The notes beneath the pieces are model-generated. The model saw only the letters and a program-made list of their open reading frames with translations, was not told where the DNA came from and did not search any database. Shown here piece by piece: positions 1 through 64,000 of a DNA stretch of 64,000 nt (position 1 is the stretch's first letter; each line of letters opens with the position of its first letter). The stretch covers positions 4,990,501 through 5,054,500 of the forward strand of contig NZ_VFML01000001.1 of NCBI RefSeq assembly GCF_006715045.1. Direction: 5' to 3'. The DNA is from Amycolatopsis cihanbeyliensis (GTDB lineage Bacteria > Actinomycetota > Actinomycetes > Mycobacteriales > Pseudonocardiaceae). The translations under genes were made by a program, and so were the position numbers.

Positions 1-670
1 ACTGACCGCGTTCGGCCCCGAGCGGCCCGCGCTGCTCTGGTTGAACTCACCGGCCAACCCCACCGGGCGCGTGCTCGGCATCGAGCACCTGCGCAAGGTG
101 GTCGACTGGGCGCGGGAGCGGGGCACCATCGTGGTGTCCGACGAGTGCTACCTGGATCTCGGCTGGGAGGCCGAGCCGGTCTCGTTGCTACGTCCGGATG
201 TGCACGGGGGCGACATGGCGGGCCTGCTCGCCGTGCACTCGCTGTCCAAGTCGGCCAACCTGGCGGGTTACCGCGCCGGTTTCGTGACCGGCGACCCCGC
301 GTTGGTGTCCACCCTGCTCGGGGTGCGCAAGCATGCGGGCATGATCGTGCCGCGACCGGTGCAGGAGGCGATGACCGTCGCGCTGGCCGCGGACGACCTG
401 GTCGCCGAGCAGCGGGAGCGCTACGCGGCGCGGCGCGCGGTGCTGCGGCCCGCGCTGGAACGGGCCGGGTTCCGGATCGACCACTCCGAGGCCGGCCTCT
501 ACCTGTGGGCAACCAGGGACGAGGACGCGCGCGCGAGCGTCGACCGGCTGGCCGACCGTGGCATCCTGGTCGCCCCCGGAACCTACTACGGCCCCTCCGG
601 GGGCCGGCACGTCCGGGTCGCCCTCACCGCGACCGACGAACGGATCCACGCCGCCGCCGACCGCCTCTGA
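1..670 (+). CDS. dapC: Succinyldiaminopimelate aminotransferase, 3' part
   Basis: PLP-dependent class I/II aminotransferase. The expected reaction is transamination between N-succinyl-L-2-amino-6-ketopimelate and N-succinyl-LL-diaminopimelate in lysine and peptidoglycan-precursor synthesis. The reading frame is open from base 2, so the N-terminal part lies outside the window; 222 residues are visible. Seen: the fold-type I substrate loop NSPANPTG, the cofactor-contacting SDECYLDL, the PLP-lysine motif SLSKSANLAGYRAG, and a conserved C-terminal arginine region GRHVRVALT. The presence of dapD and dapE a few kilobases away supports DapC over a generic aminotransferase. The gene ends just before a cluster of 21-bp tandem repeats. 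Confidence 0.85.
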   Translation, partial: LTAFGPERPALLWLNSPANPTGRVLGIEHLRKVVDWARERGTIVVSDECYLDLGWEAEPVSLLRPDVHGGDMAGLLAVHSLSKSANLAGYRAGFVTGDPALVSTLLGVRKHAGMIVPRPVQEAMTVALAADDLVAEQRERYAARRAVLRPALERAGFRIDHSEAGLYLWATRDEDARASVDRLADRGILVAPGTYYGPSGGRHVRVALTATDERIHAAADRL

Positions 671-678
671 CGCGGTGT

Positions 679-762
679 GTTTGCCGCTCACGTAGGCGTG
701 TTTGCTCCCCACGCGCGCGAGTTGGCCGCTCACGCGCGCGAGTTTGCTCCCCATGTACGTGA
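679..762. repeat. Four tandem 21-bp units downstream of dapC
   Basis: Four consecutive 21-bp units start at 679, 700, 721 and 742 and fit GTTTGCYSCYCACGYRCGYGA. They alternate between a GCCGCTCAC core and a GCTCCCCAC core, so they look like a mosaic of two subtypes. The same family recurs at 2085-2138. The units lie between the convergent 3' ends of dapC and the MDR oxidoreductase gene. They have no ribosome binding site or coding signal of their own. Function is unknown. Confidence 0.9.
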
Positions 763-805
763 GTTAGTCAAGTGTCGACTCGGGCAGCTAACCAGAGTCC
801 GCGGA

Positions 806-1837
806 TCATCCTGCTGGATCGGTGTGCGGGATGGTGAGGAGGACTTTGCCGACCGTGCCTCGCTCGAGGGCGACCTGGGCGTCGGCGATCCGTTCTAACG
901 GGAAGTGGTGCAGCGGTAGCCCGGCCTGTTCCCCCACCCGCAAGGCACCCGCCGCCACGGCCGCCGCGACGTCGGTGACCGCGTGGTCCTTGGCCGCGGG
1001 CGGCACCGTGTAGACATAAACGCCCTGCCAGCGCAGGTTGGCCGGCAGCGACTCGAGCACCGGCACAGACAGGTACTCTCCCGTGGTGCCCCCGTAGAAG
1101 GCAATGACCGCCCCGCGGGCTGCCACCGCGACGTCGAGCGAGGCGTTGGCCGTCGGCGCGACCTCGACGATGATGTGCACGCCCTCGGGCGCGATGGCCC
1201 GGATCGCCACAGCAGCGTCCTGCGCGTGGTAGTCGACTACGTGGTGGGCACCGGCCGCGCGCGCCAGCGCGGCCTTGGCCGGGCCGCTGACGGTGGTGAT
1301 CACCCGTGCACCGGCCCACCGGGCGAGTTGAACGGCCGCGTTGCCGACCGCGCCGGCGCCGCCCGCCACCAGAACGGTGGCTCCCCGCAACGAGTTCGGC
1401 GCGACACGTCCTGAGCCGCCCTCGGCGACGCTCAGCGCGCGATGCGCGGTCAGGGCAGGGATGCCCAATGCCGCGCCAAGCTCGAACGAAGCGTCGCCGG
1501 GCAGGACGACCGCCTGCCGGTCGGGGACGACCGTGTACTGCGCGGCCGTACCCCACGCCCGCTGCCAGGCCGCTTCCCAGAGCCACACCCGCTGCCCGAC
1601 CCGGTCCGGATCCACCTGCGGGCCGATGGCGTCGATCACCCCGGCGCCGTCCTGGTGCGGCACCTGCTCGCGCACGCCCTCCGGAAGGGGGCGCAGGCGG
1701 CTGCGCCAGTCCGTGGGGTTGACACCCGAGCTGTGCACCCGAACGCGTACCTCTCCCTGGCCGGGCTCGGGAACCGCGCGTTCGACGATCTGGAAGACCT
1801 CGGGTCCACCAGCCGCGGTCCGGACAACGACCTTCAT
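806..1837 (-). CDS. Quinone oxidoreductase-like MDR-family dehydrogenase
   Basis: 343-aa medium-chain dehydrogenase/reductase, probably a NADPH-dependent quinone or enone reductase; the substrate is unknown. Seen: an N-terminal GroES-like domain with VHSSGVNPTDWRSR, then a Rossmann region with the glycine-rich VLVAGGAGAVGNAAVQ near residue 155. The structural-zinc cysteine cluster of alcohol dehydrogenases is absent, which fits the zinc-independent quinone oxidoreductase branch. ATG at 1837 is preceded by a purine-rich AAGGA. The gene sits alone between two clusters of 21-bp repeats (679-762 and 2085-2138). The roughly 250 bp upstream of it contain no convincing gene. Confidence 0.85.
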   Translation of the reverse strand: MKVVVRTAAGGPEVFQIVERAVPEPGQGEVRVRVHSSGVNPTDWRSRLRPLPEGVREQVPHQDGAGVIDAIGPQVDPDRVGQRVWLWEAAWQRAWGTAAQYTVVPDRQAVVLPGDASFELGAALGIPALTAHRALSVAEGGSGRVAPNSLRGATVLVAGGAGAVGNAAVQLARWAGARVITTVSGPAKAALARAAGAHHVVDYHAQDAAVAIRAIAPEGVHIIVEVAPTANASLDVAVAARGAVIAFYGGTTGEYLSVPVLESLPANLRWQGVYVYTVPPAAKDHAVTDVAAAVAAGALRVGEQAGLPLHHFPLERIADAQVALERGTVGKVLLTIPHTDPAG

Positions 1838-2084
1838 CTCTCACCAATCCTTCGCCGGCCCCACTGCCGCACCGTCGGCGCGCAACCGCTGTGTCGTCTG
1901 TCGGTTCGGTGCTCACCAGCACACGCTCGCTGGCCGCACCTCCGCCGAACCCGCGCGAGCACAGACGTATTCCGCATACCCCGGAAGGCGAACACAAAGG
2001 AGTCGCCAGACCGGGTAGCGACCGGATCGGTAATCGGTAGGAACACCCAAACCGCCTCGGCCACGATCTCGTCGGGGAAAGCCG

Positions 2085-2138
2085 TTTTGCTGCTCACGTA
2101 CCCGAGTTTGCCGTTCAGGTAGGCGAGTTGGCCGTTCC
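2085..2138. repeat. Second cluster of 21-bp repeat units
   Basis: About two and a half units start at 2085, 2106 and 2127 and match the family at 679-762 (TTTTGCTGCTCACGTACCCGA and GTTTGCCGTTCAGGTAGGCGA). The cluster runs into the 3' end of the TetR gene and supplies that gene's last codons and its TGA at 2115-2117. Confidence 0.85.
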
Positions 2139-2732
2139 CGACCCCGCGATGCCGCGGTAGAGGAAGTCGGTCAGCAGGTCGATCGCCTCGTCGTCGGGCA
2201 GGGTGCGACCGCTGCCGTCGCCGCCGGCCGCCAGCCAGGTCCAGGCGAACTGGTCCAGCAGGCTGTACATGGCGGAGATCACCAGCTCCGGGTCGCCGGG
2301 CAGCACCGGAACCCGCTCCAGGTGGTCGCGCAGGTCCTCCCGGTCGGCCGCCATGATCTCGCGCAGCCTGCGGTCGAACTCCGCGTTCACCATCGAGGCC
2401 TGCCGGAGCGCGATCATCTCCGGCAGGTGCGCCCGGTAGAAGCGCCAGTAGGCCGCGATATGCCAGCGCACCGCCGCGCGATCGGTGAAGTCGGCGCTGT
2501 GCGTGGGGTCCTCGGCGACCGCGCGGTCACCCTCGGCCAGCATGTCGGTCAGCAGGGCGGTGAGCAGTTCCTCCTTGCCCGCGAAGTGGTTGTAGAACGA
2601 CCCGGCCGCCCGGCCCGCTTCGGCGGTGATGTCGGTGATCTTCGTGTTCAGGTAGCCCTGCCGGGCGAATACGCGCTTGGCCGCCTGCTTCAGCGCCGCC
2701 TCGGTCTCGGCCGCCCGCGCCCTCCGGTTCAT
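2115..2732 (-). CDS. TetR/AcrR-family transcriptional regulator
   Basis: 205-aa one-component regulator. The N-terminal helix-turn-helix spans about residues 10-55 (VFARQGYLNTKITDITAEAG, followed by SFYNHFAGKEEL). An all-helical ligand-binding domain follows with a tryptophan-rich AYWRFYRAHL stretch. ATG at 2732 is preceded by a strong AAGGAGG; the open frame continues upstream but without that signal. The gene is divergent from the flavin monooxygenase at 2813, with TGAA-N6-TTCA repeats in the gap, so it is inferred to repress that gene and itself. Its final residues (TANSPT) and stop codon are encoded by the 21-bp repeat array, which suggests the original C-terminus was altered when the repeats arrived. 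Confidence 0.88.
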   Translation of the reverse strand: MNRRARAAETEAALKQAAKRVFARQGYLNTKITDITAEAGRAAGSFYNHFAGKEELLTALLTDMLAEGDRAVAEDPTHSADFTDRAAVRWHIAAYWRFYRAHLPEMIALRQASMVNAEFDRRLREIMAADREDLRDHLERVPVLPGDPELVISAMYSLLDQFAWTWLAAGGDGSGRTLPDDEAIDLLTDFLYRGIAGSGTANSPT

Positions 2733-2770
2733 CGGCACCTCCTTGACGCCGCACGCTAACAGCAGCAAAC

Positions 2771-2799
2771 TGAATTCATATTCACTGAACTGAAATTCA
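2771..2799. promoter_or_regulatory. Candidate TetR operator: two TGAA-N6-TTCA sites
   Basis: The divergent TetR/monooxygenase gap contains TGAATTCATATTCA (2771-2784) and TGAACTGAAATTCA (2786-2799). Each is an imperfect TGAA-N6-TTCA palindrome and their starts are 15 bp apart. The AT-rich pair stands out in a GC-rich genome and ends 14 bp before the monooxygenase start. Assignment to the TetR protein is inferred from position. Confidence 0.6.
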
Positions 2800-2812
2800 C
2801 TTGGAGGTGCCC

Positions 2813-4246
2813 GTGGATATCGAGGTGCTGGTGACCGGAGCGGGTCCGACCGGCCTGACCCTGGCCATCGAGTTGGCCCGGCGGGGTGTCGGGGTGCGGA
2901 TCGTGGACAAGGCCGGGACGTACTTCGCGGGGTCGCGGGGGGACGGGTTGCAACCGCGCACCCTCGAGGTCTTCGAGGACCTCGGTGTGCTGGACGCGGT
3001 ACTCGCCGAAGGCGCACCGCAGGCGCCGGTCCGCGCCTACCTGGACGGGGAGTTCGCCGAGGAGCGCCGGATGAGCCCGGTGCTGGAGCCCACCCCGGAT
3101 GTGCCCTACCCGAACGGCTGGGTGCTCGGCCAGTCCCGGACCGAGCACATCCTGCGCGAGCGCCTTGCCGGGCTGGGCGTGCGGGTGGAGCTCGGTACCG
3201 AGCTGACCGGGCTGAGCCAGGACGAGCGGGGCGTGACGGCGACGCTGGCGCACGGCGGCGGGGAACGCACCGTCCGGTGCCGGTACCTGGTCGGGGCCGA
3301 TGGCGGGAGCAGTTTCGTGCGCAAGTCGCTCGGGGTGGGTTTCCCCGGCGACACCGACGAGTCGGTCCGGATGCTGCTCGGCGACGTTCGCGCGGACGGC
3401 CTCGACCACGGCTACGGCCACTGGTTCGCCCGTGCCGAGGACCCGGCCGCCGGCGTCGTGCTCACCCCGCTGCCCGGTGGCGACTGGTTCCAGTTCGCCG
3501 CCCCGCTGGGCGGGAGCGACGCGGGCACCGGGCTGGACACCCTGCGGAAGCTCCTGGACGGCGTAAGAGCGCCCGCCGGTGTCCGGTTGCGGGACCTGAC
3601 GTGGGCGACGGTGTGGCGACCGAACGCGCGGCTGGCCGAGCGGTTCCGGGTGGGCCGGGTGTTCCTGGCGGGCGACGCGGCGCATGTGCACCCGCCGACC
3701 GGTGGGCAGGGCCTGAACACCGGGGTGCAGGACGCCTACAACCTCGGCTGGAAGCTGGCCGAGGGCTCACCCGCGTTGCTGGACAGCTACGAGTCCGAGC
3801 GGCTGCCGGTCGCCGCCGGTGTGCTCGGGCTGAGCGAACGCCTGCTGCGCAAGTACACCAGCGGCGCGCCGGATGCTCACTACCGCGGTGCGGACACCCG
3901 GCAGCTGGACATCAGCTACCGGGAGGACGAAGGGGACGGCCTGTTGCCGGGTGACCGGGCGCCGGACGCGCCGGTCCTGGGGGTCACCGGCAGCCTGCGG
4001 CTGTTCGACCTGTTCCGCGGTCCGCACGCCACCCGGCTCACCTTCGGTGCCCCGTGCCCCGGCCCGGAGCCTGGTGTGCACTCCTACGTGGTACTACCGC
4101 CCGGTTGCTCGGCGGGCGAGGATTCCGTGGTCGACACCGGCAACCATGCTCACGCCGCCTACCAGGCCACCCGGGGTACGACCGTGCTGATCCGCCCCGA
4201 TGGCTACCTGGCAGGCCGAGGCGGGGGTGAGCGGAGGTCAGAGTAG
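2813..4246 (+). CDS. FAD-dependent aromatic-type monooxygenase
   Basis: 477-aa class A flavoprotein monooxygenase of the phenol/aklavinone-hydroxylase type (FAD_binding_3). Such enzymes hydroxylate aromatic or polyketide substrates with NAD(P)H and O2; the substrate here is unknown. Seen in order: the dinucleotide-binding GAGPTG at the N-terminus, the DG motif YLVGADGGSS near residue 165, the GD motif VFLAGDAAHVHPPTGGQG near residue 285, and a C-terminal thioredoxin-like extension. GTG at 2813 was chosen because GGAGG lies 5 nt upstream; an in-frame TTG at 2801 would overlap that site. The gene is divergently paired with a TetR regulator and its 3' end overlaps the CHAD gene by 9 bp. Confidence 0.9.
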   Translation: MDIEVLVTGAGPTGLTLAIELARRGVGVRIVDKAGTYFAGSRGDGLQPRTLEVFEDLGVLDAVLAEGAPQAPVRAYLDGEFAEERRMSPVLEPTPDVPYPNGWVLGQSRTEHILRERLAGLGVRVELGTELTGLSQDERGVTATLAHGGGERTVRCRYLVGADGGSSFVRKSLGVGFPGDTDESVRMLLGDVRADGLDHGYGHWFARAEDPAAGVVLTPLPGGDWFQFAAPLGGSDAGTGLDTLRKLLDGVRAPAGVRLRDLTWATVWRPNARLAERFRVGRVFLAGDAAHVHPPTGGQGLNTGVQDAYNLGWKLAEGSPALLDSYESERLPVAAGVLGLSERLLRKYTSGAPDAHYRGADTRQLDISYREDEGDGLLPGDRAPDAPVLGVTGSLRLFDLFRGPHATRLTFGAPCPGPEPGVHSYVVLPPGCSAGEDSVVDTGNHAHAAYQATRGTTVLIRPDGYLAGRGGGERRSE

Positions 4247-5206
4247 GGCGCGGGCGGCGGAGTCGATGTCCTTGACGATGCCGCGCCAGGCCTGGCGGGC
4301 CTCGGCGCGGCGGGCGAGTTCCCGCTCCACGATCCGGCCCGCGACGAACGCGACGCCGCCCTCGTGCTCGTCCACCAGGGCGCGGACCCGCTCGGCGGCC
4401 ACCACGGCGTCCTGATGCTCGCCCAGCACGGTCTGCAGCTCCTTGGTCGCCCCGACCAGCGTCTTGATCCGCTTGGTGCCCTTCTTGCCCGCCGCGGGCC
4501 TGGCCAGCTCGGCCGCATAGCGCAAACGCTTGCAGTGGATGCGCAGCTCGTGCAGCTCGTCGTCCGGCGGGTCGGCCGGCAGCGCCCGGACCGCCTTGCG
4601 AAACCGCCGGTACGGCTTGCGTAGCGTGCCGACCAGTGCGGCGCCCTTCTCCTTCGCGGTGTCCTCCGCCCGCGCGGCCTCCTGGCCCGCCGCGGAGCCG
4701 GTCGCCAGCGCCGCGGTGTCCAGCCGTAGCTGCCGGTACCGCTTACTGTTCAACGCCCTGGTCAGCTTGCCCTTGGACCGGCCGCGCTGCCCGGTGAACA
4801 CCGCGATCAGCTCCGCGGCGGCCGGCTGGTCCTGCTCCTCGAAGTCCCGCACCACCTCGTGCAGGTGCTCGATCAGGACGTCGTGGTCGCGCACCTCGCC
4901 CAACGCGCCACCCAGCCAGCCGAGCTCGACTCGCACCCGTTCGGCGTCCGGCCCGAGCAACTCACCGGAGAGTTTCAGCACGCTGCGCATCCGGCGCACG
5001 GCCACCCGCATCTGGTGCAGGTCCTCAGGGTCGGCGCCGGATCTGGTGCCCGGTTCGTACCGCAGTAGCGCCCGCAGCTGCGCGTCCACCTTCGCGCGTA
5101 CATGCGCGGCCGGCGGGTCCTGTGGTCCCGCGGTCAGGGGCTGGTCCGGCAGGCCGAGCCCGGCCGGGGTGACCGCAGGAGCCTCGGGTGTCGAATCGGT
5201 GCTCAC
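4238..5206 (-). CDS. CHAD-domain protein
   Basis: 322-aa protein with a CHAD domain, a conserved histidine alpha-helical fold that binds polyphosphate. Seen: two charged helical repeats, each with the hallmark histidine and following basic residues (EDLHQMRVAVRRMRS near residue 65 and DELHELRIHCKRLRYAAEL near residue 225). No CYTH (triphosphatase) domain is fused or adjacent, so this is a stand-alone CHAD. GTG at 5206 follows TACCCT by 7 nt, a leaderless pattern, and there is no Shine-Dalgarno. It lies downstream of dapD on the same strand with a 45-bp gap. A role in polyphosphate granules is a family-level inference. Confidence 0.85.
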   Translation of the reverse strand: MSTDSTPEAPAVTPAGLGLPDQPLTAGPQDPPAAHVRAKVDAQLRALLRYEPGTRSGADPEDLHQMRVAVRRMRSVLKLSGELLGPDAERVRVELGWLGGALGEVRDHDVLIEHLHEVVRDFEEQDQPAAAELIAVFTGQRGRSKGKLTRALNSKRYRQLRLDTAALATGSAAGQEAARAEDTAKEKGAALVGTLRKPYRRFRKAVRALPADPPDDELHELRIHCKRLRYAAELARPAAGKKGTKRIKTLVGATKELQTVLGEHQDAVVAAERVRALVDEHEGGVAFVAGRIVERELARRAEARQAWRGIVKDIDSAARALL

Positions 5207-5213
5207 CGGGTGA

Positions 5214-5219
5214 AGGGTA
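5214..5219 (-). promoter_or_regulatory. Candidate -10 box for leaderless CHAD transcript
   Basis: TACCCT on the minus strand is followed by 7 nt and the GTG start at 5206. This fits the actinobacterial TANNNT -10 with transcription starting at the initiation codon. Confidence 0.5.
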
Positions 5220-5251
5220 GTTGAACGTGATCGACGAGCACGTCACCCAAC

Positions 5252-6250
5252 TCAGTCATTCGCGTGCAGCGCGGCGTTCAGCTCGATGCCGGTTCCGTCC
5301 CGGGGCACGACCTCCACGGAACCGGTGGCCGAATTGCGCCGGAACAGCGCACCGGAGGTACCGGACAGCTCGCGCGCCTTCACCGTCCTGCCCTCCACGG
5401 ACACCTTGGTGCCCGCGGTGATGTACAGGCCGGCCTCGATCACCGAGTCATCGCCGAGCGAGATGCCCGCGCCGCCGTTCGCGCCGATCAGGCAGCGCTC
5501 GCCGATCGAGATCACCTCGCGACCGCCGCCGGAGAGCGTGCCCATGATGGACGCGCCGCCACCGATATCGCTGCCGTCGCCGACCACCACGCCGGCCGAG
5601 ATCCGGCCCTCCACCATGGACGCGCCCAGCGTGCCCGCGTTGAAGTTGACGAAGCCCTCGTGCATCACGGTGGTGCCACCGGCGAGGTGCGCGCCGAGCC
5701 GGACCCGGTCGGCATCGGCGATGCGCACGCCGGTCGGGGTGACGTAGTCCACCATCCGGGGGAACTTGTCCACCCCGTACACGGTGACGTGGCCGCGCGA
5801 GCGCAGCCGCAGCCTGGTCGCCTCGAAACCCTCGACCGGGCAGGGGCCGTGACTGGTCCACACGACGTTGGCGAGCAGGCCGAAGATGCCGTCCAGGCTC
5901 TGCCCGTTCGGCCGCACCAGCCGGTGGGACAGCAGGTGCAGCCGCAGGTACACCTCGTGCGTGTCGGCGGGCGGCTCGGCGAGCGAGCCGGTGATGACCT
6001 TGACCGCCACCACCTCGACGCCGCGGTCGGTGTCCGGGCCGAGCAGCGCCGCGGCCTCCTCGCCGAGAGCCTCGGTCGCCTGCGCGGCGGACAGCCGTTC
6101 GGTACCGCTCCGGCCGCCCGCTTCGGTCAGCTTCGGCTGCGGGAACCAGGTGTCCAGCACGGTGCCGCCGGTGGTCACGGCGGCCAGGCCGACGCCGGAG
6201 GCGCCGGTGGTCGCGGGGTTGGGGCTGCGCTCAGTCACGGGCTCACTCAC
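5252..6250 (-). CDS. dapD: Tetrahydrodipicolinate N-succinyltransferase
   Basis: 332-aa DapD of the actinobacterial class. It transfers succinyl from succinyl-CoA to tetrahydrodipicolinate in the succinylase branch of meso-diaminopimelate synthesis. Seen: an N-terminal helical domain, then a left-handed beta-helix with hexapeptide repeats from about residue 165 (GGTTVMHEGFVNFNAGTLGA, GGGASIMGTLSGGG, ISIGERCLIGANGGAGISLG). GTG at 6250 sits 7 nt after TACGGT on the minus strand, so a leaderless start there is preferred over the in-frame GTG at 6259. The product acts between DapA/B and DapC. Confidence 0.95.
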   Translation of the reverse strand: MSEPVTERSPNPATTGASGVGLAAVTTGGTVLDTWFPQPKLTEAGGRSGTERLSAAQATEALGEEAAALLGPDTDRGVEVVAVKVITGSLAEPPADTHEVYLRLHLLSHRLVRPNGQSLDGIFGLLANVVWTSHGPCPVEGFEATRLRLRSRGHVTVYGVDKFPRMVDYVTPTGVRIADADRVRLGAHLAGGTTVMHEGFVNFNAGTLGASMVEGRISAGVVVGDGSDIGGGASIMGTLSGGGREVISIGERCLIGANGGAGISLGDDSVIEAGLYITAGTKVSVEGRTVKARELSGTSGALFRRNSATGSVEVVPRDGTGIELNAALHAND

Positions 6251-6257
6251 GGCGCAC

Positions 6258-6263
6258 ACCGTA
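6258..6263 (-). promoter_or_regulatory. Candidate -10 box for dapD
   Basis: TACGGT on the minus strand lies 7 nt before the GTG at 6250, matching the leaderless spacing seen repeatedly in this window. Confidence 0.5.
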
Positions 6264-6280
6264 CCCGCCCCGGCATGGGG

Positions 6281-6730
6281 TCAGCCCGCCGTCGTCCCCG
6301 CGCCGAGCAGGTCGCCGAGGGAGCGCTGCACCTCGTGCAGGGCCGTGGCCATATCGGCGAGCGCCTTCGGGCATTCCGGTTCGTCCGCCCCACCCGCCGT
6401 GTAGCAGGCGTGTGCCCGGTAGTCCTGGATGCCGCGCTCCAGCTCCCGCCCGTGCTCGGCGAGATCCGGATGCGCCTCGCCCGCGTACTTCTCCGCGGCA
6501 CCGGGAATGCTGCCCAACTGGGTGACGTACTTCTCACAGCCCGGCGGATCCTGCTCGGTGGGCGCGAGATAGCACTGGTCGACCGCCAGCGCCTCGAGCT
6601 TCACGCGCAACGCCCCCGGCCCGGGATCCGGCGCCGGCCGCTCGGGCGTGGGACCCGCCTCGCTGCCGCAACCCGCCAGCAGCGCCAGCAACGTCCCGGC
6701 GACGGCGACCTGAACTCCTCGCATGCGCAC
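6281..6730 (-). CDS. Putative small lipoprotein
   Basis: About 149 aa. The N-terminus has a short basic stretch, a hydrophobic core and a lipobox (LLALLAGC) with the lipidated cysteine near residue 22, so export and membrane anchoring are expected. The mature part is rich in Pro, Glu and Ala and has four further cysteines (in DQCYLAP, GCEKY, HACYT and PECPK) that could form two disulfides. GTG at 6730 follows TACGGT by 6 nt; an ATG two codons later (6724) is the alternative. It is divergent from dapE and 30 bp upstream of dapD on the same strand. No known family recognised. Confidence 0.7.
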
Positions 6731-6736
6731 GCCCTC

Positions 6737-6742
6737 ACCGTA
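6737..6742 (-). promoter_or_regulatory. Candidate -10 box for the small lipoprotein gene
   Basis: TACGGT on the minus strand, 6 nt before the GTG at 6730. It lies back to back with the dapE -10 box at 6754-6759, so the two divergent promoters share a few tens of bases. Confidence 0.5.
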
Positions 6743-6753
6743 CGCATGCCCGG

Positions 6754-6759
6754 TAGCGT
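6754..6759 (+). promoter_or_regulatory. Candidate -10 box for leaderless dapE
   Basis: TAGCGT followed by 8 nt and the GTG at 6768. No ribosome binding site precedes that codon, so a leaderless transcript is the simplest reading. Confidence 0.55.
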
Positions 6760-6767
6760 CGCCGAAC

Positions 6768-7850
6768 GTGAGCACCCTTGACCTGCATGCCGACCCGGCC
6801 GAGATCACCGCGGCGCTGGTGGACATCGCCAGCGTCTCCGGGGCGGAGGCGGAGATCGCCGACGCCGTCGAGACCGCCCTGCGTGCCCAGGCACCGCATC
6901 TGGAGGTGGTGCGCAACGGCGCGGCCGTACTCGCCCGCACCCGGCTCGGCCGACCGTCCAGAGTGGTGCTGGCCGGGCACCTGGACACCGTGCCGGTCAA
7001 CGAGAACCTGCCGCTGCACCGCACCGGCTCCGGTGCCGGGGAGGTCCTGCACGGGCTCGGCACGGTGGACATGAAGGGCGGGGACGCGGTGTTCCTGCAT
7101 CTCGCCGCCGCCGTCACCGAGCCCCGGCACGACCTGACCTTCGTCTTCTACGACTGCGAGGAGGTCGAGGCCGCCCGCAACGGGCTCGGCCGGATCGAGC
7201 GCGAGCTGCCGGACTGGTTGCGCGGCGACCTCGCGGTGGTGGGCGAACCGTCCAACGCGGTCATCGAGGCCGGCTGCCAGGGAACCCTGCGAGCCGAACT
7301 GCGCCGCGCGGGTACGCGGGCGCACACGGCGCGGGCCTGGATGGGCGAGAACGCGATCCACGGGCTGGCCGAACCGCTGCGCAGGCTCGCCGAGTACCGG
7401 CCGCGGGTGGTGGACATCGACGGCCTGACCTACCGCGAGGGCCTGCAGGCGGTGCGGGTGGCCGGTGGGGTGGCCGGCAACGTGGTTCCGGACGAGGCCG
7501 TGCTGACGGTGAACCACCGCTTCGCGCCGGACCGGAGCCCCGAGCAGGCCGAGCGGCATGTGCGCGAGGTCCTCGACGGCTTCGAGCTGTCCGTTGTGGA
7601 CGTATCGGGTGGCGCGCTGCCGGGGCTGCACGCGCCGGTGGTGGCCGAGCTGGTGGCTGCGGCGGGTGGGCACGCGGCTGCCAAGCTCGGCTGGACCGAC
7701 GTGGCGCGGTTCGCCGCGCTCGGTATGCCCGCCGTGAACCTCGGCCCCGGCGACCCCACGCTGGCGCACACCCGGCAGGAGCACGTGGCGGCCGCCGAGA
7801 TCCGTACGGTCGCCGATGTGCTGCGCGCCTTTGTCGAAGTGCGGCGCTGA
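6768..7850 (+). CDS. dapE: Succinyl-diaminopimelate desuccinylase
   Basis: 360-aa M20-family zinc hydrolase. It releases succinate from N-succinyl-LL-diaminopimelate to give LL-diaminopimelate. Metal and catalytic positions visible: H71 and D73 in GHLDTVP, D101 in GTVDMKGGD, the catalytic and bridging E131/E132 in CEEVE, E160 in VVGEPSN, and H334 in LAHTRQEH. A lid/dimerisation domain lies between about residues 170 and 280. GTG at 6768 follows TAGCGT by 8 nt and begins the conserved part ([12 protein letters not shown]); an in-frame ATG at 6723 is less likely because it would extend into the divergent promoter. Part of the dispersed dapC-D-E set. Confidence 0.95.
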
Positions 7851-7851
7851 C

Positions 7852-7857
7852 TATGGT
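7852..7857 (+). promoter_or_regulatory. Candidate -10 box for the first LOG gene
   Basis: TATGGT starts 2 nt after the dapE stop codon and is followed by 7 nt and a GTG at 7865, a leaderless arrangement. Confidence 0.5.
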
Positions 7858-7864
7858 GGGCCGG

Positions 7865-8674
7865 GTGAGTGACCAGGGGAACGAAGAAGTGACCGATCGG
7901 CAGGTCGAGGGCCAGGTCGAGGACGCCGAGCACCCGCCGGAACGGCACCGGGGGCCGGTGGTGCTCCGGCGGTCCCGGCGGGCCGAGGACAGCACCACCG
8001 ACCAGCGGCTGCTCGACTCGCGGGGCCCGAGCGACTGGGTGCACACCGACCCGTGGCGGGTGCTGCGGATCCAGGCGGAGTTCGTCGAGGGCTTCGGCGC
8101 GCTGGCGGAGGTGCCGAGGGCGGTCACCGTGTTCGGCTCCGCCCGCACCCCGCGGGAGCATCCGGAGTACGAGGCGGGCCGCAAGATCGGCGCCGCGCTG
8201 GCGAACTCGGGGTTCGCGGCGATCACCGGTGGCGGTCCCGGCTCGATGGAGGCGGTCAACCGCGGGGCGTCCGAGGCCGGTGGCCTTTCCATCGGGCTCG
8301 GGATCGAGCTGCCGTTCGAGCAGGGCATGAATCCCTGGGTCGACCTCGGGGTGAACTTCCGCTACTTCTTCACCCGCAAGACCATGTTCATCAAGTATGC
8401 CCAGGCTTTCATCTGCCTGCCCGGTGGTTTCGGCACGCTGGACGAGCTGTTCGAGGCGCTGACCCTGGTGCAGACGAAGAAGGTGACCAAGTTCCCCGTG
8501 GTGCTGTTCGGCAGCTCGTACTGGGGCGGTCTGCACGACTGGATCCGGGACACCGTGCTCAGCGAGGGCAAGATCGGTGCGCGGGACGCGGCCCTGCTGC
8601 ACCTCACCGACGACATCGACGACGCGGTCCAGATCGTGCTGGAGGCCTATCGCGCGTGGGAGGAAACGCACTAG
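7865..8674 (+). CDS. LOG-family protein (TIGR00730), long form
   Basis: 269-aa lysine-decarboxylase-like Rossmann protein. The family includes cytokinin riboside 5'-monophosphate phosphoribohydrolases, which release a base from a nucleoside monophosphate. Seen: a charged, probably disordered N-terminus of about 60 residues, ITGGGPGSMEAVNRGA near residue 120, and the signature PGGFGTLDE near residue 185. Start set at GTG 7865, 7 nt after TATGGT; ATG 7853 lies inside that box. The next gene, a second LOG protein, overlaps the stop codon by 1 nt, so the two are coexpressed and may form a pair. The substrate of this longer type is not established. Confidence 0.85.
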   Translation: MSDQGNEEVTDRQVEGQVEDAEHPPERHRGPVVLRRSRRAEDSTTDQRLLDSRGPSDWVHTDPWRVLRIQAEFVEGFGALAEVPRAVTVFGSARTPREHPEYEAGRKIGAALANSGFAAITGGGPGSMEAVNRGASEAGGLSIGLGIELPFEQGMNPWVDLGVNFRYFFTRKTMFIKYAQAFICLPGGFGTLDELFEALTLVQTKKVTKFPVVLFGSSYWGGLHDWIRDTVLSEGKIGARDAALLHLTDDIDDAVQIVLEAYRAWEETH

Positions 8675-9222
8675 TGAAGAGCATCTGCGTGTTCTGCGGC
8701 TCGTCCGACGGCCGCGGCTCGGAGTACATGGAACAGGCCGCCGCGCTCGGCGGGATGCTCGCCAGGCGGGACATCACGCTGGTCTACGGCGGCGCGAGCG
8801 TGGGCATCATGGGGGTCGTCGCGGACGCCGCGCTGGCTGAGGGCGGCACGGTGTTCGGGGTCATCCCGGAACAACTGGTACGGGCCGAGGTCGCCCACGA
8901 GGGGCTGACCGAGCTGCATGTGGTGGCGGACATGCACCAGCGCAAAGCGAAGATGTCCGCGCTGTCCGACGGTTTCCTCGCGCTGCCGGGTGGCGCCGGC
9001 ACGCTGGAGGAGCTGTTCGAGGTGTGGACCTGGGCGCAGCTGGGCCTGCACGGCAAGCCGATCGGGCTGGTGGACACCGGCGGCTACTACCGCAAGCTGG
9101 TCGAGTTCGTCGACCACATGCTCGTCGAGGGATTCCTCCGGCCGAGCACCCGCGAGCTGCTCGCCGTCGACCCCGATCCGGCCGTGTTGCTGGACAAGTT
9201 CGCCGGCATGGACGGTGCGTAG
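8674..9222 (+). CDS. LOG-family cytokinin riboside 5'-monophosphate phosphoribohydrolase
   Basis: 182-aa short-form LOG protein. Seen: N-terminal Rossmann strand ICVFCGSSDG, glycine-rich LVYGGASVGIMG, and the catalytic PGGAGTLEE near residue 110. GTG at 8674 overlaps the previous stop (TAGTG) and is preceded by GGGAGGAAACG. Mycobacterial relatives in the same neighbourhood make free cytokinins; the same reaction is inferred here. It ends directly against the convergent plsC gene with no spacer. Confidence 0.88.
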   Translation: MKSICVFCGSSDGRGSEYMEQAAALGGMLARRDITLVYGGASVGIMGVVADAALAEGGTVFGVIPEQLVRAEVAHEGLTELHVVADMHQRKAKMSALSDGFLALPGGAGTLEELFEVWTWAQLGLHGKPIGLVDTGGYYRKLVEFVDHMLVEGFLRPSTRELLAVDPDPAVLLDKFAGMDGA

Positions 9223-9897
9223 CTACGCGGCGGCCTCGCCGGGGCGCTGGTGGTAGTTGTCCACGTACTCCTGGCCGGACAACTCCATCAGCGCGTACAT
9301 GATCTCGTCGGTCACCCCGCGCCGGATCGCGGGCGAGGCTTCCAGCCCGGCATAGCGGGAGAAGCCCAGCGGCTCGCCGAAGCGCACCCGCACCCTGGCA
9401 ACCCGCGGCAGCCGGGCGCCCGCGGGCCGCACCCGCTCGGTGCCGTGCAGGGCCACCGGCACCACCTTCGCGCCGGTGGCCAGCGCGAGCGCGGCGACAC
9501 CGGTGTGCCCGCGGTGCAGCCTGCCGTCCAGCGAGCGCGTCCCCTCCGGGTAGATCCCGAACACGCCGCCCGCTTCCAGCACCTTGCGGCCTGCCTCCAG
9601 CGCGGCGAGCCCCGCCTTGGCATCGCCCCGCCGCACCGGGACGTACCCGAGCGCGTCGAGGAACGCCGCCAGCGCCCGCCCCCGCGGGCCCGTGCCGGTG
9701 AAGTACTCGGCCTTGCCGAGGAACCGCACCCGGCGCGGCGTGACGAGCGACAGCACCGCCGTGTCGACGGCCGCCCGGTGGTTGGCCGCGAGCACCACCG
9801 GGCCCTCCGCGGGCACCAGCTCGGTCCCGGACACCTCGGGCCGGTAGACCAGCCTGGCAAGCGGGGCCAGGGACAGCCGAATGAGCGTGTGCAGCAC
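9223..9897 (-). CDS. plsC: 1-acylglycerol-3-phosphate O-acyltransferase family protein
   Basis: 224-aa PlsC-type acyltransferase for phospholipid synthesis, moving an acyl group to the sn-2 position of lysophosphatidate. Seen: the catalytic H(X4)D motif as NHRAAVD near residue 40, and the glycerophosphate-binding GIYPEGTRS near residue 120. GTG at 9897 was chosen for the GGGAGGGATC immediately upstream; the open frame continues a further 19 codons without a ribosome binding site. Divergent from gpgS. Specific acceptor not determinable from sequence. Confidence 0.85.
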   Translation of the reverse strand: MLHTLIRLSLAPLARLVYRPEVSGTELVPAEGPVVLAANHRAAVDTAVLSLVTPRRVRFLGKAEYFTGTGPRGRALAAFLDALGYVPVRRGDAKAGLAALEAGRKVLEAGGVFGIYPEGTRSLDGRLHRGHTGVAALALATGAKVVPVALHGTERVRPAGARLPRVARVRVRFGEPLGFSRYAGLEASPAIRRGVTDEIMYALMELSGQEYVDNYHQRPGEAAA

Positions 9898-9971
9898 GAT
9901 CCCTCCCGCGGTGGTCTCCGTCCAGCATGGCACGATCGGCGGATACGAGGTCACGAGCGCTGGAGGCGGGC

Positions 9972-10892
9972 ATGGACGAAGCGTGGTTCGCCCGGCGCAC
10001 CTGGCAGGATCCGCGCTGGCCCCACCGGGACCTCATGCGTGCCAAGGGCGACCGGACCGTCTCGGTGGTGCTGCCCGCGCTGAACGAGGAGCACACCGTC
10101 GGTGCCGTGGTCGGTTCGGTGCTCCCGCTGCTCGGCACGCTGGTGGACGAGATCGTGGTCGCCGACTCCGGCTCGACCGACCGCACCGCCGAGGCCGCGG
10201 CCGCCGCCGGGGCCAGGGTGGTGCACCGGGAGGACGTGCTGCCGGAGTTCGAACCGCTGCCCGGCAAGGGCGAGGTGCTGTGGCGGTCACTCGCCGCGAC
10301 CAGCGGTGACCTCCTCGTGTTCCTGGACTCCGATCTGGTCGAGCCGCATCCGGACTTCGTGCCGATGCTGCTCGGCCCGCTGCTGCTGGCCGGGGACGTG
10401 CACCTGGTGAAGGGTTTCTACCGGCGCCCGTTGCGGCTGGAGAGTGACGAGTTAGGCACCGGCGGCGGCCGGGTGACCGAGCTGCTGGCCCGCCCGGTGC
10501 TGGCCGCGCTGCGCCCCGCGCTGTCCGGGCTGGTGCAGCCGCTCGGCGGGGAGTACGCGGCCAGCAGGCGGTTGCTGGAGTCGGTCCCGTTCGCCGCGGG
10601 GTACGGGGTGGAGATCGGCCTGCTGCTGGACACCGAGTCCCGGTACGGGCTGGACGCGCTCGCGCAGGTCAACCTCGGGGTGCGTAAACACCGCAACCGC
10701 TCGCTGCTGCAACTGGGGGTGATGGCGCGGCAGATCCTGGGCACGGCGCTGGACCGCTGCGGTGTCGACGTGGGCGAGGCCGCCGGGCTGACCCAGTTCG
10801 TGCAGGTCGCGGGGGAGTGGCTGCCGGACACCCAGCGGGTGCTGGTGGCCGATCGGCCGCCGATGCGGGAGGTGCTCGCCGCGCGGGGTTGA
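9972..10892 (+). CDS. gpgS: Glucosyl-3-phosphoglycerate synthase
   Basis: 306-aa GT81 glycosyltransferase. It transfers glucose from NDP-glucose to D-3-phosphoglycerate, the first step towards glucosylglycerate and the methylglucose lipopolysaccharides that modulate fatty-acid synthesis in actinobacteria. Seen: VVLPALNEEHTVG at the start of the GT-A fold, VADSGSTDRT, the metal-binding FLDSDLVEPH, the acceptor loop GGEYAASR, and RKHRNRSL near the C-terminus. ATG at 9972 has GGAGG 5 nt upstream; an in-frame ATG at 9927 lacks one. The position upstream of tag matches the mycobacterial neighbourhood. Confidence 0.93.
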   Translation: MDEAWFARRTWQDPRWPHRDLMRAKGDRTVSVVLPALNEEHTVGAVVGSVLPLLGTLVDEIVVADSGSTDRTAEAAAAAGARVVHREDVLPEFEPLPGKGEVLWRSLAATSGDLLVFLDSDLVEPHPDFVPMLLGPLLLAGDVHLVKGFYRRPLRLESDELGTGGGRVTELLARPVLAALRPALSGLVQPLGGEYAASRRLLESVPFAAGYGVEIGLLLDTESRYGLDALAQVNLGVRKHRNRSLLQLGVMARQILGTALDRCGVDVGEAAGLTQFVQVAGEWLPDTQRVLVADRPPMREVLAARG

Positions 10893-10927
10893 TCCCCTCC
10901 ACCGGTGGCGTGTGCCACGATCGTCGG

Positions 10928-11230
10928 GTGACCACCGCGCTGATCTACCTCATCGTCATGCTGCTTGTCGCGGCTGTGGTGTTCCTGCTGGCCGCCGTCG
11001 TGTTCGGCAGGGGGGAGGAGCTCGCGCCGCTGGCTCCCGGCAGTTCCCCGACCCGGTTGCCCGCCGAGGACCTGACCGGCGAGGATGTGACCTCGGTGAA
11101 GTTCCAGCTCGTGCTGCGTGGGTACAAGATGTCCGAAGTGGACTGGGTGTTGCGGCGACTCGGCACCGAGATCGACGACCTGCGCGCCAGGATCGTCGAA
11201 CTGGAGGCCGAACGCGAGGCGGCTCGATGA
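10928..11230 (+). CDS. Membrane-anchored DivIVA-domain-like small protein
   Basis: 100 aa. Residues 1-27 form one transmembrane segment (LIYLIVMLLVAAVVFLLAAV). A short linker follows, then a segment resembling the DivIVA N-terminal lipid-binding region (VTSVKFQLVLRGYKMSEVDW) and a short coiled coil (LRRLGTEIDDLRARIVELEA). GTG at 10928 was chosen because it starts the membrane segment; no clear Shine-Dalgarno. The stop overlaps the next start (ATGA), so it is translationally coupled to the SRPBCC gene. A cell-pole or envelope role is inferred from the DivIVA likeness only. Confidence 0.75.
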   Translation: MTTALIYLIVMLLVAAVVFLLAAVVFGRGEELAPLAPGSSPTRLPAEDLTGEDVTSVKFQLVLRGYKMSEVDWVLRRLGTEIDDLRARIVELEAEREAAR

Positions 11231-11679
11231 CCGATGTGGGAGTGTCGGTCGACGTCGCCGCGCCCGCGGGGACCACCTGGCTGGCGCTGACCGACTGGGA
11301 GCGCCAGGGCGAGTGGATGCTCGGCACGGAGGTACGGGTGGTCGAGGGCAACGGGCGCAGCGTGGGCTCGCGGCTCGCCGCCTTCACCGGGGTGGCCCGC
11401 CTCGGCTTCACCGACACGATGGAGATCACCCACTGGGAACCGCCGATCCGCTGCACGGTGCGGCATCTCGGCAAGGTGGTCCGCGGCACCGGTACCTTTC
11501 ACGTGCGGGAGAACGGGCCCCACCGGTCCGTGCTGATCTGGTCCGAACAACTGACCCTGCCGTTCGGGCCGCTGGGCAAACTCGGCTGGCCCGTGGTGAA
11601 GCCCGCGTTCTCCGCGGGGTTGTGGTACTCGTTACGCCACTTCGCTCGGTTCGCCGAGCACTACCGGATGGGGGCCTGA
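11227..11679 (+). CDS. SRPBCC-family protein
   Basis: 150-aa START/Bet v1-like helix-grip protein of the polyketide cyclase/dehydrase type. Seen: the N-terminal strand VGVSVDVAAPAGTTW, ALTDWERQGEWMLG after the first helix, alternating beta strands, and a long C-terminal helix (WYSLRHFARFAEHYRMG). Ligand unknown. ATG overlaps the upstream TGA, and its own TGA overlaps the tag start (TGATG), so three genes from 10928 to 12245 form a tightly coupled operon. Confidence 0.8.
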   Translation: MTDVGVSVDVAAPAGTTWLALTDWERQGEWMLGTEVRVVEGNGRSVGSRLAAFTGVARLGFTDTMEITHWEPPIRCTVRHLGKVVRGTGTFHVRENGPHRSVLIWSEQLTLPFGPLGKLGWPVVKPAFSAGLWYSLRHFARFAEHYRMGA

Positions 11680-12245
11680 TGGAACTGATCGGCGCGGACG
11701 GCGTACCGCGGTGTTCCTGGGGCAATTCCGCCCCCGACTACGCCACGTACCACGACGAGGAATGGGGTTTCCCGTTGCGCGGGGAGAGCGCCTTGTTCGA
11801 GCGGGTCACCCTGGAGTCGTTCCAGTCCGGATTGTCCTGGCTGGTGATCCTGCGCAAGCGGGAGAACTTCCGCAGGGCGTTCGCCGGGTTCGACCCGGAA
11901 CGGGTGGCCCAATTCACCGACGCCGATGTCAGCGGGTTGCTCGCGGACGCGTCGATCGTGCGCAACCGGGCCAAGATCGAGGCGGCGGTCACCAACGCCC
12001 GCGCGACCGTGGAACTGGACCAGCCGCTGGACGAGTTGCTCTGGTCCTTCGCCCCCGACCCCGGCAGCCACCGGCGTCCGGCCTCGATGGCGGAGATGCC
12101 CGCGGTGACGCCGGAGTCGAAGGCGATGGCCAAGACGTTGAAGAAGCGCGGTTTCACCTTCGTCGGGCCCACCACCTGCTACGCGATGATGCAGGCCACC
12201 GGCATGGTCGACGACCACGTCCATGGCTGCTTCCGCGCCTCGTGA
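11679..12245 (+). CDS. tag: 3-methyladenine DNA glycosylase I
   Basis: 188-aa Tag enzyme, which excises 3-methyladenine from alkylated DNA. Seen: the N-terminal zinc-site cysteine in RCSWG, the histidine of YHDEEWGFPL, the helix-hairpin-helix core around FQSGLSWLVILRKRENFR, and the C-terminal zinc ligands in HVHGCF. The four-ligand zinc snap is complete, so the enzyme looks functional. Coupled to the SRPBCC gene by a 1-nt overlap; ends 7 bp from the convergent enoyl-CoA hydratase. Confidence 0.95.
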   Translation: MELIGADGVPRCSWGNSAPDYATYHDEEWGFPLRGESALFERVTLESFQSGLSWLVILRKRENFRRAFAGFDPERVAQFTDADVSGLLADASIVRNRAKIEAAVTNARATVELDQPLDELLWSFAPDPGSHRRPASMAEMPAVTPESKAMAKTLKKRGFTFVGPTTCYAMMQATGMVDDHVHGCFRAS

Positions 12246-12252
12246 ACGGCGT

Positions 12253-13047
12253 CTACGCGCCGGTGAAGTTCGGTGGGCGCTTGGCGACGAAGGCTTCGAC
12301 GGCCTCGCTGTGGTCCGCGGTGGCGCCGAGCGCGGCCTGCGCGGCGTCCTCGGCGGCCAGCGCCTCGTCCAGGGTGCTTTCCGCGGCCGTGGTCAGCACG
12401 TCCTTGATCCGGGCGTAGGCGGCCGTCGGCCCGGCGGCCAGCCTGGCCGCGACCTGCTGCGCCCGCTCGGCCAGTTCCCCTTCCGGCACGACCTCGCCGA
12501 CCAGGCCGATCCGCAGCGCCTCCTCGGCGTCCACCGTCCGGGCCAGCAGCATCAGCTCCGCCGCCCGGCCGTAGCCGACCAGCCGCTGCAACGTCCAGGA
12601 GGCGCCGGAGTCGGGGCCGAGGCCGACGTTCGCGAACGCCATCAGGAAGCTCGCCGAGGTCGCCGCGATCCGCAGGTCGCTGGCGTAGGCGAAGGCGGCG
12701 CCCGCGCCGGCCGCGGAGCCGTTCACCGCGGAGATCACCGGCTTCGGCATCCGCACGATGGTCCGGACGATCGGGTTGTAGTGCTCGGCGACCGTGCGCA
12801 GCGGCGCGGAGTCCCCCGCCTGCAGCAGCCCGACGTGTTCCTTGAGGTCCTGACCCGCACAGAAGGCCTTGCCCGCCCCGGTGAGCACGACCGCACGCAC
12901 CGTGTCCTCCGCGGCCGCGGCGCGGAGCGCGTCCAGCAGCCGCTCCTTGAGTTCGACGGTCAACGAGTTGTAGGACTTGGGGCGGTTGAGCGTCAGCGTG
13001 CGTACACCGTCGGTGTCGGCGGTCAGCAGTACGTCCTCGGTCGTCAC
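12253..13047 (-). CDS. Enoyl-CoA hydratase/isomerase family protein
   Basis: 264-aa crotonase-fold enzyme. Seen: the oxyanion-hole segments GAGKAFCAGQDLKEH near residue 62 and VNGSAAGAGAAFAYASDLRI near residue 105. In the position of the second catalytic glutamate of classical hydratases the sequence reads NVGLGPDSGASW, an Asp-containing variant common in PaaG-type isomerases and dedicated hydratases, so the exact reaction is open. GTG at 13047 has AGGAGG 7 nt upstream. Single gene on the minus strand, divergent from the DUF3117 gene. Confidence 0.85.
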   Translation of the reverse strand: MTTEDVLLTADTDGVRTLTLNRPKSYNSLTVELKERLLDALRAAAAEDTVRAVVLTGAGKAFCAGQDLKEHVGLLQAGDSAPLRTVAEHYNPIVRTIVRMPKPVISAVNGSAAGAGAAFAYASDLRIAATSASFLMAFANVGLGPDSGASWTLQRLVGYGRAAELMLLARTVDAEEALRIGLVGEVVPEGELAERAQQVAARLAAGPTAAYARIKDVLTTAAESTLDEALAAEDAAQAALGATADHSEAVEAFVAKRPPNFTGA

Positions 13048-13234
13048 GAAATTTCCTCCTGAAAGTGGGTCGGTCAGCGAGTGTGGCACCCCTGTGAAGC
13101 GCATACCAGCACCTATGCAACACGAAAAGATCGGTCCGCGTTCGCGGTCGCTCAGTGATAGGGGAGAATGGTCACAACCCGGTTGCTTTGGCGAGCGCGA
13201 GCCGGGCGCGCCGGTTGAGACGAAAGGGAACGCT

Positions 13235-13402
13235 ATGGCGGCCATGAAGCCTCGGACTGGAGACGGACCCCTCGAAGTGACCAAGGAGGGGCGGGGCCTC
13301 GTGATGCGCGTGCCGCTCGAGGGCGGTGGGCGTCTCGTCGTCGAGCTGTCGGCCGAAGAGGCGAAGGACCTCGGAGCTGCGCTGCAGGAGGCCACTGGCT
13401 GA
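13235..13402 (+). CDS. DUF3117-family small protein
   Basis: 55 aa. Almost the whole length matches the actinobacterial DUF3117 family: MAAMKPRTGDGPLEVTKEG, then GLVMRVPLEGGGRLVVELSA and a short helix (EEAKDLGAAL). ATG at 13235 follows AAAGGGA. The family is small, conserved and of unknown function. In Mycobacterium the counterpart also sits next to tag, which supports the call. The 113 bp downstream contain an 8-bp stem hairpin before pepA. Confidence 0.88.
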   Translation: MAAMKPRTGDGPLEVTKEGRGLVMRVPLEGGGRLVVELSAEEAKDLGAALQEATG

Positions 13403-13467
13403 GCCGAACCCGACATTTTCCTGCCAGCTTCCTGCCAGCGCTGGGATTCCGCCAACCTGGCTCTTTC

Positions 13468-13491
13468 CGGCGCGCGCGGAATTGCGCGCCG
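13468..13491. promoter_or_regulatory. GC-rich hairpin between DUF3117 gene and pepA
   Basis: Perfect 8-bp stem CGGCGCGC / GCGCGCCG with loop GCGGAATT, 12 bp before the pepA ribosome binding site. There is no T-run, so it is not a canonical terminator; it could act as a weak attenuator or have no role. Confidence 0.4.
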
Positions 13492-13515
13492 CCAACCGAT
13501 ATCTGGAGGCCGCCG

Positions 13516-15051
13516 ATGGCGCGTTCACCGCTGCCGCCTGTCCCTACCCGGTTGCTCGAGGTCGAGGTGGCCGGCACCGCACGGCGCGCTGCGCCGCTGG
13601 CCGCACTCGTTCGCCAGTCCGACGAGCATGCCGCGAACGGGTCGCCGCACGGTGAGCTCATCGAGCGCCTTGGCGCCACCGGGAAGGCGGGCGAGGTGCA
13701 CACCGTGCCGGACCCCGGGAGCGGGCCACGGTGGCTGGTCGGCATCGGCGCGGGGGACCCGGCCTCGTCGCGCGCGGGCGGAGCGGCGTTCATCCGCGCC
13801 GTCAACGCCCACCTCGCCGCCGAGCGCGACGCCGGCGCCCGCCCGCCGCGCACCGTCCAGGCCGAGCTGCCTGCCGAGTCGAGCGCGGGGGAACTGGATG
13901 CCTTCCTGACCGGCGCGCTGCTCGGCGGCTACCGCTACGTGGTCAGCGGTGAACCGGACCCGCCGCAGGCGCGCACCCTGCGCGTGCTCACCCCGCACGA
14001 CCGGGCCATCCAGCCGTATACCGAGGTCGCCGCGCGGGCCCGCGAGCTGGCCGCCGCCTCCGCGCTCGCCCGTGATCTCGCCAACACCCCCTCGAACGTG
14101 AAGAACCCCGGGTGGCTCGCCGGGGTCGCCGAGCGCCTGGCAGGCGACCTGCCCGGGCTCACCGCGACGGTGCGGGACGAGGGCTGGCTCGCTGAGCAGG
14201 GGTTCGGCGGCATGCTCGCGGTGGGTGGCGGATCGGCCAGCCCGCCGCGGCTGATCGAGCTGGCCTATCGCCCGCGCGGCGCCACGGGACATCTGCTGCT
14301 CGTGGGCAAGGGCATCACCTTCGACACCGGCGGTATCTCGATCAAGCCCGCCGAAGGGATGCCGATGATGCGCACCGACATGGCCGGCGGCGGCGCGGTG
14401 ATCGCCGCCGTCCGGGCCATCGCGGCGCTGCGGCTGGGGGTCAGGGTGACCGCGCTGGTCCCGGCCGCGGAGAACCACGTTTCCGGCGCCGCGTACCGCC
14501 CGGGCGACGTGGTCCGGCACTACGGCGGGACCACGACCGAGGTCACCAACACCGATGCCGAGGGCAGGATGGTGCTCGCCGACGCGCTGGCCTACGGGAT
14601 CAAGCGGTACGCGCCGGACGCCGTGGTCGACGTCGCGACGCTGACCGGTGCGATGAAGGTCTCCCTCGGCCTGCGTACCGGTGGCCTGTTCGCCAGCGAC
14701 GACACCCTGGCCGAGCGGGTACGGGACGCCGGGGAGCGCACCGGCGAGGCGTGGTGGCGGATGCCGCTGGTCGAGGACTACGCGGAGGCCGTGCGCAGCG
14801 AGATCGCCGACCTGCGCCAGGCTCCCTCCGGGCCGGGCGGCATCGCCGCGGCCCTGTTCCTGCGCGAGTTCACCGCCGGGCTGCCGTGGGCCCATCTGGA
14901 CATCGCGGGTCCCGCGCGGGCGGACAGGAACTACTCCGAGGTGGTGCCCGGCGGCACCGGGTTCGCCGCGCGCACGCTGGTCGAGCTGGTCTCCGGCTGG
15001 GCACCGGTGACGAACTCGCGGAAGGCCGCGACCGCGGGGGTCGGTTCCTGA
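13516..15051 (+). CDS. pepA: Leucyl aminopeptidase (M17)
   Basis: 511-aa cytosolic dizinc aminopeptidase that removes N-terminal residues from peptides. Seen: a variable N-terminal domain, then the M17 catalytic domain with the metal and catalytic lysine region VGKGITFDTGGISIKP near residue 265, MRTDMAGGGAV, and the family signature NTDAEGRMVLADALAY near residue 345. ATG at 13516 is preceded by GGAGG at 13505-13509. The last 121 bp overlap the 3' end of the convergent LysR gene, so the final 40 codons are read on both strands. Confidence 0.93.
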   Translation: MARSPLPPVPTRLLEVEVAGTARRAAPLAALVRQSDEHAANGSPHGELIERLGATGKAGEVHTVPDPGSGPRWLVGIGAGDPASSRAGGAAFIRAVNAHLAAERDAGARPPRTVQAELPAESSAGELDAFLTGALLGGYRYVVSGEPDPPQARTLRVLTPHDRAIQPYTEVAARARELAAASALARDLANTPSNVKNPGWLAGVAERLAGDLPGLTATVRDEGWLAEQGFGGMLAVGGGSASPPRLIELAYRPRGATGHLLLVGKGITFDTGGISIKPAEGMPMMRTDMAGGGAVIAAVRAIAALRLGVRVTALVPAAENHVSGAAYRPGDVVRHYGGTTTEVTNTDAEGRMVLADALAYGIKRYAPDAVVDVATLTGAMKVSLGLRTGGLFASDDTLAERVRDAGERTGEAWWRMPLVEDYAEAVRSEIADLRQAPSGPGGIAAALFLREFTAGLPWAHLDIAGPARADRNYSEVVPGGTGFAARTLVELVSGWAPVTNSRKAATAGVGS

Positions 15052-15902
15052 TCGGCGGGCCAGGCCAGCCCGATCGAGCGGGTCACCCTCGGCCGCAGCG
15101 GTAGCTCGACCACGCCGACGGGCGGCGAGGGCTCGAACCGGGGCAGCAACGCGACCCCGAACCCCGCCGCGACCAGCCCGCGCACGGTGTCCGACTCCTG
15201 CCCCTCGAAGGCGACCTCCGGCTGGAAACCCGCCGCCGCGCACAGCCGGTCGGTGATCTGCCGCAGGCCGTAGCCCGGCTCGAGCAGCACGAAAGGCTCC
15301 GCGCTCAGCTCGCTCATCGCGACCGCCGCACGCCCGGCGAGCCGGTGCGTCGCGGGTACGGAAAGGAACAGCTCCTGCTCGTCCAGCCGGTGCCCGCGCA
15401 GCGCGGGATCGTGCACCGGCACGGGGGCGACCAGCGCGAGGTCGATGGTGTGGCGGATGAGGCCGTCCAGCACGTCCTGCCGGGAGCCCTGCACCAGGCC
15501 GAACCGGATCCCCGGTTGCTCCGTGCGGAAGCGGCGCAGCAGCTCCGGCACGTAGGAGCGGCCGAGCAGGTGCAGGAAGCCCAGCACCACCCGGCCGCGT
15601 TCCGGCGAGATCTCCTCCCGCACCTGCCGGATGCCACCGTGCAGGACGGTCAGCGCCTGCTCCGCGGTACCCGCCAGCAGCGCGCCCACCCTGGTCAGCC
15701 GGATCCCCCTGCCGTGCGCGGCGGTGAGCGGCGCGCCGACCCGCTCGGCCAGTGCCGCCAGCCGCCTGCTGGCGGTCGGTTGCGGGATGCCGAGCAGCTC
15801 CGCCGCCCGAGTGAGATTCCCTGTGCGCTCGAGCACTCCGAGCAGCGCCAGCCCGGGGGCCAGATCCCCGGCGAGCTGCCAATCCGCCTTCTCATCCGTC
15901 AC
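14931..15902 (-). CDS. LysR-family transcriptional regulator
   Basis: 323-aa LysR-type regulator. Winged helix-turn-helix at residues 15-75 (LGVLERTGNLTRAAELLGIP, then QPTASRRLAALAERVG), a linker helix, and a two-lobed effector domain with GRVVLGFLHLLG and GLVAAGFGVALLP. GTG at 15902 is the likely start. It is divergent from the MFS transporter at 15966 with a 63-bp gap, so it probably controls that exporter. Its stop lies inside pepA, giving a 121-bp antisense overlap, unusually long for a convergent pair. Confidence 0.88.
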   Translation of the reverse strand: MTDEKADWQLAGDLAPGLALLGVLERTGNLTRAAELLGIPQPTASRRLAALAERVGAPLTAAHGRGIRLTRVGALLAGTAEQALTVLHGGIRQVREEISPERGRVVLGFLHLLGRSYVPELLRRFRTEQPGIRFGLVQGSRQDVLDGLIRHTIDLALVAPVPVHDPALRGHRLDEQELFLSVPATHRLAGRAAVAMSELSAEPFVLLEPGYGLRQITDRLCAAAGFQPEVAFEGQESDTVRGLVAAGFGVALLPRFEPSPPVGVVELPLRPRVTRSIGLAWPADQEPTPAVAAFREFVTGAQPETSSTSVRAANPVPPGTTSE

Positions 15903-15923
15903 GGTATGAATGATGCTTCAACC

Positions 15924-15936
15924 GCGTATTAGACGC
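15924..15936. promoter_or_regulatory. Candidate LysR operator
   Basis: GCGT-ATTAG-ACGC inverted repeat centred in the divergent LysR/MFS gap, 16 bp before the MFS -10 box. Size and placement fit a LysR autoregulatory site; there is no experimental support in the sequence. Confidence 0.45.
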
Positions 15937-15952
15937 ATTGATTAGCCCGGCT

Positions 15953-15958
15953 TAGCGT
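15953..15958 (+). promoter_or_regulatory. Candidate -10 box for leaderless MFS gene
   Basis: TAGCGT followed by 7 nt and the GTG at 15966, with no ribosome binding site. Confidence 0.5.
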
Positions 15959-15965
15959 CGAGCTC

Positions 15966-17228
15966 GTGACCGCTGCCGCCGCGCCAGTACCCACACCCGC
16001 CAGGGCCCGGCGGGTGATGGTCGCCGTGGCCACCGCGGGAGTCGCCTCCTTCGCGCTGCTCTATGCCCCGCAACCGGTGCTGCCGCAGCTCGCCGGGTAT
16101 TTCCACCTCGAACCCGGCGGCGCGTCCCTGGCGATCAGCATCGGCACGGGCGCGCTGGCCGTCGCGGTGCTGCCGATCGCCGCGCTGTCGGAGCTGGTCG
16201 GCAGGCGACCGATCATCCTGGCCTCGGTGATCGGGTCGGCGGTACTGGCGCTGCTGCTCCCGCTCGCGCAGAGCTACCCGTTGTTCCTGCTGGTACGCGC
16301 GTTGCAGGGGGTGGCGATCGCGGGCTTTCCTGGGGTAGCCGCCGCGTACCTTGCCGAGCAGCTCGGCAAGGAAGGGCCGGGCTCGCGCGGGGTCGCCGCC
16401 GCGGTGGGCGTGATGATCGCCGGTAACACCGTCGGCGGCATGACGGGCAGGCTGGCCAGCGGGTTCACCGCCGACCTGCTGGGCTGGCAGGGTGCGCTCA
16501 CGGTGGTCACCGCGATCGCGCTGCTTTGCGCGCTGCTCACCGTGCTCGCGTTGCCGCGCGACCCGGAGGCACCGCGGACCGGCGGCGGGCACCGGGTCCG
16601 CTCCGTCCTCGGCGGGCTCGGGACCGCGCTGCGCGGCCCGGTGCTGCTCGCCCAGTACGCGGTCGCGCTGCTGGCCATGGGTTCCTTCGTGGCGCTGTAC
16701 AACGTGGCGGGCTTCCGGCTCACCGGCCCGCCGCTGCACCTTTCGCCCGCGGCGGCCGCGCTGGTGTTCCTCGCCTACGCGATGGGCGCGGTCTCCTCGG
16801 CGACCATGGGCCGGCTGGTCACCCGGTTCGGCAGGGCTCGTTCGCTGGTCACCGCGTTGCTGGTGACGGTGGGCGGGGCGGTACTGACCATCCCCGACTC
16901 GCTGCCGCTGGTCGTGCTCGGCTTCGTGGTGCTCACCGGCGGCTTCTTCGCCGCGCACGCGGTGGCCAACGGCTGGGCGGCGGCCGAGGCGCCGGCGGAG
17001 GCGCGCGGGCAGGTCTCCGGGCTGTACACCCTGGCCTACTACCTCGGCAGCAGCGTCGGCGGGACGGTCGGCAGCGTGGTCTACGGCCACGCGGGCTGGG
17101 GGTGGCTGGTCGGCACCACCGCCGTCTGGCTGTTGCTGGCGACCCTCGCGGTGGCGGCGGTCAACGTTTGCCTGGAAACGCGCGACACGATCAGCTCGGC
17201 GAGGCTCGGACTCCGGTCACGGCCATAA
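15966..17228 (+). CDS. MFS transporter (YnfM-like)
   Basis: 420-aa major facilitator with about 12 hydrophobic segments, similar to the YnfM/AraJ-type drug or metabolite exporters. Seen: FALLYAPQPVLPQLAGYF in the first helix region, the loop 2-3 motif SELVGRRPII near residue 78, LVRALQGVAIAGFPG in helix 4, and a repeat of the motif in the second half (GRLVTRFGRARSL). GTG at 15966 is leaderless. The last 17 residues (ETRDTISSARLGLRSRP) are encoded inside a roughly 212-bp interspersed repeat, so the native C-terminus was probably replaced. Substrate unknown; likely regulated by the adjacent LysR. Confidence 0.87.
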   Translation: MTAAAAPVPTPARARRVMVAVATAGVASFALLYAPQPVLPQLAGYFHLEPGGASLAISIGTGALAVAVLPIAALSELVGRRPIILASVIGSAVLALLLPLAQSYPLFLLVRALQGVAIAGFPGVAAAYLAEQLGKEGPGSRGVAAAVGVMIAGNTVGGMTGRLASGFTADLLGWQGALTVVTAIALLCALLTVLALPRDPEAPRTGGGHRVRSVLGGLGTALRGPVLLAQYAVALLAMGSFVALYNVAGFRLTGPPLHLSPAAAALVFLAYAMGAVSSATMGRLVTRFGRARSLVTALLVTVGGAVLTIPDSLPLVVLGFVVLTGGFFAAHAVANGWAAAEAPAEARGQVSGLYTLAYYLGSSVGGTVGSVVYGHAGWGWLVGTTAVWLLLATLAVAAVNVCLETRDTISSARLGLRSRP

Positions 17229-17387
17229 CGTTCGCAGGTCATGCGCCCCGCCTCCCCGCTCGCGGGCTCTTCGCCGCTGAGCACAGCGGCGCGGAGCGCT
17301 TCCGTTTGGGCGGTGGTGGGAGACGGGCGGGCGAGTTCCTCCACTCGCCTTGAGCAGTAAAAGTCCAGTTCAGAAACGGGCTCTCAG
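17176..17387 (+). repeat. Interspersed ~212-bp element, copy A
   Basis: Similar over its whole length, without indels in the central part, to the inverse complement of 46167-46377. The right end GTTCAGAAACGGGCTCTCAG (17368-17387) matches 16 of 20 positions of the far end of copy B, so the element family has terminal inverted repeats like a MITE. The left end here is degenerate and lies inside the MFS gene. A short frame ending at TGA 17351-17353 (ITFAGHAPRLPARGLFAAEH, then GAERFRLGGGGRRAGEF) is shared with copy B. The right end stops 8 bp from the O-methyltransferase stop codon. Confidence 0.8.
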
Positions 17388-17395
17388 ACGTACTG

Positions 17396-18049
17396 TCAGG
17401 CGGTCGTATGCGCGGCCACCAGCAGCCCCGCGCCCACCGGAAGCAGCGCGGGCATCAGCCGCTCGTCCTCCCGGACCGCGCGGGTGAGGCCGCGCAGCGC
17501 GAGTGCCTCCGCGTCCCGCCGTGCCGGGTCGGTCACCCTGCCCTCCGCCAGCACCCCCTGGAACACGATGACCCCACCCGGCCGCAGCAACTGCACGCCG
17601 AGCTCGCAGTAGCCGGGGTACTCGGGCGCGGCGGCGTCGATGAACACCAGGTCATAGCCCCCGGTGGTGAGCCGGGGCAGCACGTCCAGCGCCCTGCCCA
17701 TGATCAGCCGGGTGCGGCTGGGCGGGTAGCCGGCGGCCAGGAAGTTCTGCCGCGCCGACCGGTGGTACTCCGGCTCGATGTCGATGGAGGTGAGCACGCC
17801 GTCCTCGGCCATGCCCCGCAGCAGGTAGAGCCCGCTCACCCCGGTGCCCGTGCCGACCTCCACCACGGCCCGGGCCCGCGAGGCGGCCGTCAGGAAGCGC
17901 AGGGCGGCACCGCCCGCGCGGCTGAGCGGGACGCAGCCCAGGTCCTCGGCCTGTGCGCGGGCGGACTGCAGAACCTCGTCCTCGGGCAGGTAACCCTCGA
18001 TGTAGTCACCCAGATCGGCCGAACCGGTGATGTGTGTCTCGGAGGTCAC
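17396..18049 (-). CDS. O-methyltransferase family 3
   Basis: 217-aa SAM-dependent methyltransferase of the catechol/caffeoyl-CoA O-methyltransferase fold. Seen: SAM-binding [16 protein letters not shown] near residue 62, the acidic SIDIEPEYH near residue 88, [13 protein letters not shown] near residue 130 and [17 protein letters not shown] at 18049 is 6 nt after TAATGT on the minus strand, a leaderless start. It is divergent from sigE, exactly as its counterpart is in Mycobacterium. Substrate unknown. Confidence 0.88.
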
Positions 18050-18055
18050 GCGGAA

Positions 18056-18061
18056 ACATTA
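18056..18061 (-). promoter_or_regulatory. Candidate -10 box for the O-methyltransferase gene
   Basis: TAATGT on the minus strand, 6 nt before the GTG at 18049; one of the best matches to TANNNT in the window. Confidence 0.55.
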
Positions 18062-18110
18062 GCGGTGCGTACCGAGGTATCCGAGCGGGACCGGCGGAAA
18101 GGGGAAACCT

Positions 18111-18129
18111 TCTCAGGCTGCTCTCAGCC
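18111..18129 (+). promoter_or_regulatory. Direct repeats upstream of sigE, candidate response-regulator site
   Basis: TCTCAGGC (18111-18118) and TCTCAGCC (18122-18129) are 8-bp direct repeats with an 11-bp period, one DNA turn. OmpR/PhoB-family response regulators bind such sites, and in Mycobacterium MprA binds direct repeats upstream of sigE. Assignment to an MprA-like regulator is inference. Confidence 0.5.
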
Positions 18130-18179
18130 CGATCTCACTAGAACCATAAGGAAGCAGGCGAAACTGAGTCACACAGGCG

Positions 18180-18205
18180 GGAACACGCGGGGCAGGCTCC
18201 GCGTT
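18180..18205 (+). promoter_or_regulatory. ECF-type promoter of sigE
   Basis: GGAAC (18180-18184) and CGTT (18202-18205) are separated by 17 nt, matching the GGAAC-N16-18-CGTT pattern of SigE/SigH-class promoters. It ends 27 nt before the sigE ATG, so autoregulation or control by a related ECF sigma factor is likely. Confidence 0.65.
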
Positions 18206-18232
18206 GGGCTGAGTAGTTGGGAGATCCGCCCT

Positions 18233-18886
18233 ATGGAGGTGCCTTCGCTGTCGATGCAGAAGAGTCCGAAGAGTGCTGAGCTGCCGGCGGATGCCGCCGC
18301 CGTGACTCAGGTCGGGGAGCAGGTCGAGTCGACGTGGACCCCGCCGACCTGGGACGAGGTCGTGCGCGAGCATGCCGACCGCGTCTACCGGCTCGCCTAC
18401 CGCCTCAGCGGCAACGTCCACGACGCGGAGGACCTCACCCAGGAGACCTTCATCCGGGTGTTCCGCTCGCTGGCCTCGTACAAGCCGGGCACCTTCGAGG
18501 GGTGGCTGCACCGGATCACCACGAACCTGTTCCTGGACATGGCGCGTCGCCGCTCGCGGGTGCGCATGGAGGGCCTGCCCGAGGACACCGACCGCATCGT
18601 CGGTGACGACCCGAGCCCGGAGCAGGTCTACTCCCGGACCCACCTGGACCCCGACCTGCAGGCGGCGCTGGACGAGCTCCCGCCGGAGTTCCGCGCCGCG
18701 GTCGTGCTCTGCGATGTGGAGGGGCTGTCCTACGAGGAGATCGGCGCCACCCTTGGGGTTAAGCTCGGCACCGTGCGCAGCAGAATCCACCGCGGAAGGC
18801 AGGCGCTCCGCGCGGCATTGGAGCGTCGTAAGGCCCCGAACGCCGACACCGCGCCCGCGCTCACCTACGCGGAGGCTCGGGTATGA
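18233..18886 (+). CDS. sigE: ECF sigma factor SigE
   Basis: 217-aa extracytoplasmic-function sigma factor for envelope stress. Seen: region 2 with [20 protein letters not shown] and the -10 recognition helix [20 protein letters not shown], then region 4 with [20 protein letters not shown] and [22 protein letters not shown] at 18233 is used; ATG at 18254 with GGAGGT upstream is an alternative, and multiple starts are known for mycobacterial SigE. The stop overlaps the rseA start (ATGA). A GGAAC/CGTT promoter lies upstream. The order sigE-rseA-htrA-tatB matches Mycobacterium. Confidence 0.95.
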
Positions 18887-19605
18887 GCGAAGCACGGGGA
18901 TGGGGACTCCCCGAATCGCACCTGCTACCGGACGCCGTGGTCGCGTTCGTCGATCGAGAGCTTTCCCTCGGCGCGCATGAGCGGGCGGCGGCGCATGTGG
19001 CCCGCTGCCCCGGTTGCGCGGCCGAAGTCACCGCGCAGCGGCAGGCCCGCGCCGCGGTGACCTCGGCCGAGGCGCCGACGATGTCGGCGGGTTTCCTGGC
19101 GAGCCTGCGGTCCATACCCGAGCACACCGATGTCTCCAGCACGCCGGACAACCTGGCGATCACCGAGGACGGCCAGCTGGTCGCGATCCAGCGCCCGGAC
19201 CGGGTCGCCGGTCTGCGTTCCTCGAGCTCGTCCGGTTCCCCGGCCGGTGTGGAGTCAGCCCCGCTCGGTAGCACCGCCCCGCTCGGTAACTCGCCGAATG
19301 TGCTCGGCAACGGAGCGCGGTTGAACGTGTCGAAGCGCGCGGCGCAGGGCGCGGGTGTGGTGGTGTCCGGGCTGGTGCTGAGCGCGCTCGCCCTGGTCGC
19401 CACCTCCGGTGGGGAGGAGACGGGCGGCGGATCCGGCGTCCCGCCCCAGGATGTGCTGCGTGCGCAGTTCGGGGTGCAGGGGCCGCCGCGGCAGGCCGCG
19501 ACCAGCACACCGACCAGCACCTCGCCGAGCACGTCGTCCACGGCCGATGACGCCGATGACGCCACGCGCGAGGTGCCGGTGCCCGTGGGAGCGAACCGGC
19601 CCTGA
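18883..19605 (+). CDS. rseA: Anti-sigma factor RseA, zinc-associated type
   Basis: 240 aa. The N-terminal anti-sigma domain contains the zinc motif HVARCPGC (HxxxCxxC) near residue 37, so it probably binds and inhibits SigE in a redox- or phosphorylation-sensitive way. A low-complexity Ser/Gly linker follows (residues ~105-145), then one hydrophobic segment ([18 protein letters not shown], ~155-175) and a Thr/Ser/Asp-rich tail predicted to be outside. Mycobacterial RseA is shorter; the extra membrane segment and tail suggest a membrane-anchored variant. The start codon overlaps the sigE stop. Confidence 0.9.
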
Positions 19606-19739
19606 GCGGCTGTTCCTGCGCAACGCCTACTTCACCGGGATCGCGGCAGACTTGGTGATCCGGAGCTGGCGTATGGTCACGCCAGTCAGGCACGCGTCCG
19701 CTTGGCGGAGCTCGAGGCACCGACACATCCCGGGGAACG

Positions 19740-21269
19740 ATGAACCAGCCGAACTCGAACCAGGAACATCCCGCGGCGCGGGAGAACCGGCTCGGGCCTC
19801 GCCCGGTCAACCGTCCCCCGGTGGATCAGACGCAGGCGGCCGTCTTCGGTCGCCCGCGGGGCGTACAGGGTTCGTTCGACAAGCTGTACTCGCCGGACAG
19901 CCGCAACGGCAGGGCCGAGGGGATGGCCATGACGCCGCCGCCCCCGGAGTCGCTGGCCGAGGCGTTCCGCCGCCCGCAGGGAGCCGAGAGGGTCGTGCTG
20001 CAGCGACCGCAGGACGGCAACGGGGGCAGCCCGGCCGAGGAGTCCGAGCACCCGCTGTGGTCCCGGCAGGGGGATCCGTGGCGAGACCCCGGCGCGGGTG
20101 CCGTGCTCGGCGGTCCCGCCGTGCGCTCCGAGGAGGACGCCGAGGACAACGCCGAACGGCCCCGCGGGGCGCTGCTGAGCCTGCCCGAGGTGCTGTTCGG
20201 CCGCAGGGTGAAGCCCACCGCGCTGGCCCTGCTCGGTGCGGTCGCGCTGCTGGTCGGCGCCGTCGGTGGGGTGGTCGGCTGGTTCCTTTCCAGCGCGGGT
20301 GACTCGCTGACCGGGGAGCTGAACATCGCCGAGGCCCAGGCGGGCAAGGAACGCCCCGCGGGTTCGGTCGCCGATATCGCCGGCCGGGTGGCCCCGGCCG
20401 TGGTTTCGATCGAGGTCAAGTCCGGTCAGGACGGCCAGGTCGGCTCGGGGGTCGTGCTCGACTCGGACGGTTATGTGGTCACCAACAACCACGTCGTCTC
20501 CTCGGCGACCAGGGACGATCAGGCCGAGATCACCGCGGTGTTCATCGACGGCACCCGCGCCGAGGCGCGGATCGTCGGCACCGACCCGAAGACCGACCTC
20601 GCGGTGATCAAGGTGAACGTGCCGAACCCGGTGGTCATCGAGGTCGGTAAGTCCGCGGATCTCGCGGCCGGCGACTCGGTCGTGGCCGTCGGTTCGCCCT
20701 TCGGCCTGGAGAACACGGTCACCGAGGGCATCGTCAGCGCGTTGAACCGGCCGGTGACCGCACCGGGGGAGAACGGGGACCCGCCGGTGACCTACGACGC
20801 CATCCAGACCGACGCCGCGATCAACCCGGGCAACTCCGGCGGTGCGCTGGTGGACTCCACCGGTGCGCTGGTCGGGATCAACTCACTGATCAGGACGGTC
20901 GGCAGCCGGGGTGAGGGCGGCAGCATCGGTCTCGGCTTCGCCATCCCGGTCGACCAGGTGGTCCGGATCAGCGAGGCACTGATCCGGGACGGGGCGGTCA
21001 AGCACGCCGACCTCGGGGTGAACGCGGCGTCGGTGTCGGCGAACACCTCGGAGGGCGCGCAGATCCGCAACGTCACCGCGGGTGGGCCCGCGGCGAACGC
21101 CGGGATCGCCGAGGGCGACGTGATCACCAAGGTCGGGGACCGGCCGGTGCGTAACGCGGCCGAGTTGACCGTCGCGGTGCGTGAGTACGAGATCGGCGAG
21201 GTCGTGCCGGTGCAGCTGGTGCGGGCCAACCGGAAGCTGACCGTGGACGTCACGCTCGGCAGTGACTGA
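19740..21269 (+). CDS. htrA: HtrA-type serine protease with PDZ domain
   Basis: 509-aa membrane-anchored envelope protease. Residues 1-155 are a disordered, Pro/Glu-rich cytoplasmic part; a transmembrane helix follows (ALALLGAVALLVGAVGGVVG, ~162-182), then a trypsin-like domain. Catalytic triad: H251 in TNNHVV, D286 in KTDLAVI, S366 in GNSGGALVD. A C-terminal PDZ domain starts near residue 420 (IRNVTAGGPAANAGIAEGDV). ATG at 19740 follows GGGGAA. It belongs to the SigE regulon in relatives and lies directly behind rseA. A lone TATGGT at 19672-19677 could be a -10 box, but the -35 spacing is poor. Confidence 0.93.
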   Translation: MNQPNSNQEHPAARENRLGPRPVNRPPVDQTQAAVFGRPRGVQGSFDKLYSPDSRNGRAEGMAMTPPPPESLAEAFRRPQGAERVVLQRPQDGNGGSPAEESEHPLWSRQGDPWRDPGAGAVLGGPAVRSEEDAEDNAERPRGALLSLPEVLFGRRVKPTALALLGAVALLVGAVGGVVGWFLSSAGDSLTGELNIAEAQAGKERPAGSVADIAGRVAPAVVSIEVKSGQDGQVGSGVVLDSDGYVVTNNHVVSSATRDDQAEITAVFIDGTRAEARIVGTDPKTDLAVIKVNVPNPVVIEVGKSADLAAGDSVVAVGSPFGLENTVTEGIVSALNRPVTAPGENGDPPVTYDAIQTDAAINPGNSGGALVDSTGALVGINSLIRTVGSRGEGGSIGLGFAIPVDQVVRISEALIRDGAVKHADLGVNAASVSANTSEGAQIRNVTAGGPAANAGIAEGDVITKVGDRPVRNAAELTVAVREYEIGEVVPVQLVRANRKLTVDVTLGSD

Positions 21270-21344
21270 GATTGCCGGAACCGCACGGCGTTTCCTGGCG
21301 GTACCCTGGTGCTGGCATACGCGTCGGCGAGGCGGAGGTTCGCG

Positions 21345-21749
21345 GTGTTCGAGAGCGTCGGGTGGGGCGAGATCCTCGTGCTCATCATCGCCGGGCTGTT
21401 CATCCTCGGCCCTGAGCGGCTGCCCGATGCGGCGGCCTGGCTGGGCAAGAGCGTCCGCAAGGTGCGCGATTTCGCCACCGGGGCGCGGCAGCAGCTGCGT
21501 GACGAGATGGGGCCGGAGTACGACGAGTTCCGCAAGCCGATCGAGGACCTGCGGGAGCTGCGCAGCTTCGACCCCAAGCGGGTGGTGACCCAGCACCTCT
21601 TCGACGGCGACACCGACCCGCTCGGGATGAACAACATCAACGGCAACGGTGGGGACCACTACAAGCCGAACGGCTATCCCGGAGCCACCAAGTCCGCCGA
21701 ACCCCTCAAGCCCGGCGAGAAGCCCCCGGTGGACCCCGACGCCACCTGA
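21345..21749 (+). CDS. tatB: Sec-independent translocase subunit TatB
   Basis: 134-aa Tat component. Seen: a single N-terminal membrane helix ([20 protein letters not shown]) with the conserved glutamate and the hinge GPERLP, an amphipathic helix ([20 protein letters not shown]), and a Pro/Lys-rich C-terminal tail. It pairs with TatC (not in the window) to recognise twin-arginine signal peptides. GTG at 21345 has GGAGG 6 nt upstream and gives the usual MFESVGWGE start. It ends 14 bp from the convergent mrp gene. Confidence 0.93.
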
Positions 21750-21763
21750 CGAACTACATACTG

Positions 21764-22903
21764 TCAGGTGGGGGTGACGTTCAGCATGCGACCGGCGAGG
21801 CCACGGGCCCGGGTGGAGAGCTTCGAGGACGCGGTGCGCAGCACCTCCGAGGCCGGAGCCGCCGGCTCGGACAGCACCAGTGGGGTGCCGATGTCGCCCT
21901 GCTCGCGCAGCCGCGGGTCGAGCGGAACCTGACCGAGCAGCGGAACCTCGGCGCCGGTGGACTTGGACAGCGAGTCGGCCACCGTCTGCCCGCCGCCGGA
22001 GCCGAAGATCTCCATCCGCGAGCCGTCCGGGGTCTCCAGCCAGGACATGTTCTCGATCACCCCGGCGATCCGCTGCCGGGTCTGTAGCGCGATGGCCCCC
22101 GCCCGCTCGGCCACCTCGGCCGCGGCCTGCTGCGGTGTGGTCACCACCAGCAACTCGGCGTTCGGGATGAGCTGGGCCACCGAGATCGCGATGTCCCCGG
22201 TGCCCGGCGGCAGGTCGAGCAGCAGGATGTCCAGGTCACCCCAGAACACGTCGGCGAGGAACTGTTGCAGCGCGCGGTGCAGCATCGGTCCCCGCCACAC
22301 CACCGGGGTGTTGCCGGGGGTGAACATCCCGATCGAGATGACCTTCACACCGTGCGCCTGCGGCGGCATGATCATCTTCTCCACCTTGGTCGGCTTATCC
22401 CGCGCGCCGAGCATCCGCGGCACCGAGTGACCGTAGATGTCCGCGTCCACCACGCCGACCGAGAGCCCGCGCTCCGCCATGGCCACGGCGAGGTTCACCG
22501 TCACGCTGGACTTGCCGACCCCGCCCTTACCGGAGGCAACGCAGTACACCCTGGTCAGCGAGCCGGGCTGGGCGAAGGGGATCACCGGTTCGGCCGCGTC
22601 GCCGCGGAGTGACTTGCGCAGCTCCGTGCGCTGCTCGTCACTCATCACGTCCAGCTCGACCTTGACCTCACGCACGCCGTCGAGCTGCTCGACCGCGGCG
22701 GTGGTGTCCTTGGTGATGGTGTCCTTCAGCGGGCAGCCCGCGATCGTGAGGTAGATCGCGACGTTGACCACGCCGTCCTCGCCGACCACGACGTCCTTGA
22801 CCATGCCAAGTTCGGTGATCGGCTTCTTGATCTCCGGGTCGATGACGTTCTTCAACGCGTTGTGGACGTCGTCGACACTGGGAAGCTGCTGCGTGCTGGT
22901 CAC
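21764..22903 (-). CDS. mrp: Mrp/NBP35-family iron-sulfur carrier ATPase
   Basis: 379 aa. An N-terminal MIP18/DUF59 domain (residues ~8-80: VIDPEIKKPITELGMV) is fused to a P-loop ATPase with deviant Walker A GKGGVGKSS near residue 125, VVDADIYGHS, and LLDLPPGTGD near residue 225. The family assembles or carries Fe-S clusters. The CxxC found in many Mrp proteins is replaced by WLETPDGSRM, as in mycobacterial Mrp, so cluster binding is uncertain. Start set at GTG 22903; an in-frame TTG lies 30 nt upstream. Confidence 0.92.
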   Translation of the reverse strand: MTSTQQLPSVDDVHNALKNVIDPEIKKPITELGMVKDVVVGEDGVVNVAIYLTIAGCPLKDTITKDTTAAVEQLDGVREVKVELDVMSDEQRTELRKSLRGDAAEPVIPFAQPGSLTRVYCVASGKGGVGKSSVTVNLAVAMAERGLSVGVVDADIYGHSVPRMLGARDKPTKVEKMIMPPQAHGVKVISIGMFTPGNTPVVWRGPMLHRALQQFLADVFWGDLDILLLDLPPGTGDIAISVAQLIPNAELLVVTTPQQAAAEVAERAGAIALQTRQRIAGVIENMSWLETPDGSRMEIFGSGGGQTVADSLSKSTGAEVPLLGQVPLDPRLREQGDIGTPLVLSEPAAPASEVLRTASSKLSTRARGLAGRMLNVTPT

Positions 22904-22996
22904 TGCTCGAGCACCGACCTTCTCTGGGGGCAAACCGAATGTTCACTCCCCATGCTACGGAAGGGTAGTTCGTGCCGGTTTCTTCCCCGCTCCCGC

Positions 22997-23887
22997 TCAG
23001 CGCGCGAAGGCCCACTCGGCGATCCGCACGACGGCGGTGTGCAGCCAGCCGCCCTCCTCCTCGTCCTCGACCGCCCACAGCCAGTTGAGTACCGCACGCA
23101 CCAGGGTCCAGTCCCTGGCCCGCGCCGGGTCGAGCCGGGCGGCGGCGACCAGCGCCGCGAACCGCTCGTCCAGCGTCGTCTCGCCCATCCGGTTCCACAG
23201 CAACGGGATCACCCCGAACTCGGGGTCACCCGCGATCGGCTTCGGGTCGATCACCAGCCACGGTTCCCGGCCGCCCCGCAGCACGTTCTCGTAGTGCAGG
23301 TCCTCGTTCACCAGCAGCGCACCGGCCCGGGGCCCACGCACCCGGCAGATGGCGACGGCGGCGTCCAGCAGGGCACGTGGCAGCGGCCTGCCGAGACGCT
23401 CCCAGTCGGTGGGCAGTTCGGCGGCCCACCGGGCCGCCTCGGCGCGCAACGTCCGGTGCAGTGGCGGCGCGGCCACGGAGAGCCTGCGCAACAACCCGCC
23501 CGCCACCGCCACGGCCACGCCGATCGGCTCGCCGTCCAGCGCGCGCCCGGCGTCCAGCCGTTCCAGCAGCAGGACGCCGTGTTCCGGATCGCCGTCCAGC
23601 AGCCGCACCGCGCCGGCGCCGTCCCATGCGGTGAGCGCGACCGGTTCGTCCCGGGTCTCCTCGTCGCGCCAGCAGATCTTGAGCACGGCTCGGCCGCCGC
23701 CCGCCCTGGTCACCGGCTGCACGACGCCGGTGTAGCCGTGCATCGTGGGGCCGTCCGGGGTCAGCGACCACGCCCGGTGGTACCGCGCGGCCACACCGGG
23801 CAGTTCGGCCAGCCACGCACGTCCCCGGTCACCGGCCATGGCGCCGACGCGCTCGGCGAACGCGGGCGGGACGATCAACTCGGTCAC
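22997..23887 (-). CDS. Aminoglycoside/hydroxyurea phosphotransferase-family kinase
   Basis: 296 aa, related to streptomycin 6-kinase and hydroxyurea phosphotransferase. Seen: the ATP-binding lysine in AVLKICWRDEE near residue 70, the Brenner motif as LVNEDLHYENVLR near residue 195, and the metal-binding aspartate in WLVIDPKPIAGDPEFG near residue 215. The usual HGDLH is NEDLH, but the catalytic Asp and following Asn are kept. GTG at 23887 is the start. Divergent from the slipin gene. Whether it protects against a drug or phosphorylates a house metabolite cannot be told from sequence. Confidence 0.82.
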   Translation of the reverse strand: MTELIVPPAFAERVGAMAGDRGRAWLAELPGVAARYHRAWSLTPDGPTMHGYTGVVQPVTRAGGGRAVLKICWRDEETRDEPVALTAWDGAGAVRLLDGDPEHGVLLLERLDAGRALDGEPIGVAVAVAGGLLRRLSVAAPPLHRTLRAEAARWAAELPTDWERLGRPLPRALLDAAVAICRVRGPRAGALLVNEDLHYENVLRGGREPWLVIDPKPIAGDPEFGVIPLLWNRMGETTLDERFAALVAAARLDPARARDWTLVRAVLNWLWAVEDEEEGGWLHTAVVRIAEWAFAR

Positions 23888-23990
23888 GGGCTCAGCGTTC
23901 CGCGCCTGTCGACCGGTTATCCGGACGCTGGCCAGGGAGAGCGTGCACTAATACCATGAACCATTCGGGGGTGTAAACCCAGGAGTTGTC

Positions 23991-24866
23991 ATGCCCACTG
24001 TGCTCACCGTTCTGGTTCTGCTCGCCGGGCTGCTGGTGTTCCTTGCGGCCTCCTCGATCCGGATCGTCAAGCAGTACGAGCGCGGCCTGGTCTTCCGGTT
24101 CGGTCGGGTGCACCGGCTGCCGAGGGAACCGGGACTGCGGCTCGTCGTGCCGGTCGTTGATCACCTGCGCAAGGTCAACATGCAGATCGTGACCCTGCCG
24201 GTGCCCGCGCAGGACGGCATCACCAGGGACAACGTCACGGTCCGGGTGGACGCGGTCGTGTACTTCAAGGTGATCGATCCGGTCGCGGCGATCGTCGGGG
24301 TCGAGGACTACCGCTTCGCGATGGGGCAGGTCGCGCAGACCTCGTTGCGCTCCATCATCGGCAAGAGCGACCTGGACGACCTGCTCTCGAACCGGGAACG
24401 GCTGAACGAGGGCCTTGAGCTGATGATCGACACGCCGGCGTTGAGCTGGGGGATCCACATCGACCGGGTGGAGATCAAGGATGTCGCGCTGCCGGAGGCG
24501 ATGAAGCGGGCGATGTCCCGGCAGGCCGCGGCCGAGCGGGAGCGGCGTGGTCGGATCATCGCCGCGGACGGCGAGCTGCAGGCCTCGGAGAAGCTGTCCC
24601 AGGCCGCGGCCGCCATGGCGGACACCCCGGCCGCGCTACAGTTGCGGCTGCTGGAAACGGTGGTGGAGGTGGCGGCGGAGAAGAACTCCACCCTGGTCCT
24701 GCCGTTCCCGGTGGAGCTGCTGCGCTTTCTGGACAAGGCCAGCCGGGAGCACATCGCCGAGGCCGCCGTGCCCCCGCAGTCGCGGCAGGGAGAGGACGCC
24801 GCGGAGCGTGGCGCTGCCCACCCCGAACCGGCGGAGGGTGCGGTTTCCCGTCATACTGACGGGTAA
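23991..24866 (+). CDS. Slipin/stomatin-like SPFH protein
   Basis: 291-aa membrane scaffold protein. One N-terminal hydrophobic segment (VLTVLVLLAGLLVFLAASSI) is followed by an SPFH/Band 7 domain from about residue 25 (IVKQYERGLVFRFGRVHRLP, VPVPAQDGITRDNVTVRVDA) and a helical coiled-coil region (MSRQAAAERERRGRIIAADG). The C-terminal tail is charged and Pro/Ala/Glu-rich. ATG at 23991 follows CAGGAG. The NfeD partner of other slipins is not adjacent. A membrane-microdomain role is a family inference. Confidence 0.88.
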   Translation: MPTVLTVLVLLAGLLVFLAASSIRIVKQYERGLVFRFGRVHRLPREPGLRLVVPVVDHLRKVNMQIVTLPVPAQDGITRDNVTVRVDAVVYFKVIDPVAAIVGVEDYRFAMGQVAQTSLRSIIGKSDLDDLLSNRERLNEGLELMIDTPALSWGIHIDRVEIKDVALPEAMKRAMSRQAAAERERRGRIIAADGELQASEKLSQAAAAMADTPAALQLRLLETVVEVAAEKNSTLVLPFPVELLRFLDKASREHIAEAAVPPQSRQGEDAAERGAAHPEPAEGAVSRHTDG

Positions 24867-24898
24867 CCTGCCGCGCCGAGCCACCTCCAGGAGCATGC

Positions 24899-26095
24899 AT
24901 GGCCCGCCTCGCCCAGACCGCCGGCTTGACCGACGTGCAGAAGGAGATCCTGTCCACGGTTCGCAGCTTCGTGGACAAGGAGGTCATCCCGCACGCGCAG
25001 GAACTCGAGCACGCCGACACCTACCCGGCGGAGATCGTCGAGGGCATGAAGGAGATGGGCCTGTTCGGTCTCACCATTCCGGAGGAGTACGGCGGGCTCG
25101 GCGAGTCGCTGCTGACCTACGCGCTGGTGGTCGAGGAGATCGCCCGCGGCTGGATGAGCGTCTCCGGCGTGATCAATACGCACTTCATCGTGGCGCACAT
25201 GATCAACCGGCACGGCACCCCGGAGCAGAAGCAGCGGTTCCTGCCGCGCATGGCGACCGGTGAGGTACGCGGCTCGTTCTCCATGTCGGAGCCGGACCTC
25301 GGTTCGGATGTCGCCGCGATCAAGACGAAGGCACGCAAGGAAGGCGATTCCTACGTCATCGACGGCTCGAAGATGTGGCTGACCAACGGCGGCACCTCGA
25401 ATCTCATCGCGTTGCTGGTGCGCACCGAGGAAGGTGCGGAGAAGGCGCACCAGAATCTCACCACCTTTCTGGTGGAGAAGCCGGAGGGATTCGGTGAGGT
25501 CGCGCCGGGTCTCACCATTCCCGGCAAAATCGAGAAAATGGGCTACAAGGGTGTGGACACCACCGAGGCGGTGTTCGACGGTTATCGGATCGGTGCGGAC
25601 TCCGTGCTCGGTACGCAGCCCGGCAGGGGCTTCTCGTACATGATGGACGGAATCGAGGTCGGCAGGGTGAACGTCGCGGCGCGGGCCTGCGGGATCGCGA
25701 TCCGGGCCTTCGAACTCGCCGTCGAGTACGCCCAGCAGCGCGAGAGCTTCGGCAAGCCGATCGCCGAGCACCAGGCGATCGCGTTCAAACTCGCCGAGAT
25801 GGCCACCAAGGTCGAGGCCGCGCACCTGATGATGGTGAACGCCGCGCGGCTCAAGGACGCGGGCGAGCGCAACGACGTCGAGGCCGGGATGGCCAAGCTG
25901 ATCGCCAGCGAGTACTGCGCGGAGGTCACCCAGGAGGCGTTCCGCATCCACGGTGGTTACGGCTACTCCAAGGAGTACGAGATCGAGCGGCTGATGCGCG
26001 AGGCACCGTTCCTGCTCATCGGTGAGGGCACCAGCGAGATCCAGAAGACCATCATCAGCCGGGGACTGCTGCGCGAGTACAAGTCCCGCGGCTGA
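24899..26095 (+). CDS. Acyl-CoA dehydrogenase
   Basis: 398-aa FAD-dependent acyl-CoA dehydrogenase of beta-oxidation or amino-acid breakdown. Seen: the N-terminal helical domain (FGLTIPEEYGGLGES), the middle FAD/substrate motif SFSMSEPDLGSD near residue 125, KMWLTNGG near residue 160, and the C-terminal catalytic base region FLLIGEGTSEIQKT near residue 375. ATG at 24899 follows CAGGAG. It is the last backbone gene before the RHS island; its 3' end lies about 35 bp before the first duplicated leader. Acyl specificity not resolved. Confidence 0.92.
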   Translation: MARLAQTAGLTDVQKEILSTVRSFVDKEVIPHAQELEHADTYPAEIVEGMKEMGLFGLTIPEEYGGLGESLLTYALVVEEIARGWMSVSGVINTHFIVAHMINRHGTPEQKQRFLPRMATGEVRGSFSMSEPDLGSDVAAIKTKARKEGDSYVIDGSKMWLTNGGTSNLIALLVRTEEGAEKAHQNLTTFLVEKPEGFGEVAPGLTIPGKIEKMGYKGVDTTEAVFDGYRIGADSVLGTQPGRGFSYMMDGIEVGRVNVAARACGIAIRAFELAVEYAQQRESFGKPIAEHQAIAFKLAEMATKVEAAHLMMVNAARLKDAGERNDVEAGMAKLIASEYCAEVTQEAFRIHGGYGYSKEYEIERLMREAPFLLIGEGTSEIQKTIISRGLLREYKSRG

Positions 26096-26128
26096 GCTGG
26101 CTGGCAGCCCGGGTTAACCCATCTGCCG

Positions 26129-26282
26129 CACGACGACCGCTGTCGCGATAGCGACTCGTTACCCCGCATCCGCCAACTGGCGGCTGCAGGCCGCCTGTCT
26201 CGCCGGGAGACTCCCAGCCCGGAACATCGAAGTCGCGTGTTCTTGGGGACCCGCGCGGACCGGGGTTAGGGGAGTTGTCTTT
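26129..26282 (+). promoter_or_regulatory. Duplicated structured leader, copy 1
   Basis: The 5' region of the short LamG gene shares long blocks with 27110-27267. It contains hairpin GTCGC-GATA-GCGAC (26142-26155) followed by TCGTTACC, hairpin CCGCC-AACT-GGCGG (26170-26183), a GCCGGGAGACT element, and a 38-nt 3' block (26245-26282) identical in both copies that ends with the GGGGAG ribosome binding site. Loops vary while stems are kept. No known riboswitch class fits; it may be a cis-regulatory RNA or simply recent duplication. Confidence 0.6.
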
Positions 26283-27101
26283 ATGTCGCGTCGAGCAGGG
26301 GCGCGTGGCTGGGCGCTGCGCTCGTTGGCTGTGCTCGCCCTGAGCGCCGTATGGATCACACCGATGCACGCCGCCGCGGAACCATCGGTGGCCGAGGCCA
26401 GCACGCACTGCCCTGTGCACTACCTCCCACTGGACGAGAGTTCGGGCGACCGTGCCGCCGACGTGACCGGCGGCCGGACCGGGACCCTGCACAACGGGGC
26501 GGAGTTCGTCGAGGGGCGCGTGGGTAACGCGGTCTCCCTCGACGGCGTGGACGACCACGTGTCGACCACCGGTGTCAACCTGCGCACCGATACCAGTTTC
26601 AGCGTTTCGGCCTGGGTCTACCTCGAGGAGAAGCCCGGCCAGCAGACCGCCGTCAGCCTCGACGGTGACCGCACCAGCAAGTTCCGGCTCGGCCAGGTGA
26701 TGGACGGGGAACACCGGCTCGGATCGTGGGTGTTCGAGATGCCCGAGTCGGACACCGATGGTGCTCTGTTTACCACGAAGGCGGTATCGACCTGGGAATC
26801 GGAGACGGATACCTGGGTCCACCTTGTTGGAGTGTATGACGCATCGGCTAACCGGATCTGGCTGTACGTCAACGGGACCCGGGTCGGCGACGGCACGGTG
26901 CGGAACACCTGGAACGCGGACGGTGGCCTGCAGATCGGCCGGGGCAAGGCCAACGGTGCCGCCGAAGAGTTCTGGCCCGGCAAGGTCGACGACGTTCGTC
27001 TGTACGTCAGCAGCTTGTCTGACGAGGATGTTGCGGACCTGTACCGGTCCTACCCGGACTCGGCTGGTCCGGTGAGTGGGTCGATCAGTGCATCCTTTTA
27101 G
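26283..27101 (+). CDS. Secreted single-LamG-domain protein
   Basis: 272 aa. A Sec signal peptide spans residues 1-31 (LRSLAVLALSAVWITPMHA) and is 28/30 identical to that of the next gene. The rest is one LamG/concanavalin-like jelly-roll domain (LPLDESSGDRAADVTGGRTG, AVSLDGVDDHVS, WVHLVGVYDASANRIWLYVN), closely similar to the last LamG domain of the next gene. It therefore looks like a miniature of that 1690-aa protein with the middle removed. ATG at 26283 follows TTAGGGGAG. Probable role: an extracellular carbohydrate- or surface-binding partner of the RHS system, or a duplication by-product. Confidence 0.82.
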   Translation: MSRRAGARGWALRSLAVLALSAVWITPMHAAAEPSVAEASTHCPVHYLPLDESSGDRAADVTGGRTGTLHNGAEFVEGRVGNAVSLDGVDDHVSTTGVNLRTDTSFSVSAWVYLEEKPGQQTAVSLDGDRTSKFRLGQVMDGEHRLGSWVFEMPESDTDGALFTTKAVSTWESETDTWVHLVGVYDASANRIWLYVNGTRVGDGTVRNTWNADGGLQIGRGKANGAAEEFWPGKVDDVRLYVSSLSDEDVADLYRSYPDSAGPVSGSISASF

Positions 27102-27109
27102 GCCGTTTG

Positions 27110-27267
27110 ACGCACGCCGATCGGTGTCGCGATAGCGACTCGTTACCGGCATATCCGCCAACCGGCGGCTGCCCGCCGCGGATCTTGCCGGGAGACTGCC
27201 ATTCATCAGGTAAAGGTCGCGTGTTGTCGGGGGACCCGCGCGGACCGGGGTTAGGGGAGTTGTCTTT
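27110..27267 (+). promoter_or_regulatory. Duplicated structured leader, copy 2
   Basis: Counterpart of 26129-26282, upstream of the large LamG gene. The same hairpins are present: GTCGC-GATA-GCGAC at 27126-27139 and CCGCC-AACC-GGCGG at 27155-27168, then the identical 38-nt block at 27230-27267. The two copies differ mainly between 27169 and 27229. The large gene may thus be transcribed on its own rather than by read-through from the short gene. Confidence 0.6.
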
Positions 27268-30200
27268 ATGTTGCGCCGAGCAGGGGCGCGTGGCTGGATG
27301 CTGCGCTCGTTGGCTGTGCTCGCCCTGAGCGCCGTATGGATCACGCCGATGCATGCCGTACCGGCCGCCGCGGCGCCGCCCGCGGCCGAGCCGGTGACCC
27401 GAGCAGCGGACGAGGCAACCGCGCTCACCGCGGCACGGGAGCAGGGCGCCCGGGTCGAGGTGACCAGCTTGACCTCGGAGACAGCCAAGGTCTTCGCCAA
27501 TCCGGAGGGCAACCTCACCCTGGAACAGTCGGTGATGCCGGAACGGGTACGCAAGGACGGCGAATGGGTAGACGTAGACACTACCTTGGAGCGGCGAGCC
27601 GACGGCACGATCGCCGCGAAGGCATCCCCGGTCGGGACCTCGTTCTCCGCGGGTGGCGATGCGGCCCTGGCCAGGATCGTCAATGACGGCAAGGAACTCG
27701 CACTGAACTGGCCGGAGAAACTGCCCGAGCCGGTGCTCTCCGGGGATTCGGCCACGTATCCGGAAGTCATGCCCGGGGTGGACCTGCGGGTGCGTGCCAG
27801 CCTACGCGGCTTCGCGCACGAGCTGGTAGTGAAGACCCCTGAGGCGGCAGCCAACCCGGAGCTCGAGGAGATCGACTTCAACCTGCGTACCGAAGGCGTG
27901 CGGGTCAGTGCGGACGAGGCGGGCAACATCAAGGCGGTGGACGAGGCCGGAACCACGGTATTCCACGCCCCTGCGCCCCGCATGTGGGATTCCTCAGGGA
28001 AGGCGGCCGTAGCCTCGCCGCGCTCCGCGGCCGAGCCTCGACCCAAGGACGCCGCCGTTGGCGTGCGCGTCGACGCGGACGGCGTATCCCTCTTGCCGGA
28101 CAAGGAACTACTCACTGACCGGACAGCGAAGTTCCCGCTGGTGATCGATCCGGACTTCAGCGCCGTTGCTCCGGAAAAGTCGGCCTGGACCCTGGTTCGC
28201 CGCTCGCATCCGAACAACTCGCACTGGAATCTTTCCCCGCGCGACGACGACGAACGCTACAAGGGAGTCGCCAGAGTCGGGCACGCCCCCGGTTGGCCGA
28301 GCGAGTACCTTGACCGTTCCGTTTTCCGGTTCCCCACCGGGGTGCTGCGAGGTTCGCGAATCCAGCGGGCGGAGTTCCAGATCTATCAGGTGTGGAAGCA
28401 CTCGCACACCTGCGATCCGAACCAGGTCCCGCCGATGTACCTGCACCTGACCAGCCCGATCGGGACGGGAACCACCTGGAACAACCAGCCGGAGTGGTAC
28501 CGGCACCTTTCCTCCGCCCGGTCCACGGCGAAGGCTGGGCAGTCCTGCGGCCCCACCTGGATCGGCATGGACGCCAAGAGCGCGGTCCAGCAGGGCGCGG
28601 ACGCCGGCTGGGGTGATATCCACCTCGGTATCAAAGCCTCTTACGGCGACGAAGGAAACAACAACGACGCGGCCTGGAAACGGTTCCACGTCAAGCAGGA
28701 GAACGGTGTACGCTTCTTCCCCAAGCTGTCGGTGACCTTCAACCGCAAACCGAACGCGCCGCACTGGGTGGGAACCAACCCGACGCTGCCCGATCCCTGC
28801 CGGTGGTGCGAGGGCAAGCGCTACTACGGCGGGGACCAGATCACCCTGCAGGGCAGGCTGAGTGACCCGGATGGCGGCCAGCTGCGGGCCAACTGGACGG
28901 CGACGATGCAACCGTCCGGCCAGACCGTCCATCGAGAACAGTGGCTCGCTTCCGGATCGACCTACGGGACATCACTCGATGTGAGCGACAAGCACGGCCA
29001 GACAGTCAACTGGTCGGTGCACGGGCATGATGGAGCCCTCGGCGGCCCGAGTGCCGATGGACCGTCCTTCACCGTGGACAGACAGGCTCCTGACGCTCAG
29101 CCGGGCGTCGCCGGACGCCTCTACCAGGAAGACAACGCCTGGCACGGCGGCGTTGGCGTTCGGGATCGGTTCACCTTCACGTCTAACGGTGTCGGCGATG
29201 TCGACCACTACCTGTACGGGTTCACCGATCCACCGACCACCAGGGTGGACGCCGACGCCCTTGGCGGGGACGCGAAAGTGTGGATCGAGCCGCCGAGGGA
29301 CGGACCGGTCGATCTGTATGTGCAGAGCGTGGACCGTGCTGGTCTACGCAGTCCGATGCGCGTATATCACTTCTACGTCCGAGCCGGCAACGGTCCGGCT
29401 TCGCACTGGTCGCTGGACGGAGATGCCACCGACGACGCCTTCCTCGGTGACCGCGACGGCACGGTGAACGGAGGCGCGACCTGGGGCCCGGGCGCGGTCG
29501 GCGCCGGTATCCAACTGGACGGCATTGACGACGACATCACCGCCCCGAACACGCTGCGTACGAACGCGAGCTTCTCGGCCTCGGCCTGGATGCGGGCCGA
29601 CGACCCAGGAAACCGGATTCGCACGGCAGTCTCGCAGGACGGCGAGTACACGAGTGGGTTCGTGCTTCAGACCATGGAAGACGGCCGATGGCGGTTCATG
29701 CTTCCTGGCGGCGACGTACCACCGGACGCTGCGGCGAAGGTTCTGGGCGATCATCCGATGTCGACCAAGCCGATCCAGCCAGGCAAGTGGACGCACGTGA
29801 CCGGCGTGTATGACGCTGAGGAGAAAGCCGCCTCCCTCTATGTCAACGGTGTCTTGGTGGACTCGGTTCCATACTACGTCGATTGGAGTTCCGTTGGCCC
29901 CGTACGGATAGGGCGCGGGATCTGGCAAGGTCGAATGGTCGATCCCTGGTCGGGCGCGATTGACGAGGTCGCACTCTACGATCGGGCACTCTCGGCGACA
30001 GACGTGCAAGCACTGGTTTCTCAAGACAACGTCCAGATAGGACATTGGAAGTTCGATGAGAACAAGGACGGCGGCGCGGTCGGTAGCACGACCGCGCGAA
30101 ACGCGGTCGCTGGCGGCGATGCCGGAATTCTCACCAACGGCGCCACGTTCGTGCCGGAAGGTGCGGTAAGTGGATCGGTTCAGCTCGACGGCGTGGATGA

Positions 30201-32340
30201 CCATGTCCTCACGAACGGTCCAGCGGTACGCACGGACCGCAGCTTCACGGTCGCCGGCTGGGTGAAGCCCGACCGGCTGGCGCCCGAGAACGGTTCGCTG
30301 ACCATGGTCAGCCAGGACGGAACCGTGAACAGCGGCTTTATGCTTCAGCAACGCGCCGGTGGCTGGATGTTCCTGGTAATGGACCCGACCCAGGAGGATG
30401 GTGTGGTCGGAACCGCCTGGTCGGGTGAAGGTACCGCGTCAATTGGCCAGTGGACGCACGTAGCCGGGGTGTTCGACGCGACAACCAACGAGGTTGCGGT
30501 GTATGTCAATGGAGAACTGGCCGACACCGGCACGCTCGACGGAAGCTGGAACGCCACCGGTCCGCTGGTGATCGGTCGTGGCATGTGGCGTGGCAACAAG
30601 GTCGACTATTGGCCGGGTGCGCTCGATGAGATTCGGGTGTACAGCCGGACTCTGGACGAAGCCGAGGTCAAGGGCATCGTCAAGCAGGACGACGTGGTAG
30701 CCGCTTCATGGAAGTTGGACGGCAACGCCCGGAACTCGGCGGATGCGGACAAGCACGGCACGTTGCACAACTATCCGTCCTGGACCGAAGGTCAAACTGA
30801 CAATCCTGATGCCGGTGATCTCGCAGCCGAGTTGGACGGCGAGAGCGAGTACGTCAGCGCACCGTCCGCGGTAGACACCTCGCAAAGCTTCTCCGTGTCG
30901 GCCTGGGTCAAGCTCGACCAAGCGTCAACCGGATGGGAAACGGTGGTCAGCCAGAATGGCCAGCACACAGCGGCATTAAACCTGGCGCACAATGCCGGTA
31001 CGTTCGCTGTCGCCATGCACGGACCGGATACGGTCTATCCGAGCGCGATTACTCGGGTGCACTCGGAGCAGCGGGCGCAGGCCGGGGTGTGGACGCATCT
31101 GGCCGCGGTGTATGACCAGCCCGCAGGTGAGCTTCGACTCTACGTCAACGGTGTCTTGGCCGGGAGCGGCAAGTTCACCGAAGCATGGAAGGCGGAGGGT
31201 GAGCTGAACATCGGCCGTGCCCGATGGCGGGACCAGTGGATCAATCACCTACCGGGTGCGATCGACGATGTGAAGCTGTACAGTCGCGCGCTGTTCGCGG
31301 ATGAGGTCCGGCTACAGGCTGGCCGCGATCTGAGCCTGATACACAACCACAAGCTGGACGAAAGCTCCGGCGACCAGGCAGCCGATGCGATCGGCGGTCG
31401 GACCGGAACCCTGCACAACGGAGCCGAGTTCACCGAGGGGCGCACGGGCAACGCCGTTTCCCTGGACGGTGTAGATGACCACGTATCGACTACCGGGGTA
31501 GACCTACGCACCGATACCAGTTTCACGGTGTCCACCTGGGTCTACCTCGACGAACGTGGTGGGCAGCCAACCGCTGTCAGCTTGGACGGCGACCGTACCA
31601 GCAAGTTCCGACTGGGCCATGTACAGGACGCGGAGACCCGGCTCGGCCTCTGGGCATTCGAGATGCCCGAGTCAGATTCAGACGGTGCACAAGTTACGGA
31701 TGCGGCACTGTCGATTCGCGAATCGGAATTAAACACGTGGGTCCATCTCGTTGGCATCTACGATGCTCCGGCAAATAAAATCTGGCTGTATGTCAACAGT
31801 AACCGGATCGACGATGGAACGGTGCAGAACACTTGGAACGCGGAAGGAAGCCTGCAAATTGGTCGAGGTAAAGCCGATGGTGCGGCCGACGGCTTCTGGC
31901 CAGGAAAGGTAGATGACGTCCGACTGTATACCGGTGGCCTTTCCGGTGACCGGATATCTTCTTTGTATCAATCCTATCCCGATGAGTCTGATCCGATGGT
32001 GCCGACTTTCGCCGAAGGAAGCCTGCTGCGCGCGCCAGATGCGCCGAACCATTCCGACGCCGTCACTATTCGCCTGGTCGCCGGTGGTGCCCGTATCGGT
32101 ATCGCCACTGAAGAAGAGTTGCAAGGCACTGGGCACGGTCACCACGAGGTCATGGAACTGCCGTGGGCCGCGTTGAAGCTGCTGCCCACCCAGATAGCTA
32201 CCGGAACCCTGGTCCAGGCACCAAACTCCGAGCAAGTATGGCGCATCGAAGGGGAAGGCCGGGTAGCGACGAGCGGAACCGGCGACGTGCAGTTGATTCC
32301 CCTGCGCGTGCTCAACTCCTATCCGGAAATAAGTGACTAA
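27268..32340 (+). CDS. Large secreted LamG-repeat / DNRLRE-type protein, RHS companion
   Basis: 1690 aa. Signal peptide 1-35; residues ~60-300 resemble the N-terminal region of actinobacterial DNRLRE/LamG RHS-companion proteins (VDVDTTLERRADGTI, VMPGVDLRVRASLRGFAHEL); a DNRLRE-like carbohydrate-binding jelly roll at ~300-490 (YLDRSVFRFPTGVLRGSRIQ); Ig-like segments to ~700; then four LamG domains starting near residues 712, 924, 1146 and 1360, each with a conserved LDG(V/I)DD and WTH(V/L) pattern; and a unique C-terminal tail. ATG at 27268 follows TTAGGGGAG. The RHS gene begins 42 bp downstream in the same orientation. The inferred role is extracellular surface binding that accompanies RHS toxin delivery. 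Confidence 0.85.
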   Translation: MLRRAGARGWMLRSLAVLALSAVWITPMHAVPAAAAPPAAEPVTRAADEATALTAAREQGARVEVTSLTSETAKVFANPEGNLTLEQSVMPERVRKDGEWVDVDTTLERRADGTIAAKASPVGTSFSAGGDAALARIVNDGKELALNWPEKLPEPVLSGDSATYPEVMPGVDLRVRASLRGFAHELVVKTPEAAANPELEEIDFNLRTEGVRVSADEAGNIKAVDEAGTTVFHAPAPRMWDSSGKAAVASPRSAAEPRPKDAAVGVRVDADGVSLLPDKELLTDRTAKFPLVIDPDFSAVAPEKSAWTLVRRSHPNNSHWNLSPRDDDERYKGVARVGHAPGWPSEYLDRSVFRFPTGVLRGSRIQRAEFQIYQVWKHSHTCDPNQVPPMYLHLTSPIGTGTTWNNQPEWYRHLSSARSTAKAGQSCGPTWIGMDAKSAVQQGADAGWGDIHLGIKASYGDEGNNNDAAWKRFHVKQENGVRFFPKLSVTFNRKPNAPHWVGTNPTLPDPCRWCEGKRYYGGDQITLQGRLSDPDGGQLRANWTATMQPSGQTVHREQWLASGSTYGTSLDVSDKHGQTVNWSVHGHDGALGGPSADGPSFTVDRQAPDAQPGVAGRLYQEDNAWHGGVGVRDRFTFTSNGVGDVDHYLYGFTDPPTTRVDADALGGDAKVWIEPPRDGPVDLYVQSVDRAGLRSPMRVYHFYVRAGNGPASHWSLDGDATDDAFLGDRDGTVNGGATWGPGAVGAGIQLDGIDDDITAPNTLRTNASFSASAWMRADDPGNRIRTAVSQDGEYTSGFVLQTMEDGRWRFMLPGGDVPPDAAAKVLGDHPMSTKPIQPGKWTHVTGVYDAEEKAASLYVNGVLVDSVPYYVDWSSVGPVRIGRGIWQGRMVDPWSGAIDEVALYDRALSATDVQALVSQDNVQIGHWKFDENKDGGAVGSTTARNAVAGGDAGILTNGATFVPEGAVSGSVQLDGVDDHVLTNGPAVRTDRSFTVAGWVKPDRLAPENGSLTMVSQDGTVNSGFMLQQRAGGWMFLVMDPTQEDGVVGTAWSGEGTASIGQWTHVAGVFDATTNEVAVYVNGELADTGTLDGSWNATGPLVIGRGMWRGNKVDYWPGALDEIRVYSRTLDEAEVKGIVKQDDVVAASWKLDGNARNSADADKHGTLHNYPSWTEGQTDNPDAGDLAAELDGESEYVSAPSAVDTSQSFSVSAWVKLDQASTGWETVVSQNGQHTAALNLAHNAGTFAVAMHGPDTVYPSAITRVHSEQRAQAGVWTHLAAVYDQPAGELRLYVNGVLAGSGKFTEAWKAEGELNIGRARWRDQWINHLPGAIDDVKLYSRALFADEVRLQAGRDLSLIHNHKLDESSGDQAADAIGGRTGTLHNGAEFTEGRTGNAVSLDGVDDHVSTTGVDLRTDTSFTVSTWVYLDERGGQPTAVSLDGDRTSKFRLGHVQDAETRLGLWAFEMPESDSDGAQVTDAALSIRESELNTWVHLVGIYDAPANKIWLYVNSNRIDDGTVQNTWNAEGSLQIGRGKADGAADGFWPGKVDDVRLYTGGLSGDRISSLYQSYPDESDPMVPTFAEGSLLRAPDAPNHSDAVTIRLVAGGARIGIATEEELQGTGHGHHEVMELPWAALKLLPTQIATGTLVQAPNSEQVWRIEGEGRVATSGTGDVQLIPLRVLNSYPEISD

Positions 32341-32382
32341 TCGTTGCCGTTTCCTTTGACTGATCCCGATCCGGGAGGAATC

Positions 32383-35300
32383 GTGAGACCACTGCGGAGA
32401 GACAACCGTCGCAGGGCCGTCGGTCGTAAACGGGCCGTGGCGTTGGCGGCGGTCATCGCGGCGAACGTGCTCGTCGCGGTCAGCGCCCCGTCCGTGGCGA
32501 CCGCCGCCGGTGGCCCGTCGGTGCCGTTGCCGGATACGGATTCGGTTCCGGTGTCCGAGCAGTCGATGGAGCCACGGCTGCCGGACGAGGTGAGTCGGGA
32601 CGCGCTACATGGTGACCAACCTGCGGGCGATCCCGGTGGTGGTAACGCGGGAAGCGGCACGCACACGGCGACCTCGTTGTCGCCATCCGCTACCTGGGAC
32701 GTTTCGGCGCAGACTGGTAGTTTTGCCTGGTCCTACCCGCTCCGGGTGCCGCCCGCACCGGGTGAGCTGACCCCGGAACTGGCGCTGTCCTACTCCTCGT
32801 CGAAGGTAGACGGGCTCACCAGCGCCAGCAACACGCAGGCGTCCTGGGTCGGCGACGGGTGGAGCTTCTGGCCGGGCTTCATCGAACGCAGCTACGGCAG
32901 TTGCGCCGAGGATCTGCCAGGCGAACCCAAGGACAACCCGTTCGACCTGTGCTGGCGCAGCGACAACGCCATGCTGTCCTTCGGCGGGTCCGGTTCCAGG
33001 TTAATCCGGGATGAGGGCACCGGGGTATGGCGGCCGGAGCAGGACGACGGCTCCCGGATCGAGCGACTGACCGGAGCCGGGAACGGGGACAACAATGGGG
33101 AGTACTGGAAGGTCACTGATACCGAGGGAACCCAGTACTTCTATGGCTCGAAATCCGCAGCAAAGTCGACCTGGACAGTACCGGTCTATGGTGACGACGC
33201 GGGCGAGCCTTGCCACGCAGGTGGTTTCGACGACTCGTTCTGCACCCAGGCATACCGCTGGAACCTGGACAAGGTGATCGACGCCAACGGCAATATGATC
33301 ACATACACATATCAGACGGAGAGCAACAAGTACGGGCGCAACAAGAACGACACGCCGACTTCCTATGTTCGGGGTGGCTGGCTGGAACGGATCGAGTACG
33401 GACTCCGTGCGGGAGAGCCCACTCCGGCCTCCGGCAGGGTGTTGCTCAGCACGGCCGATCGATGTGTGCCTGGTTCGACCTGTACGCCGGACAAGGAGGA
33501 GAACTGGCCGGAAGTGCCGTGGCGGTTGAACTGCGACGGCGACACCTGCGAGGACTACCAGCAGTCCCCGAGCTTCTGGTCCACTAAACGGCTGAGCAAG
33601 ATCACCACCCAGGTTCGGCAGGATGATGGCTACCGTGACGTGGATTCGTGGACGCTGCGGCACGAGTACCCGGATCCCGGCGACGGGGAGAAACCCGCGT
33701 TGTGGCTTGCGGGCGTGACGCACACCGGGCACGTCGGAGGTACCGCGGAGTTGCCCGAGGTGACCTTCGAAGGAGTTAAGAAACCGAACCGGGTGAAGGC
33801 GATCGATGGGCACGCGGCGTTGATCCGTTATCGGATGAACGCGATCGTCTCCGAGTCCGGTGGGGTCACTTCGATCAAGTATGCCGAACCGGATTGTTCG
33901 GCTGATTCGTTGCCGGACAAGCCGGAGACGAACAGCAAGCGTTGCTTCCCGGTCACCTGGTCCGCGCCGTACTCGGCCGAACGGACCGACTACTTCCACA
34001 AGTATGTGGTGGAGTCGGTGACCCAGCTCGACCGGCTCGGCAGCTCGGTCGGTGATGTGACCAGCTACGAGTACCTGGATGGTGCCGCGTGGCACTACGG
34101 CCGTTCCGAGCTGACCGAGGACGAGGACAAGACGTGGAACGAGTTCCGCGGCTTCGGCCGGGTCCGGATTCGGAAAGGTAGCGGCCACGACGGGCCGGTC
34201 ACGCTCACCGAGAACCGGTACTTCCGTGGATTGAACGGGGACAAGTTGCCGGACGGCACACGATCGGTCTCGGTCACCGATTCCGAAGGCGGTAGCTATC
34301 CGGACCACGACTGGCTGTCCGGCGTCCAGCTGGAGACCATCACCTACAACGGCGAAGGCGGACCGGTGGTGGGGAAGACCATCACCGAACCCAGCTGGCA
34401 GGGCCCAACGGCCACCCGAGGTGATCTAAAAGCATACCTGGTCAACACCGGGGTAGAGCGGACCATTACCCCACTCGAGACCGGTGGTAACCGGATCACC
34501 CGCATCGAGACGGAGTATGACGACAAAGGCATGCCGACAGAGGTCGACGACCTGGGCGAGGTCGGAAACCCGGAAGACGATCTCTGCACCCGGACCAGTT
34601 ACGCACGCAACACCGACCGATGGTTGCTGTCCTTCCCGAAGCAGACCGAGACCGTGTCGGCACACTGCGGGGCCACACCCAGCTACCCGGATGACGCGGT
34701 GTCGGGAACCCGAAATTCCTACGACGGCCAGACGTTCGGTGCCGCGCCGACCAAGGGAAACGTTACCCGCACAGAGGAGCTGAGCGAACGCACCGCACAA
34801 GAGGCCACCTACGTCACCACGGAGACCGTGAGTTACGACGGGTACGGCCGGCCGGCCGAGGTCAAGGACGCGTTGAACCGGAGCACGACGACGGAGTACA
34901 CCTCGACTGCCGGTGGCCCGGTGACCAAGACCGTCGTAACCAATGCCAAGGGACATGCGACGACAACCACGCTCGACCCCGCTTGGGGGAAGCCGGTGAA
35001 GGTCGTGGACGCCAACGGCAACACCACTGAGGTCACCTATGACGCCTTGGGACGCAAAACCGACGTATGGCTGCCGATCCGGCTCAGGTCAAAACACGAC
35101 CGGGGTAGTTACGAGTATTCCTACCGGATCTCGCGCGACGAGCCGTCGGTGGTGACCACCACGAAGGTTGGTCCCAACGGTTTCTACACCACCAGCAAGC
35201 AACTCTACGATGGCCTGCTGCGGCTCCGGCAGACGCAAACGCCCGCGCCAGGTGGCGGCCGGTTGCTGACCGACACTCGCTATGACTCGGCGGGCCGGAC

Positions 35301-38300
35301 TTACTACAGCACCAAGCCGTATTTCAACGACGCCGCGTTGGACGACAAGCTGTGGTCGGCCACTGATGCCGAGATCCCTGGCTTGACTGTGCAGGAGTTC
35401 GACGGTGCGGGCCGGGTGGTCGCCAAGGTGTTCAAGGGCGGCGGCATCGAGAAGTGGCGCACCGAGGTCCACTACGGCGGAGACCGGGTACATATCGACC
35501 CGCCGCAGGGTGGGACCGCGACCACGATTGTCAACGACGCGCGCGGTCGCACCATCGAGTTGCGGCAGTACCACTCCGGTAGCCCGGAGGGCGACTACGA
35601 CAGCACCGCGTACACCCATACGCCGGCAGGGGAGTTGGCGAGCCTCACCGACCCCGGCGGGAACGTGTGGCGGTACGAGTACGACCTGCGTGGACGCAAG
35701 ACCACGATCGAGGACCCCGACAAGGGGGTCACGACCAAGTCCTATGACGTTGCCGGTCAGGTAACCACCAGTACCGACGCGCGCGATACGACCTTGGCCT
35801 ACGCCTACGACGTCCTGGGACGTAAGACCGCGTTGCACGAGGGTTCGCTGGATGGCCCAAAACGCGCCGAATGGGTGTACGACACTGCTAGTTGGGGCAA
35901 AGGGAAGTTGGCCAAGTCGATCCGCTGGATCAACGGGGAGCCCTACACGAAGAAGGTGTCGGTCTACGACGGACTATTCCGGCCGCTGAAAACACAGGTG
36001 GTGATCCCGGAATCCGAGGAAGAGCTTGCCGGTACGTATACGTCCTATGCTGCGTATCACCAGGACGGCAGCCTGCGTGGCATCGACTATGCGGCTGCAG
36101 GCGACATGCCTACGGAATCGTACAGCACGAGCTATGACGATCTTGGTAATCCCCTGAGCACCAGTGGCGGGCTGAATGGCCAAGGTATAACCCCTTACGT
36201 CACCGGCACCGAGTACACGCGGTATGGCGAGGTGCAGCGGGTGCAGCTCGGTGCGGGTAGTAAACGTACTTGGCTGTCGCGTTACTACGAGGAGCACACC
36301 CGTCGGCTGGCGCGGACGATCGTGGATGCCGAGTTGCCCCAGCCGATGCAGTCGGATGTGAACTACACCTACGATCCGGCGGGCAACATCACCTCGATCG
36401 CGGACACCCCGCGCGAGCAGCAGGCCGACGTTCAGTGCTTCCGGTACGACTACCTGCGACGGATGACCGAGGCATGGACCCCGAACAGCGACTGCGCAGC
36501 TGATCCGTCGACAGGCTCGCTGGGTGGCCCGGCTCCGTACTGGAAGTCGTTCAGCTATGACAAAGTCGGCAACCGGGTGTCGGCCACCGACCACTCCGCG
36601 GACGGCGACACCGTCCAGAGCTACACCTACCCGGATGGTGGGCACGAGCTGAATTCGGTGGCCACTGAGGGGCCAGGCGGTACGAGCCTGCAGGAATTCG
36701 GCTACGACGAAACCGGGAACACCGTTCGTCGCCAGGTCGCGGGTAACGAGCAGGATCTCGAGTGGGACGCCGAGGGGAACCTGGTCAAGACCACTGAGGG
36801 AGAGAAGGTCACCGAGTTCGCCTATGACGCGAACGGTGAGCGGCTGTTGCGGCGAACCCCGGACGGCGCGACGTTGTACCTGCCGGGGCAGGAGCTGAGC
36901 TGGGATTCGGCGAGTGGTGAGACGACGACCACGAGGTACTACCAGCACGGGTCCTCGACGGTGGCGATGCGTACGGATGGTGCCGGGGTTACCTGGCTGC
37001 TGAGTGACCATCAGGGCACGGCTCGGTTCGCTGTGGACGCGCAGGCCATGCAGGTGACTCAGCGTCGGCAGTTGCCGTTCGGCGGGCGTCGTGGTGCCGA
37101 GGTGGACTTCCCTGGGGAGAAGGGTTTCGTCGGTGGCACGATCGACGAGTCGGCGGGGCTCGTGACGCTGGGCGCCAGGCAGTATGACCCGGCGCTGGGC
37201 CGGTTCCTGTCGGTGGACCCGCTGATGGATCCGAGCGATCCGCAGCAGATGCACGGCTACACCTATTCCAGTAACAACCCGATCACCTTCTCCGACCCGA
37301 CGGGGTTGGCTCCGCGGTGTGACTGGCACAGTTGCACTGGTCACCGGGATCCCTATCCTGAGGCGAACGGTCGTAACGAGCGGCCCGATATCAAGCCGAG
37401 GATCGGCGGCGAAAGTAGTCCGCGTAGAAAGTCTCGCCCGGCTGCTGCGAGTAAACCTTCCAGGAAATCGTCGTGTACCTCGGTCAAATACTGTGGTGCT
37501 AAGCCGAGTGTGCCCACCGTCAGCATGACGCCGGCGGAGGTTGCACACGCCATACTTGACCTTGCCGGTCTTATCCCAGGCCTGGGGGAAGCCGCGGATG
37601 GCGTCAACTGCATCTGGTACGGGGCTGAGGGTGATGCCCTCAATTCGAGCCTCTCGTGTGCCGCGATGGTCCCGATTGGTGGTATGGCTGCCACCGGCGG
37701 AAAGCTCATCGGCAAGAGCGTTGATGCGGGGCGCGGTGGGCGTCGGGCAGGGTGCCCAGGAAACAGCTTTGTTTCGGGCACGATGGTGTTGCTGGCCGAT
37801 GGCACGCGGAAGCCGATCGAGGATCTTGAGCTTGGCGACGTGGTGTGGGCGTCTGATCCGGAGACGGGTGAGTCCGGTCCACGTCGGGTCGTGGCCACGC
37901 ATGTCGGCCGGGATCGGAAGGACCTGGTCGAGATCACGGTCGACGTCGACCGTGGCGACAAGACCGGGACGATAGTCGCCACGAAGGATCACCCGTTCTG
38001 GGTCGACGAGCACGGCGGTCTCATCGCGGTATCCAGTGTCGATGCCGTCACGTCGGGCACAAACGATGACTGGGTTACTGCGGCTGAGCTCGACCCGGGC
38101 GACGAGCTCCTCACTCGCGATGGCGAGCAGGTGCGGGTCGCGTCCGTCCGCCGTCACACGGCGACACGCACGGTCCACAACCTCACCATCGAAGGCATCC
38201 ACACCTACCATGTGCTGGCGGGCGGGCCTTCATTGCTCGTTCACAACAGCAATTGCCCTAACGGGAAACTGTCGGATCCTCTGCCCAGGGGGATGAACAA

Positions 38301-38550
38301 CAAAATTGCTTCGGCCTATGATGATGTGAAGGCAGGGCGCCTAACCTCGCATGACACGTATGCGGGGCGCGAGCATCGGTGGTGGGCAGGAGCTAAAGAG
38401 TATCGCGTACCTGGTCGGCCGGAGACCGAAAGAATTTTGGAAAAGGAGTTGGATAACGGTGTCAAAGTTTACGGTTGGACGTCTACGCACTACCAGAAGA
38501 TTCAACGCTTCGGTGCACCTCACTTCCCTGATTCGGGATGGGGCAAGTAA
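32383..38550 (+). CDS. Secreted RHS polymorphic toxin with HINT domain and barnase-like C-terminus
   Basis: 2055 aa, intact. Sec signal peptide 1-45; SpvB-like N-terminal region; RHS/YD repeats from about residue 815 (YDALGRKTDVW, YDLRGRKTTIEDPDKG); RHS core near 1525-1640 (LLSDHQGTARFAVDA, GARQYDPALGRFLSVDP); HINT (intein-like) autoprotease ~1790-1954 starting CPGNSFVSGTMVLLADG, with TKDHPFW, ending LLVHN before SNCPN; then a ~100-aa toxin. The toxin aligns with barnase/RNase Sa: R1996 (YAGRE, like R59), E2006 (AKEYRV, like E73), R2017 (ERIL, like R87) and H2036 (STHYQ, like H102). A guanyl-preferring RNase released by HINT self-cleavage is inferred. GTG at 32383 has GGGAGGAA upstream. The next gene encodes a barstar-like protein. 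The toxin-coding end is AT-richer than the rest. Confidence 0.88.
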   Translation: MRPLRRDNRRRAVGRKRAVALAAVIAANVLVAVSAPSVATAAGGPSVPLPDTDSVPVSEQSMEPRLPDEVSRDALHGDQPAGDPGGGNAGSGTHTATSLSPSATWDVSAQTGSFAWSYPLRVPPAPGELTPELALSYSSSKVDGLTSASNTQASWVGDGWSFWPGFIERSYGSCAEDLPGEPKDNPFDLCWRSDNAMLSFGGSGSRLIRDEGTGVWRPEQDDGSRIERLTGAGNGDNNGEYWKVTDTEGTQYFYGSKSAAKSTWTVPVYGDDAGEPCHAGGFDDSFCTQAYRWNLDKVIDANGNMITYTYQTESNKYGRNKNDTPTSYVRGGWLERIEYGLRAGEPTPASGRVLLSTADRCVPGSTCTPDKEENWPEVPWRLNCDGDTCEDYQQSPSFWSTKRLSKITTQVRQDDGYRDVDSWTLRHEYPDPGDGEKPALWLAGVTHTGHVGGTAELPEVTFEGVKKPNRVKAIDGHAALIRYRMNAIVSESGGVTSIKYAEPDCSADSLPDKPETNSKRCFPVTWSAPYSAERTDYFHKYVVESVTQLDRLGSSVGDVTSYEYLDGAAWHYGRSELTEDEDKTWNEFRGFGRVRIRKGSGHDGPVTLTENRYFRGLNGDKLPDGTRSVSVTDSEGGSYPDHDWLSGVQLETITYNGEGGPVVGKTITEPSWQGPTATRGDLKAYLVNTGVERTITPLETGGNRITRIETEYDDKGMPTEVDDLGEVGNPEDDLCTRTSYARNTDRWLLSFPKQTETVSAHCGATPSYPDDAVSGTRNSYDGQTFGAAPTKGNVTRTEELSERTAQEATYVTTETVSYDGYGRPAEVKDALNRSTTTEYTSTAGGPVTKTVVTNAKGHATTTTLDPAWGKPVKVVDANGNTTEVTYDALGRKTDVWLPIRLRSKHDRGSYEYSYRISRDEPSVVTTTKVGPNGFYTTSKQLYDGLLRLRQTQTPAPGGGRLLTDTRYDSAGRTYYSTKPYFNDAALDDKLWSATDAEIPGLTVQEFDGAGRVVAKVFKGGGIEKWRTEVHYGGDRVHIDPPQGGTATTIVNDARGRTIELRQYHSGSPEGDYDSTAYTHTPAGELASLTDPGGNVWRYEYDLRGRKTTIEDPDKGVTTKSYDVAGQVTTSTDARDTTLAYAYDVLGRKTALHEGSLDGPKRAEWVYDTASWGKGKLAKSIRWINGEPYTKKVSVYDGLFRPLKTQVVIPESEEELAGTYTSYAAYHQDGSLRGIDYAAAGDMPTESYSTSYDDLGNPLSTSGGLNGQGITPYVTGTEYTRYGEVQRVQLGAGSKRTWLSRYYEEHTRRLARTIVDAELPQPMQSDVNYTYDPAGNITSIADTPREQQADVQCFRYDYLRRMTEAWTPNSDCAADPSTGSLGGPAPYWKSFSYDKVGNRVSATDHSADGDTVQSYTYPDGGHELNSVATEGPGGTSLQEFGYDETGNTVRRQVAGNEQDLEWDAEGNLVKTTEGEKVTEFAYDANGERLLRRTPDGATLYLPGQELSWDSASGETTTTRYYQHGSSTVAMRTDGAGVTWLLSDHQGTARFAVDAQAMQVTQRRQLPFGGRRGAEVDFPGEKGFVGGTIDESAGLVTLGARQYDPALGRFLSVDPLMDPSDPQQMHGYTYSSNNPITFSDPTGLAPRCDWHSCTGHRDPYPEANGRNERPDIKPRIGGESSPRRKSRPAAASKPSRKSSCTSVKYCGAKPSVPTVSMTPAEVAHAILDLAGLIPGLGEAADGVNCIWYGAEGDALNSSLSCAAMVPIGGMAATGGKLIGKSVDAGRGGRRAGCPGNSFVSGTMVLLADGTRKPIEDLELGDVVWASDPETGESGPRRVVATHVGRDRKDLVEITVDVDRGDKTGTIVATKDHPFWVDEHGGLIAVSSVDAVTSGTNDDWVTAAELDPGDELLTRDGEQVRVASVRRHTATRTVHNLTIEGIHTYHVLAGGPSLLVHNSNCPNGKLSDPLPRGMNNKIASAYDDVKAGRLTSHDTYAGREHRWWAGAKEYRVPGRPETERILEKELDNGVKVYGWTSTHYQKIQRFGAPHFPDSGWGK

Positions 38551-38614
38551 TCGGAATTCGCCAACTGGTGTAGAAGTTTTCGTTGCTGCTTAAATTGTAG
38601 CTGAGGATGAAAAC

Positions 38615-39379
38615 ATGTGTGGTAAGTTGTCTGCTGTGATTGAGGCAGATTTTCCGTTATACATGGTGGTCGACGAGGATTCTGGAGATGTGCTTCTCGC
38701 GGCCGAAGAAGTAGATGGGTTCTTTGTCAGTCAGGAACAAGGGTCGCCGGAAGTGGTCTTTCGGGGTGTGCATAGCCTCGACAAAGGCAGGCGAAGGACT
38801 GAGGATGCGAACTTGCAGATCTTGAGTCGTGAGAGTGGTAAGATCGGCGAGTACTTCATTGGTCGAGTGGCGCTCGGGGACACAGTTGTAAAATCCTCAG
38901 ACGGTAAGATTTCAAGCGTTTCATGTTATGTATTTGATAATCGTTGTGAGTATCCCGAGGCTGCAAGAATTTGGCGAAGATGGGCGTTGGGTCCTGCTGT
39001 AGAAGAGGGCGAATGGATTCAATTGTCGACAGGCTGTCTGGATGCATGGTTGCACGTAGTTCAAAATTCTTGGTTTGTCTTGAATAGTGATGCTGCCTGC
39101 CGTGGATCTGATAAGGTTGCGGATTTAGATGGCACGTATATAACTACAAGTCAGAAATTTTTCTGCGCATTGGGTGAGGCGGTTAATGGTCCAGGTGGAT
39201 ACTTTGGATCAAATTTGGATGCACTCGCCGACTGCATTCATTCAAGCCTTGATCGCGGTGTTTCATTGAGAATTATTTGGCGAAATTATAAGCTGTCCCG
39301 CGAGTCGCTTGATCACTACTTTTTAGATTCGGTTACTGCGATCATGCGTGAATTTGGTATAGATTTTACTGCTTGCTGA
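38615..39379 (+). CDS. Barstar-domain immunity protein with N-terminal extension
   Basis: 254 aa. The C-terminal ~85 residues align with barstar: DLDGTYITTSQKFFCALGEA, then YFGSNLDALADCI with N200, D202 and D206 matching barstar N33, D35 and D39 (the residues that plug the barnase active site; Trp38 is Ala), then LRIIWRNYKLSRESL. The first ~165 residues match no family I recognise. ATG at 38615 follows GAGGA, 64 bp after the RHS stop. The GC content is clearly lower than in flanking genes, as usual for recently acquired toxin-immunity tails. Inferred function: neutralises the barnase-like domain of the upstream RHS protein in the cytoplasm. Confidence 0.85.
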   Translation: MCGKLSAVIEADFPLYMVVDEDSGDVLLAAEEVDGFFVSQEQGSPEVVFRGVHSLDKGRRRTEDANLQILSRESGKIGEYFIGRVALGDTVVKSSDGKISSVSCYVFDNRCEYPEAARIWRRWALGPAVEEGEWIQLSTGCLDAWLHVVQNSWFVLNSDAACRGSDKVADLDGTYITTSQKFFCALGEAVNGPGGYFGSNLDALADCIHSSLDRGVSLRIIWRNYKLSRESLDHYFLDSVTAIMREFGIDFTAC

Positions 39380-39917
39380 TTGTAGTACAGTCGATCAATT
39401 CAATTCAAACCCTGAAAGCTCGTTCTGCTGGCCGACGAGTTGTCGTGATCTGGTTGGTGATCAGGTCCTACGATTATGTGATCGGGTACTGAGCTTGCTG
39501 CTGCTCTGGTGTCATCATGGTCGGGTCTCCGGTTTTCACGGTTCTGTTCAGTTGGAGTTTCGCCGTACTGCAACTTGTGGTTCGTAGCGGTAATCGTCTT
39601 TACCGCTGGGTCTGATCGGGTTGGAGACCATTTTATGTATGGGTCGTGAACCGACGATTTGGTCCGACTGGTTGCCGCTGCCAGTTGGCGGTAGGCAGTT
39701 AAACTCGGCCCGAGTCACCTCGTCGCGGTGCGTCGGAGCGGTAGGCTTGGCGCGGCATGTCGAGCAGGTCATGGAAGAATTGCGACGACATGGCGTGACT
39801 GCGTCGTCAAGCCCCGACTGTTGAGGGTTTCTGCGAAGTGATGGCGAACTGCGGTCTCCGGACGCCGCACGTTGGGATGCTGTCACTCGAACGGGCAAGT
39901 CTGAGGCGGTGCTGGGG

Positions 39918-39951
39918 CCGGGGTTCGCGTGGTTACATCGACCTTGGCAGG
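39918..39951 (+). repeat. 34-bp direct repeat, copy 1
   Basis: Contains GGTTACATCGACCTTGGCAG and matches 40251-40284 at about 31 of 34 positions in the same orientation. It abuts the point where the transposase remnant loses its reading frame similarity, so it may be the end of a second mobile sequence that cut into the IS630 copy. Confidence 0.7.
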
Positions 39952-39952
39952 G

Positions 39953-40129
39953 GCGCCGCCCCTTATTCACCGTGTTCGGCACCACCGCCAGCTCGGCCGC
40001 GACCTGCTTGTTCGTCACCCCAGGCTCAGCGCACCGCAACACAATCCGCGCCCGCACAACCACCCGCGGCGATCCCCGTGACCACCGGACCAACCGGTCA
40101 CGCTCGTCATCACTCAACACGAACTCCAC
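39953..40129 (-). pseudogene. IS630-family transposase, N-terminal remnant
   Basis: From GTG 40129 on the minus strand the first ~58 residues read as the helix-turn-helix start of an IS630-type transposase (FVLSDDERDRLVRWSRGSPR, VLRCAEPGVTNKQVAAEL, VPNTVNK). After that codon similarity stops abruptly at the 34-bp repeat, and no DDE catalytic domain follows. The sequence between 40130 and 40206 looks like the IS left end. Non-functional. Confidence 0.7.
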
Positions 40130-40194
40130 CGAGGAACGTTCAGATCACACCATCAACGAACCATAGCAACCTAAAGCACCAATTTCAGACGCAA

Positions 40195-40206
40195 CACACT
40201 AGTGTG
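40195..40206. repeat. 12-bp perfect palindrome near IS630 remnant end
   Basis: CACACTAGTGTG, centred on a TA. IS630/Tc1 elements insert at TA, so this could be the outer end of the remnant with its target dinucleotide. Confidence 0.45.
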
Positions 40207-40250
40207 GGTCGGTACTGAGGTCGGGTACCCGGCTGTTGGCGGCTGCCGGT

Positions 40251-40284
40251 GCCGGGTTCGCATGGTTACATCGACCTTGGCAGG
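40251..40284 (+). repeat. 34-bp direct repeat, copy 2
   Basis: Second copy of 39918-39951, 333 bp away, ending 39 bp before the start of the next gene. It may mark the right boundary of the island. Confidence 0.7.
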
Positions 40285-40323
40285 ATGGAAACATCCGTTC
40301 GAGCAAGGCATGGGTGATTGATC

Positions 40324-40851
40324 GTGACCGGTCCGTTCTCGTCCGCAGGACGTCGTCCCGCGGGAGGCCAGCCGCGCCTCCCGACGCCGCCGACCGGCTG
40401 GCCGATCGGCTCATACGAGACCTACGAGGAGGCCCAGCGGGCCGTCGACTACCTCGCCGACTCTGACTTCGCCGTGCAGGACGTCACCATTGTGGGTGTC
40501 GACCTGATGCTGGTCGAGCGGGTGATCGGCAGGTTGTCCTGGGGCAAGGTGCTCGGTACCGGGGCGGTGTCCGGTGCCTGGTTCGGCCTGTTCGTCGGCC
40601 TGCTGCTCGGGATGTTCGGCACCTCGGGGGGCAACACGTTCGCGCCCATTCTGGTCGGTCTGCTTTCCGGTGTGCTGTTCGGCCTGGTGTTCGCCGCGAT
40701 CAGCTACGCCTCGACCAAGGGGAGGCGCGACTTCTCCTCCGCCAGCCAGCTCGTCGCGGGCCGCTACGACGTGCTGTGCCAGCCGCGCAACGCCGAGCGG
40801 GGCCGCGATCTGCTCGCCAAGCTGGCCATGGGACGGCCCGGCACCGCATAA
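40324..40851 (+). CDS. General-stress-protein-like membrane protein
   Basis: About 175 aa. An N-terminal ~85-residue domain resembles the general stress protein 17M-like fold (IGSYETYEEAQRAVDYLADS, FAVQDVTIVGVDLMLVERV). Two Gly-rich membrane helices follow (GAWFGLFVGLLLGMFG and APILVGLLSGVLFGLVFAAI), then a short soluble tail. GTG at 40324 is chosen; TTG at 40318 is an in-frame alternative and neither has a strong ribosome binding site. A similar membrane protein precedes lpqY in Mycobacterium (Rv1234), which supports backbone status. Function unknown. Confidence 0.75.
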   Translation: MTGPFSSAGRRPAGGQPRLPTPPTGWPIGSYETYEEAQRAVDYLADSDFAVQDVTIVGVDLMLVERVIGRLSWGKVLGTGAVSGAWFGLFVGLLLGMFGTSGGNTFAPILVGLLSGVLFGLVFAAISYASTKGRRDFSSASQLVAGRYDVLCQPRNAERGRDLLAKLAMGRPGTA

Positions 40852-41107
40852 GAATCTTCCAACCAGAACCTTTCCCGGGTATCACCCGCCTGGACGGATC
40901 ACCAGGACACCCGCTGAATCGTTACCGCTGTTGCTTGCTTCCAGTGACCGGCGGGAATAAGTTGCTGCGCACCAGTTGAGTGGGGTGGTCCTCCACACCA
41001 TTCGGCTTGTCACGCACGACGGGGTGCTGGCGCGGTCCTTCCCGCCGCGCCGGGGTGTCCGGCCCAGGGCGCCCGCGCCGCCGCGTGCGCACTGGGAAGG
41101 AGACTCG

Positions 41108-42430
41108 ATGGGGAAGGTCAGCGCAGGGACCCGGCCAGGACGCGGCAGGCGCCCGGTCGTCCTGCTCGGCGCCGCCGCGCTCACGGGGAGCCTGCTCGCC
41201 GGCTGCGGTTCGGACGGCGGCCTCAAGATCAACGTCTACTACGCGCCCGAGGACAACTTCCAGACCGTCGTCGACAACTGCACCGAGCAGGCGAACGGTC
41301 GCTACGAGGTCGTCTACCACAAGCTGCCCCGCGGTGCCGACGGCCAGCGGGAGCAGATGGTGCGCAGACTCGCCGCGGGCGACGAGGCGCTGGACATCCT
41401 CGGCCTGGACGTCACCTGGGTGCCGGAGTTCGCCGAGGCGGGCTGGATCGAGGAGTGGCAGGGCCAGGACAAGGCCCGGGTGGAGAGCGGCGTCCTTCCC
41501 GGCCCGCTGGAGACCGCCACCTGGGAGAACAAGCTCTACGCCGCGCCGAAGAACACCAACGTCCAGCTGCTCTGGTACGACGACCGGATCACCCCGCAGC
41601 CGCCCGCGACCTGGGACGAGATGATCGCGGAGGCGCAACGGCTCAAGGCGCAGGGCAAGCCGCACCAGGTCCTGTTCACCGGCGCCCAGTACGAGGGCCT
41701 GGTGGTCGTCTACAACACCCTGGTCGAGTCCGCGGGCGGGCGCATCCTCTCCGAGGACGGCAAGTCGGTGGTCATGGACGAGGGTGCGATCCGGGCACTC
41801 GAGCTGCTCAAGGAGGTCACCTCCTCCGGGATCACCGACCCCTCGCTGACCAACATGAAGGAGGACGAGGTACGCCAGGCCTTCCAGCGTGGCGACGGCG
41901 CCTTCGAGCTCAACTGGCCGTTCGTCTACGCCTCCTACGCCTCGGAGCAGCCCGAGGACCTGGAGCACTTCAAGTGGGCCCGCTACCCCGCCGTGGACCC
42001 GTCCATCCCGAGCAAGACCACCATCGGCGGGTACAACCTCGCGGTCAGCTCCCACTCGCAACACAAGCCGGAGGCCTTCGAGGCGGCGCTGTGCCTGCGC
42101 AGCGCCGAGAACCAGAAGTTCTCCGCGCTGCAGGACGGTGTGCCGCCCACCATCGAGGCGCTCTACTCCGACCCGGTGCCGCTGGATCCGAGCCGGCCGG
42201 CGGACGCCGAGGACAACCCGAGCATGGCGACCAAGTACCCGATGAAGGACACGATCCTCGAGGCGCTCAAGGACGCCGCGGTCCGCCCGTTGACCCCGGT
42301 GTACCAGAACCTGTCCATTGTGATGGCCAAGGTGCTCTCCCCGCCCTCGGAGATCGATCCACAGGCCACCGCGGAGGAACTGCGCGACAAGCTCGGCGCC
42401 GCGCTCGATTCGAAGGGGATCATCCCGTGA
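41108..42430 (+). CDS. lpqY: Trehalose ABC transporter substrate-binding lipoprotein LpqY
   Basis: 440-aa extracellular solute-binding protein, cluster related to maltose/trehalose binders. Lipobox LTGSLLAGC with the lipidated cysteine near residue 33, then the two-lobe fold (AAGDEALDILGLDVTWVPEF, YAAPKNTNVQLLWYDD, GAFELNWPFVYASYASEQ, TIGGYNLAV). ATG at 41108 follows GAAGGAGA. The stop overlaps the sugA start (GTGA). In mycobacteria LpqY-SugABC recycles trehalose released from mycolyl metabolism; substrate identity here is inferred from the complete syntenic operon. Confidence 0.9.
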   Translation: MGKVSAGTRPGRGRRPVVLLGAAALTGSLLAGCGSDGGLKINVYYAPEDNFQTVVDNCTEQANGRYEVVYHKLPRGADGQREQMVRRLAAGDEALDILGLDVTWVPEFAEAGWIEEWQGQDKARVESGVLPGPLETATWENKLYAAPKNTNVQLLWYDDRITPQPPATWDEMIAEAQRLKAQGKPHQVLFTGAQYEGLVVVYNTLVESAGGRILSEDGKSVVMDEGAIRALELLKEVTSSGITDPSLTNMKEDEVRQAFQRGDGAFELNWPFVYASYASEQPEDLEHFKWARYPAVDPSIPSKTTIGGYNLAVSSHSQHKPEAFEAALCLRSAENQKFSALQDGVPPTIEALYSDPVPLDPSRPADAEDNPSMATKYPMKDTILEALKDAAVRPLTPVYQNLSIVMAKVLSPPSEIDPQATAEELRDKLGAALDSKGIIP

Positions 42431-43368
42431 GTGAGACGGTCACCGACGCTCCGGCCACTCCCGCGAAACCCAAGGGCAAACCGGCACTCAGCGAGGGCAA
42501 AAAGGCGGAGCGCAGGCTGGCGCTGCTGCTGTGCGCACCCGCCGTGCTGGTGATTCTCGCGGTGGCGGCCTGGCCGATCATCTACTCGATCTGGCTGTCC
42601 CTGCAGCGGTACGACATGCGCTTCCCGGAGGAACGCCAGTTCATCGGGCTGGACAACTACGTCGCCGTGCTGTCCGACTCCTACTGGTGGACCGCGTTCG
42701 GCACGACCATGTTCCTCACCATCGTCTCGGTGGCGCTCGAGCTGGTGCTCGGTATGGCGCTGGCGCTGATCATGCACCGCACGTTGCTCGCCCGTGGCAT
42801 GATCCGCACCGTCTCGCTGATCCCGTACGGGATCGTGACGGTGGCGGCGGCGTTCTCCTGGTACTACGCCTGGACCCCGGACGTCGGGTACCTGGCGAAC
42901 CTGCTCGCGGAGGGCGCGCCGCTCGCCGAACGATGGACCTCGCTGTTCGTCATCGTCCTGGCCGAGGTGTGGAAGACCACGCCGTTCATGGCGTTGCTGC
43001 TGATGGCGGGCCTGGCACTGGTGCCGGACGACCTGCTCAAGGCCGCCGCGATGGACGGGGCGAACGCCTGGCAGCGGTTCATCAAGGTGATGGTGCCGGT
43101 GATGAAGCCGGCGATCCTGGTCGCCCTGCTGTTCCGCACGCTGGACGCCTTCCGCATCTTCGACAACATCTTCGTGCTCACCGGTGGGCAGAACGACACC
43201 TCATCGGTCTCCATGATCACCTACAACAACCTGCTCCAGGGGTTGAACATGGGCATCGGGTCGACGATGTCCGTGCTGATCTTCGTCGCGGTCGCGCTCA
43301 TCGCGTTCATCTTCATCAAGTTGTTCGGCACCGCCGCACCGGGGAGCGATCAGGGAGGTAAGCGCTGA
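42427..43368 (+). CDS. sugA: Trehalose ABC transporter permease SugA
   Basis: 313-aa MalF-type permease. A charged Lys/Pro/Ala-rich N-terminus (~1-30) precedes six membrane segments ([20 protein letters not shown] first). The EAA loop that contacts the ATPase is visible as [20 protein letters not shown] near residue 205. GTG at 42427 overlaps the lpqY stop, and the stop overlaps the sugB start (TGATG). Forms the membrane channel with SugB. Confidence 0.92.
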
Positions 43369-44210
43369 TGGTCATGGGAACCTCGATCACCACCGGCCGC
43401 AAGGCCCGGTGGGCGTTCATCGACATCCTGGTGGTGGCCTACGCCCTCGTCCCGGTGCTGTGGATCGCCTCGCTGTCGTTCAAGACCAAGGACACGCTGG
43501 ACGACGGGAACTTCATCCCGGCGGAATGGACGCTGGAGAACTACGCGAACATCTTCGTCACCGACCAGTTCATCCGGGCGCTGGTCAACTCGATCGGGAT
43601 CGCGCTGATCGCCACGGCCATCGCGGTGACCCTCGGCGCGATGGCCGCCTACGCGGTGGCCAGGCTGGACTTCCCCGGCAAGCGGCTGCTGATCGGCGTC
43701 TCCCTGCTGGTCGCGATGTTCCCGCAGATCTCGCTGGTGACCCCGCTGTTCAACATCGAGCAGGCGCTGGGCCTCTACGACACCTGGCCGGGCCTGATCC
43801 TGCCGTACATCACCTTCGCGCTGCCGCTGGCGATCTACACGCTGTCGGCCTTCTTCCGGGAGATCCCCTGGGAGCTGGAGAAGGCGGCGAAGATGGACGG
43901 GGCGACCCCGGGCCAGGCGTTCCGGCGGGTGATCGCCCCGCTGGCCGCGCCGGGCGTGTTCACCAGCGCGATCCTGGTGTTCATCCTGTGCTGGAACGAC
44001 TTCCTGTTCGCCATCTCGCTGACGTCCACGGAGGCGTCCCGCACGGTGCCGGCGGCACTGGCGTTCTTCACCGGGGACTCGCAGTTCGAGGACCCGACCG
44101 GCTCGATCGCCGCGGCGGCCGTGGTGATCACCATTCCGATCATCGTGTTCGTATTGTTCTTCCAGCGCCGGATCGTCGCGGGGCTGACCTCCGGTGCGGT
44201 TAAGGGGTAG
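43368..44210 (+). CDS. sugB: Trehalose ABC transporter permease SugB
   Basis: 280-aa MalG-type permease with six membrane segments (first: [20 protein letters not shown]). EAA loop: [20 protein letters not shown] near residue 180. ATG at 43368 shares a base with the sugA stop codon; sugC starts 6 nt after its own TAG, so all four genes are translationally coupled. Confidence 0.92.
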
Positions 44211-44216
44211 TTGACA

Positions 44217-45398
44217 ATGTCCGAGATCGTTCTCGAAAAAGTGACCAAGCGCTACCCCGACGGAGCGCTTGCGGTGTCCGAAGTGGACATCAATATCGCG
44301 GACGGCGAGTTCATCATCCTGGTCGGCCCCTCAGGTTGCGGGAAGTCGACCACGCTGAACATGGTGGCCGGGCTGGAGGACATCTCCGGCGGTGAGCTGC
44401 GCATCGACGGCAAGCGGATGAACGAGAAGGCGCCCAAGGACAGGGACATCGCGATGGTGTTCCAGTCCTACGCGCTGTACCCGCACATGAACGTGCGGGA
44501 GAACATGGCCTTCCCGCTCCGCCTGGCCAAGGTGGACGACGCCACGGTCCGGCAGAAGGTGGACGAGGCCGCGCGCATCCTCGACCTCACCCCGCACCTC
44601 GACCGCAAGCCGGCCAACCTCTCCGGCGGCCAGCGGCAGCGGGTGGCGATGGGCAGGGCGATCGTGCGCAGCCCCAAGGCGTTCCTGATGGACGAGCCAC
44701 TGTCCAACCTGGACGCCAAGCTGCGCGGGCAGATGCGCACCTCGGTGTCCAAGCTGCAGAAGCAGCTCGGCACCACCACCCTCTACGTCACGCACGACCA
44801 GACCGAGGCGATGACCCTCGGCGACCGGGTGGTGGTGCTCAGGGCAGGCTACGTGCAGCAGATCGGTTCGCCGCAGTTCCTCTACGACCATCCGGCGAAC
44901 CTGTTCGTGGCCGGGTTCATCGGCTCGCCTTCGATGAACTTCGTCCCGGCCACCCTTGCCGACGGTGAGCTGCGCAGCCCGCTCGGCCCGGTCACGCTCA
45001 CCAACCGCGTCCGGCGGCTGCTGGAGGGCGCGAACGCCCCGCGCGAGGTGATCCTCGGCGTGCGGCCGGAGCACTTCGAGGACGCCGCTCTGCTGGACGA
45101 GGAGGTCAAGCGTGGCGGGACGACGCTGACCGCACCGGTGGACGTGCTGGAGTCGATGGGCTCGGAGAAGTACGCGCACTTCACCCTCGAGGGCGAGCTG
45201 GCCTCGAGCGCCGAGCTGGCCGAGCTGGCCGCCGACGCCGGTGCCGCCGACGTGCCGGCCAGCGGTTCGCAGATCGTCACCCGGCTGTCCGCGGCCTCGG
45301 CGGCCAGGGAGGGCCAGAACCTGGACGTCTGGTTCGACGCGGACAAGGTGCAGCTGTTCGACCCGTCCTCCGGGAGGAACCTCACCCAAGAGACGTAA
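44217..45398 (+). CDS. sugC: Trehalose ABC transporter ATPase SugC
   Basis: 393-aa MalK/UgpC-type ATPase. Walker A GPSGCGKST near residue 38, Q-loop VFQSYALYPHMN, signature LSGGQRQRVAMGRA near residue 135, Walker B FLMDEPLSNLDA, H-loop YVTHDQTEAMTLGD, and a C-terminal TOBE regulatory domain from about residue 235. ATG at 44217 follows AAGGGG; TTG at 44211 is the less likely alternative. Last gene of the importer operon; the TA operon starts about 40 bp downstream. Confidence 0.93.
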   Translation: MSEIVLEKVTKRYPDGALAVSEVDINIADGEFIILVGPSGCGKSTTLNMVAGLEDISGGELRIDGKRMNEKAPKDRDIAMVFQSYALYPHMNVRENMAFPLRLAKVDDATVRQKVDEAARILDLTPHLDRKPANLSGGQRQRVAMGRAIVRSPKAFLMDEPLSNLDAKLRGQMRTSVSKLQKQLGTTTLYVTHDQTEAMTLGDRVVVLRAGYVQQIGSPQFLYDHPANLFVAGFIGSPSMNFVPATLADGELRSPLGPVTLTNRVRRLLEGANAPREVILGVRPEHFEDAALLDEEVKRGGTTLTAPVDVLESMGSEKYAHFTLEGELASSAELAELAADAGAADVPASGSQIVTRLSAASAAREGQNLDVWFDADKVQLFDPSSGRNLTQET

Positions 45399-45406
45399 CT
45401 GCCGAT

Positions 45407-45439
45407 GCATGCATGCTAGTGTCATGCTAGCATGCATGC
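45407..45439. promoter_or_regulatory. Perfect inverted-repeat operator of the VapBC-type operon
   Basis: GCATGCATGCTAG (45407-45419) and CTAGCATGCATGC (45427-45439) are perfect 13-bp inverted repeats with a 7-nt spacer. They contain further self-palindromes such as CATGCTAGCATG (45423-45434). The right arm ends exactly at the antitoxin ATG and covers a candidate -10 box TAGCAT (45428-45433) 6 nt before that ATG. Toxin-antitoxin operons are normally autorepressed at such sites. Confidence 0.8.
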
Positions 45440-45739
45440 ATGCAAGTTACCTGGCGCGCGCCCGATGAACTGGTGGAACGAGTGCGGCAGGTGGCCGAGC
45501 AGGAGGGGAGAAGCATGAACGAGTACCTGACGTTCGTGCTGGACGCGGCCACCAACCCGGAGACCGCGGGCGACGAGCGCCAGCGGCTGCGTGAGCGGCT
45601 GACCAGGGCGGGCCTGCTGGCGTCGCCGGGAGCACCGCGAGAGCGGCCGGATCCGGAGGCGGTGGCCAGGGCCGGGCGGGCCGCCGCTTCGGGCACGCCG
45701 CTGTCGGACCTGGTCAGCGAGGGGCGCGGGGAGTATTGA
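45440..45739 (+). CDS. Ribbon-helix-helix-type antitoxin (VapB-like)
   Basis: 99 aa. The N-terminal ~45 residues fit a ribbon-helix-helix/Arc-like DNA-binding fold (VTWRAPDELVERVRQVAEQE, then GRSMNEYLTFVLDAA). A charged C-terminal tail, disordered until bound, would wrap the toxin. ATG at 45440 lies directly after the inverted-repeat operator with a TAGCAT box 6 nt upstream, so the transcript is probably leaderless. The stop overlaps the toxin start (TTGA). Expected to neutralise the PIN toxin and repress its own promoter with it. Confidence 0.85.
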   Translation: MQVTWRAPDELVERVRQVAEQEGRSMNEYLTFVLDAATNPETAGDERQRLRERLTRAGLLASPGAPRERPDPEAVARAGRAAASGTPLSDLVSEGRGEY

Positions 45740-46170
45740 GCACTTTCGCTGACTCCTCGGCGCTGGTGAAGCTCTACGTTCCGGAGGAGGGATACGAGCG
45801 TGTCCGGGCCCTGCCCGCCCTGGTCGTCTCGACGCTGGCGCGGGTCGAGGTGCCCTCGGCGATCTGGCGCAAGCGCAGGGCGGGCCTGCTGAGCGCGCCC
45901 GACGCGAACCTGCTCATCGCGGCCTTCGAGGCCGACTACTACGGCACCCGGGAGGAGCCGCCGCGGTTCCCGGCCGTGGAGGCCTCACCGCTGGTGCTGG
46001 AAACGGCGGCCCGGCTCACCGGTATCCACGGGCTGCGTGCCTATGACGCGGTCCAGTTGGCGACCGCGCAACTCGTCGCCTCGGCCGACCCGGAGTGCCG
46101 CCAGTTCGCGGTCTTCGACAAAGCCCTGCGGGACGCGGCCGCGGGCGAGGGATTCTTCGTGGTGGCCTGA
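45736..46170 (+). CDS. PIN-domain toxin (VapC-like)
   Basis: 144-aa PIN-fold ribonuclease. Acidic metal-binding residues visible: D6 in FADSSALVKLY, a glutamate in TLARVEVPSAIW near residue 38, D in RAYDAVQLATAQL near residue 102, and D in VFDKALRDAA near residue 127. TTG at 45736 overlaps the antitoxin stop; no other in-frame start fits. The target (tRNA or rRNA in known VapCs) cannot be predicted. Its TGA (46168-46170) lies inside the terminal repeat of the element at 46167-46393, so the repeat landed at or right behind the stop codon. Confidence 0.88.
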   Translation: MSTFADSSALVKLYVPEEGYERVRALPALVVSTLARVEVPSAIWRKRRAGLLSAPDANLLIAAFEADYYGTREEPPRFPAVEASPLVLETAARLTGIHGLRAYDAVQLATAQLVASADPECRQFAVFDKALRDAAAGEGFFVVA

Positions 46171-46393
46171 GAGTCTGTTCCGGAGCTGGAGATAGCTGCT
46201 CATGGTGAGTGGAAGAACTCGCCCGCCCGTCTCCCACCACCACCCAAACGGAGGCGCTCCGCGCCACAGCGCTCAGCGGCGAACAGCCCACGGGCGGCGA
46301 GGCCGGGCGCACGACCTGCGAAGGTGACTGTGGTGACGAAAGTCCGAGCCCGGCCGAGCCGACCGTGTCGCGAGTTTAGAAACAGGCACTGAG
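46167..46393 (-). repeat. Interspersed ~227-bp element, copy B (inverted)
   Basis: Inverse copy of 17176-17387. Both ends are present: CTGAGAGTCTGTT at 46167-46179 and GTTTAGAAACAGGCACTGAG at 46374-46393, related as imperfect inverted repeats (about 13 of 20). The frame shared with copy A runs on the minus strand to TGA at 46200-46202 (VTFAGRAPGLAARGLFAAER, then GAERLRLGGGGRRAGEFFHS). In the 46 codons compared, about 11 of 20 base differences are at third positions and there are no indels. It lies between the PIN toxin stop and the DUF397 stop. Confidence 0.8.
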
Positions 46394-46396
46394 ACG

Positions 46397-46579
46397 TCAA
46401 CGACGCACGGACTGCCGGAAGGACGACCAGGCGCGGGCGGGAAGCACGAGGACGCCGGTGCTGGGGTTCTTGGAGTCGCGGACCGCCACGGATGCGGTGC
46501 CGAACGCCACCTCGACGCAGGCGGTGTTCTCACCCGCGCTATGGCTGCTCTTGCGCCAGGTCGCCCTGTCCAGGTTCAC
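46397..46579 (-). CDS. DUF397-domain protein
   Basis: 60 aa. Nearly the whole length is a DUF397 domain: LDRATWRKSSHSAGENTACV, then VAVRDSKNPSTGVLVLPARA and WSSFRQSVRR. ATG at 46579 lies 9 bp behind the helix-turn-helix gene on the same strand. Such pairs are abundant in Streptomyces and relatives, where the DUF397 protein binds the Scr1-type regulator. Its stop is 4 bp from repeat copy B. Confidence 0.92.
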   Translation of the reverse strand: MNLDRATWRKSSHSAGENTACVEVAFGTASVAVRDSKNPSTGVLVLPARAWSSFRQSVRR

Positions 46580-46588
46580 GGCTCCACC

Positions 46589-47425
46589 TCAACTGCTCAA
46601 CTCGCGCGCGAGCCGGGCGGTCAGGTCTCGTGACTCACGCTCACCAAGGGCGATCCTAGCAAGCTGGTTGAACTTGACCTCGAGTTCGTCCACCTGGACC
46701 TTCTTGACCAGTTGCAGGTGCCCGCCCGCGTGGTCCACGTAGCCGAGGTCGCCGACGGTGTCCTTGGGGAAGGTCAGGATGTTGAACGCGCCGGTGATGC
46801 CCGGGTGCATGCCGACCGTCGCGGGGACGATCTGGAGGGTGACGTGCGGCAGCTCGGCCAGCTCGCCGAGGCGCCGGAGCTGGGCGGCCAGCACCGCGGG
46901 CTTGGCCACCGGCCGGGTGAGCGCGAGCTCGTCGGCGATGGTGTGCAGCCGCAGCGGTTCCTCCTCGGACAGCCGCTGCCCGCGGCTCATCCGGATGCGC
47001 AGGTTGCGGTTGCGTTCCCTGGTGTCGCCGACCACGAACAAGGCCCGGGCGTAGTCCTCGGTCTGCAGCAGTCCAGGAACCAGTGCGAGCTCGAAGTTGC
47101 GCACCGCGACCGCCTCGGACTCCAGCGCGGGGTAGCTGTCCGCCGAGACGCCCTCGATCAGGTTCCGGTTGCGCCGGACCGCTTCCCTGGCGACCTCCAC
47201 CAGGATCGCGCGTTCCTCCTCGGGCACCCCGTACAGCTCCAGCATCCCGCGCACCACCATCGGATGCACCGTGTTCTGGCCCTTCTCGATCCGGGCGAGC
47301 GTGCTGCGGGACATATCGAAATCGCCCGCGCACTGGTCGATGGTGAGACCGGCGGTGTTGCGCCATTCCCGTAGTGCGCGGCCCAGTTGGAGCCGCCGGA
47401 TCGCTGGAATGCTTCGCGGTGCCAA
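46589..47425 (-). CDS. Scr1-type helix-turn-helix regulator (DUF5753)
   Basis: 278 aa. XRE helix-turn-helix at residues ~15-70 (LGRALREWRNTAGLTIDQCA, FDMSRSTLARIEKGQNTVHP), then the DUF5753 ligand/partner domain (LALVPGLLQTEDYARALFVV, LPHVTLQIVPATVGMHPGIT, GAFNILTFP). TTG at 47425 is the start: GGGAGGT lies 6 nt upstream and no ATG/GTG fits. Forms an operon with the DUF397 gene. Probable target: its own operon and morphology/secondary-metabolism genes, by analogy. Confidence 0.9.
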   Translation of the reverse strand: MAPRSIPAIRRLQLGRALREWRNTAGLTIDQCAGDFDMSRSTLARIEKGQNTVHPMVVRGMLELYGVPEEERAILVEVAREAVRRNRNLIEGVSADSYPALESEAVAVRNFELALVPGLLQTEDYARALFVVGDTRERNRNLRIRMSRGQRLSEEEPLRLHTIADELALTRPVAKPAVLAAQLRRLGELAELPHVTLQIVPATVGMHPGITGAFNILTFPKDTVGDLGYVDHAGGHLQLVKKVQVDELEVKFNQLARIALGERESRDLTARLARELSS

Positions 47426-47571
47426 TGCCGACCTCCCTGTTCGGAACCCATCCTCGGGCAGCCCGCACTGTCCACCTGGGAGCGCGGCACCGGGATCCCG
47501 CCCGCATCACCGCTTCGGGTGAGCGGCGCTGAGCCCGCTCTCAGCGGTTGGTTGGCAGGATCGCGGCCACG

Positions 47572-48309
47572 ATGGGCGAGCAGGGATTGATGAGCGGTGG
47601 GCGGGCCTCCCGGGTATTACCGGTACTCGGCTGCGTGCTCGCGGTGCTCGCGCTGTTCGGCCTCGCCCGGTCGCTGCTGGCCATGACCTACCTGAACCTG
47701 CGGTTCGCCGAGCAGGTCGACCCCCTCTCCCGCGCGATGAGCTTCTATGCCTTCGTGGACGAGGGCGAGATGCTCTCCGGGGCGCTGGTCCTGGTGGCCA
47801 TCGCCACCGCGGCGCTGCTCACCGGGATCGCACGATCGGGGGTGCGCCTGCGGGCCCGTACCGCGGCCCTGTTCGCGGTGTGGTGCCTCGCGCTGGCGCT
47901 CTGCGCGATCTTCCCGACCGACAACTCCCCACGCATCGAGACCTTCGCCGGCCTGGTGCACCAGATCGCCGGTGCCGCGCTGTTCGCCGGCCTGCCCCTG
48001 GCTGGGCTCTGCCTCGCCCGAGACCTCGCCGCGCGGCCGGAGTGGGAGGTGACCGCGCGCACCACCCGCGGGCTGGCCATCGGCGGGGTCGCCGTGGCAC
48101 TGGCCTACCCGATCGCGCGGTTGCCGGACCTGCTGCCCTGGTGGCATTTCCCCGCGGTGCTCGACCTGCGCCCGGTTTCCGGGCTGGTGCAACGGGTACT
48201 TTTCGGGATGGAGGTTCTGCTGCTGGTCGTGCTCGCCGTGCGGTTGCTGCGGATATCGCTGGCGCACCGCGGGACGATGCCCCGAGCGGAACCGGTGAGT
48301 ACCCGATGA
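47572..48309 (+). CDS. DUF998-type integral membrane protein
   Basis: 245 aa with about six hydrophobic segments (VLPVLGCVLAVLALFGLARS, ALVLVAIATAALLTGIA, ALFAVWCLALALCAIF, AGAALFAGLPLAGLCLA) and the loop FPTDNSPRIETFAGLVHQIA typical of DUF998 proteins. ATG at 47572 is used; ATG at 47590 is an alternative with AGGGA upstream. The stop overlaps the next start (ATGA). Function unknown. Confidence 0.78.
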   Translation: MGEQGLMSGGRASRVLPVLGCVLAVLALFGLARSLLAMTYLNLRFAEQVDPLSRAMSFYAFVDEGEMLSGALVLVAIATAALLTGIARSGVRLRARTAALFAVWCLALALCAIFPTDNSPRIETFAGLVHQIAGAALFAGLPLAGLCLARDLAARPEWEVTARTTRGLAIGGVAVALAYPIARLPDLLPWWHFPAVLDLRPVSGLVQRVLFGMEVLLLVVLAVRLLRISLAHRGTMPRAEPVSTR

Positions 48310-49181
48310 CCGCGCTGGCGATCGTGCTCGCGGTGCTCGGCGCCGCGTGCAACGCCGTCGGGGCGCACCTCCAGCACAGCGGAGTACGGAGCACCACCGG
48401 CGGCGGCACGCTGCGGTTGCGGGCACTGGGCAGGCTGGCCCGGAACCACTCCTGGCTGCGCGGTGTGCTGGTGCTCGCGGCCGGGGCGGTGCTGCAGATC
48501 CTCGCGCTCACCTTCGCCCCGGTGTCGGTGGTGGCGCCGATCGTGGTGCTCGCCCTGCCGATCATCGCCGTGCTGAACGCGGTCACCGGTCGGGCCGGCC
48601 TGGACTCGGTCGGCTGGGTGGCCGTCCTGCTGACCGGGGGTGCGGTGGCGGTGCTCGTCTCGGTTTCCGGTGCCACGGTCGCCGAAACCAGCCTGCCACC
48701 CTCGGTGGTGATCGAGGCCGGGCGGTTGGTCGCGGCGGTGGTCGCGGCGCTGGCCCTGGTCGCGCTTCTCGGTCACGGCATGTTGCGGTGCCTCGCGGTG
48801 GCCACGGCGGCCGGGGCCGCCTACGGGCTGGTGGTCGTGCTGATCCGCGATGTCACCTACACCGCGCGCACCGACGGTCTCGACGCACTTCCGGTGGCCT
48901 CGCTGATCGGTATCGTGGTGGCCTTCCTGATCGGCTCCTGGCTGGTCCAGCTCGGCTACGCCAGCGGCCCACCGGATGTGGTGGTGGGCGCGCACACCGT
49001 GGTCAACCCGCTGACCGCGACGGCGATCGGGCTGAGCCTGCTCGGTGAGGCCAGCGGGATCGCCGGCGGCATCCTTGCCGTGCTCGGTGCCTGCGGGGCC
49101 GCCGCCGTCGCGGGGGTGGTGGTGCTGGCCCGGCACCACCTGGACGGCGCCCGGGCCGACCTGCTGAACGCGGCTAACTGA
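48306..49181 (+). CDS. DMT/EamA-like transporter
   Basis: 291 aa with about nine or ten hydrophobic segments, arranged like a drug/metabolite transporter (LAIVLAVLGAACNAVGAHLQ, FAPVSVVAPIVVLALPIIAV, LIGIVVAFLIGSWLVQLGYA, TVVNPLTATAIGLSLLGEAS). The Pro-containing ends of the fourth and last helices fit the EamA pattern. Coupled to the DUF998 gene by ATGA. It overlaps the convergent SARP gene by 8 bp. Substrate unknown. Confidence 0.8.
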   Translation: MTALAIVLAVLGAACNAVGAHLQHSGVRSTTGGGTLRLRALGRLARNHSWLRGVLVLAAGAVLQILALTFAPVSVVAPIVVLALPIIAVLNAVTGRAGLDSVGWVAVLLTGGAVAVLVSVSGATVAETSLPPSVVIEAGRLVAAVVAALALVALLGHGMLRCLAVATAAGAAYGLVVVLIRDVTYTARTDGLDALPVASLIGIVVAFLIGSWLVQLGYASGPPDVVVGAHTVVNPLTATAIGLSLLGEASGIAGGILAVLGACGAAAVAGVVVLARHHLDGARADLLNAAN

Positions 49182-51966
49182 ATTCCAGCGACTCGAGCAA
49201 ATCGGCCAGCCCGATCCGCTCCCTGCTGCTGACGCCCGCGAGGTGCTCCCGTGCCTCCCGGTGCCGCTCGCGGGCCTCGCCGGTGCGCCCGAGCTCGTGC
49301 AGGGAGCGGGCCAGCTGCAACAGCCCTTCCGCGGCAAGGTAGCCGCCACCGAGCTTGCCGTGCAGCTCGAGCGCCTCGACGGAGCGGGCCAGTACCTCGT
49401 GGTGCGATCCGGTGGCCGCGTACACGCTCATCAACGAGTTCAGGGTCACCACCAGGTTGGTCACGTGGCCGATCCGCCGGTTGATCCGCACCGCCTCGCG
49501 CAACCGCGACGCGGCCTCGGTAGAACTGCCGCCGCGCATGGCGATCATCGCCAGGTTGCACTGCGAGGAGGCGACAAGGTGGTCGTGCCCGGCCGCGGTG
49601 GCGTGCTCCAGTGTCACCCGGCTCAACGCCGCGGCCCGCTCGGGTTCGCCGCGCAGCATCGCCACCCCGCTCTGGTTGCTGAGCAGCATCAGCCGGTCCT
49701 GGTCGGCGTCCCCCGCATCGGCCAGCAGGTCCGCCGCCCGCTTGCCGAGCCGGTCGGCCTCGTCCAGGTTGCCGCGCTGGGCCTCGGTGACACACAGCTG
49801 GGCCAGCCCGGCAGCCTCCAGCCGGGTGTCCCCGGTGTCGTGGGCGAGGGTGAGCATCGCCTCGCCGAGTTGGCTGCGCTCGGTCCAGCGCATCGAGGAG
49901 TTGAAGTACCAGGTCAGCGCCCGCGCGAAGGTGGTGAGTGCGGCGACGCAGCCGGGCAGCCGCTCCCGCGCCGCCTGCCGTAGCAACGCGACCAGGGTGC
50001 CGATCTCCCGGTCCAGCCAGCGGCGTGCCGGCTCGCAGCTCTCGAACCGCACGGTGTCCCTGGCGTCCACCGGTTCCCGATCCGGCATCCCCGGCAGTTC
50101 CCGCGCGCCGGTGGCCAGCGCGCAGCAGTGCCGGGCCGCCGCGAGGTACCAGCGCATGGCCGCGCCGAGCCGCTCGGCGCGTTCGGCCTCCGGGGTGAAC
50201 TCGGCCCGCTCCCTGGCCAGCAGGGTGATCAGGTCGTACATCTCGTACCGGCCCGGCTCGGGACTTGCCAGCAGCCCGACGTCCACCAGGTGATCGAGGG
50301 CGGGCTCGGCCCGTTCCGGCCGCCAGCCGGTGAGCGCGCAGGCCAGACCGAGCGTCCCCGCGCAGCCGTCGATCAGCCCGAACGCGTCGAACAGCCGCCG
50401 CGCGTCCCGGCCACGATCGCTGCCGTCGGCTTCGAGCTGCTCGATGCCGACCGCGAAACTCGCCCGGATGTCGGAGTCCTGGTGCCGTAGCTGGTCCAGC
50501 CGCCTGCGCTCGTCGGCGAGCAGGTCCACCCAGGAGCTCAGTGGCCAATGTGGACGCAACGCGGCTCGGCTCGCGATCAGCCGCAGGGCCAGCGGAAGTC
50601 GGCCGCACAGGTCGGCCAGCCGCGCCGCGGCCGCCGGATCGGAGTCCACCGCGGACGATCCGATGAGGCGGCGAAGCAGCTCGACGGCCTCCTCGGTGCC
50701 GAAGGCGTCCAGGTGCACCCTGGTCGCGCCCTCCGGGCCCGCGATCAGGGACCGGCTGGTGACGATGGCCCCGCAGCCGGGCTCGTCCGGGATCGCGGGC
50801 AGGGCATGTGCCTTGCTCGCCGCGTTGTCCAGCACCACCAGCACGCGCCTGCCGCGCAACCGGGTCCGGTAGGTGCGCACGATGGTCGCGAGGTCCTGCC
50901 GCGGGTCGATGTCCGCTCCGCCGAGGGTGCGCAGCAACACCTGCAGCACCTCGGCCGCCGAGAGCGGTTGCGCGCCCGGTGTCGCGCCGTGCAGGTCCAC
51001 GTAGAGCACGCCGTCCGGGAAGTCGGCCGCGAGCTCGCGGGCGGTGTGGATGGCGAGCGTGGACTTGCCCGAACCACCCTGACCGTGCACGAAACACACC
51101 GGCTGGGAGGCGCCCGGCCGCGCGAACCTCGCACGCAGGTCGGCGAGCTCGGCCGCGCGCCCGACGAAGGTGGCGGTGCCGGCGGGCAGGGCGTCCGGTA
51201 CCGGGGCGCGGCCCGGCCGGTCGACCTCGCCCTCGGCGTCCAGCTCGGGGTCCTCGCGCAGGATGGCCTGCTCCAGCCTGCGCAGCTCGCTGCCCGGCTC
51301 CATGCCGAGCTCGCTGACCAGCGTGCCGCGGATGCGCCGGTACGCACCGAGCGCCTCGGCCGCCCGCCCGGTGCGGTACAGCGCCAGCATCAGCTGGCGG
51401 CACAGCCGCTCCCGCAGCGGGTACTCCGCGGTCAGCTCGGTCAGCCTGGCCACCAACTCACCCTGCCTGCCGAGGCGAAGCCCCACCTCGATGCTGTCCT
51501 CGAGGGCGGCGAGGTACTGCTCCTCCAGTTTCGGCGCCTGGAGCGCGCGCACCGGAACATCCCCGAGATCCTGCAACGGTGTGCCCCGCCACAACCCGAG
51601 TGCCTGCTCGAACAGCTCCGCCGACCGGCCGGGATCCGGCTCGGCGCGGGCCGAGTCCACCAGCGTGCCGAAGCGGTGCACGTCCAGTTGCTCCGGCCGG
51701 ATCCGTAGCCGGTAGCCGGAAGGCGCGCTCTCCAGCACCGGTTCCGGCAGGCCGCGGCGCAGTCGCTGGACGTAGTTGCGCACGGTGACCGACGCGCTGC
51801 GCGGCGGTGTGGCTCCCCAGAGGTCCTGCACCAGGGTGCCGGTGGTGACGACCGCACCGGGGCGGACCAGCAGCCCGGCCAGTACCGCGCGCTGCCGCGG
51901 CGCCGAGATGGGCACGGCCTCGCCGTCCTGCCACACCTCGACCGGCCCCAGGATCCGGAAGTCCAC
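49174..51966 (-). CDS. SARP/AfsR-family regulator with NB-ARC and TPR domains
   Basis: 930 aa. Winged-helix OmpR-like DNA-binding domain (residues ~15-90: AVLAGLLVRPGAVVTTGTLV, SVTVRNYVQRLRRGLP), bacterial transcriptional activation domain (~95-240: YPLRERLCRQLMLALYRTGR, AEALGAYRRIRGTLVSELGM), an NB-ARC ATPase with P-loop VHGQGGSGKST near residue 297 and LVVLDNAA, and C-terminal TPR-like helices. This is the AfsR/GlnR-like architecture that activates secondary-metabolite or morphology genes. GTG at 51966. It is divergent from the EspC-like/DUF1023 pair, which could be a target; no biosynthetic cluster is in the window apart from the distant P450. Confidence 0.9.
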   Translation of the reverse strand: MDFRILGPVEVWQDGEAVPISAPRQRAVLAGLLVRPGAVVTTGTLVQDLWGATPPRSASVTVRNYVQRLRRGLPEPVLESAPSGYRLRIRPEQLDVHRFGTLVDSARAEPDPGRSAELFEQALGLWRGTPLQDLGDVPVRALQAPKLEEQYLAALEDSIEVGLRLGRQGELVARLTELTAEYPLRERLCRQLMLALYRTGRAAEALGAYRRIRGTLVSELGMEPGSELRRLEQAILREDPELDAEGEVDRPGRAPVPDALPAGTATFVGRAAELADLRARFARPGASQPVCFVHGQGGSGKSTLAIHTARELAADFPDGVLYVDLHGATPGAQPLSAAEVLQVLLRTLGGADIDPRQDLATIVRTYRTRLRGRRVLVVLDNAASKAHALPAIPDEPGCGAIVTSRSLIAGPEGATRVHLDAFGTEEAVELLRRLIGSSAVDSDPAAAARLADLCGRLPLALRLIASRAALRPHWPLSSWVDLLADERRRLDQLRHQDSDIRASFAVGIEQLEADGSDRGRDARRLFDAFGLIDGCAGTLGLACALTGWRPERAEPALDHLVDVGLLASPEPGRYEMYDLITLLARERAEFTPEAERAERLGAAMRWYLAAARHCCALATGARELPGMPDREPVDARDTVRFESCEPARRWLDREIGTLVALLRQAARERLPGCVAALTTFARALTWYFNSSMRWTERSQLGEAMLTLAHDTGDTRLEAAGLAQLCVTEAQRGNLDEADRLGKRAADLLADAGDADQDRLMLLSNQSGVAMLRGEPERAAALSRVTLEHATAAGHDHLVASSQCNLAMIAMRGGSSTEAASRLREAVRINRRIGHVTNLVVTLNSLMSVYAATGSHHEVLARSVEALELHGKLGGGYLAAEGLLQLARSLHELGRTGEARERHREAREHLAGVSSRERIGLADLLESLEFS

Positions 51967-52084
51967 GCGGGCGACGCTATCAAGCCGCTACCGCCGCGCT
52001 ACGCGGTCAATGTCCTGGATCGGAACGCTGTTGCCACCGGGGTGGTCCCAGGGCGGATGACGAACCGAAGGCACGGGAGCAAGA

Positions 52085-52411
52085 GTGGCTGACATCGGGG
52101 TGACCCAGGGCGAGCTGCGCAAGGCGGGCAACGCGTTGATGGACGCCGCGGACGGCGGCAAGACCGGATCGGGAGACACCGGCGGAAGCTCGGACCTGAG
52201 CGGGACGAACTCGGCGGTGTCCACCGGTGGATCCCTGGACGGATTCGCTATCCGCGGCGCGCTGAACACCTGCGAGACCCAGTGGGAGGACGCGACCGAC
52301 TCGATGCTCGCGAAGATCTCGCTGGCCGGCGACAAGATCGTGCTGGCGGCGGACAGCTACGACGAGATCGAGGCCGACAACGCCGAACCGTTCCGGTTCC
52401 TGGAGGGCTGA
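52085..52411 (+). CDS. EspC-like / WXG100-related type VII secretion target
   Basis: 108 aa. A helical protein without signal peptide: ADIGVTQGELRKAGNALMDA, a Gly/Ser-rich middle (residues ~25-50), a helix with a tryptophan (LNTCETQWEDATDSMLAKIS) and a C-terminal YDEIE that fits the YxxxD/E export signal of ESX substrates. GTG at 52085 follows GGGAG. The next gene, 3 nt downstream, has a WXG-like N-terminus and a DUF1023 hydrolase, as in other actinobacterial ESX cargo pairs. No ESX apparatus genes are present here. Confidence 0.7.
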   Translation: MADIGVTQGELRKAGNALMDAADGGKTGSGDTGGSSDLSGTNSAVSTGGSLDGFAIRGALNTCETQWEDATDSMLAKISLAGDKIVLAADSYDEIEADNAEPFRFLEG

Positions 52412-52414
52412 CAC

Positions 52415-54073
52415 ATGGTCGACTACGCGCAGCTGAAGGAGTTCGACCGCGGTGAGCTCGACGCCATCGCGGACGCCTGGACCGACCAGGCGAGCAACCT
52501 GCGGGACCGGGCGGACGCGGTCGGCGAGCAGATCAGCGCCCTTTCCGGCTGGGAAGGTGAGGCCGGCGAGGCGGCCCGGTCCGGGTTGGAGAAGCTGCGG
52601 AACCTGCTGAACGACGCCGCCGACGAGATCGACAAGCTGCCACCCAAGATCACCGACGCGGCGGACACCATCGACGAGGCGAAGCGGGAAGCGGCCAGCG
52701 CGGTGGACGGCGCGGACAAGGAACTCGAGGTCGGCGCGGACGGGGTGGTGCGGATCAACACCGTGAGCGGCGGCCCGTCCTCCACCGGGATGAGCACGGA
52801 TAGCCAGGAGAACGCGCGGGACACCTTGCAGGGCGAGATCGACGACGCGGTGCGCAAGGCCACCGAGGCCGACGAGGACGGCGCCTCCGCCGTGCGCAAG
52901 CACCTGCCCGCGCAGATCGGTGTCGATATGACGGAGGTCGGTGACGGCATCCCGCCGATCCCCACTGGCAAAGATCCCGCGAAGGTCAACAAGTGGTGGA
53001 ACGGCCTTTCTCCGCTGGAGAAGGAGACCCTGCTGTTCACCGACAGCGCCGCCCTCGGCAACCTGGACGGGATCCCGGCCGAGGTGCGGGACCGGGCCAA
53101 CCGGTTCGTGCTGGACGAGCACCGCGCCATCCTCGAGCAGCGCCAGGAGCAGTACCCGGAGGGCAGCGAGGTCTGGCAGCGGTCGCAGGACCGGCTGGAC
53201 GCGATCAAGGACCTCGAGTCCGAGCTGGGCGACCCGCATGCGGCCGACCAGGAGGTGTACCTGCTCGCCTTTGACGCGCAGGACGTCCGGGACGGCGAGA
53301 ACCTGGGGCGCTTCGCGCTGTCCTACGGCAACCCGGACACCGCGGACAACGTGTCCACGGCCGTCCCGGGGATGAACTCGGCGATGAACGGTGACATCGG
53401 CGGCAACGAGGACGCCTGGCTGGAGCGGGGTGAGCGGTTGCAGGGCGCCGCGGGCGGCAACACGGCCTCCATCGTGTGGTTCGGTTACGACGCACCCGAT
53501 TGGGTCGGGGTCACCTCCGATGAGAGCGCTCGGTCGGCTGTCGGCGACCTGCAGGAGTTCCAAAGTGGACTTCGAGCCACGCATGAGGGTCCTGCCTCGC
53601 ACAACACGGTGATCGGGCACAGCTATGGGGGAGCCGCCCTCGGCCTCACCGCGGCACACGAGGACGGCATCGATGCCGACTCGATCGCGTTCGTCGGTGC
53701 CACCGGCGGCGGAGCGGAGACCGCCGACCAGCTCGACGTGAACGCCGCCGACGGCGAGGGCGAGGTGTACTCCGGCCGGACGGACCAGGACATGGTCGGA
53801 GGTTACGGCGTCGACGAATGGTACGGCGCCGATCCGAACAGCGAGGCGTACGGCGCTGACCGGGTGTTCGACACCGGTAGCGGGGACGGCGATGGTCCCA
53901 CCTACGGGCACAGCCCGGCCTACTGGGAGGAGGGCAGTACCTCGCTGGACAACATCGGCCGGATCATCGCGGGGGAGGAGCCCACGGCCGACCCGACCCC
54001 GGACATGCCGTACGAGGACCAACCGGACCCACAGATACCCAACAGCCCCAACCGCCAGGACCACGGCTTCTGA
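52415..54073 (+). CDS. DUF1023 alpha/beta-hydrolase with WXG100-like N-terminus
   Basis: 552 aa. Residues 1-100 are helical with SALSGWEGEAGEAARSGLEK, the WxG turn of type VII substrates. A helical linker follows, then a DUF1023 hydrolase from about residue 230. Nucleophile S403 in VIGHSYGGAALG, and a likely catalytic histidine in TYGHSPAYW near residue 495. The acidic, Pro-rich C-terminus (TADPTPDMPYEDQPDPQIPN) is probably disordered. ATG at 52415 lies 3 nt after the EspC-like gene. No signal peptide, so secretion would be through an ESX system. Probable secreted lipase/esterase-like effector or envelope enzyme; substrate unknown. Confidence 0.83.
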   Translation: MVDYAQLKEFDRGELDAIADAWTDQASNLRDRADAVGEQISALSGWEGEAGEAARSGLEKLRNLLNDAADEIDKLPPKITDAADTIDEAKREAASAVDGADKELEVGADGVVRINTVSGGPSSTGMSTDSQENARDTLQGEIDDAVRKATEADEDGASAVRKHLPAQIGVDMTEVGDGIPPIPTGKDPAKVNKWWNGLSPLEKETLLFTDSAALGNLDGIPAEVRDRANRFVLDEHRAILEQRQEQYPEGSEVWQRSQDRLDAIKDLESELGDPHAADQEVYLLAFDAQDVRDGENLGRFALSYGNPDTADNVSTAVPGMNSAMNGDIGGNEDAWLERGERLQGAAGGNTASIVWFGYDAPDWVGVTSDESARSAVGDLQEFQSGLRATHEGPASHNTVIGHSYGGAALGLTAAHEDGIDADSIAFVGATGGGAETADQLDVNAADGEGEVYSGRTDQDMVGGYGVDEWYGADPNSEAYGADRVFDTGSGDGDGPTYGHSPAYWEEGSTSLDNIGRIIAGEEPTADPTPDMPYEDQPDPQIPNSPNRQDHGF

Positions 54074-54082
54074 GTGGCGGGC

Positions 54083-54922
54083 TCACCGCTGCCCCGCACG
54101 CACCGCCTGGAGCACCTCGTCGTCCCAGCGGTGCGTGCGGATCAGCCGGTAGCGTTCGCTCGCCACCCACATGTAGGCCTCGGTCTCGGTGCGGTCGCCG
54201 ATCATGTCGGCCTGTCGCAGCATGCCGACAACCGGCAGGTACTCCTCCTCGTACCAGCGCGCGGCCACGGTGGCGCGATCGGCGAAGCTGCCCTCGTCCT
54301 GCATCAGCCGGAACCCCCATGCCTCGACGTGCTCGCCGAGTTGGGCGTAGTCCCAGGGGTCGGTGACCAGGATCGCGGCCCGCGACTGCCCGGTCAGCGG
54401 CACGCGTTCCAGGAACAGCCTGCGGTAGTCCTTGACGATCAGGTCCCCGCGGTAGCGGATCCCGCCAGGGTCGAGCTTGGTGCGTACCTCGGTCACGTAC
54501 GCATCTATTGTGGACAGTCTGGCGGCGTGTGCGACGGAGACCCGGTGGTGGCCGTCGGAGATGAAATGCAGCTCGCCGACCCGGTACACCTCGATCGGCG
54601 GGATGCTCTCCCCGCGCCGCGTGGCCAGCGCGAGGCGCTCCCAGCGCTCGCGCACCCTGCCGCTGGTGGGGCGGAACCGGCGGTCGAAATCCCTGCCCCG
54701 GTCCACGCTGCCGACGATCGTGTCGAGTTTGATCACCCGCAACCCGATCCGGCGCTCGCTGAGGAAACCGAGCGCGTCCACCACCTCGTGGTAGGGCAGC
54801 ATGATGTTCACGTCGTCGGGCTCCCTGCGCAGCCAGGTCGCCAGCCGGGAAAGCACCTGGCGGCGGCGGGCGCGCAGGAAGTCGTGCTCGGCGTCGGCAC
54901 GGGGGAAGCCGGTGTCTCGCAT
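54083..54922 (-). CDS. ParB-like (ParB/sulfiredoxin fold) protein
   Basis: 279 aa. A central ParB/sulfiredoxin-like segment is visible (IPPIEVYRVGELHFISDGHH, then RVSVAHAARLSTIDAYVTEV), where DGHHR resembles the catalytic or nucleotide-binding loop of the fold. N- and C-terminal helical regions flank it (FLRARRRQVLSRLATWLRRE; YEEEYLPVVGMLRQADMIGD). No helix-turn-helix, so probably not a partition protein. ATG at 54922 is chosen because conserved sequence starts there; ATGs at 54934 and 54949 are alternatives. Function unknown. Confidence 0.75.
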   Translation of the reverse strand: MRDTGFPRADAEHDFLRARRRQVLSRLATWLRREPDDVNIMLPYHEVVDALGFLSERRIGLRVIKLDTIVGSVDRGRDFDRRFRPTSGRVRERWERLALATRRGESIPPIEVYRVGELHFISDGHHRVSVAHAARLSTIDAYVTEVRTKLDPGGIRYRGDLIVKDYRRLFLERVPLTGQSRAAILVTDPWDYAQLGEHVEAWGFRLMQDEGSFADRATVAARWYEEEYLPVVGMLRQADMIGDRTETEAYMWVASERYRLIRTHRWDDEVLQAVRAGQR

Positions 54923-55062
54923 GTCAGTTCCCATCCCAATGAGCGCCATGCACCGACGCCGGCGCCCGTACTGCCCGTGCGTTGCTCGCATCCAGCCGCC
55001 ACGAGCAGCCCTCCGCGAGCTCCGGGCTGCCCCCGTCGGCTGGATTGTGCATGGCTCTCATG

Positions 55063-55731
55063 TCACGCCTCCGCTCGGGTCCGCCCCAGGTCGAGTAGGT
55101 GATACCCGACGACGTTGCGTACCTCGGTCCCGCCGAGCCGGTGCGCGGGCAGGTGCTCGCCGTGCGGGTGGATGTGGCCGTGCAGCAACCACCGCGGCCG
55201 TAGTCGCCGGACCGTCCGGTGCAGACAGTCGAAGCCGTGATGCGGTGGGTCCTCGCGGTCGCCGACATGCCGCGGTGGCGAGTGGGCCAGCAGCACGTCC
55301 ACCGCGCCACCGTCCTTGCGGGCCCGCCTGCGGGCCGCGCGTTCCAGCCCGCGCGCCCTGCGTGCCTGCTGTGCCTGCGTCCACTGGTTCGGACCCTCGT
55401 TGTAGCGGACGCAGCCGCCGAGCCCCGCGATGCGCAGGCCCGCCACGTCCACCACCCGGCCGTCGGCGTTGATCCCGCCCGCAGGACCGGGCCACGACGC
55501 GGGGAAACCGTCCCGCATGGACAGCCCGCCGTAACGGGTGAACCCGCTCAGGTCCGGATCGTGGTTACCGGGCACGAACACCAGCGGCCGGTCCACGGCG
55601 CAGGCGAGGAACTCCAGGTAGTCGAAGGGGATGTCGCCCGCGCCGAGCACCAGGTGGACGTCGAAGGACCGGACGGCGCCGCCGTACAGCCGCTCGTCCA
55701 CCTCGTCGGCCACCACCAGTGCCGTGGGCAT
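55063..55731 (-). CDS. Calcineurin-like metallophosphoesterase
   Basis: 222 aa. Metal-binding motifs in order: VVADEVDERLY near residue 7 (replacing the usual DxH), GAGDIPFDYLEF near residue 30, PGNHDPDLSG near residue 54, LLAHSPPRHVGD near residue 145, and the terminal LLHGHIHPHGE near residue 185. An Arg-rich stretch (RRARGLERAARRRARKDGG) interrupts the fold near residue 125. ATG at 55731. It lies upstream of the ParB-like gene on the same strand with a 140-bp gap. Substrate unknown. Confidence 0.83.
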   Translation of the reverse strand: MPTALVVADEVDERLYGGAVRSFDVHLVLGAGDIPFDYLEFLACAVDRPLVFVPGNHDPDLSGFTRYGGLSMRDGFPASWPGPAGGINADGRVVDVAGLRIAGLGGCVRYNEGPNQWTQAQQARRARGLERAARRRARKDGGAVDVLLAHSPPRHVGDREDPPHHGFDCLHRTVRRLRPRWLLHGHIHPHGEHLPAHRLGGTEVRNVVGYHLLDLGRTRAEA

Positions 55732-55748
55732 GTCCGCGGTTCAGCCGG

Positions 55749-55865
55749 TCAGCGGGGGCCGTACGCGAACTCCGGGTTCTTCGCGATCACCGCGATCACC
55801 AGCACGATCCAGGTGAGCGCAGCGGTGAGGCCCCAGAACTTCAGGTTGGTCAGGATGCGGGGCAT
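55749..55865 (-). CDS. 38-aa single-pass membrane peptide
   Basis: MPRILTNLKFWGLTAAL starts a 38-residue peptide with one hydrophobic helix (LTAALTWIVLVIAVIAKN) and a short polar tail. ATG at 55865 is preceded by ACCGGAGGAG, one of the strongest ribosome binding sites here, so it is probably translated. It follows corA on the same strand with a 62-bp gap. Unrecognised; possibly an accessory of CorA or an independent small membrane protein. Confidence 0.65.
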   Translation of the reverse strand: MPRILTNLKFWGLTAALTWIVLVIAVIAKNPEFAYGPR

Positions 55866-55927
55866 GACGAATACTCCTCCGGTGCGGTCGTGGGGAAGAA
55901 ACGAGCCGGGGAAGGGCGCCGGGCGCC

Positions 55928-57013
55928 CTAGAGCCATCGGTTCTTCCGGAATATTCGATAGAGCAACAAGCAGAGCCCGAGGATCACCGAGACGATCATC
56001 GGGTAGCCGTACCGCCAGTGCAGCTCCGGCATGAAGTCGAAGTTCATCCCGTAGATCCCGGCGAGCGCGGTGGGCACCGCGATGATCGCCGCCCAGGCGG
56101 TGATCTTGCGCATGTCCGAGTTGAGCTGCAGGGTGATCTTGGCAAGGGTGGCGTCCACCAGCGTGGTGAGCAGCTCGTCGAAGCCGGCGACCCGCTCGGA
56201 CACGTTGGTCAGGTGGTCGTGCACGTTGCGGAAGTAGGAACGCACCTCGTCCGGGATCAGCCGGGTGTAGCCCTCGGACAGCCTGCGCAGCGGGGTGGCC
56301 AGCGGCATCACCGCGCGGCGCAGCTCCAGCACCTCGCGCTTCATCAGGTAGATCTGCTCCGAGGTCACCGGGGACCGCGGCGCGAACACCTGCGTCTCCA
56401 TCTCGTCGATGTCGTCCTCGATCCGGTCGGTGACATCGAGGAAGTGGTCCACCACGTGGTCGGCGATGGCGTGCAGTACCGCGGCCGGTCCCGGCTTGAG
56501 TGTCTCGGGATCGGCGTCCAGATCCCTGCGCAACCGGGCGAGGCCGGAGTGGTTGCCGTGCCGCACGGTGATGATGAAGTCCGGGCCGAGGAAGGCCATC
56601 AGCTCGCCGGACTCGACGATCTCGTTCGCGGTGGTCGGCGACTCGTGCTCCACGTACCGCACCGTGCGGAACACCATGAACAGCGTGTCGTCGTAGCGCT
56701 CCAGCTTCGGCCGCTGGTGCGCGTGCACGGCGTCCTCCACGGCCAGCTCGTGCAGGCCGAAGGTTTCCGCGATGCCCTGGATCTGCTCGGAGTCCGGCTC
56801 GTGCAGGCCGATCCAGACGAAGCCCTCGCCGCGTCCGCGCACGTCCTCGATCGCGGCGGAGTGCGTCCAGCGACCGGGCTGCCGCTTGCCGTCGAGGTAG
56901 ACAGCGCAGTCGACCACGTAGGCGGACAGTGGCACCGGGATCGGTGGCTGCACCCGGTTGAGCCTGCTGCTGCCCCGGCCGCGCAGGCCGCCGAAGGAGG
57001 GAATCGTGGGCAT
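55928..57013 (-). CDS. corA: Magnesium/cobalt transporter CorA
   Basis: 361-aa CorA-family channel. A large cytoplasmic N-terminal domain (residues ~25-295) with long helices (HVVDHFLDVTDRIEDDIDEM, LLTTLVDATLAKITLQLNSD) leads to two C-terminal membrane segments. The selectivity motif YGMNF is at residue ~320 between them, and the Lys/Arg-rich C-terminus (YRIFRKNRWL) is typical. ATG at 57013 follows CCAGGAGAAC. The 335 bp upstream hold a candidate leader peptide and hairpin. Its position downstream of lpqY-sugABC and on the opposite strand matches Mycobacterium. Confidence 0.95.
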   Translation of the reverse strand: MPTIPSFGGLRGRGSSRLNRVQPPIPVPLSAYVVDCAVYLDGKRQPGRWTHSAAIEDVRGRGEGFVWIGLHEPDSEQIQGIAETFGLHELAVEDAVHAHQRPKLERYDDTLFMVFRTVRYVEHESPTTANEIVESGELMAFLGPDFIITVRHGNHSGLARLRRDLDADPETLKPGPAAVLHAIADHVVDHFLDVTDRIEDDIDEMETQVFAPRSPVTSEQIYLMKREVLELRRAVMPLATPLRRLSEGYTRLIPDEVRSYFRNVHDHLTNVSERVAGFDELLTTLVDATLAKITLQLNSDMRKITAWAAIIAVPTALAGIYGMNFDFMPELHWRYGYPMIVSVILGLCLLLYRIFRKNRWL

Positions 57014-57059
57014 GGGTTCTCCTGGCTGTCACGTCGTGGAACGGCAACGACGGGCTCTA

Positions 57060-57077
57060 GGGCGGAGGGATCCGCCC
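57060..57077 (-). promoter_or_regulatory. Hairpin between candidate leader peptide and corA
   Basis: Perfect 7-bp stem GGGCGGA-loop-TCCGCCC, transcribed ahead of corA, 36 nt after the stop of the candidate leader peptide and 46 nt before the corA start. No U-run follows, so if it regulates, attenuation would rely on Rho or translation rather than intrinsic termination. Confidence 0.5.
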
Positions 57078-57113
57078 CGGCACTACCAGCGGTCCCGGCC
57101 AGGTCCTACCGGG

Positions 57114-57191
57114 TCACCAGGGAGAAACGGTGCCGGCCGGTCGGGCAGGAACGCTGGTGCTACTAGGGAGCGGACTATCGCTACTACTCAT
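57114..57191 (-). CDS. Candidate leader peptide upstream of corA (25 aa)
   Basis: ATG at 57191 is preceded by AAGGAGGTGAGG, a near-perfect Shine-Dalgarno. The frame reads MSSSDSPLPSSTSVPARPAG and ends TVSPW before TGA at 57114. Five of 25 residues are proline and eight are serine, a composition recalling proline-containing leader peptides that sense magnesium or translation speed (MgtL type). It is followed by a stable hairpin and corA. No homologue is known to me; coding is inferred from the ribosome binding site and position. Confidence 0.5.
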   Translation of the reverse strand: MSSSDSPLPSSTSVPARPAGTVSPW

Positions 57192-57348
57192 CGCGCGTTC
57201 CTCACCTCCTTCGGCCGTGGCTGTGTGGGGTGTGCCTACTCGCGTTGACGTAGCCGACACCGATGGTCAAGGGTACTCCCCAACATCACGGGACGTCGTT
57301 TGAGGTCGATGCGGTGTTACCTGCGGCCGGTAAATCGAGGAGGAACGC

Positions 57349-57852
57349 GTGCAGTTCGGGCGGTATTTCGAGGAGTTCGAGGTCGGCGCCGTGTACAAGC
57401 ACTGGCCGGGCAAGACGGTCACCGAGTACGACGACCACCTGTTCTGCCTGCTGACCATGAACCACCACCCGCTGCACCTGGACGCGCACTACGCGGGGGA
57501 GACCACCGACTTCGGCAAGAACGTGGTGGTCGGGAACTACATCTACTCGCTGTTGCTCGGCATGTCGGTTCCGGACATTTCCGGAAAGGCGATCGCGAAC
57601 CTTGAGGTCGAGTCGCTGCGGCACGTCAAGCCGACCTTCCACGGCGACACCATCTACGGGGAGACCGAGGTACTGGAGAAGGCGCCCTCGAAGTCGAAGG
57701 ACGACCGCGGCGTGGTGTACGTGGAGACCCGCGGGTACAAGCAGGACGGTGTGATCGTGTGCACCTTCCGGCGCAAGGTGATGGTGCCCAAACGCTCCTA
57801 CGGCGAGGCCCGCGGCGGCGAGCAGCCGGGACGTCCGGTGCCGCATGAGTGA
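57349..57852 (+). CDS. MaoC-like hotdog-fold hydratase
   Basis: 167-aa hotdog protein of the R-specific enoyl-CoA hydratase / MaoC family. Seen: FEEFEVGAVYKHWPGKTVTE, the active-site region LFCLLTMNHHPLHLDAHYA near residue 35 (Asn-His plus Asp/His dyad), GKNVVVGNYIYSLLLGMSV, and VKPTFHGDTIYGETEVLE. GTG at 57349 follows GAGGAGGAA. The start of the DUF2332 gene overlaps its end by 8 bp. It probably acts on acyl-CoA or beta-methylmalyl-type substrates; the specific pathway is not evident. Confidence 0.87.
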   Translation: MQFGRYFEEFEVGAVYKHWPGKTVTEYDDHLFCLLTMNHHPLHLDAHYAGETTDFGKNVVVGNYIYSLLLGMSVPDISGKAIANLEVESLRHVKPTFHGDTIYGETEVLEKAPSKSKDDRGVVYVETRGYKQDGVIVCTFRRKVMVPKRSYGEARGGEQPGRPVPHE

Positions 57853-58948
57853 CCTGCTCAGCGAGATCAAGCAGCGGTTGACCCGGTTCGCCGAGCGGGA
57901 GGCGTCGGGCTCGCCGCTGTACCAGCATCTTGCGGCCAAGGCCGCCGAGGACGACGCGGTGGCCAGCCTGCTCGCGGCCGCCCCGCCCAGCGACGCGCAC
58001 CCGACCCTGCTGCTGGCCGCCGCGCACCGGCTGATCCAGGCCGACCCGATCCACCCGCTGTCCCGCTACTACCCCTCGCTCGGCGGGTTCGACGGGGTGG
58101 ATGCCGAGACCTGGCCGATGTTCCGCACCTTCCTGCTGGAGCGGGCCGAGCAGGTACGGGAGATCGTCACCACCCGCTACACCCAGACCAACGAGGTCCG
58201 CCGCGCCGCGCTGCTCTATCCGGCCATCTCGCTGGCGGCCAAGCAGGCAGGCGGCAAGGTCGCCCTGCTCGAGGTGGGTTGCAGTGCCGGGCTGCTGCTC
58301 GGCCTGGACAAGTTCGGCTACCGCTACCAGTGCGACGGCGGCGAGCAGCTCGTCGCGGGCCCGGCCAAGGCCGCGGTGGGGCTGCACTGCGCCCTGGAAC
58401 CGGCGCCGGGTGCGACCCTGCCGAAGCTGCCGAAGAAGCTGAACGTCGGCGCCCGGCTCGGGCTGGACCGGGCACCGGTGGATGCCGGGGACGAGGAAGA
58501 ACTGGCCTGGCTGGAGGCCTGCGTCTGGGCCGACCAACCCGACCGGATCCGGCTGCTGCGCACCGCCGCGCTCGCACAGCGCAAGAGTCCGCCGGAGCTG
58601 ATCGCCGGGGACGCGGTGGACGACCTGCCCGCCGCGGCAGGGCGGCTGCCCGCCGAGCTCCCGCTGATGGTGCTCACCAGCCACACCCTGCCCTACCTGC
58701 CGGACCACCGGCGGCAGGAGTTCGTCGACGCGCTGGCCAGGCTGGCAGCGCAGCGCCCGCTGTGGTGGATCAGCCAGGGTTCCTACGAGAACGCGATGGC
58801 CTACGTGCTGCCGGGGCGGGACGACCTCGCCTTCGGCAACACCGGCCAGGCCGTGCTGGGCCTGGCCACCTGGGTGGACGGCACGGTCCGCGCGCAAGCG
58901 CTTGCGCGCACGGATCCGCACGGCCAGCGGATGGCCTGGTTGCCGTAG
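57845..58948 (+). CDS. DUF2332 domain protein
   Basis: 367 aa, full-length match by eye to the actinobacterial DUF2332 family: HPTLLLAAAHRLIQADPIHP, TQTNEVRRAALLYPAISLAA, a methyltransferase-like glycine motif LLEVGCSAGLLLGLDKFGYR near residue 142, and a late SQGSYENAMAYVLPG. ATG at 57845 overlaps the MaoC gene. The glycine motif suggests a SAM-binding ancestry, but activity is unproven. Confidence 0.85.
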   Translation: MSDLLSEIKQRLTRFAEREASGSPLYQHLAAKAAEDDAVASLLAAAPPSDAHPTLLLAAAHRLIQADPIHPLSRYYPSLGGFDGVDAETWPMFRTFLLERAEQVREIVTTRYTQTNEVRRAALLYPAISLAAKQAGGKVALLEVGCSAGLLLGLDKFGYRYQCDGGEQLVAGPAKAAVGLHCALEPAPGATLPKLPKKLNVGARLGLDRAPVDAGDEEELAWLEACVWADQPDRIRLLRTAALAQRKSPPELIAGDAVDDLPAAAGRLPAELPLMVLTSHTLPYLPDHRRQEFVDALARLAAQRPLWWISQGSYENAMAYVLPGRDDLAFGNTGQAVLGLATWVDGTVRAQALARTDPHGQRMAWLP

Positions 58949-59003
58949 CTCACTCTCCGGTCGGCGGTTGTGGCCTCATTCCGGTCCGGTGACCATTGCT
59001 GCC

Positions 59004-60602
59004 ATGGCTGACCTTGCTGCCCCCGCGGACCCCTGCTATACGCCGCTCACCCCGCTCGCCTTTCTGGAGCGCTCGGCGGAGGTGTTCGGCGACAAGACCG
59101 CCATCGTCTACGGCGACCGCCGGACCAGCTACCGGGAGTTCGCCGCCGAGGCGACCCGGGTGGCGCGGGCGTTGCGCGCGGTGGGGGTCGCGCCGGGCGA
59201 CCGGGTGGCGTACCTGCTGCCGAACATCCCGGAGATGCTGGTGGCGCATTTCGCGGTGCCGCTGTCCGGCGGGGTGCTGGTGGCGATCAACACCCGGCTG
59301 GCGCCCGCCGAGATCAGCTACATCCTCCGGCACTCCGGGGCGAAGGTGCTGGTCGTGGACGCCGGGCTGCACGCGTCGGTGGCGCCGGTGCTGGACGAGC
59401 TGCCGGTCCACGAGATCGTCACCGTGCTCGACCCGGCCTCCGGGGCGGCACCCGATCCCGCCGTCGGCGGCATCTCCTACCCGGACCTGCTGGAGCGGGG
59501 CAGCGCCGAGCCGCTGCCGTGGGCCGTCGCCGACGAGCGGGACACCATCTCGATCAACTACACCTCGGGCACCACCGGCAGGCCCAAGGGTGTGATGTAC
59601 CACCACCGCGGGGCCTACCTGAACGCGCTGGCCGAGGTGGTGCACTCCCGGCACACCCCGGAGTCGCGGTACCTGTGGACCCTGCCGATGTTCCACTGCA
59701 ACGGCTGGTGCACCGCCTGGGCGGTGACCGCGATCGGTGGGACCCACGTATGCCTGCGTTCGGTGGACCCCGTGGAGATCTGGCGGCTGCTGGACACCGA
59801 GGGCATCACCCACCTGAACGGCGCGCCGACCGTGCTGGTCACCATCGCGAGTCACGACGGCGCGCACCCGCTGGCGCGCGAGGTGCTGGTCACCACGGCC
59901 GGCGCGCCCCCGAGCCCGACCGTGATCCGGCGGATGTCCGAGCTGGGCACGCGGCTGGTGCACGTGTACGGGCTGACCGAGACCTACGGGCCGTACACCG
60001 TCTGCGAGTACCAGGACGGCTGGCTCACCCTGGATATCGAGCGGCGCAGCAGGCTGCTGGCCCGGCAGGGAGTCGGGATGGTGGTCACCGACGGCGTCCG
60101 GGTGGTGGACGAGGACATGGCGGACGTACCGCGGGACGGCGCCACCATGGGTGAGGTGGTGATGCGCGGCAACAACGTGATGTCCGGGTACTTCGCCGAT
60201 CCCGATGCCACGGCGGAGGCCTTCCGCGGCGGCTGGTTCCACTCCGGTGACCTGGGCGTGTGGCATCCGGACGGCTACATCGAGCTGCGGGACCGGGCCA
60301 AGGACATCATCATCTCCGGCGGGGAGAACATCTCCACGATCGAGGTGGAGGCCGCCATCGACTCGCATCCGGCGGTGCACGAGGTCGCGGTGGTCGGCGT
60401 GCCGCACGAGAAGTGGGGCGAGCGGCCGAAGGCGTACGTGGTGCTGCGTCCGGGTGCCACGGCGGACGCCGGGGACCTGCTCGAGCACGTGCGTGCCGGC
60501 ATTGCCCGGTACAAGGTGCCGGACCAGGTCGAATTCGTTACCGAGCTCCCCAAGACCTCCACCGGCAAGATCCAGAAGTTTCACCTCCGCAACCCCTCAT
60601 AG
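59004..60602 (+). CDS. Acyl-CoA ligase (FadD/AlkK-type)
   Basis: 532-aa adenylate-forming enzyme that activates a medium- or long-chain fatty acid to acyl-CoA with ATP. Motifs: A3 [18 protein letters not shown] near residue 185, A5 [17 protein letters not shown] near residue 320, A7 [16 protein letters not shown] near residue 410, and A10 [13 protein letters not shown] with the catalytic lysine near residue 522. ATG at 59004 begins the conserved region; GTG at 58989 is an alternative. It converges on the Nudix gene with a 6-bp overlap. Confidence 0.92.
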
Positions 60603-61001
60603 CAGTGGGCTTGGCAGGGCTCGCCAGGTGCGGAGGAGATGGGGGAGGGACTCGGTGAGCCGGCCGTCGCTGGCGAGGGCGGTGAAGGCGGGGCCGTCGA
60701 CCCAGCGGGCGTCGGCCGCGTCGTCGCCCGGCCGCAGCACGCCCCCGCGCGGGGTGCACCGGTAGTCGTGGATCTCGAACCGACCGCGGACGATCGTGCC
60801 CACCAGCTCGCCGGGCAGCACCTCCAGCCCGGTCTCCTCGCGCAGCTCCCTGGCCACCGCCTCGGCGTCGCTCTCGCCGGTCTCCACCCGGCCGCCGGGC
60901 AGGGTCCACAGCCCGCGGGAGGGCTCGTTCGCCCGCCGGATCAGCAGCAGCCTGCCCGCCTCGTCGTGCAGGATCCCGCCCACGCAGCGAACGAGCGTCA
61001 T
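60597..61001 (-). CDS. Nudix hydrolase
   Basis: 134-aa NTP-pyrophosphohydrolase-like protein. The Nudix box is complete: [20 protein letters not shown] followed by TGLEV, residues ~38-62. A preceding strand ([20 protein letters not shown]) is typical of MutT-like members. ATG at 61001 overlaps the P450 stop (ATGA), so the gene is coupled to the P450 upstream. Substrate unknown; pairing with a P450 does not by itself suggest one. Confidence 0.88.
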
Positions 61002-62221
61002 GTGCGCACCGGCAGCCGCTCCGGACCGCGCAGGTTGAGCCTGCCGTTCCACACCACGTCGCCGTCCAGCGCGAGGTTCGGGAACCGCCGCACCAACCGG
61101 CCGATGGCGACCCTGCCCTCCAGCCTGGCCAGCGCGGCGCCGAGGCAGTGATGCGGCCCGCCACCGAAGGACACGTGCTGGCGGGCGCCGCGCCGATCCA
61201 GGCGCAACCGCTCGGCGTCCGGACCCCAGAAGTCCGGATCCCGGTTCGCCGACGCGAGGTTGGCCAGCACGAACATGCCCGGTTCGATCTCCTGCCCGCC
61301 GATGGAACAGGGCGCGAGGGTGACCCGCCTGCTGCTCTGCACGGGGCTGTCGTAGCGCAGCAGCTCGTCCACGGCGTTGTCGGCCAAACCCGGATCGGCG
61401 CGCAGCCGGTCGAGCTGGTCCTGGTTGCGCAGCAGGGCCAGTGTTCCGCCCGCGATCAGGTTCACCGTGGTCTCGTGCCCCGCGACATAGAGCAGGGCCA
61501 CCTGGGCGACCAGCTCGTCATCGCCGAGCACGTCCCCGTCCTCCTCGGCGGAGATCAGCGCGCTCAGCAGGTCGTCGGCCGGGTTCCGGCGCTTCCACCG
61601 GAGCACTTCCTCGATCATCCCGGCCACCTCGTTGTCCGCGGCGGCGATAGCTCTGAGCAGGGCTGGATCGTTGACCGGCTCGACCGCGCGCACCAGGGTG
61701 CCGGTGAGCTCGCGCAGCCGCTCGTGGTCGGTCGGCGGCATGCCGAGCATCCGGGAGATCACCGTGAACGGCAGCGGGAAGGCCAGTGCCTCCACCAGGT
61801 CCACCCGCCCGGCCTCGGCGATCGTCGCCAGCGCGTCGTCGACCAGCGCGGTCACCTCCGGCTCCAGCGCCGCGATGGTGCGCGGGCTGAACGCCCTGGA
61901 CACCAGCTTGCGCAGCCGGGTGTGGTCCGGCGGGTCCAGGTCCAGCATCGACCTGCCGTCGACCCGCCGGGTGTCCGCGACACCCGCGTCCTCGTAGAGC
62001 TGCTGCAGCGGACCCTCGGCGGCGTTGCGGTCCTCGACCGACAGCCCGGAGCGCATCAGCGCGAACACGTCCTCGTAGCGGGAGATCACCCAGAACCCGA
62101 GTGGATGCCGGTGTACCGGCGCACGTTCGCGCAGCTCCGCGTAGTGCGGGTACGGGTCCTCGGCGAAGCCGGCGGCGAACGGGTCGAAAACCGGGGAGTC
62201 GTCGGTGGTGACGTCGGTCAT
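60998..62221 (-). CDS. Cytochrome P450
   Basis: 407-aa bacterial class I P450. Seen: [20 protein letters not shown] in the C-helix region, the I-helix oxygen motif [14 protein letters not shown] near residue 245, the K-helix ExxR as VDELLRYD near residue 285, and the heme-cysteine loop [15 protein letters not shown] near residue 355. ATG at 62221 follows GGGAGGCC; the frame stays open upstream without that signal. No ferredoxin or reductase gene is adjacent, so electrons would come from elsewhere. Substrate unknown. Confidence 0.94.
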
Positions 62222-62629
62222 AGTGGCCTCCCGTATCGCCTGCCTGCGCCGGTGGTTATCTGCGCCACTCATGTTATGTGCTGACGAATGGAACTGGGAG
62301 TAATCGTCGATATCACCGAAAGTGCTAAACCGGGTCGAGGATCCGCTGATCGTGTCGGCGGATTCCCCCGGGAGCGCCGTGACTCACCGTGCGCACGCCC
62401 GGCCTCGCTTCGGGAGTGCCTGGTTGGGATGAAGCGGACAAATGCCGTCAGGCAGGCCGCGAGCCCCGAAAATACCCCCGCAGTTGATCACGCAGTGTGT
62501 TCATCCGCTAGGATTCGACCCGGTCACTGACCCAAGCGCGGGACTTTTCTCCCGTAGCGCAGCGCAGTGCGGTACAAACTTAGTTGTTACTGTCGTCGTC
62601 GGTCTGGACAGAGACGAGATCGGAGCATC
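62222..62629. other. Gap without supported gene
   Basis: 408 bp between the divergent P450 and the 53-aa peptide gene. It contains short open frames only (for example 62288-62530) with no ribosome binding site or recognisable family. I see no hairpin with a T-run and no clear operator. Confidence 0.6.
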
Positions 62630-62791
62630 GTGAACGTGAAGAAGCTCCTCATATTCGCGGGCGTCGCGTTGGTGCTTTTCTTCGTGATCGCCGAACCCAA
62701 CGGGGCAGCCGGGCTCGTCGGGAACATCCTCGGCTACCTCCAAGACGCGGCCGAATCGGTGATCACCTTCGTGAGCAATGTGTTCAGCTGA
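62630..62791 (+). CDS. 53-aa single-pass membrane peptide
   Basis: Reads VNVKKLLIFAGVALVLFF from GTG 62630, then AEPNGAAGLVGNILGYLQDA, and ends in a second amphipathic or hydrophobic stretch (VITFVSNVFS). One membrane helix is clear, a second is possible. GGAG lies 6 nt upstream of the start. The PH-domain membrane protein gene starts 22 nt downstream on the same strand. Unrecognised. Confidence 0.65.
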   Translation: MNVKKLLIFAGVALVLFFVIAEPNGAAGLVGNILGYLQDAAESVITFVSNVFS

Positions 62792-62801
62792 TCGCCACGA
62801 G

Positions 62802-62807
62802 TAGCCT
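62802..62807 (+). promoter_or_regulatory. Candidate -10 box for the PH-domain gene
   Basis: TAGCCT followed by 6 nt and ATG 62814, with no ribosome binding site in between; leaderless pattern. Confidence 0.5.
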
Positions 62808-62813
62808 GGGACT

Positions 62814-63374
62814 ATGTTCGCGCCACGGGACCCAGACGAGTACCTGCTCGAAACCGAGCGCCGTGTCATCCGCATCCGGCGTCACTGGGCCTCGTTGCTG
62901 TGGGATGCCTTCGAGGCAGTCGCCCTCATCGCCGTCTGCGTGATGGTGTCCTACCTGCTGCCCCCCTCGATGTGGGTGCTGCAGAACGTGCTCTGGTACG
63001 CCGCGCTGGTGGTGGTGCTGCGGTTCGCCTACTACGTGGTCGAGTGGTGGGTGGAGCGGCTGGTGGTCACCGACAAGCGGTTCATCATGACCAAGGGCGT
63101 CTGGACCACCAAGGTGCTGATGATGCCGATCAGCAAGGTGACCGACCTCACCTACCAGCGCTCCTTCTGGGGAAGGATGCTCGGCTACGGCACGACCGTG
63201 GTGGAGTCGGCGGGCCAGATCCAGGCGTTGAACCACATCAGCTATCTCCCCCGGCCGGAGGACTTCTACGACACCATCTCCGAGCTGGTGTTCGGGGACA
63301 AGCAGAAGCAGGCCGAGCGGTTCTCGATGATCAAGGCCCAGCGCGCGGCCCGGGGCAAGCGGATGGTGGGCTGA
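62814..63374 (+). CDS. PH-domain (YdbS/YdbT-like) membrane protein
   Basis: 186 aa. A short polar start is followed by two close membrane helices (AFEAVALIAVCVMVSYLLP and VLWYAALVVVLRFAYYVVEW), then a bacterial PH domain (ERLVVTDKRFIMTKGVWTTK, MMPISKVTDLTYQRSFWGRM, YGTTVVESAGQIQALNHISY) and a basic tail. ATG at 62814 is leaderless. Membrane protein of unknown function. Confidence 0.83.
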   Translation: MFAPRDPDEYLLETERRVIRIRRHWASLLWDAFEAVALIAVCVMVSYLLPPSMWVLQNVLWYAALVVVLRFAYYVVEWWVERLVVTDKRFIMTKGVWTTKVLMMPISKVTDLTYQRSFWGRMLGYGTTVVESAGQIQALNHISYLPRPEDFYDTISELVFGDKQKQAERFSMIKAQRAARGKRMVG

Positions 63375-63425
63375 CACATCCCGGCCGGCGCGGGTGCGTG
63401 GAAGCGGCTCGGCAAGAATGATGCG

Positions 63426-64000
63426 ATGCGCATCGACCTGCACACCCACTCCACGGCCTCGGACGGCACCGACAGTCCGGCCGAACTGGTCGCTGCCGCG
63501 GCACGCGCCGGTCTCGACGTGGTCGCGTTGACCGACCACGACACCACGGCCGGCTGGCAGCCCGCCATCGAGGCGCTCCCGCCGGGCCTGACCCTCGTTC
63601 CCGGAGCCGAGCTCTCCTGCCTTTCCGTGGACGAGCACGGCAGGCGGGTGAGCGTGCACCTGCTGGCCTACCTTTTCGACCCGGCGGCGCCAGCCGTGGT
63701 CGCCGAGCAGCACCGGTTGCGGGTGGAGCGGCGCAGCAGGCTGCGGGGGATGGCCGTGCGGATGGCGGAGAACGGCCTGCCGGTCGACCCGGAGGAGGTG
63801 CTGGGCCTGCTGCCCCCGGACTCCCCAGCCGGGCGCCCGCACCTGGCCCAGGCGCTGGTGCGGGCCGGGGTGGTGCGCAGCGTGGACGAGGCGTTCGCCG
63901 AATACCTCGGCAACGGGCGCGGCTACTACCTTCCGCGCGAGGACACCCCGGTCGAGCAGGCCATCGACATGATCGCCGAGGCGGGCGGGGTGACCGTGCT
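63426..64000 (+). CDS. PHP-domain phosphoesterase, 5' part
   Basis: 191 residues are visible; the gene runs off the right edge. N-terminal PHP metal motifs are intact: DLHTHSTASDGTDSPAEL at residues 4-21, VALTDHDTT near residue 38, and the glutamate of VPGAELSCLS near residue 63. Stand-alone PHP proteins of this kind hydrolyse 3',5'-nucleoside bisphosphates or short RNA (RNase AM/YciV type) or related phosphoesters. ATG at 63426 lies 6 nt after AAGAAT, which may be a weak -10 of a leaderless transcript. Confidence 0.85.
   Translation, partial: MRIDLHTHSTASDGTDSPAELVAAAARAGLDVVALTDHDTTAGWQPAIEALPPGLTLVPGAELSCLSVDEHGRRVSVHLLAYLFDPAAPAVVAEQHRLRVERRSRLRGMAVRMAENGLPVDPEEVLGLLPPDSPAGRPHLAQALVRAGVVRSVDEAFAEYLGNGRGYYLPREDTPVEQAIDMIAEAGGVTV

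What the first reader, a model, noticed from the sequence alone, without database searches (positions are those of the whole stretch)
32383..39379. RHS toxin with HINT-released barnase-like RNase and a barstar immunity gene
The RHS protein carries, after an intein-like HINT domain, about 100 residues with an Arg/Glu/Arg/His set (R1996, E2006, R2017, H2036) in the order and context of barnase R59/E73/R87/H102. The next gene ends in a domain with barstar's YxGxNLDAL.DC core. Two independent likenesses to the two halves of one known inhibitor pair make a toxin-immunity call strong. New or unusual here: an actinobacterial Sec-type RHS carrier, a short E-to-R spacing (11 residues against 14-15 in barnase and RNase Sa), and an oversized immunity protein.
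Basis: partly seen in the sequence, partly recalled or inferred. Interest (0 to 1): 0.85.

Follow-up and report, generated by a model that had tools for sequence, protein, structure and literature searches.

The report
RHS toxin with barnase-like RNase tip
A bacterium, by its relatives an actinobacterium, carries a large RHS protein tipped with a barnase-like RNA-cutting toxin, followed by the gene for its barstar-type antidote; this kind of pair is already known in outline, but this antidote has an extra domain whose role is unknown.

The parts
27268..32340 (+). Upstream 1690-aa LamG-repeat protein with its own signal-like N terminus; probable carrier partner, fused to the RHS protein in three relatives
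   Evidence: Four Laminin_G_3 stretches, E 5.8e-113. P0023, P0038 and P0044 have LamG and RHS domains and the tail in one chain. Same frame as the RHS gene, TAA at 32338-32340
32373..32379 (+). Ribosome-binding-site-like GGGAGGA, ending three bases before GTG 32383
   Evidence: read in the sequence
32383..38550 (+). RHS polymorphic toxin gene, 2055 aa: signal-like N terminus, SpvB-like region, RHS repeats, RHS-associated core, PT-HINT, RNase-like tip
   Evidence: Pfam and NCBIfam matches; signal peptide judged by eye
37783..38250 (+). PT-HINT pretoxin domain (residues 1801-1956), with LLVHN-S near its end; predicted to release the tip
   Evidence: PF07591 E 1.4e-14; cleavage inferred from the family, not tested
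38251..38547 (+). Toxin tip (residues 1957-2055), barnase/RNase Sa-like: R1996, E2006, R2017, H2036
   Evidence: GC 54.2% against 64.6% for the HINT part
38615..39379 (+). Immunity gene, 254 aa, two domains
   Evidence: PF01337 E 3.6e-12; GC 47.1%; tip just upstream in 36 of 48 two-domain loci
38615..39094 (+). N-terminal domain of the immunity protein (residues 1-160), six predicted strands then helices, no known family; invariant W120, W123, E133, W134, W145-LHVVQ, W153 in 25 rows
   Evidence: alignment A6; no Pfam match in 25 of 25 members; AF2 model
39116..39352 (+). Barstar domain (Pfam-matched residues 168-246) with D202/D206, the counterparts of barstar's DxxxD

Best explanation
A polymorphic toxin system. 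The RHS protein is exported (a Sec-type signal is inferred), the RHS shell carries the tip, and the HINT domain probably cuts after the Asn of VHN to free a ~99-residue tip. The tip is a diverged member of the barnase/RNase Sa (microbial guanyl-RNase, BECR) superfamily. E2006 is the likely general base, H2036 the general acid, and R2017 (with R2012 and R1996 nearby) phosphate- or base-binding; it would cut RNA in a competitor's cytoplasm. The next gene makes the cognate antidote, whose C-terminal barstar domain plugs the active site with D202/D206, protecting the producer and its kin. Tip and antidote travel between carriers as one cassette. SHOWN here: sequence kinship, predicted fold, conservation of the catalytic set, pairing, co-divergence, cassette composition. 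INFERRED: export, HINT cleavage, RNase activity, inhibition, target cell.
Confidence: 0.87

Rival explanations
1. The tip belongs to another BECR-fold RNase clade (colicin E5/D-, EndoU-, RelE- or Ntox-like tRNase) and only shares the fold and a few residues with barnase; the barstar domain was recruited to a different type of toxin.
For: No PF00545 match. PMC3482391 lists Imm-Barstar also beside Ntox21, a different BECR toxin (passage). The fold alone does not fix the substrate.
Against: VIA's 50 listed rows hold only RNase Sa/barnase/binase, no colicin, RelE or EndoU, though VIA looks only at chains that Foldseek proposed; the named residues align in order with those of PF00545 members, far above shuffles.
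Confidence: 0.1
2. The tip was once a barnase-like toxin but is now inactive, kept as an adhesion or RHS-closing element, with the antidote a relic.
For: Broken copies exist elsewhere: L020 keeps only the last third of the tail and L045 has it split over two frames.
Against: In the window all four residues are intact and the frame is open; both genes keep a plausible start; the pairing is kept over large sequence distances.
Confidence: 0.05
3. The antidote's N-terminal domain, not the barstar domain, does the inhibiting; the barstar part serves another partner such as the host's own RNase Sa-type enzyme.
For: The N-terminal domain co-diverges with the tail as closely (r 0.86) as the barstar domain does (0.84), and the genome has a separate PF00545 RNase beside another barstar gene.
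Against: The barstar contact residues D202/D206 are conserved, and the tail itself is barnase-like, which is what barstar domains bind.
Confidence: 0.08

Closest known systems
Tox-Barnase / Imm-Barstar of polymorphic toxin systems (PMC3482391; table rows and passages read)
   Same: Barnase-fold tip on RHS carriers, Actinobacteria included, with a barstar immunity gene. By eye the published Tox-Barnase signature 'H, H, [ST], FP, [STD]' fits the tail (H1990, H2036, invariant F2048-P2049, D2050), and Imm-Barstar 'DxxxD' fits D202/D206.
   Different: The barstar passages seen (six occurrences; the first 300,000 of 357,715 characters are held) do not mention a two-domain barstar, and the Tox-Barnase row lists a PVC-metallopeptidase, not HINT. 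The Pfam and NCBIfam copies searched do not catch this tail.
Barnase-barstar and RNase Sa-barstar pairs (PF00545 / PF01337)
   Same: Glu/Arg/His catalytic set with a further Arg, predicted fold, barstar inhibitor with DxxxD.
   Different: Free RNase of ~100 aa (recalled) versus RHS-HINT tip. Glu-to-Arg spacing 11-12 versus 14-15. Barstar domain alone versus two-domain inhibitor. The same genome also holds a PF00545 RNase beside a barstar gene at C2:581448-582076.
PT-HINT RHS toxins with other tips, e.g. the second RHS of the same genome (Ntox24, G000:C2)
   Same: Similar RHS-HINT carrier (48-50% identity).
   Different: Different tip (PF15529 E 8.5e-7) and different downstream gene.

Membership tests
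Pfam PF00545 ribonuclease (N1/T1, barnase, RNase Sa) | match to the Pfam HMM at its gathering score | tested here: not met
   no match for the tail nor for any of 32 members at E up to 10; the genome search found 3 PF00545 places, none here
Barnase / microbial guanyl-RNase superfamily (wider than the HMM) | microbial RNase fold | tested here: met
Barnase / microbial guanyl-RNase superfamily (wider than the HMM) | catalytic Glu, Arg, His in order, plus the substrate-side Arg | tested here: met
   E2006, R2017, H2036 41 of 41; R1996 35 of 41; hhalign pairs R1996, E2006, H2036, and R2017 with the first of two adjacent Args
Barnase / microbial guanyl-RNase superfamily (wider than the HMM) | RNase activity with guanine preference | not testable with these tools
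   needs an assay
Barstar (PF01337) | HMM match over the curated cut-off | tested here: met
   46.5 bits against cut-off 23.4
Barstar (PF01337) | barstar fold | tested here: met
Barstar (PF01337) | binds and inhibits the paired RNase | not testable with these tools
Tox-Barnase / Imm-Barstar polymorphic toxin system | modular RHS carrier plus C-terminal tip plus downstream immunity gene | tested here: met
   carriers vary while the cassette is kept
PT-HINT pretoxin | HINT HMM and C-terminal His-Asn before the tip | tested here: met
   PF07591 E 1.4e-14, LLVHN-S
PT-HINT pretoxin | autocatalytic cleavage | not testable with these tools
   needs protein

The most novel reading that the evidence does not exclude
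This is a separate class of barnase-barstar pair in which the inhibitor needs a second domain of a fold not recognised here: a two-handed inhibitor whose N-terminal domain makes its own contact with the tip, or with another target. Distant two-domain barstars on linear Streptomyces plasmids whose records lack this toxin would then be free-standing antidotes or regulators aimed at cellular or rivals' RNases.
Probability: 0.3. Interest if true: 0.55.

Novelty: new member of a known kind. Interest (0 to 1): 0.33.

Why it matters
It adds a toxin tip that the Pfam and NCBIfam copies searched here miss to the barnase-barstar lineage, and one fetch shows a clean rule: two-domain barstars go with this RHS-borne tip, barstar-only genes with PF00545-type RNases. 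The extra domain in the antidote makes a concrete question testable: does a delivered RNase tip need a different inhibitor from a secreted one?

Full report
WHAT IS THERE. The RHS gene 32383-38550 (+) encodes 2055 aa from GTG, with GGGAGGA ending three bases before it. Pfam/NCBIfam find SpvB, five RHS-repeat stretches, the RHS-associated core and PT-HINT at 1801-1956. The next gene, 38615-39379, starts 64 nt after the RHS stop with a GAGGA before its ATG and encodes 254 aa with a PF01337 barstar domain at 168-246. The gene before it, 27268-32340, is a LamG-repeat protein in the same frame but with its own start and signal-like N terminus; three relatives have LamG, RHS and the tail in one chain (P0023, P0038, P0044).

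THE ANTIDOTE. The barstar domain is secure. In 70 aligned relatives D202 and D206 are kept in 90% or more, and C207, G195 and G198 in all. The first ~160 residues have no Pfam match in any of 25 members, are predicted as six strands followed by helices, and hold invariant W120, W123, E133, W134, WLHVVQ and W153. A search with that region alone returned 59 proteins, 56 with PF01337 listed and three that are short or altered around the barstar start. Among the relatives that this search reaches, therefore, the two domains go together.

PAIRING. Of 80 loci fetched with the antidote alignment (80 kept of 107), 48 hold a two-domain antidote by my profile limits; 36 of the 48 have the tail within 600 nt upstream, of which L020 (last third only) and L045 (two frames) are broken. 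The 12 without it are L005, L017, L019, L023-L026, L028, L030, L031, L047 and L050. The same 36 were found with a tail model built only from proteins. L005 lies behind a different large protein and an intervening gene, and upstream of L019, L023, L024 and L026 I recognised no toxin-like gene, as expected of leftover immunity genes. The same fetch brought 27 loci matched in the barstar part (L054-L080; L064's match begins at residue 110). In 26 of the 27 a PF00545-type RNase is encoded upstream; in 25 of these 26 its frame ends between 9 nt after and 82 nt before the start of the barstar match, which leaves no room for the extra domain, and in L064 it overlaps the match by 198 nt. L056 has none, and none of L001-L053 does. 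In the reverse direction, 5 of 80 genomes of the window's genus have the tail (the window's own included), and 5 of 5 have the two-domain antidote beside it, including one very diverged case. Among plasmids, 2 records hold the tail and both hold the antidote next to it.

CASSETTE. For 25 of 35 tail-antidote pairs with a usable HINT region (230 residues before the tail), distances correlate r 0.86 (tail-antidote; 0 of 5000 permutations as high), 0.08 (tail-HINT; 979 of 5000) and 0.14 (antidote-HINT; 314 of 5000). The antidote's N-terminal and barstar domains each track the tail (0.86, 0.84). With the HINT part trimmed to 165 residues the last two become 0.10 (767 of 5000) and 0.16 (278 of 5000). 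Shared host ancestry is not removed by this test, but the HINT comparison is a partial control. GC is 63.8% in the RHS body, 64.6% in HINT, 54.2% in the tip and 47.1% in the antidote; GC3 0.79, 0.78, 0.58, 0.44. Five of 41 tail proteins lack a listed PF07591 (P0031-P0033, P0040, P0043), one of them named a putative T7SS-secreted protein. So the cassette moves between carrier types, and HINT is not indispensable.

MECHANISM. From the known chemistry of barnase/RNase Sa (recalled): Glu as general base, His as general acid, Arg residues on the phosphate and guanine. By analogy E2006, H2036, R2017 and, less surely, R1996. The inhibitor's DxxxD helix would enter that pocket. Export, delivery, HINT cleavage, activity and inhibition are inferred; no complex could be modelled here.

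KNOWN OR NEW. PMC3482391 (table rows and passages seen) already states that Imm-Barstar is associated with barnase-like tips of polymorphic toxins, on RHS carriers and in Actinobacteria, and its Tox-Barnase signature fits this tail by eye; its Tox-Barnase row does not list HINT. So the finding is a new member of a known kind. I met no mention of a two-domain antidote in the passages read or in the paper listings.

Noticed in passing
L129, L130, L131, L133 (linear Streptomyces/Embleya plasmids): Distant two-domain barstar proteins (about 28-33% identity) sit on plasmids with no RHS toxin annotated nearby in the four regions read. Of 52 plasmid records with an antidote match only 2 also hold the tail. 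L129 and L131 are about 110 residues longer, at the N-terminal side.
   Followed up: partly
G000:C2:990410-1000244 (L082-L084): A second RHS-HINT protein in the same genome with an Ntox24 tip (PF15529 E 8.5e-7), then a different downstream gene, then a loose HINT fragment: the look of a displaced tip cassette.
   Followed up: partly
G000:C2:581448-582076: A PF00545 RNase match directly beside another barstar match in the same genome.
   Followed up: no
G000:C1:2373103-2373666 (L093): One 239-aa frame with two PF00545 domains in tandem, the second much weaker; similar neighbouring pairs occur in many relatives.
   Followed up: no
window 26283-27101: A short ORF with a single LamG domain just before the four-LamG gene; perhaps a separate or broken piece of the same carrier.
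   Followed up: no
L020 7150-7959 and L045 2542-3537: Broken tips in front of intact antidotes: only the last third remains in L020, and two frames in L045.
   Followed up: partly
L125: A very diverged tip (E 1.5e-8) with Glu-to-Arg spacing of about 9 and an FDHDYG motif in place of THY, still followed by a two-domain antidote.
   Followed up: partly
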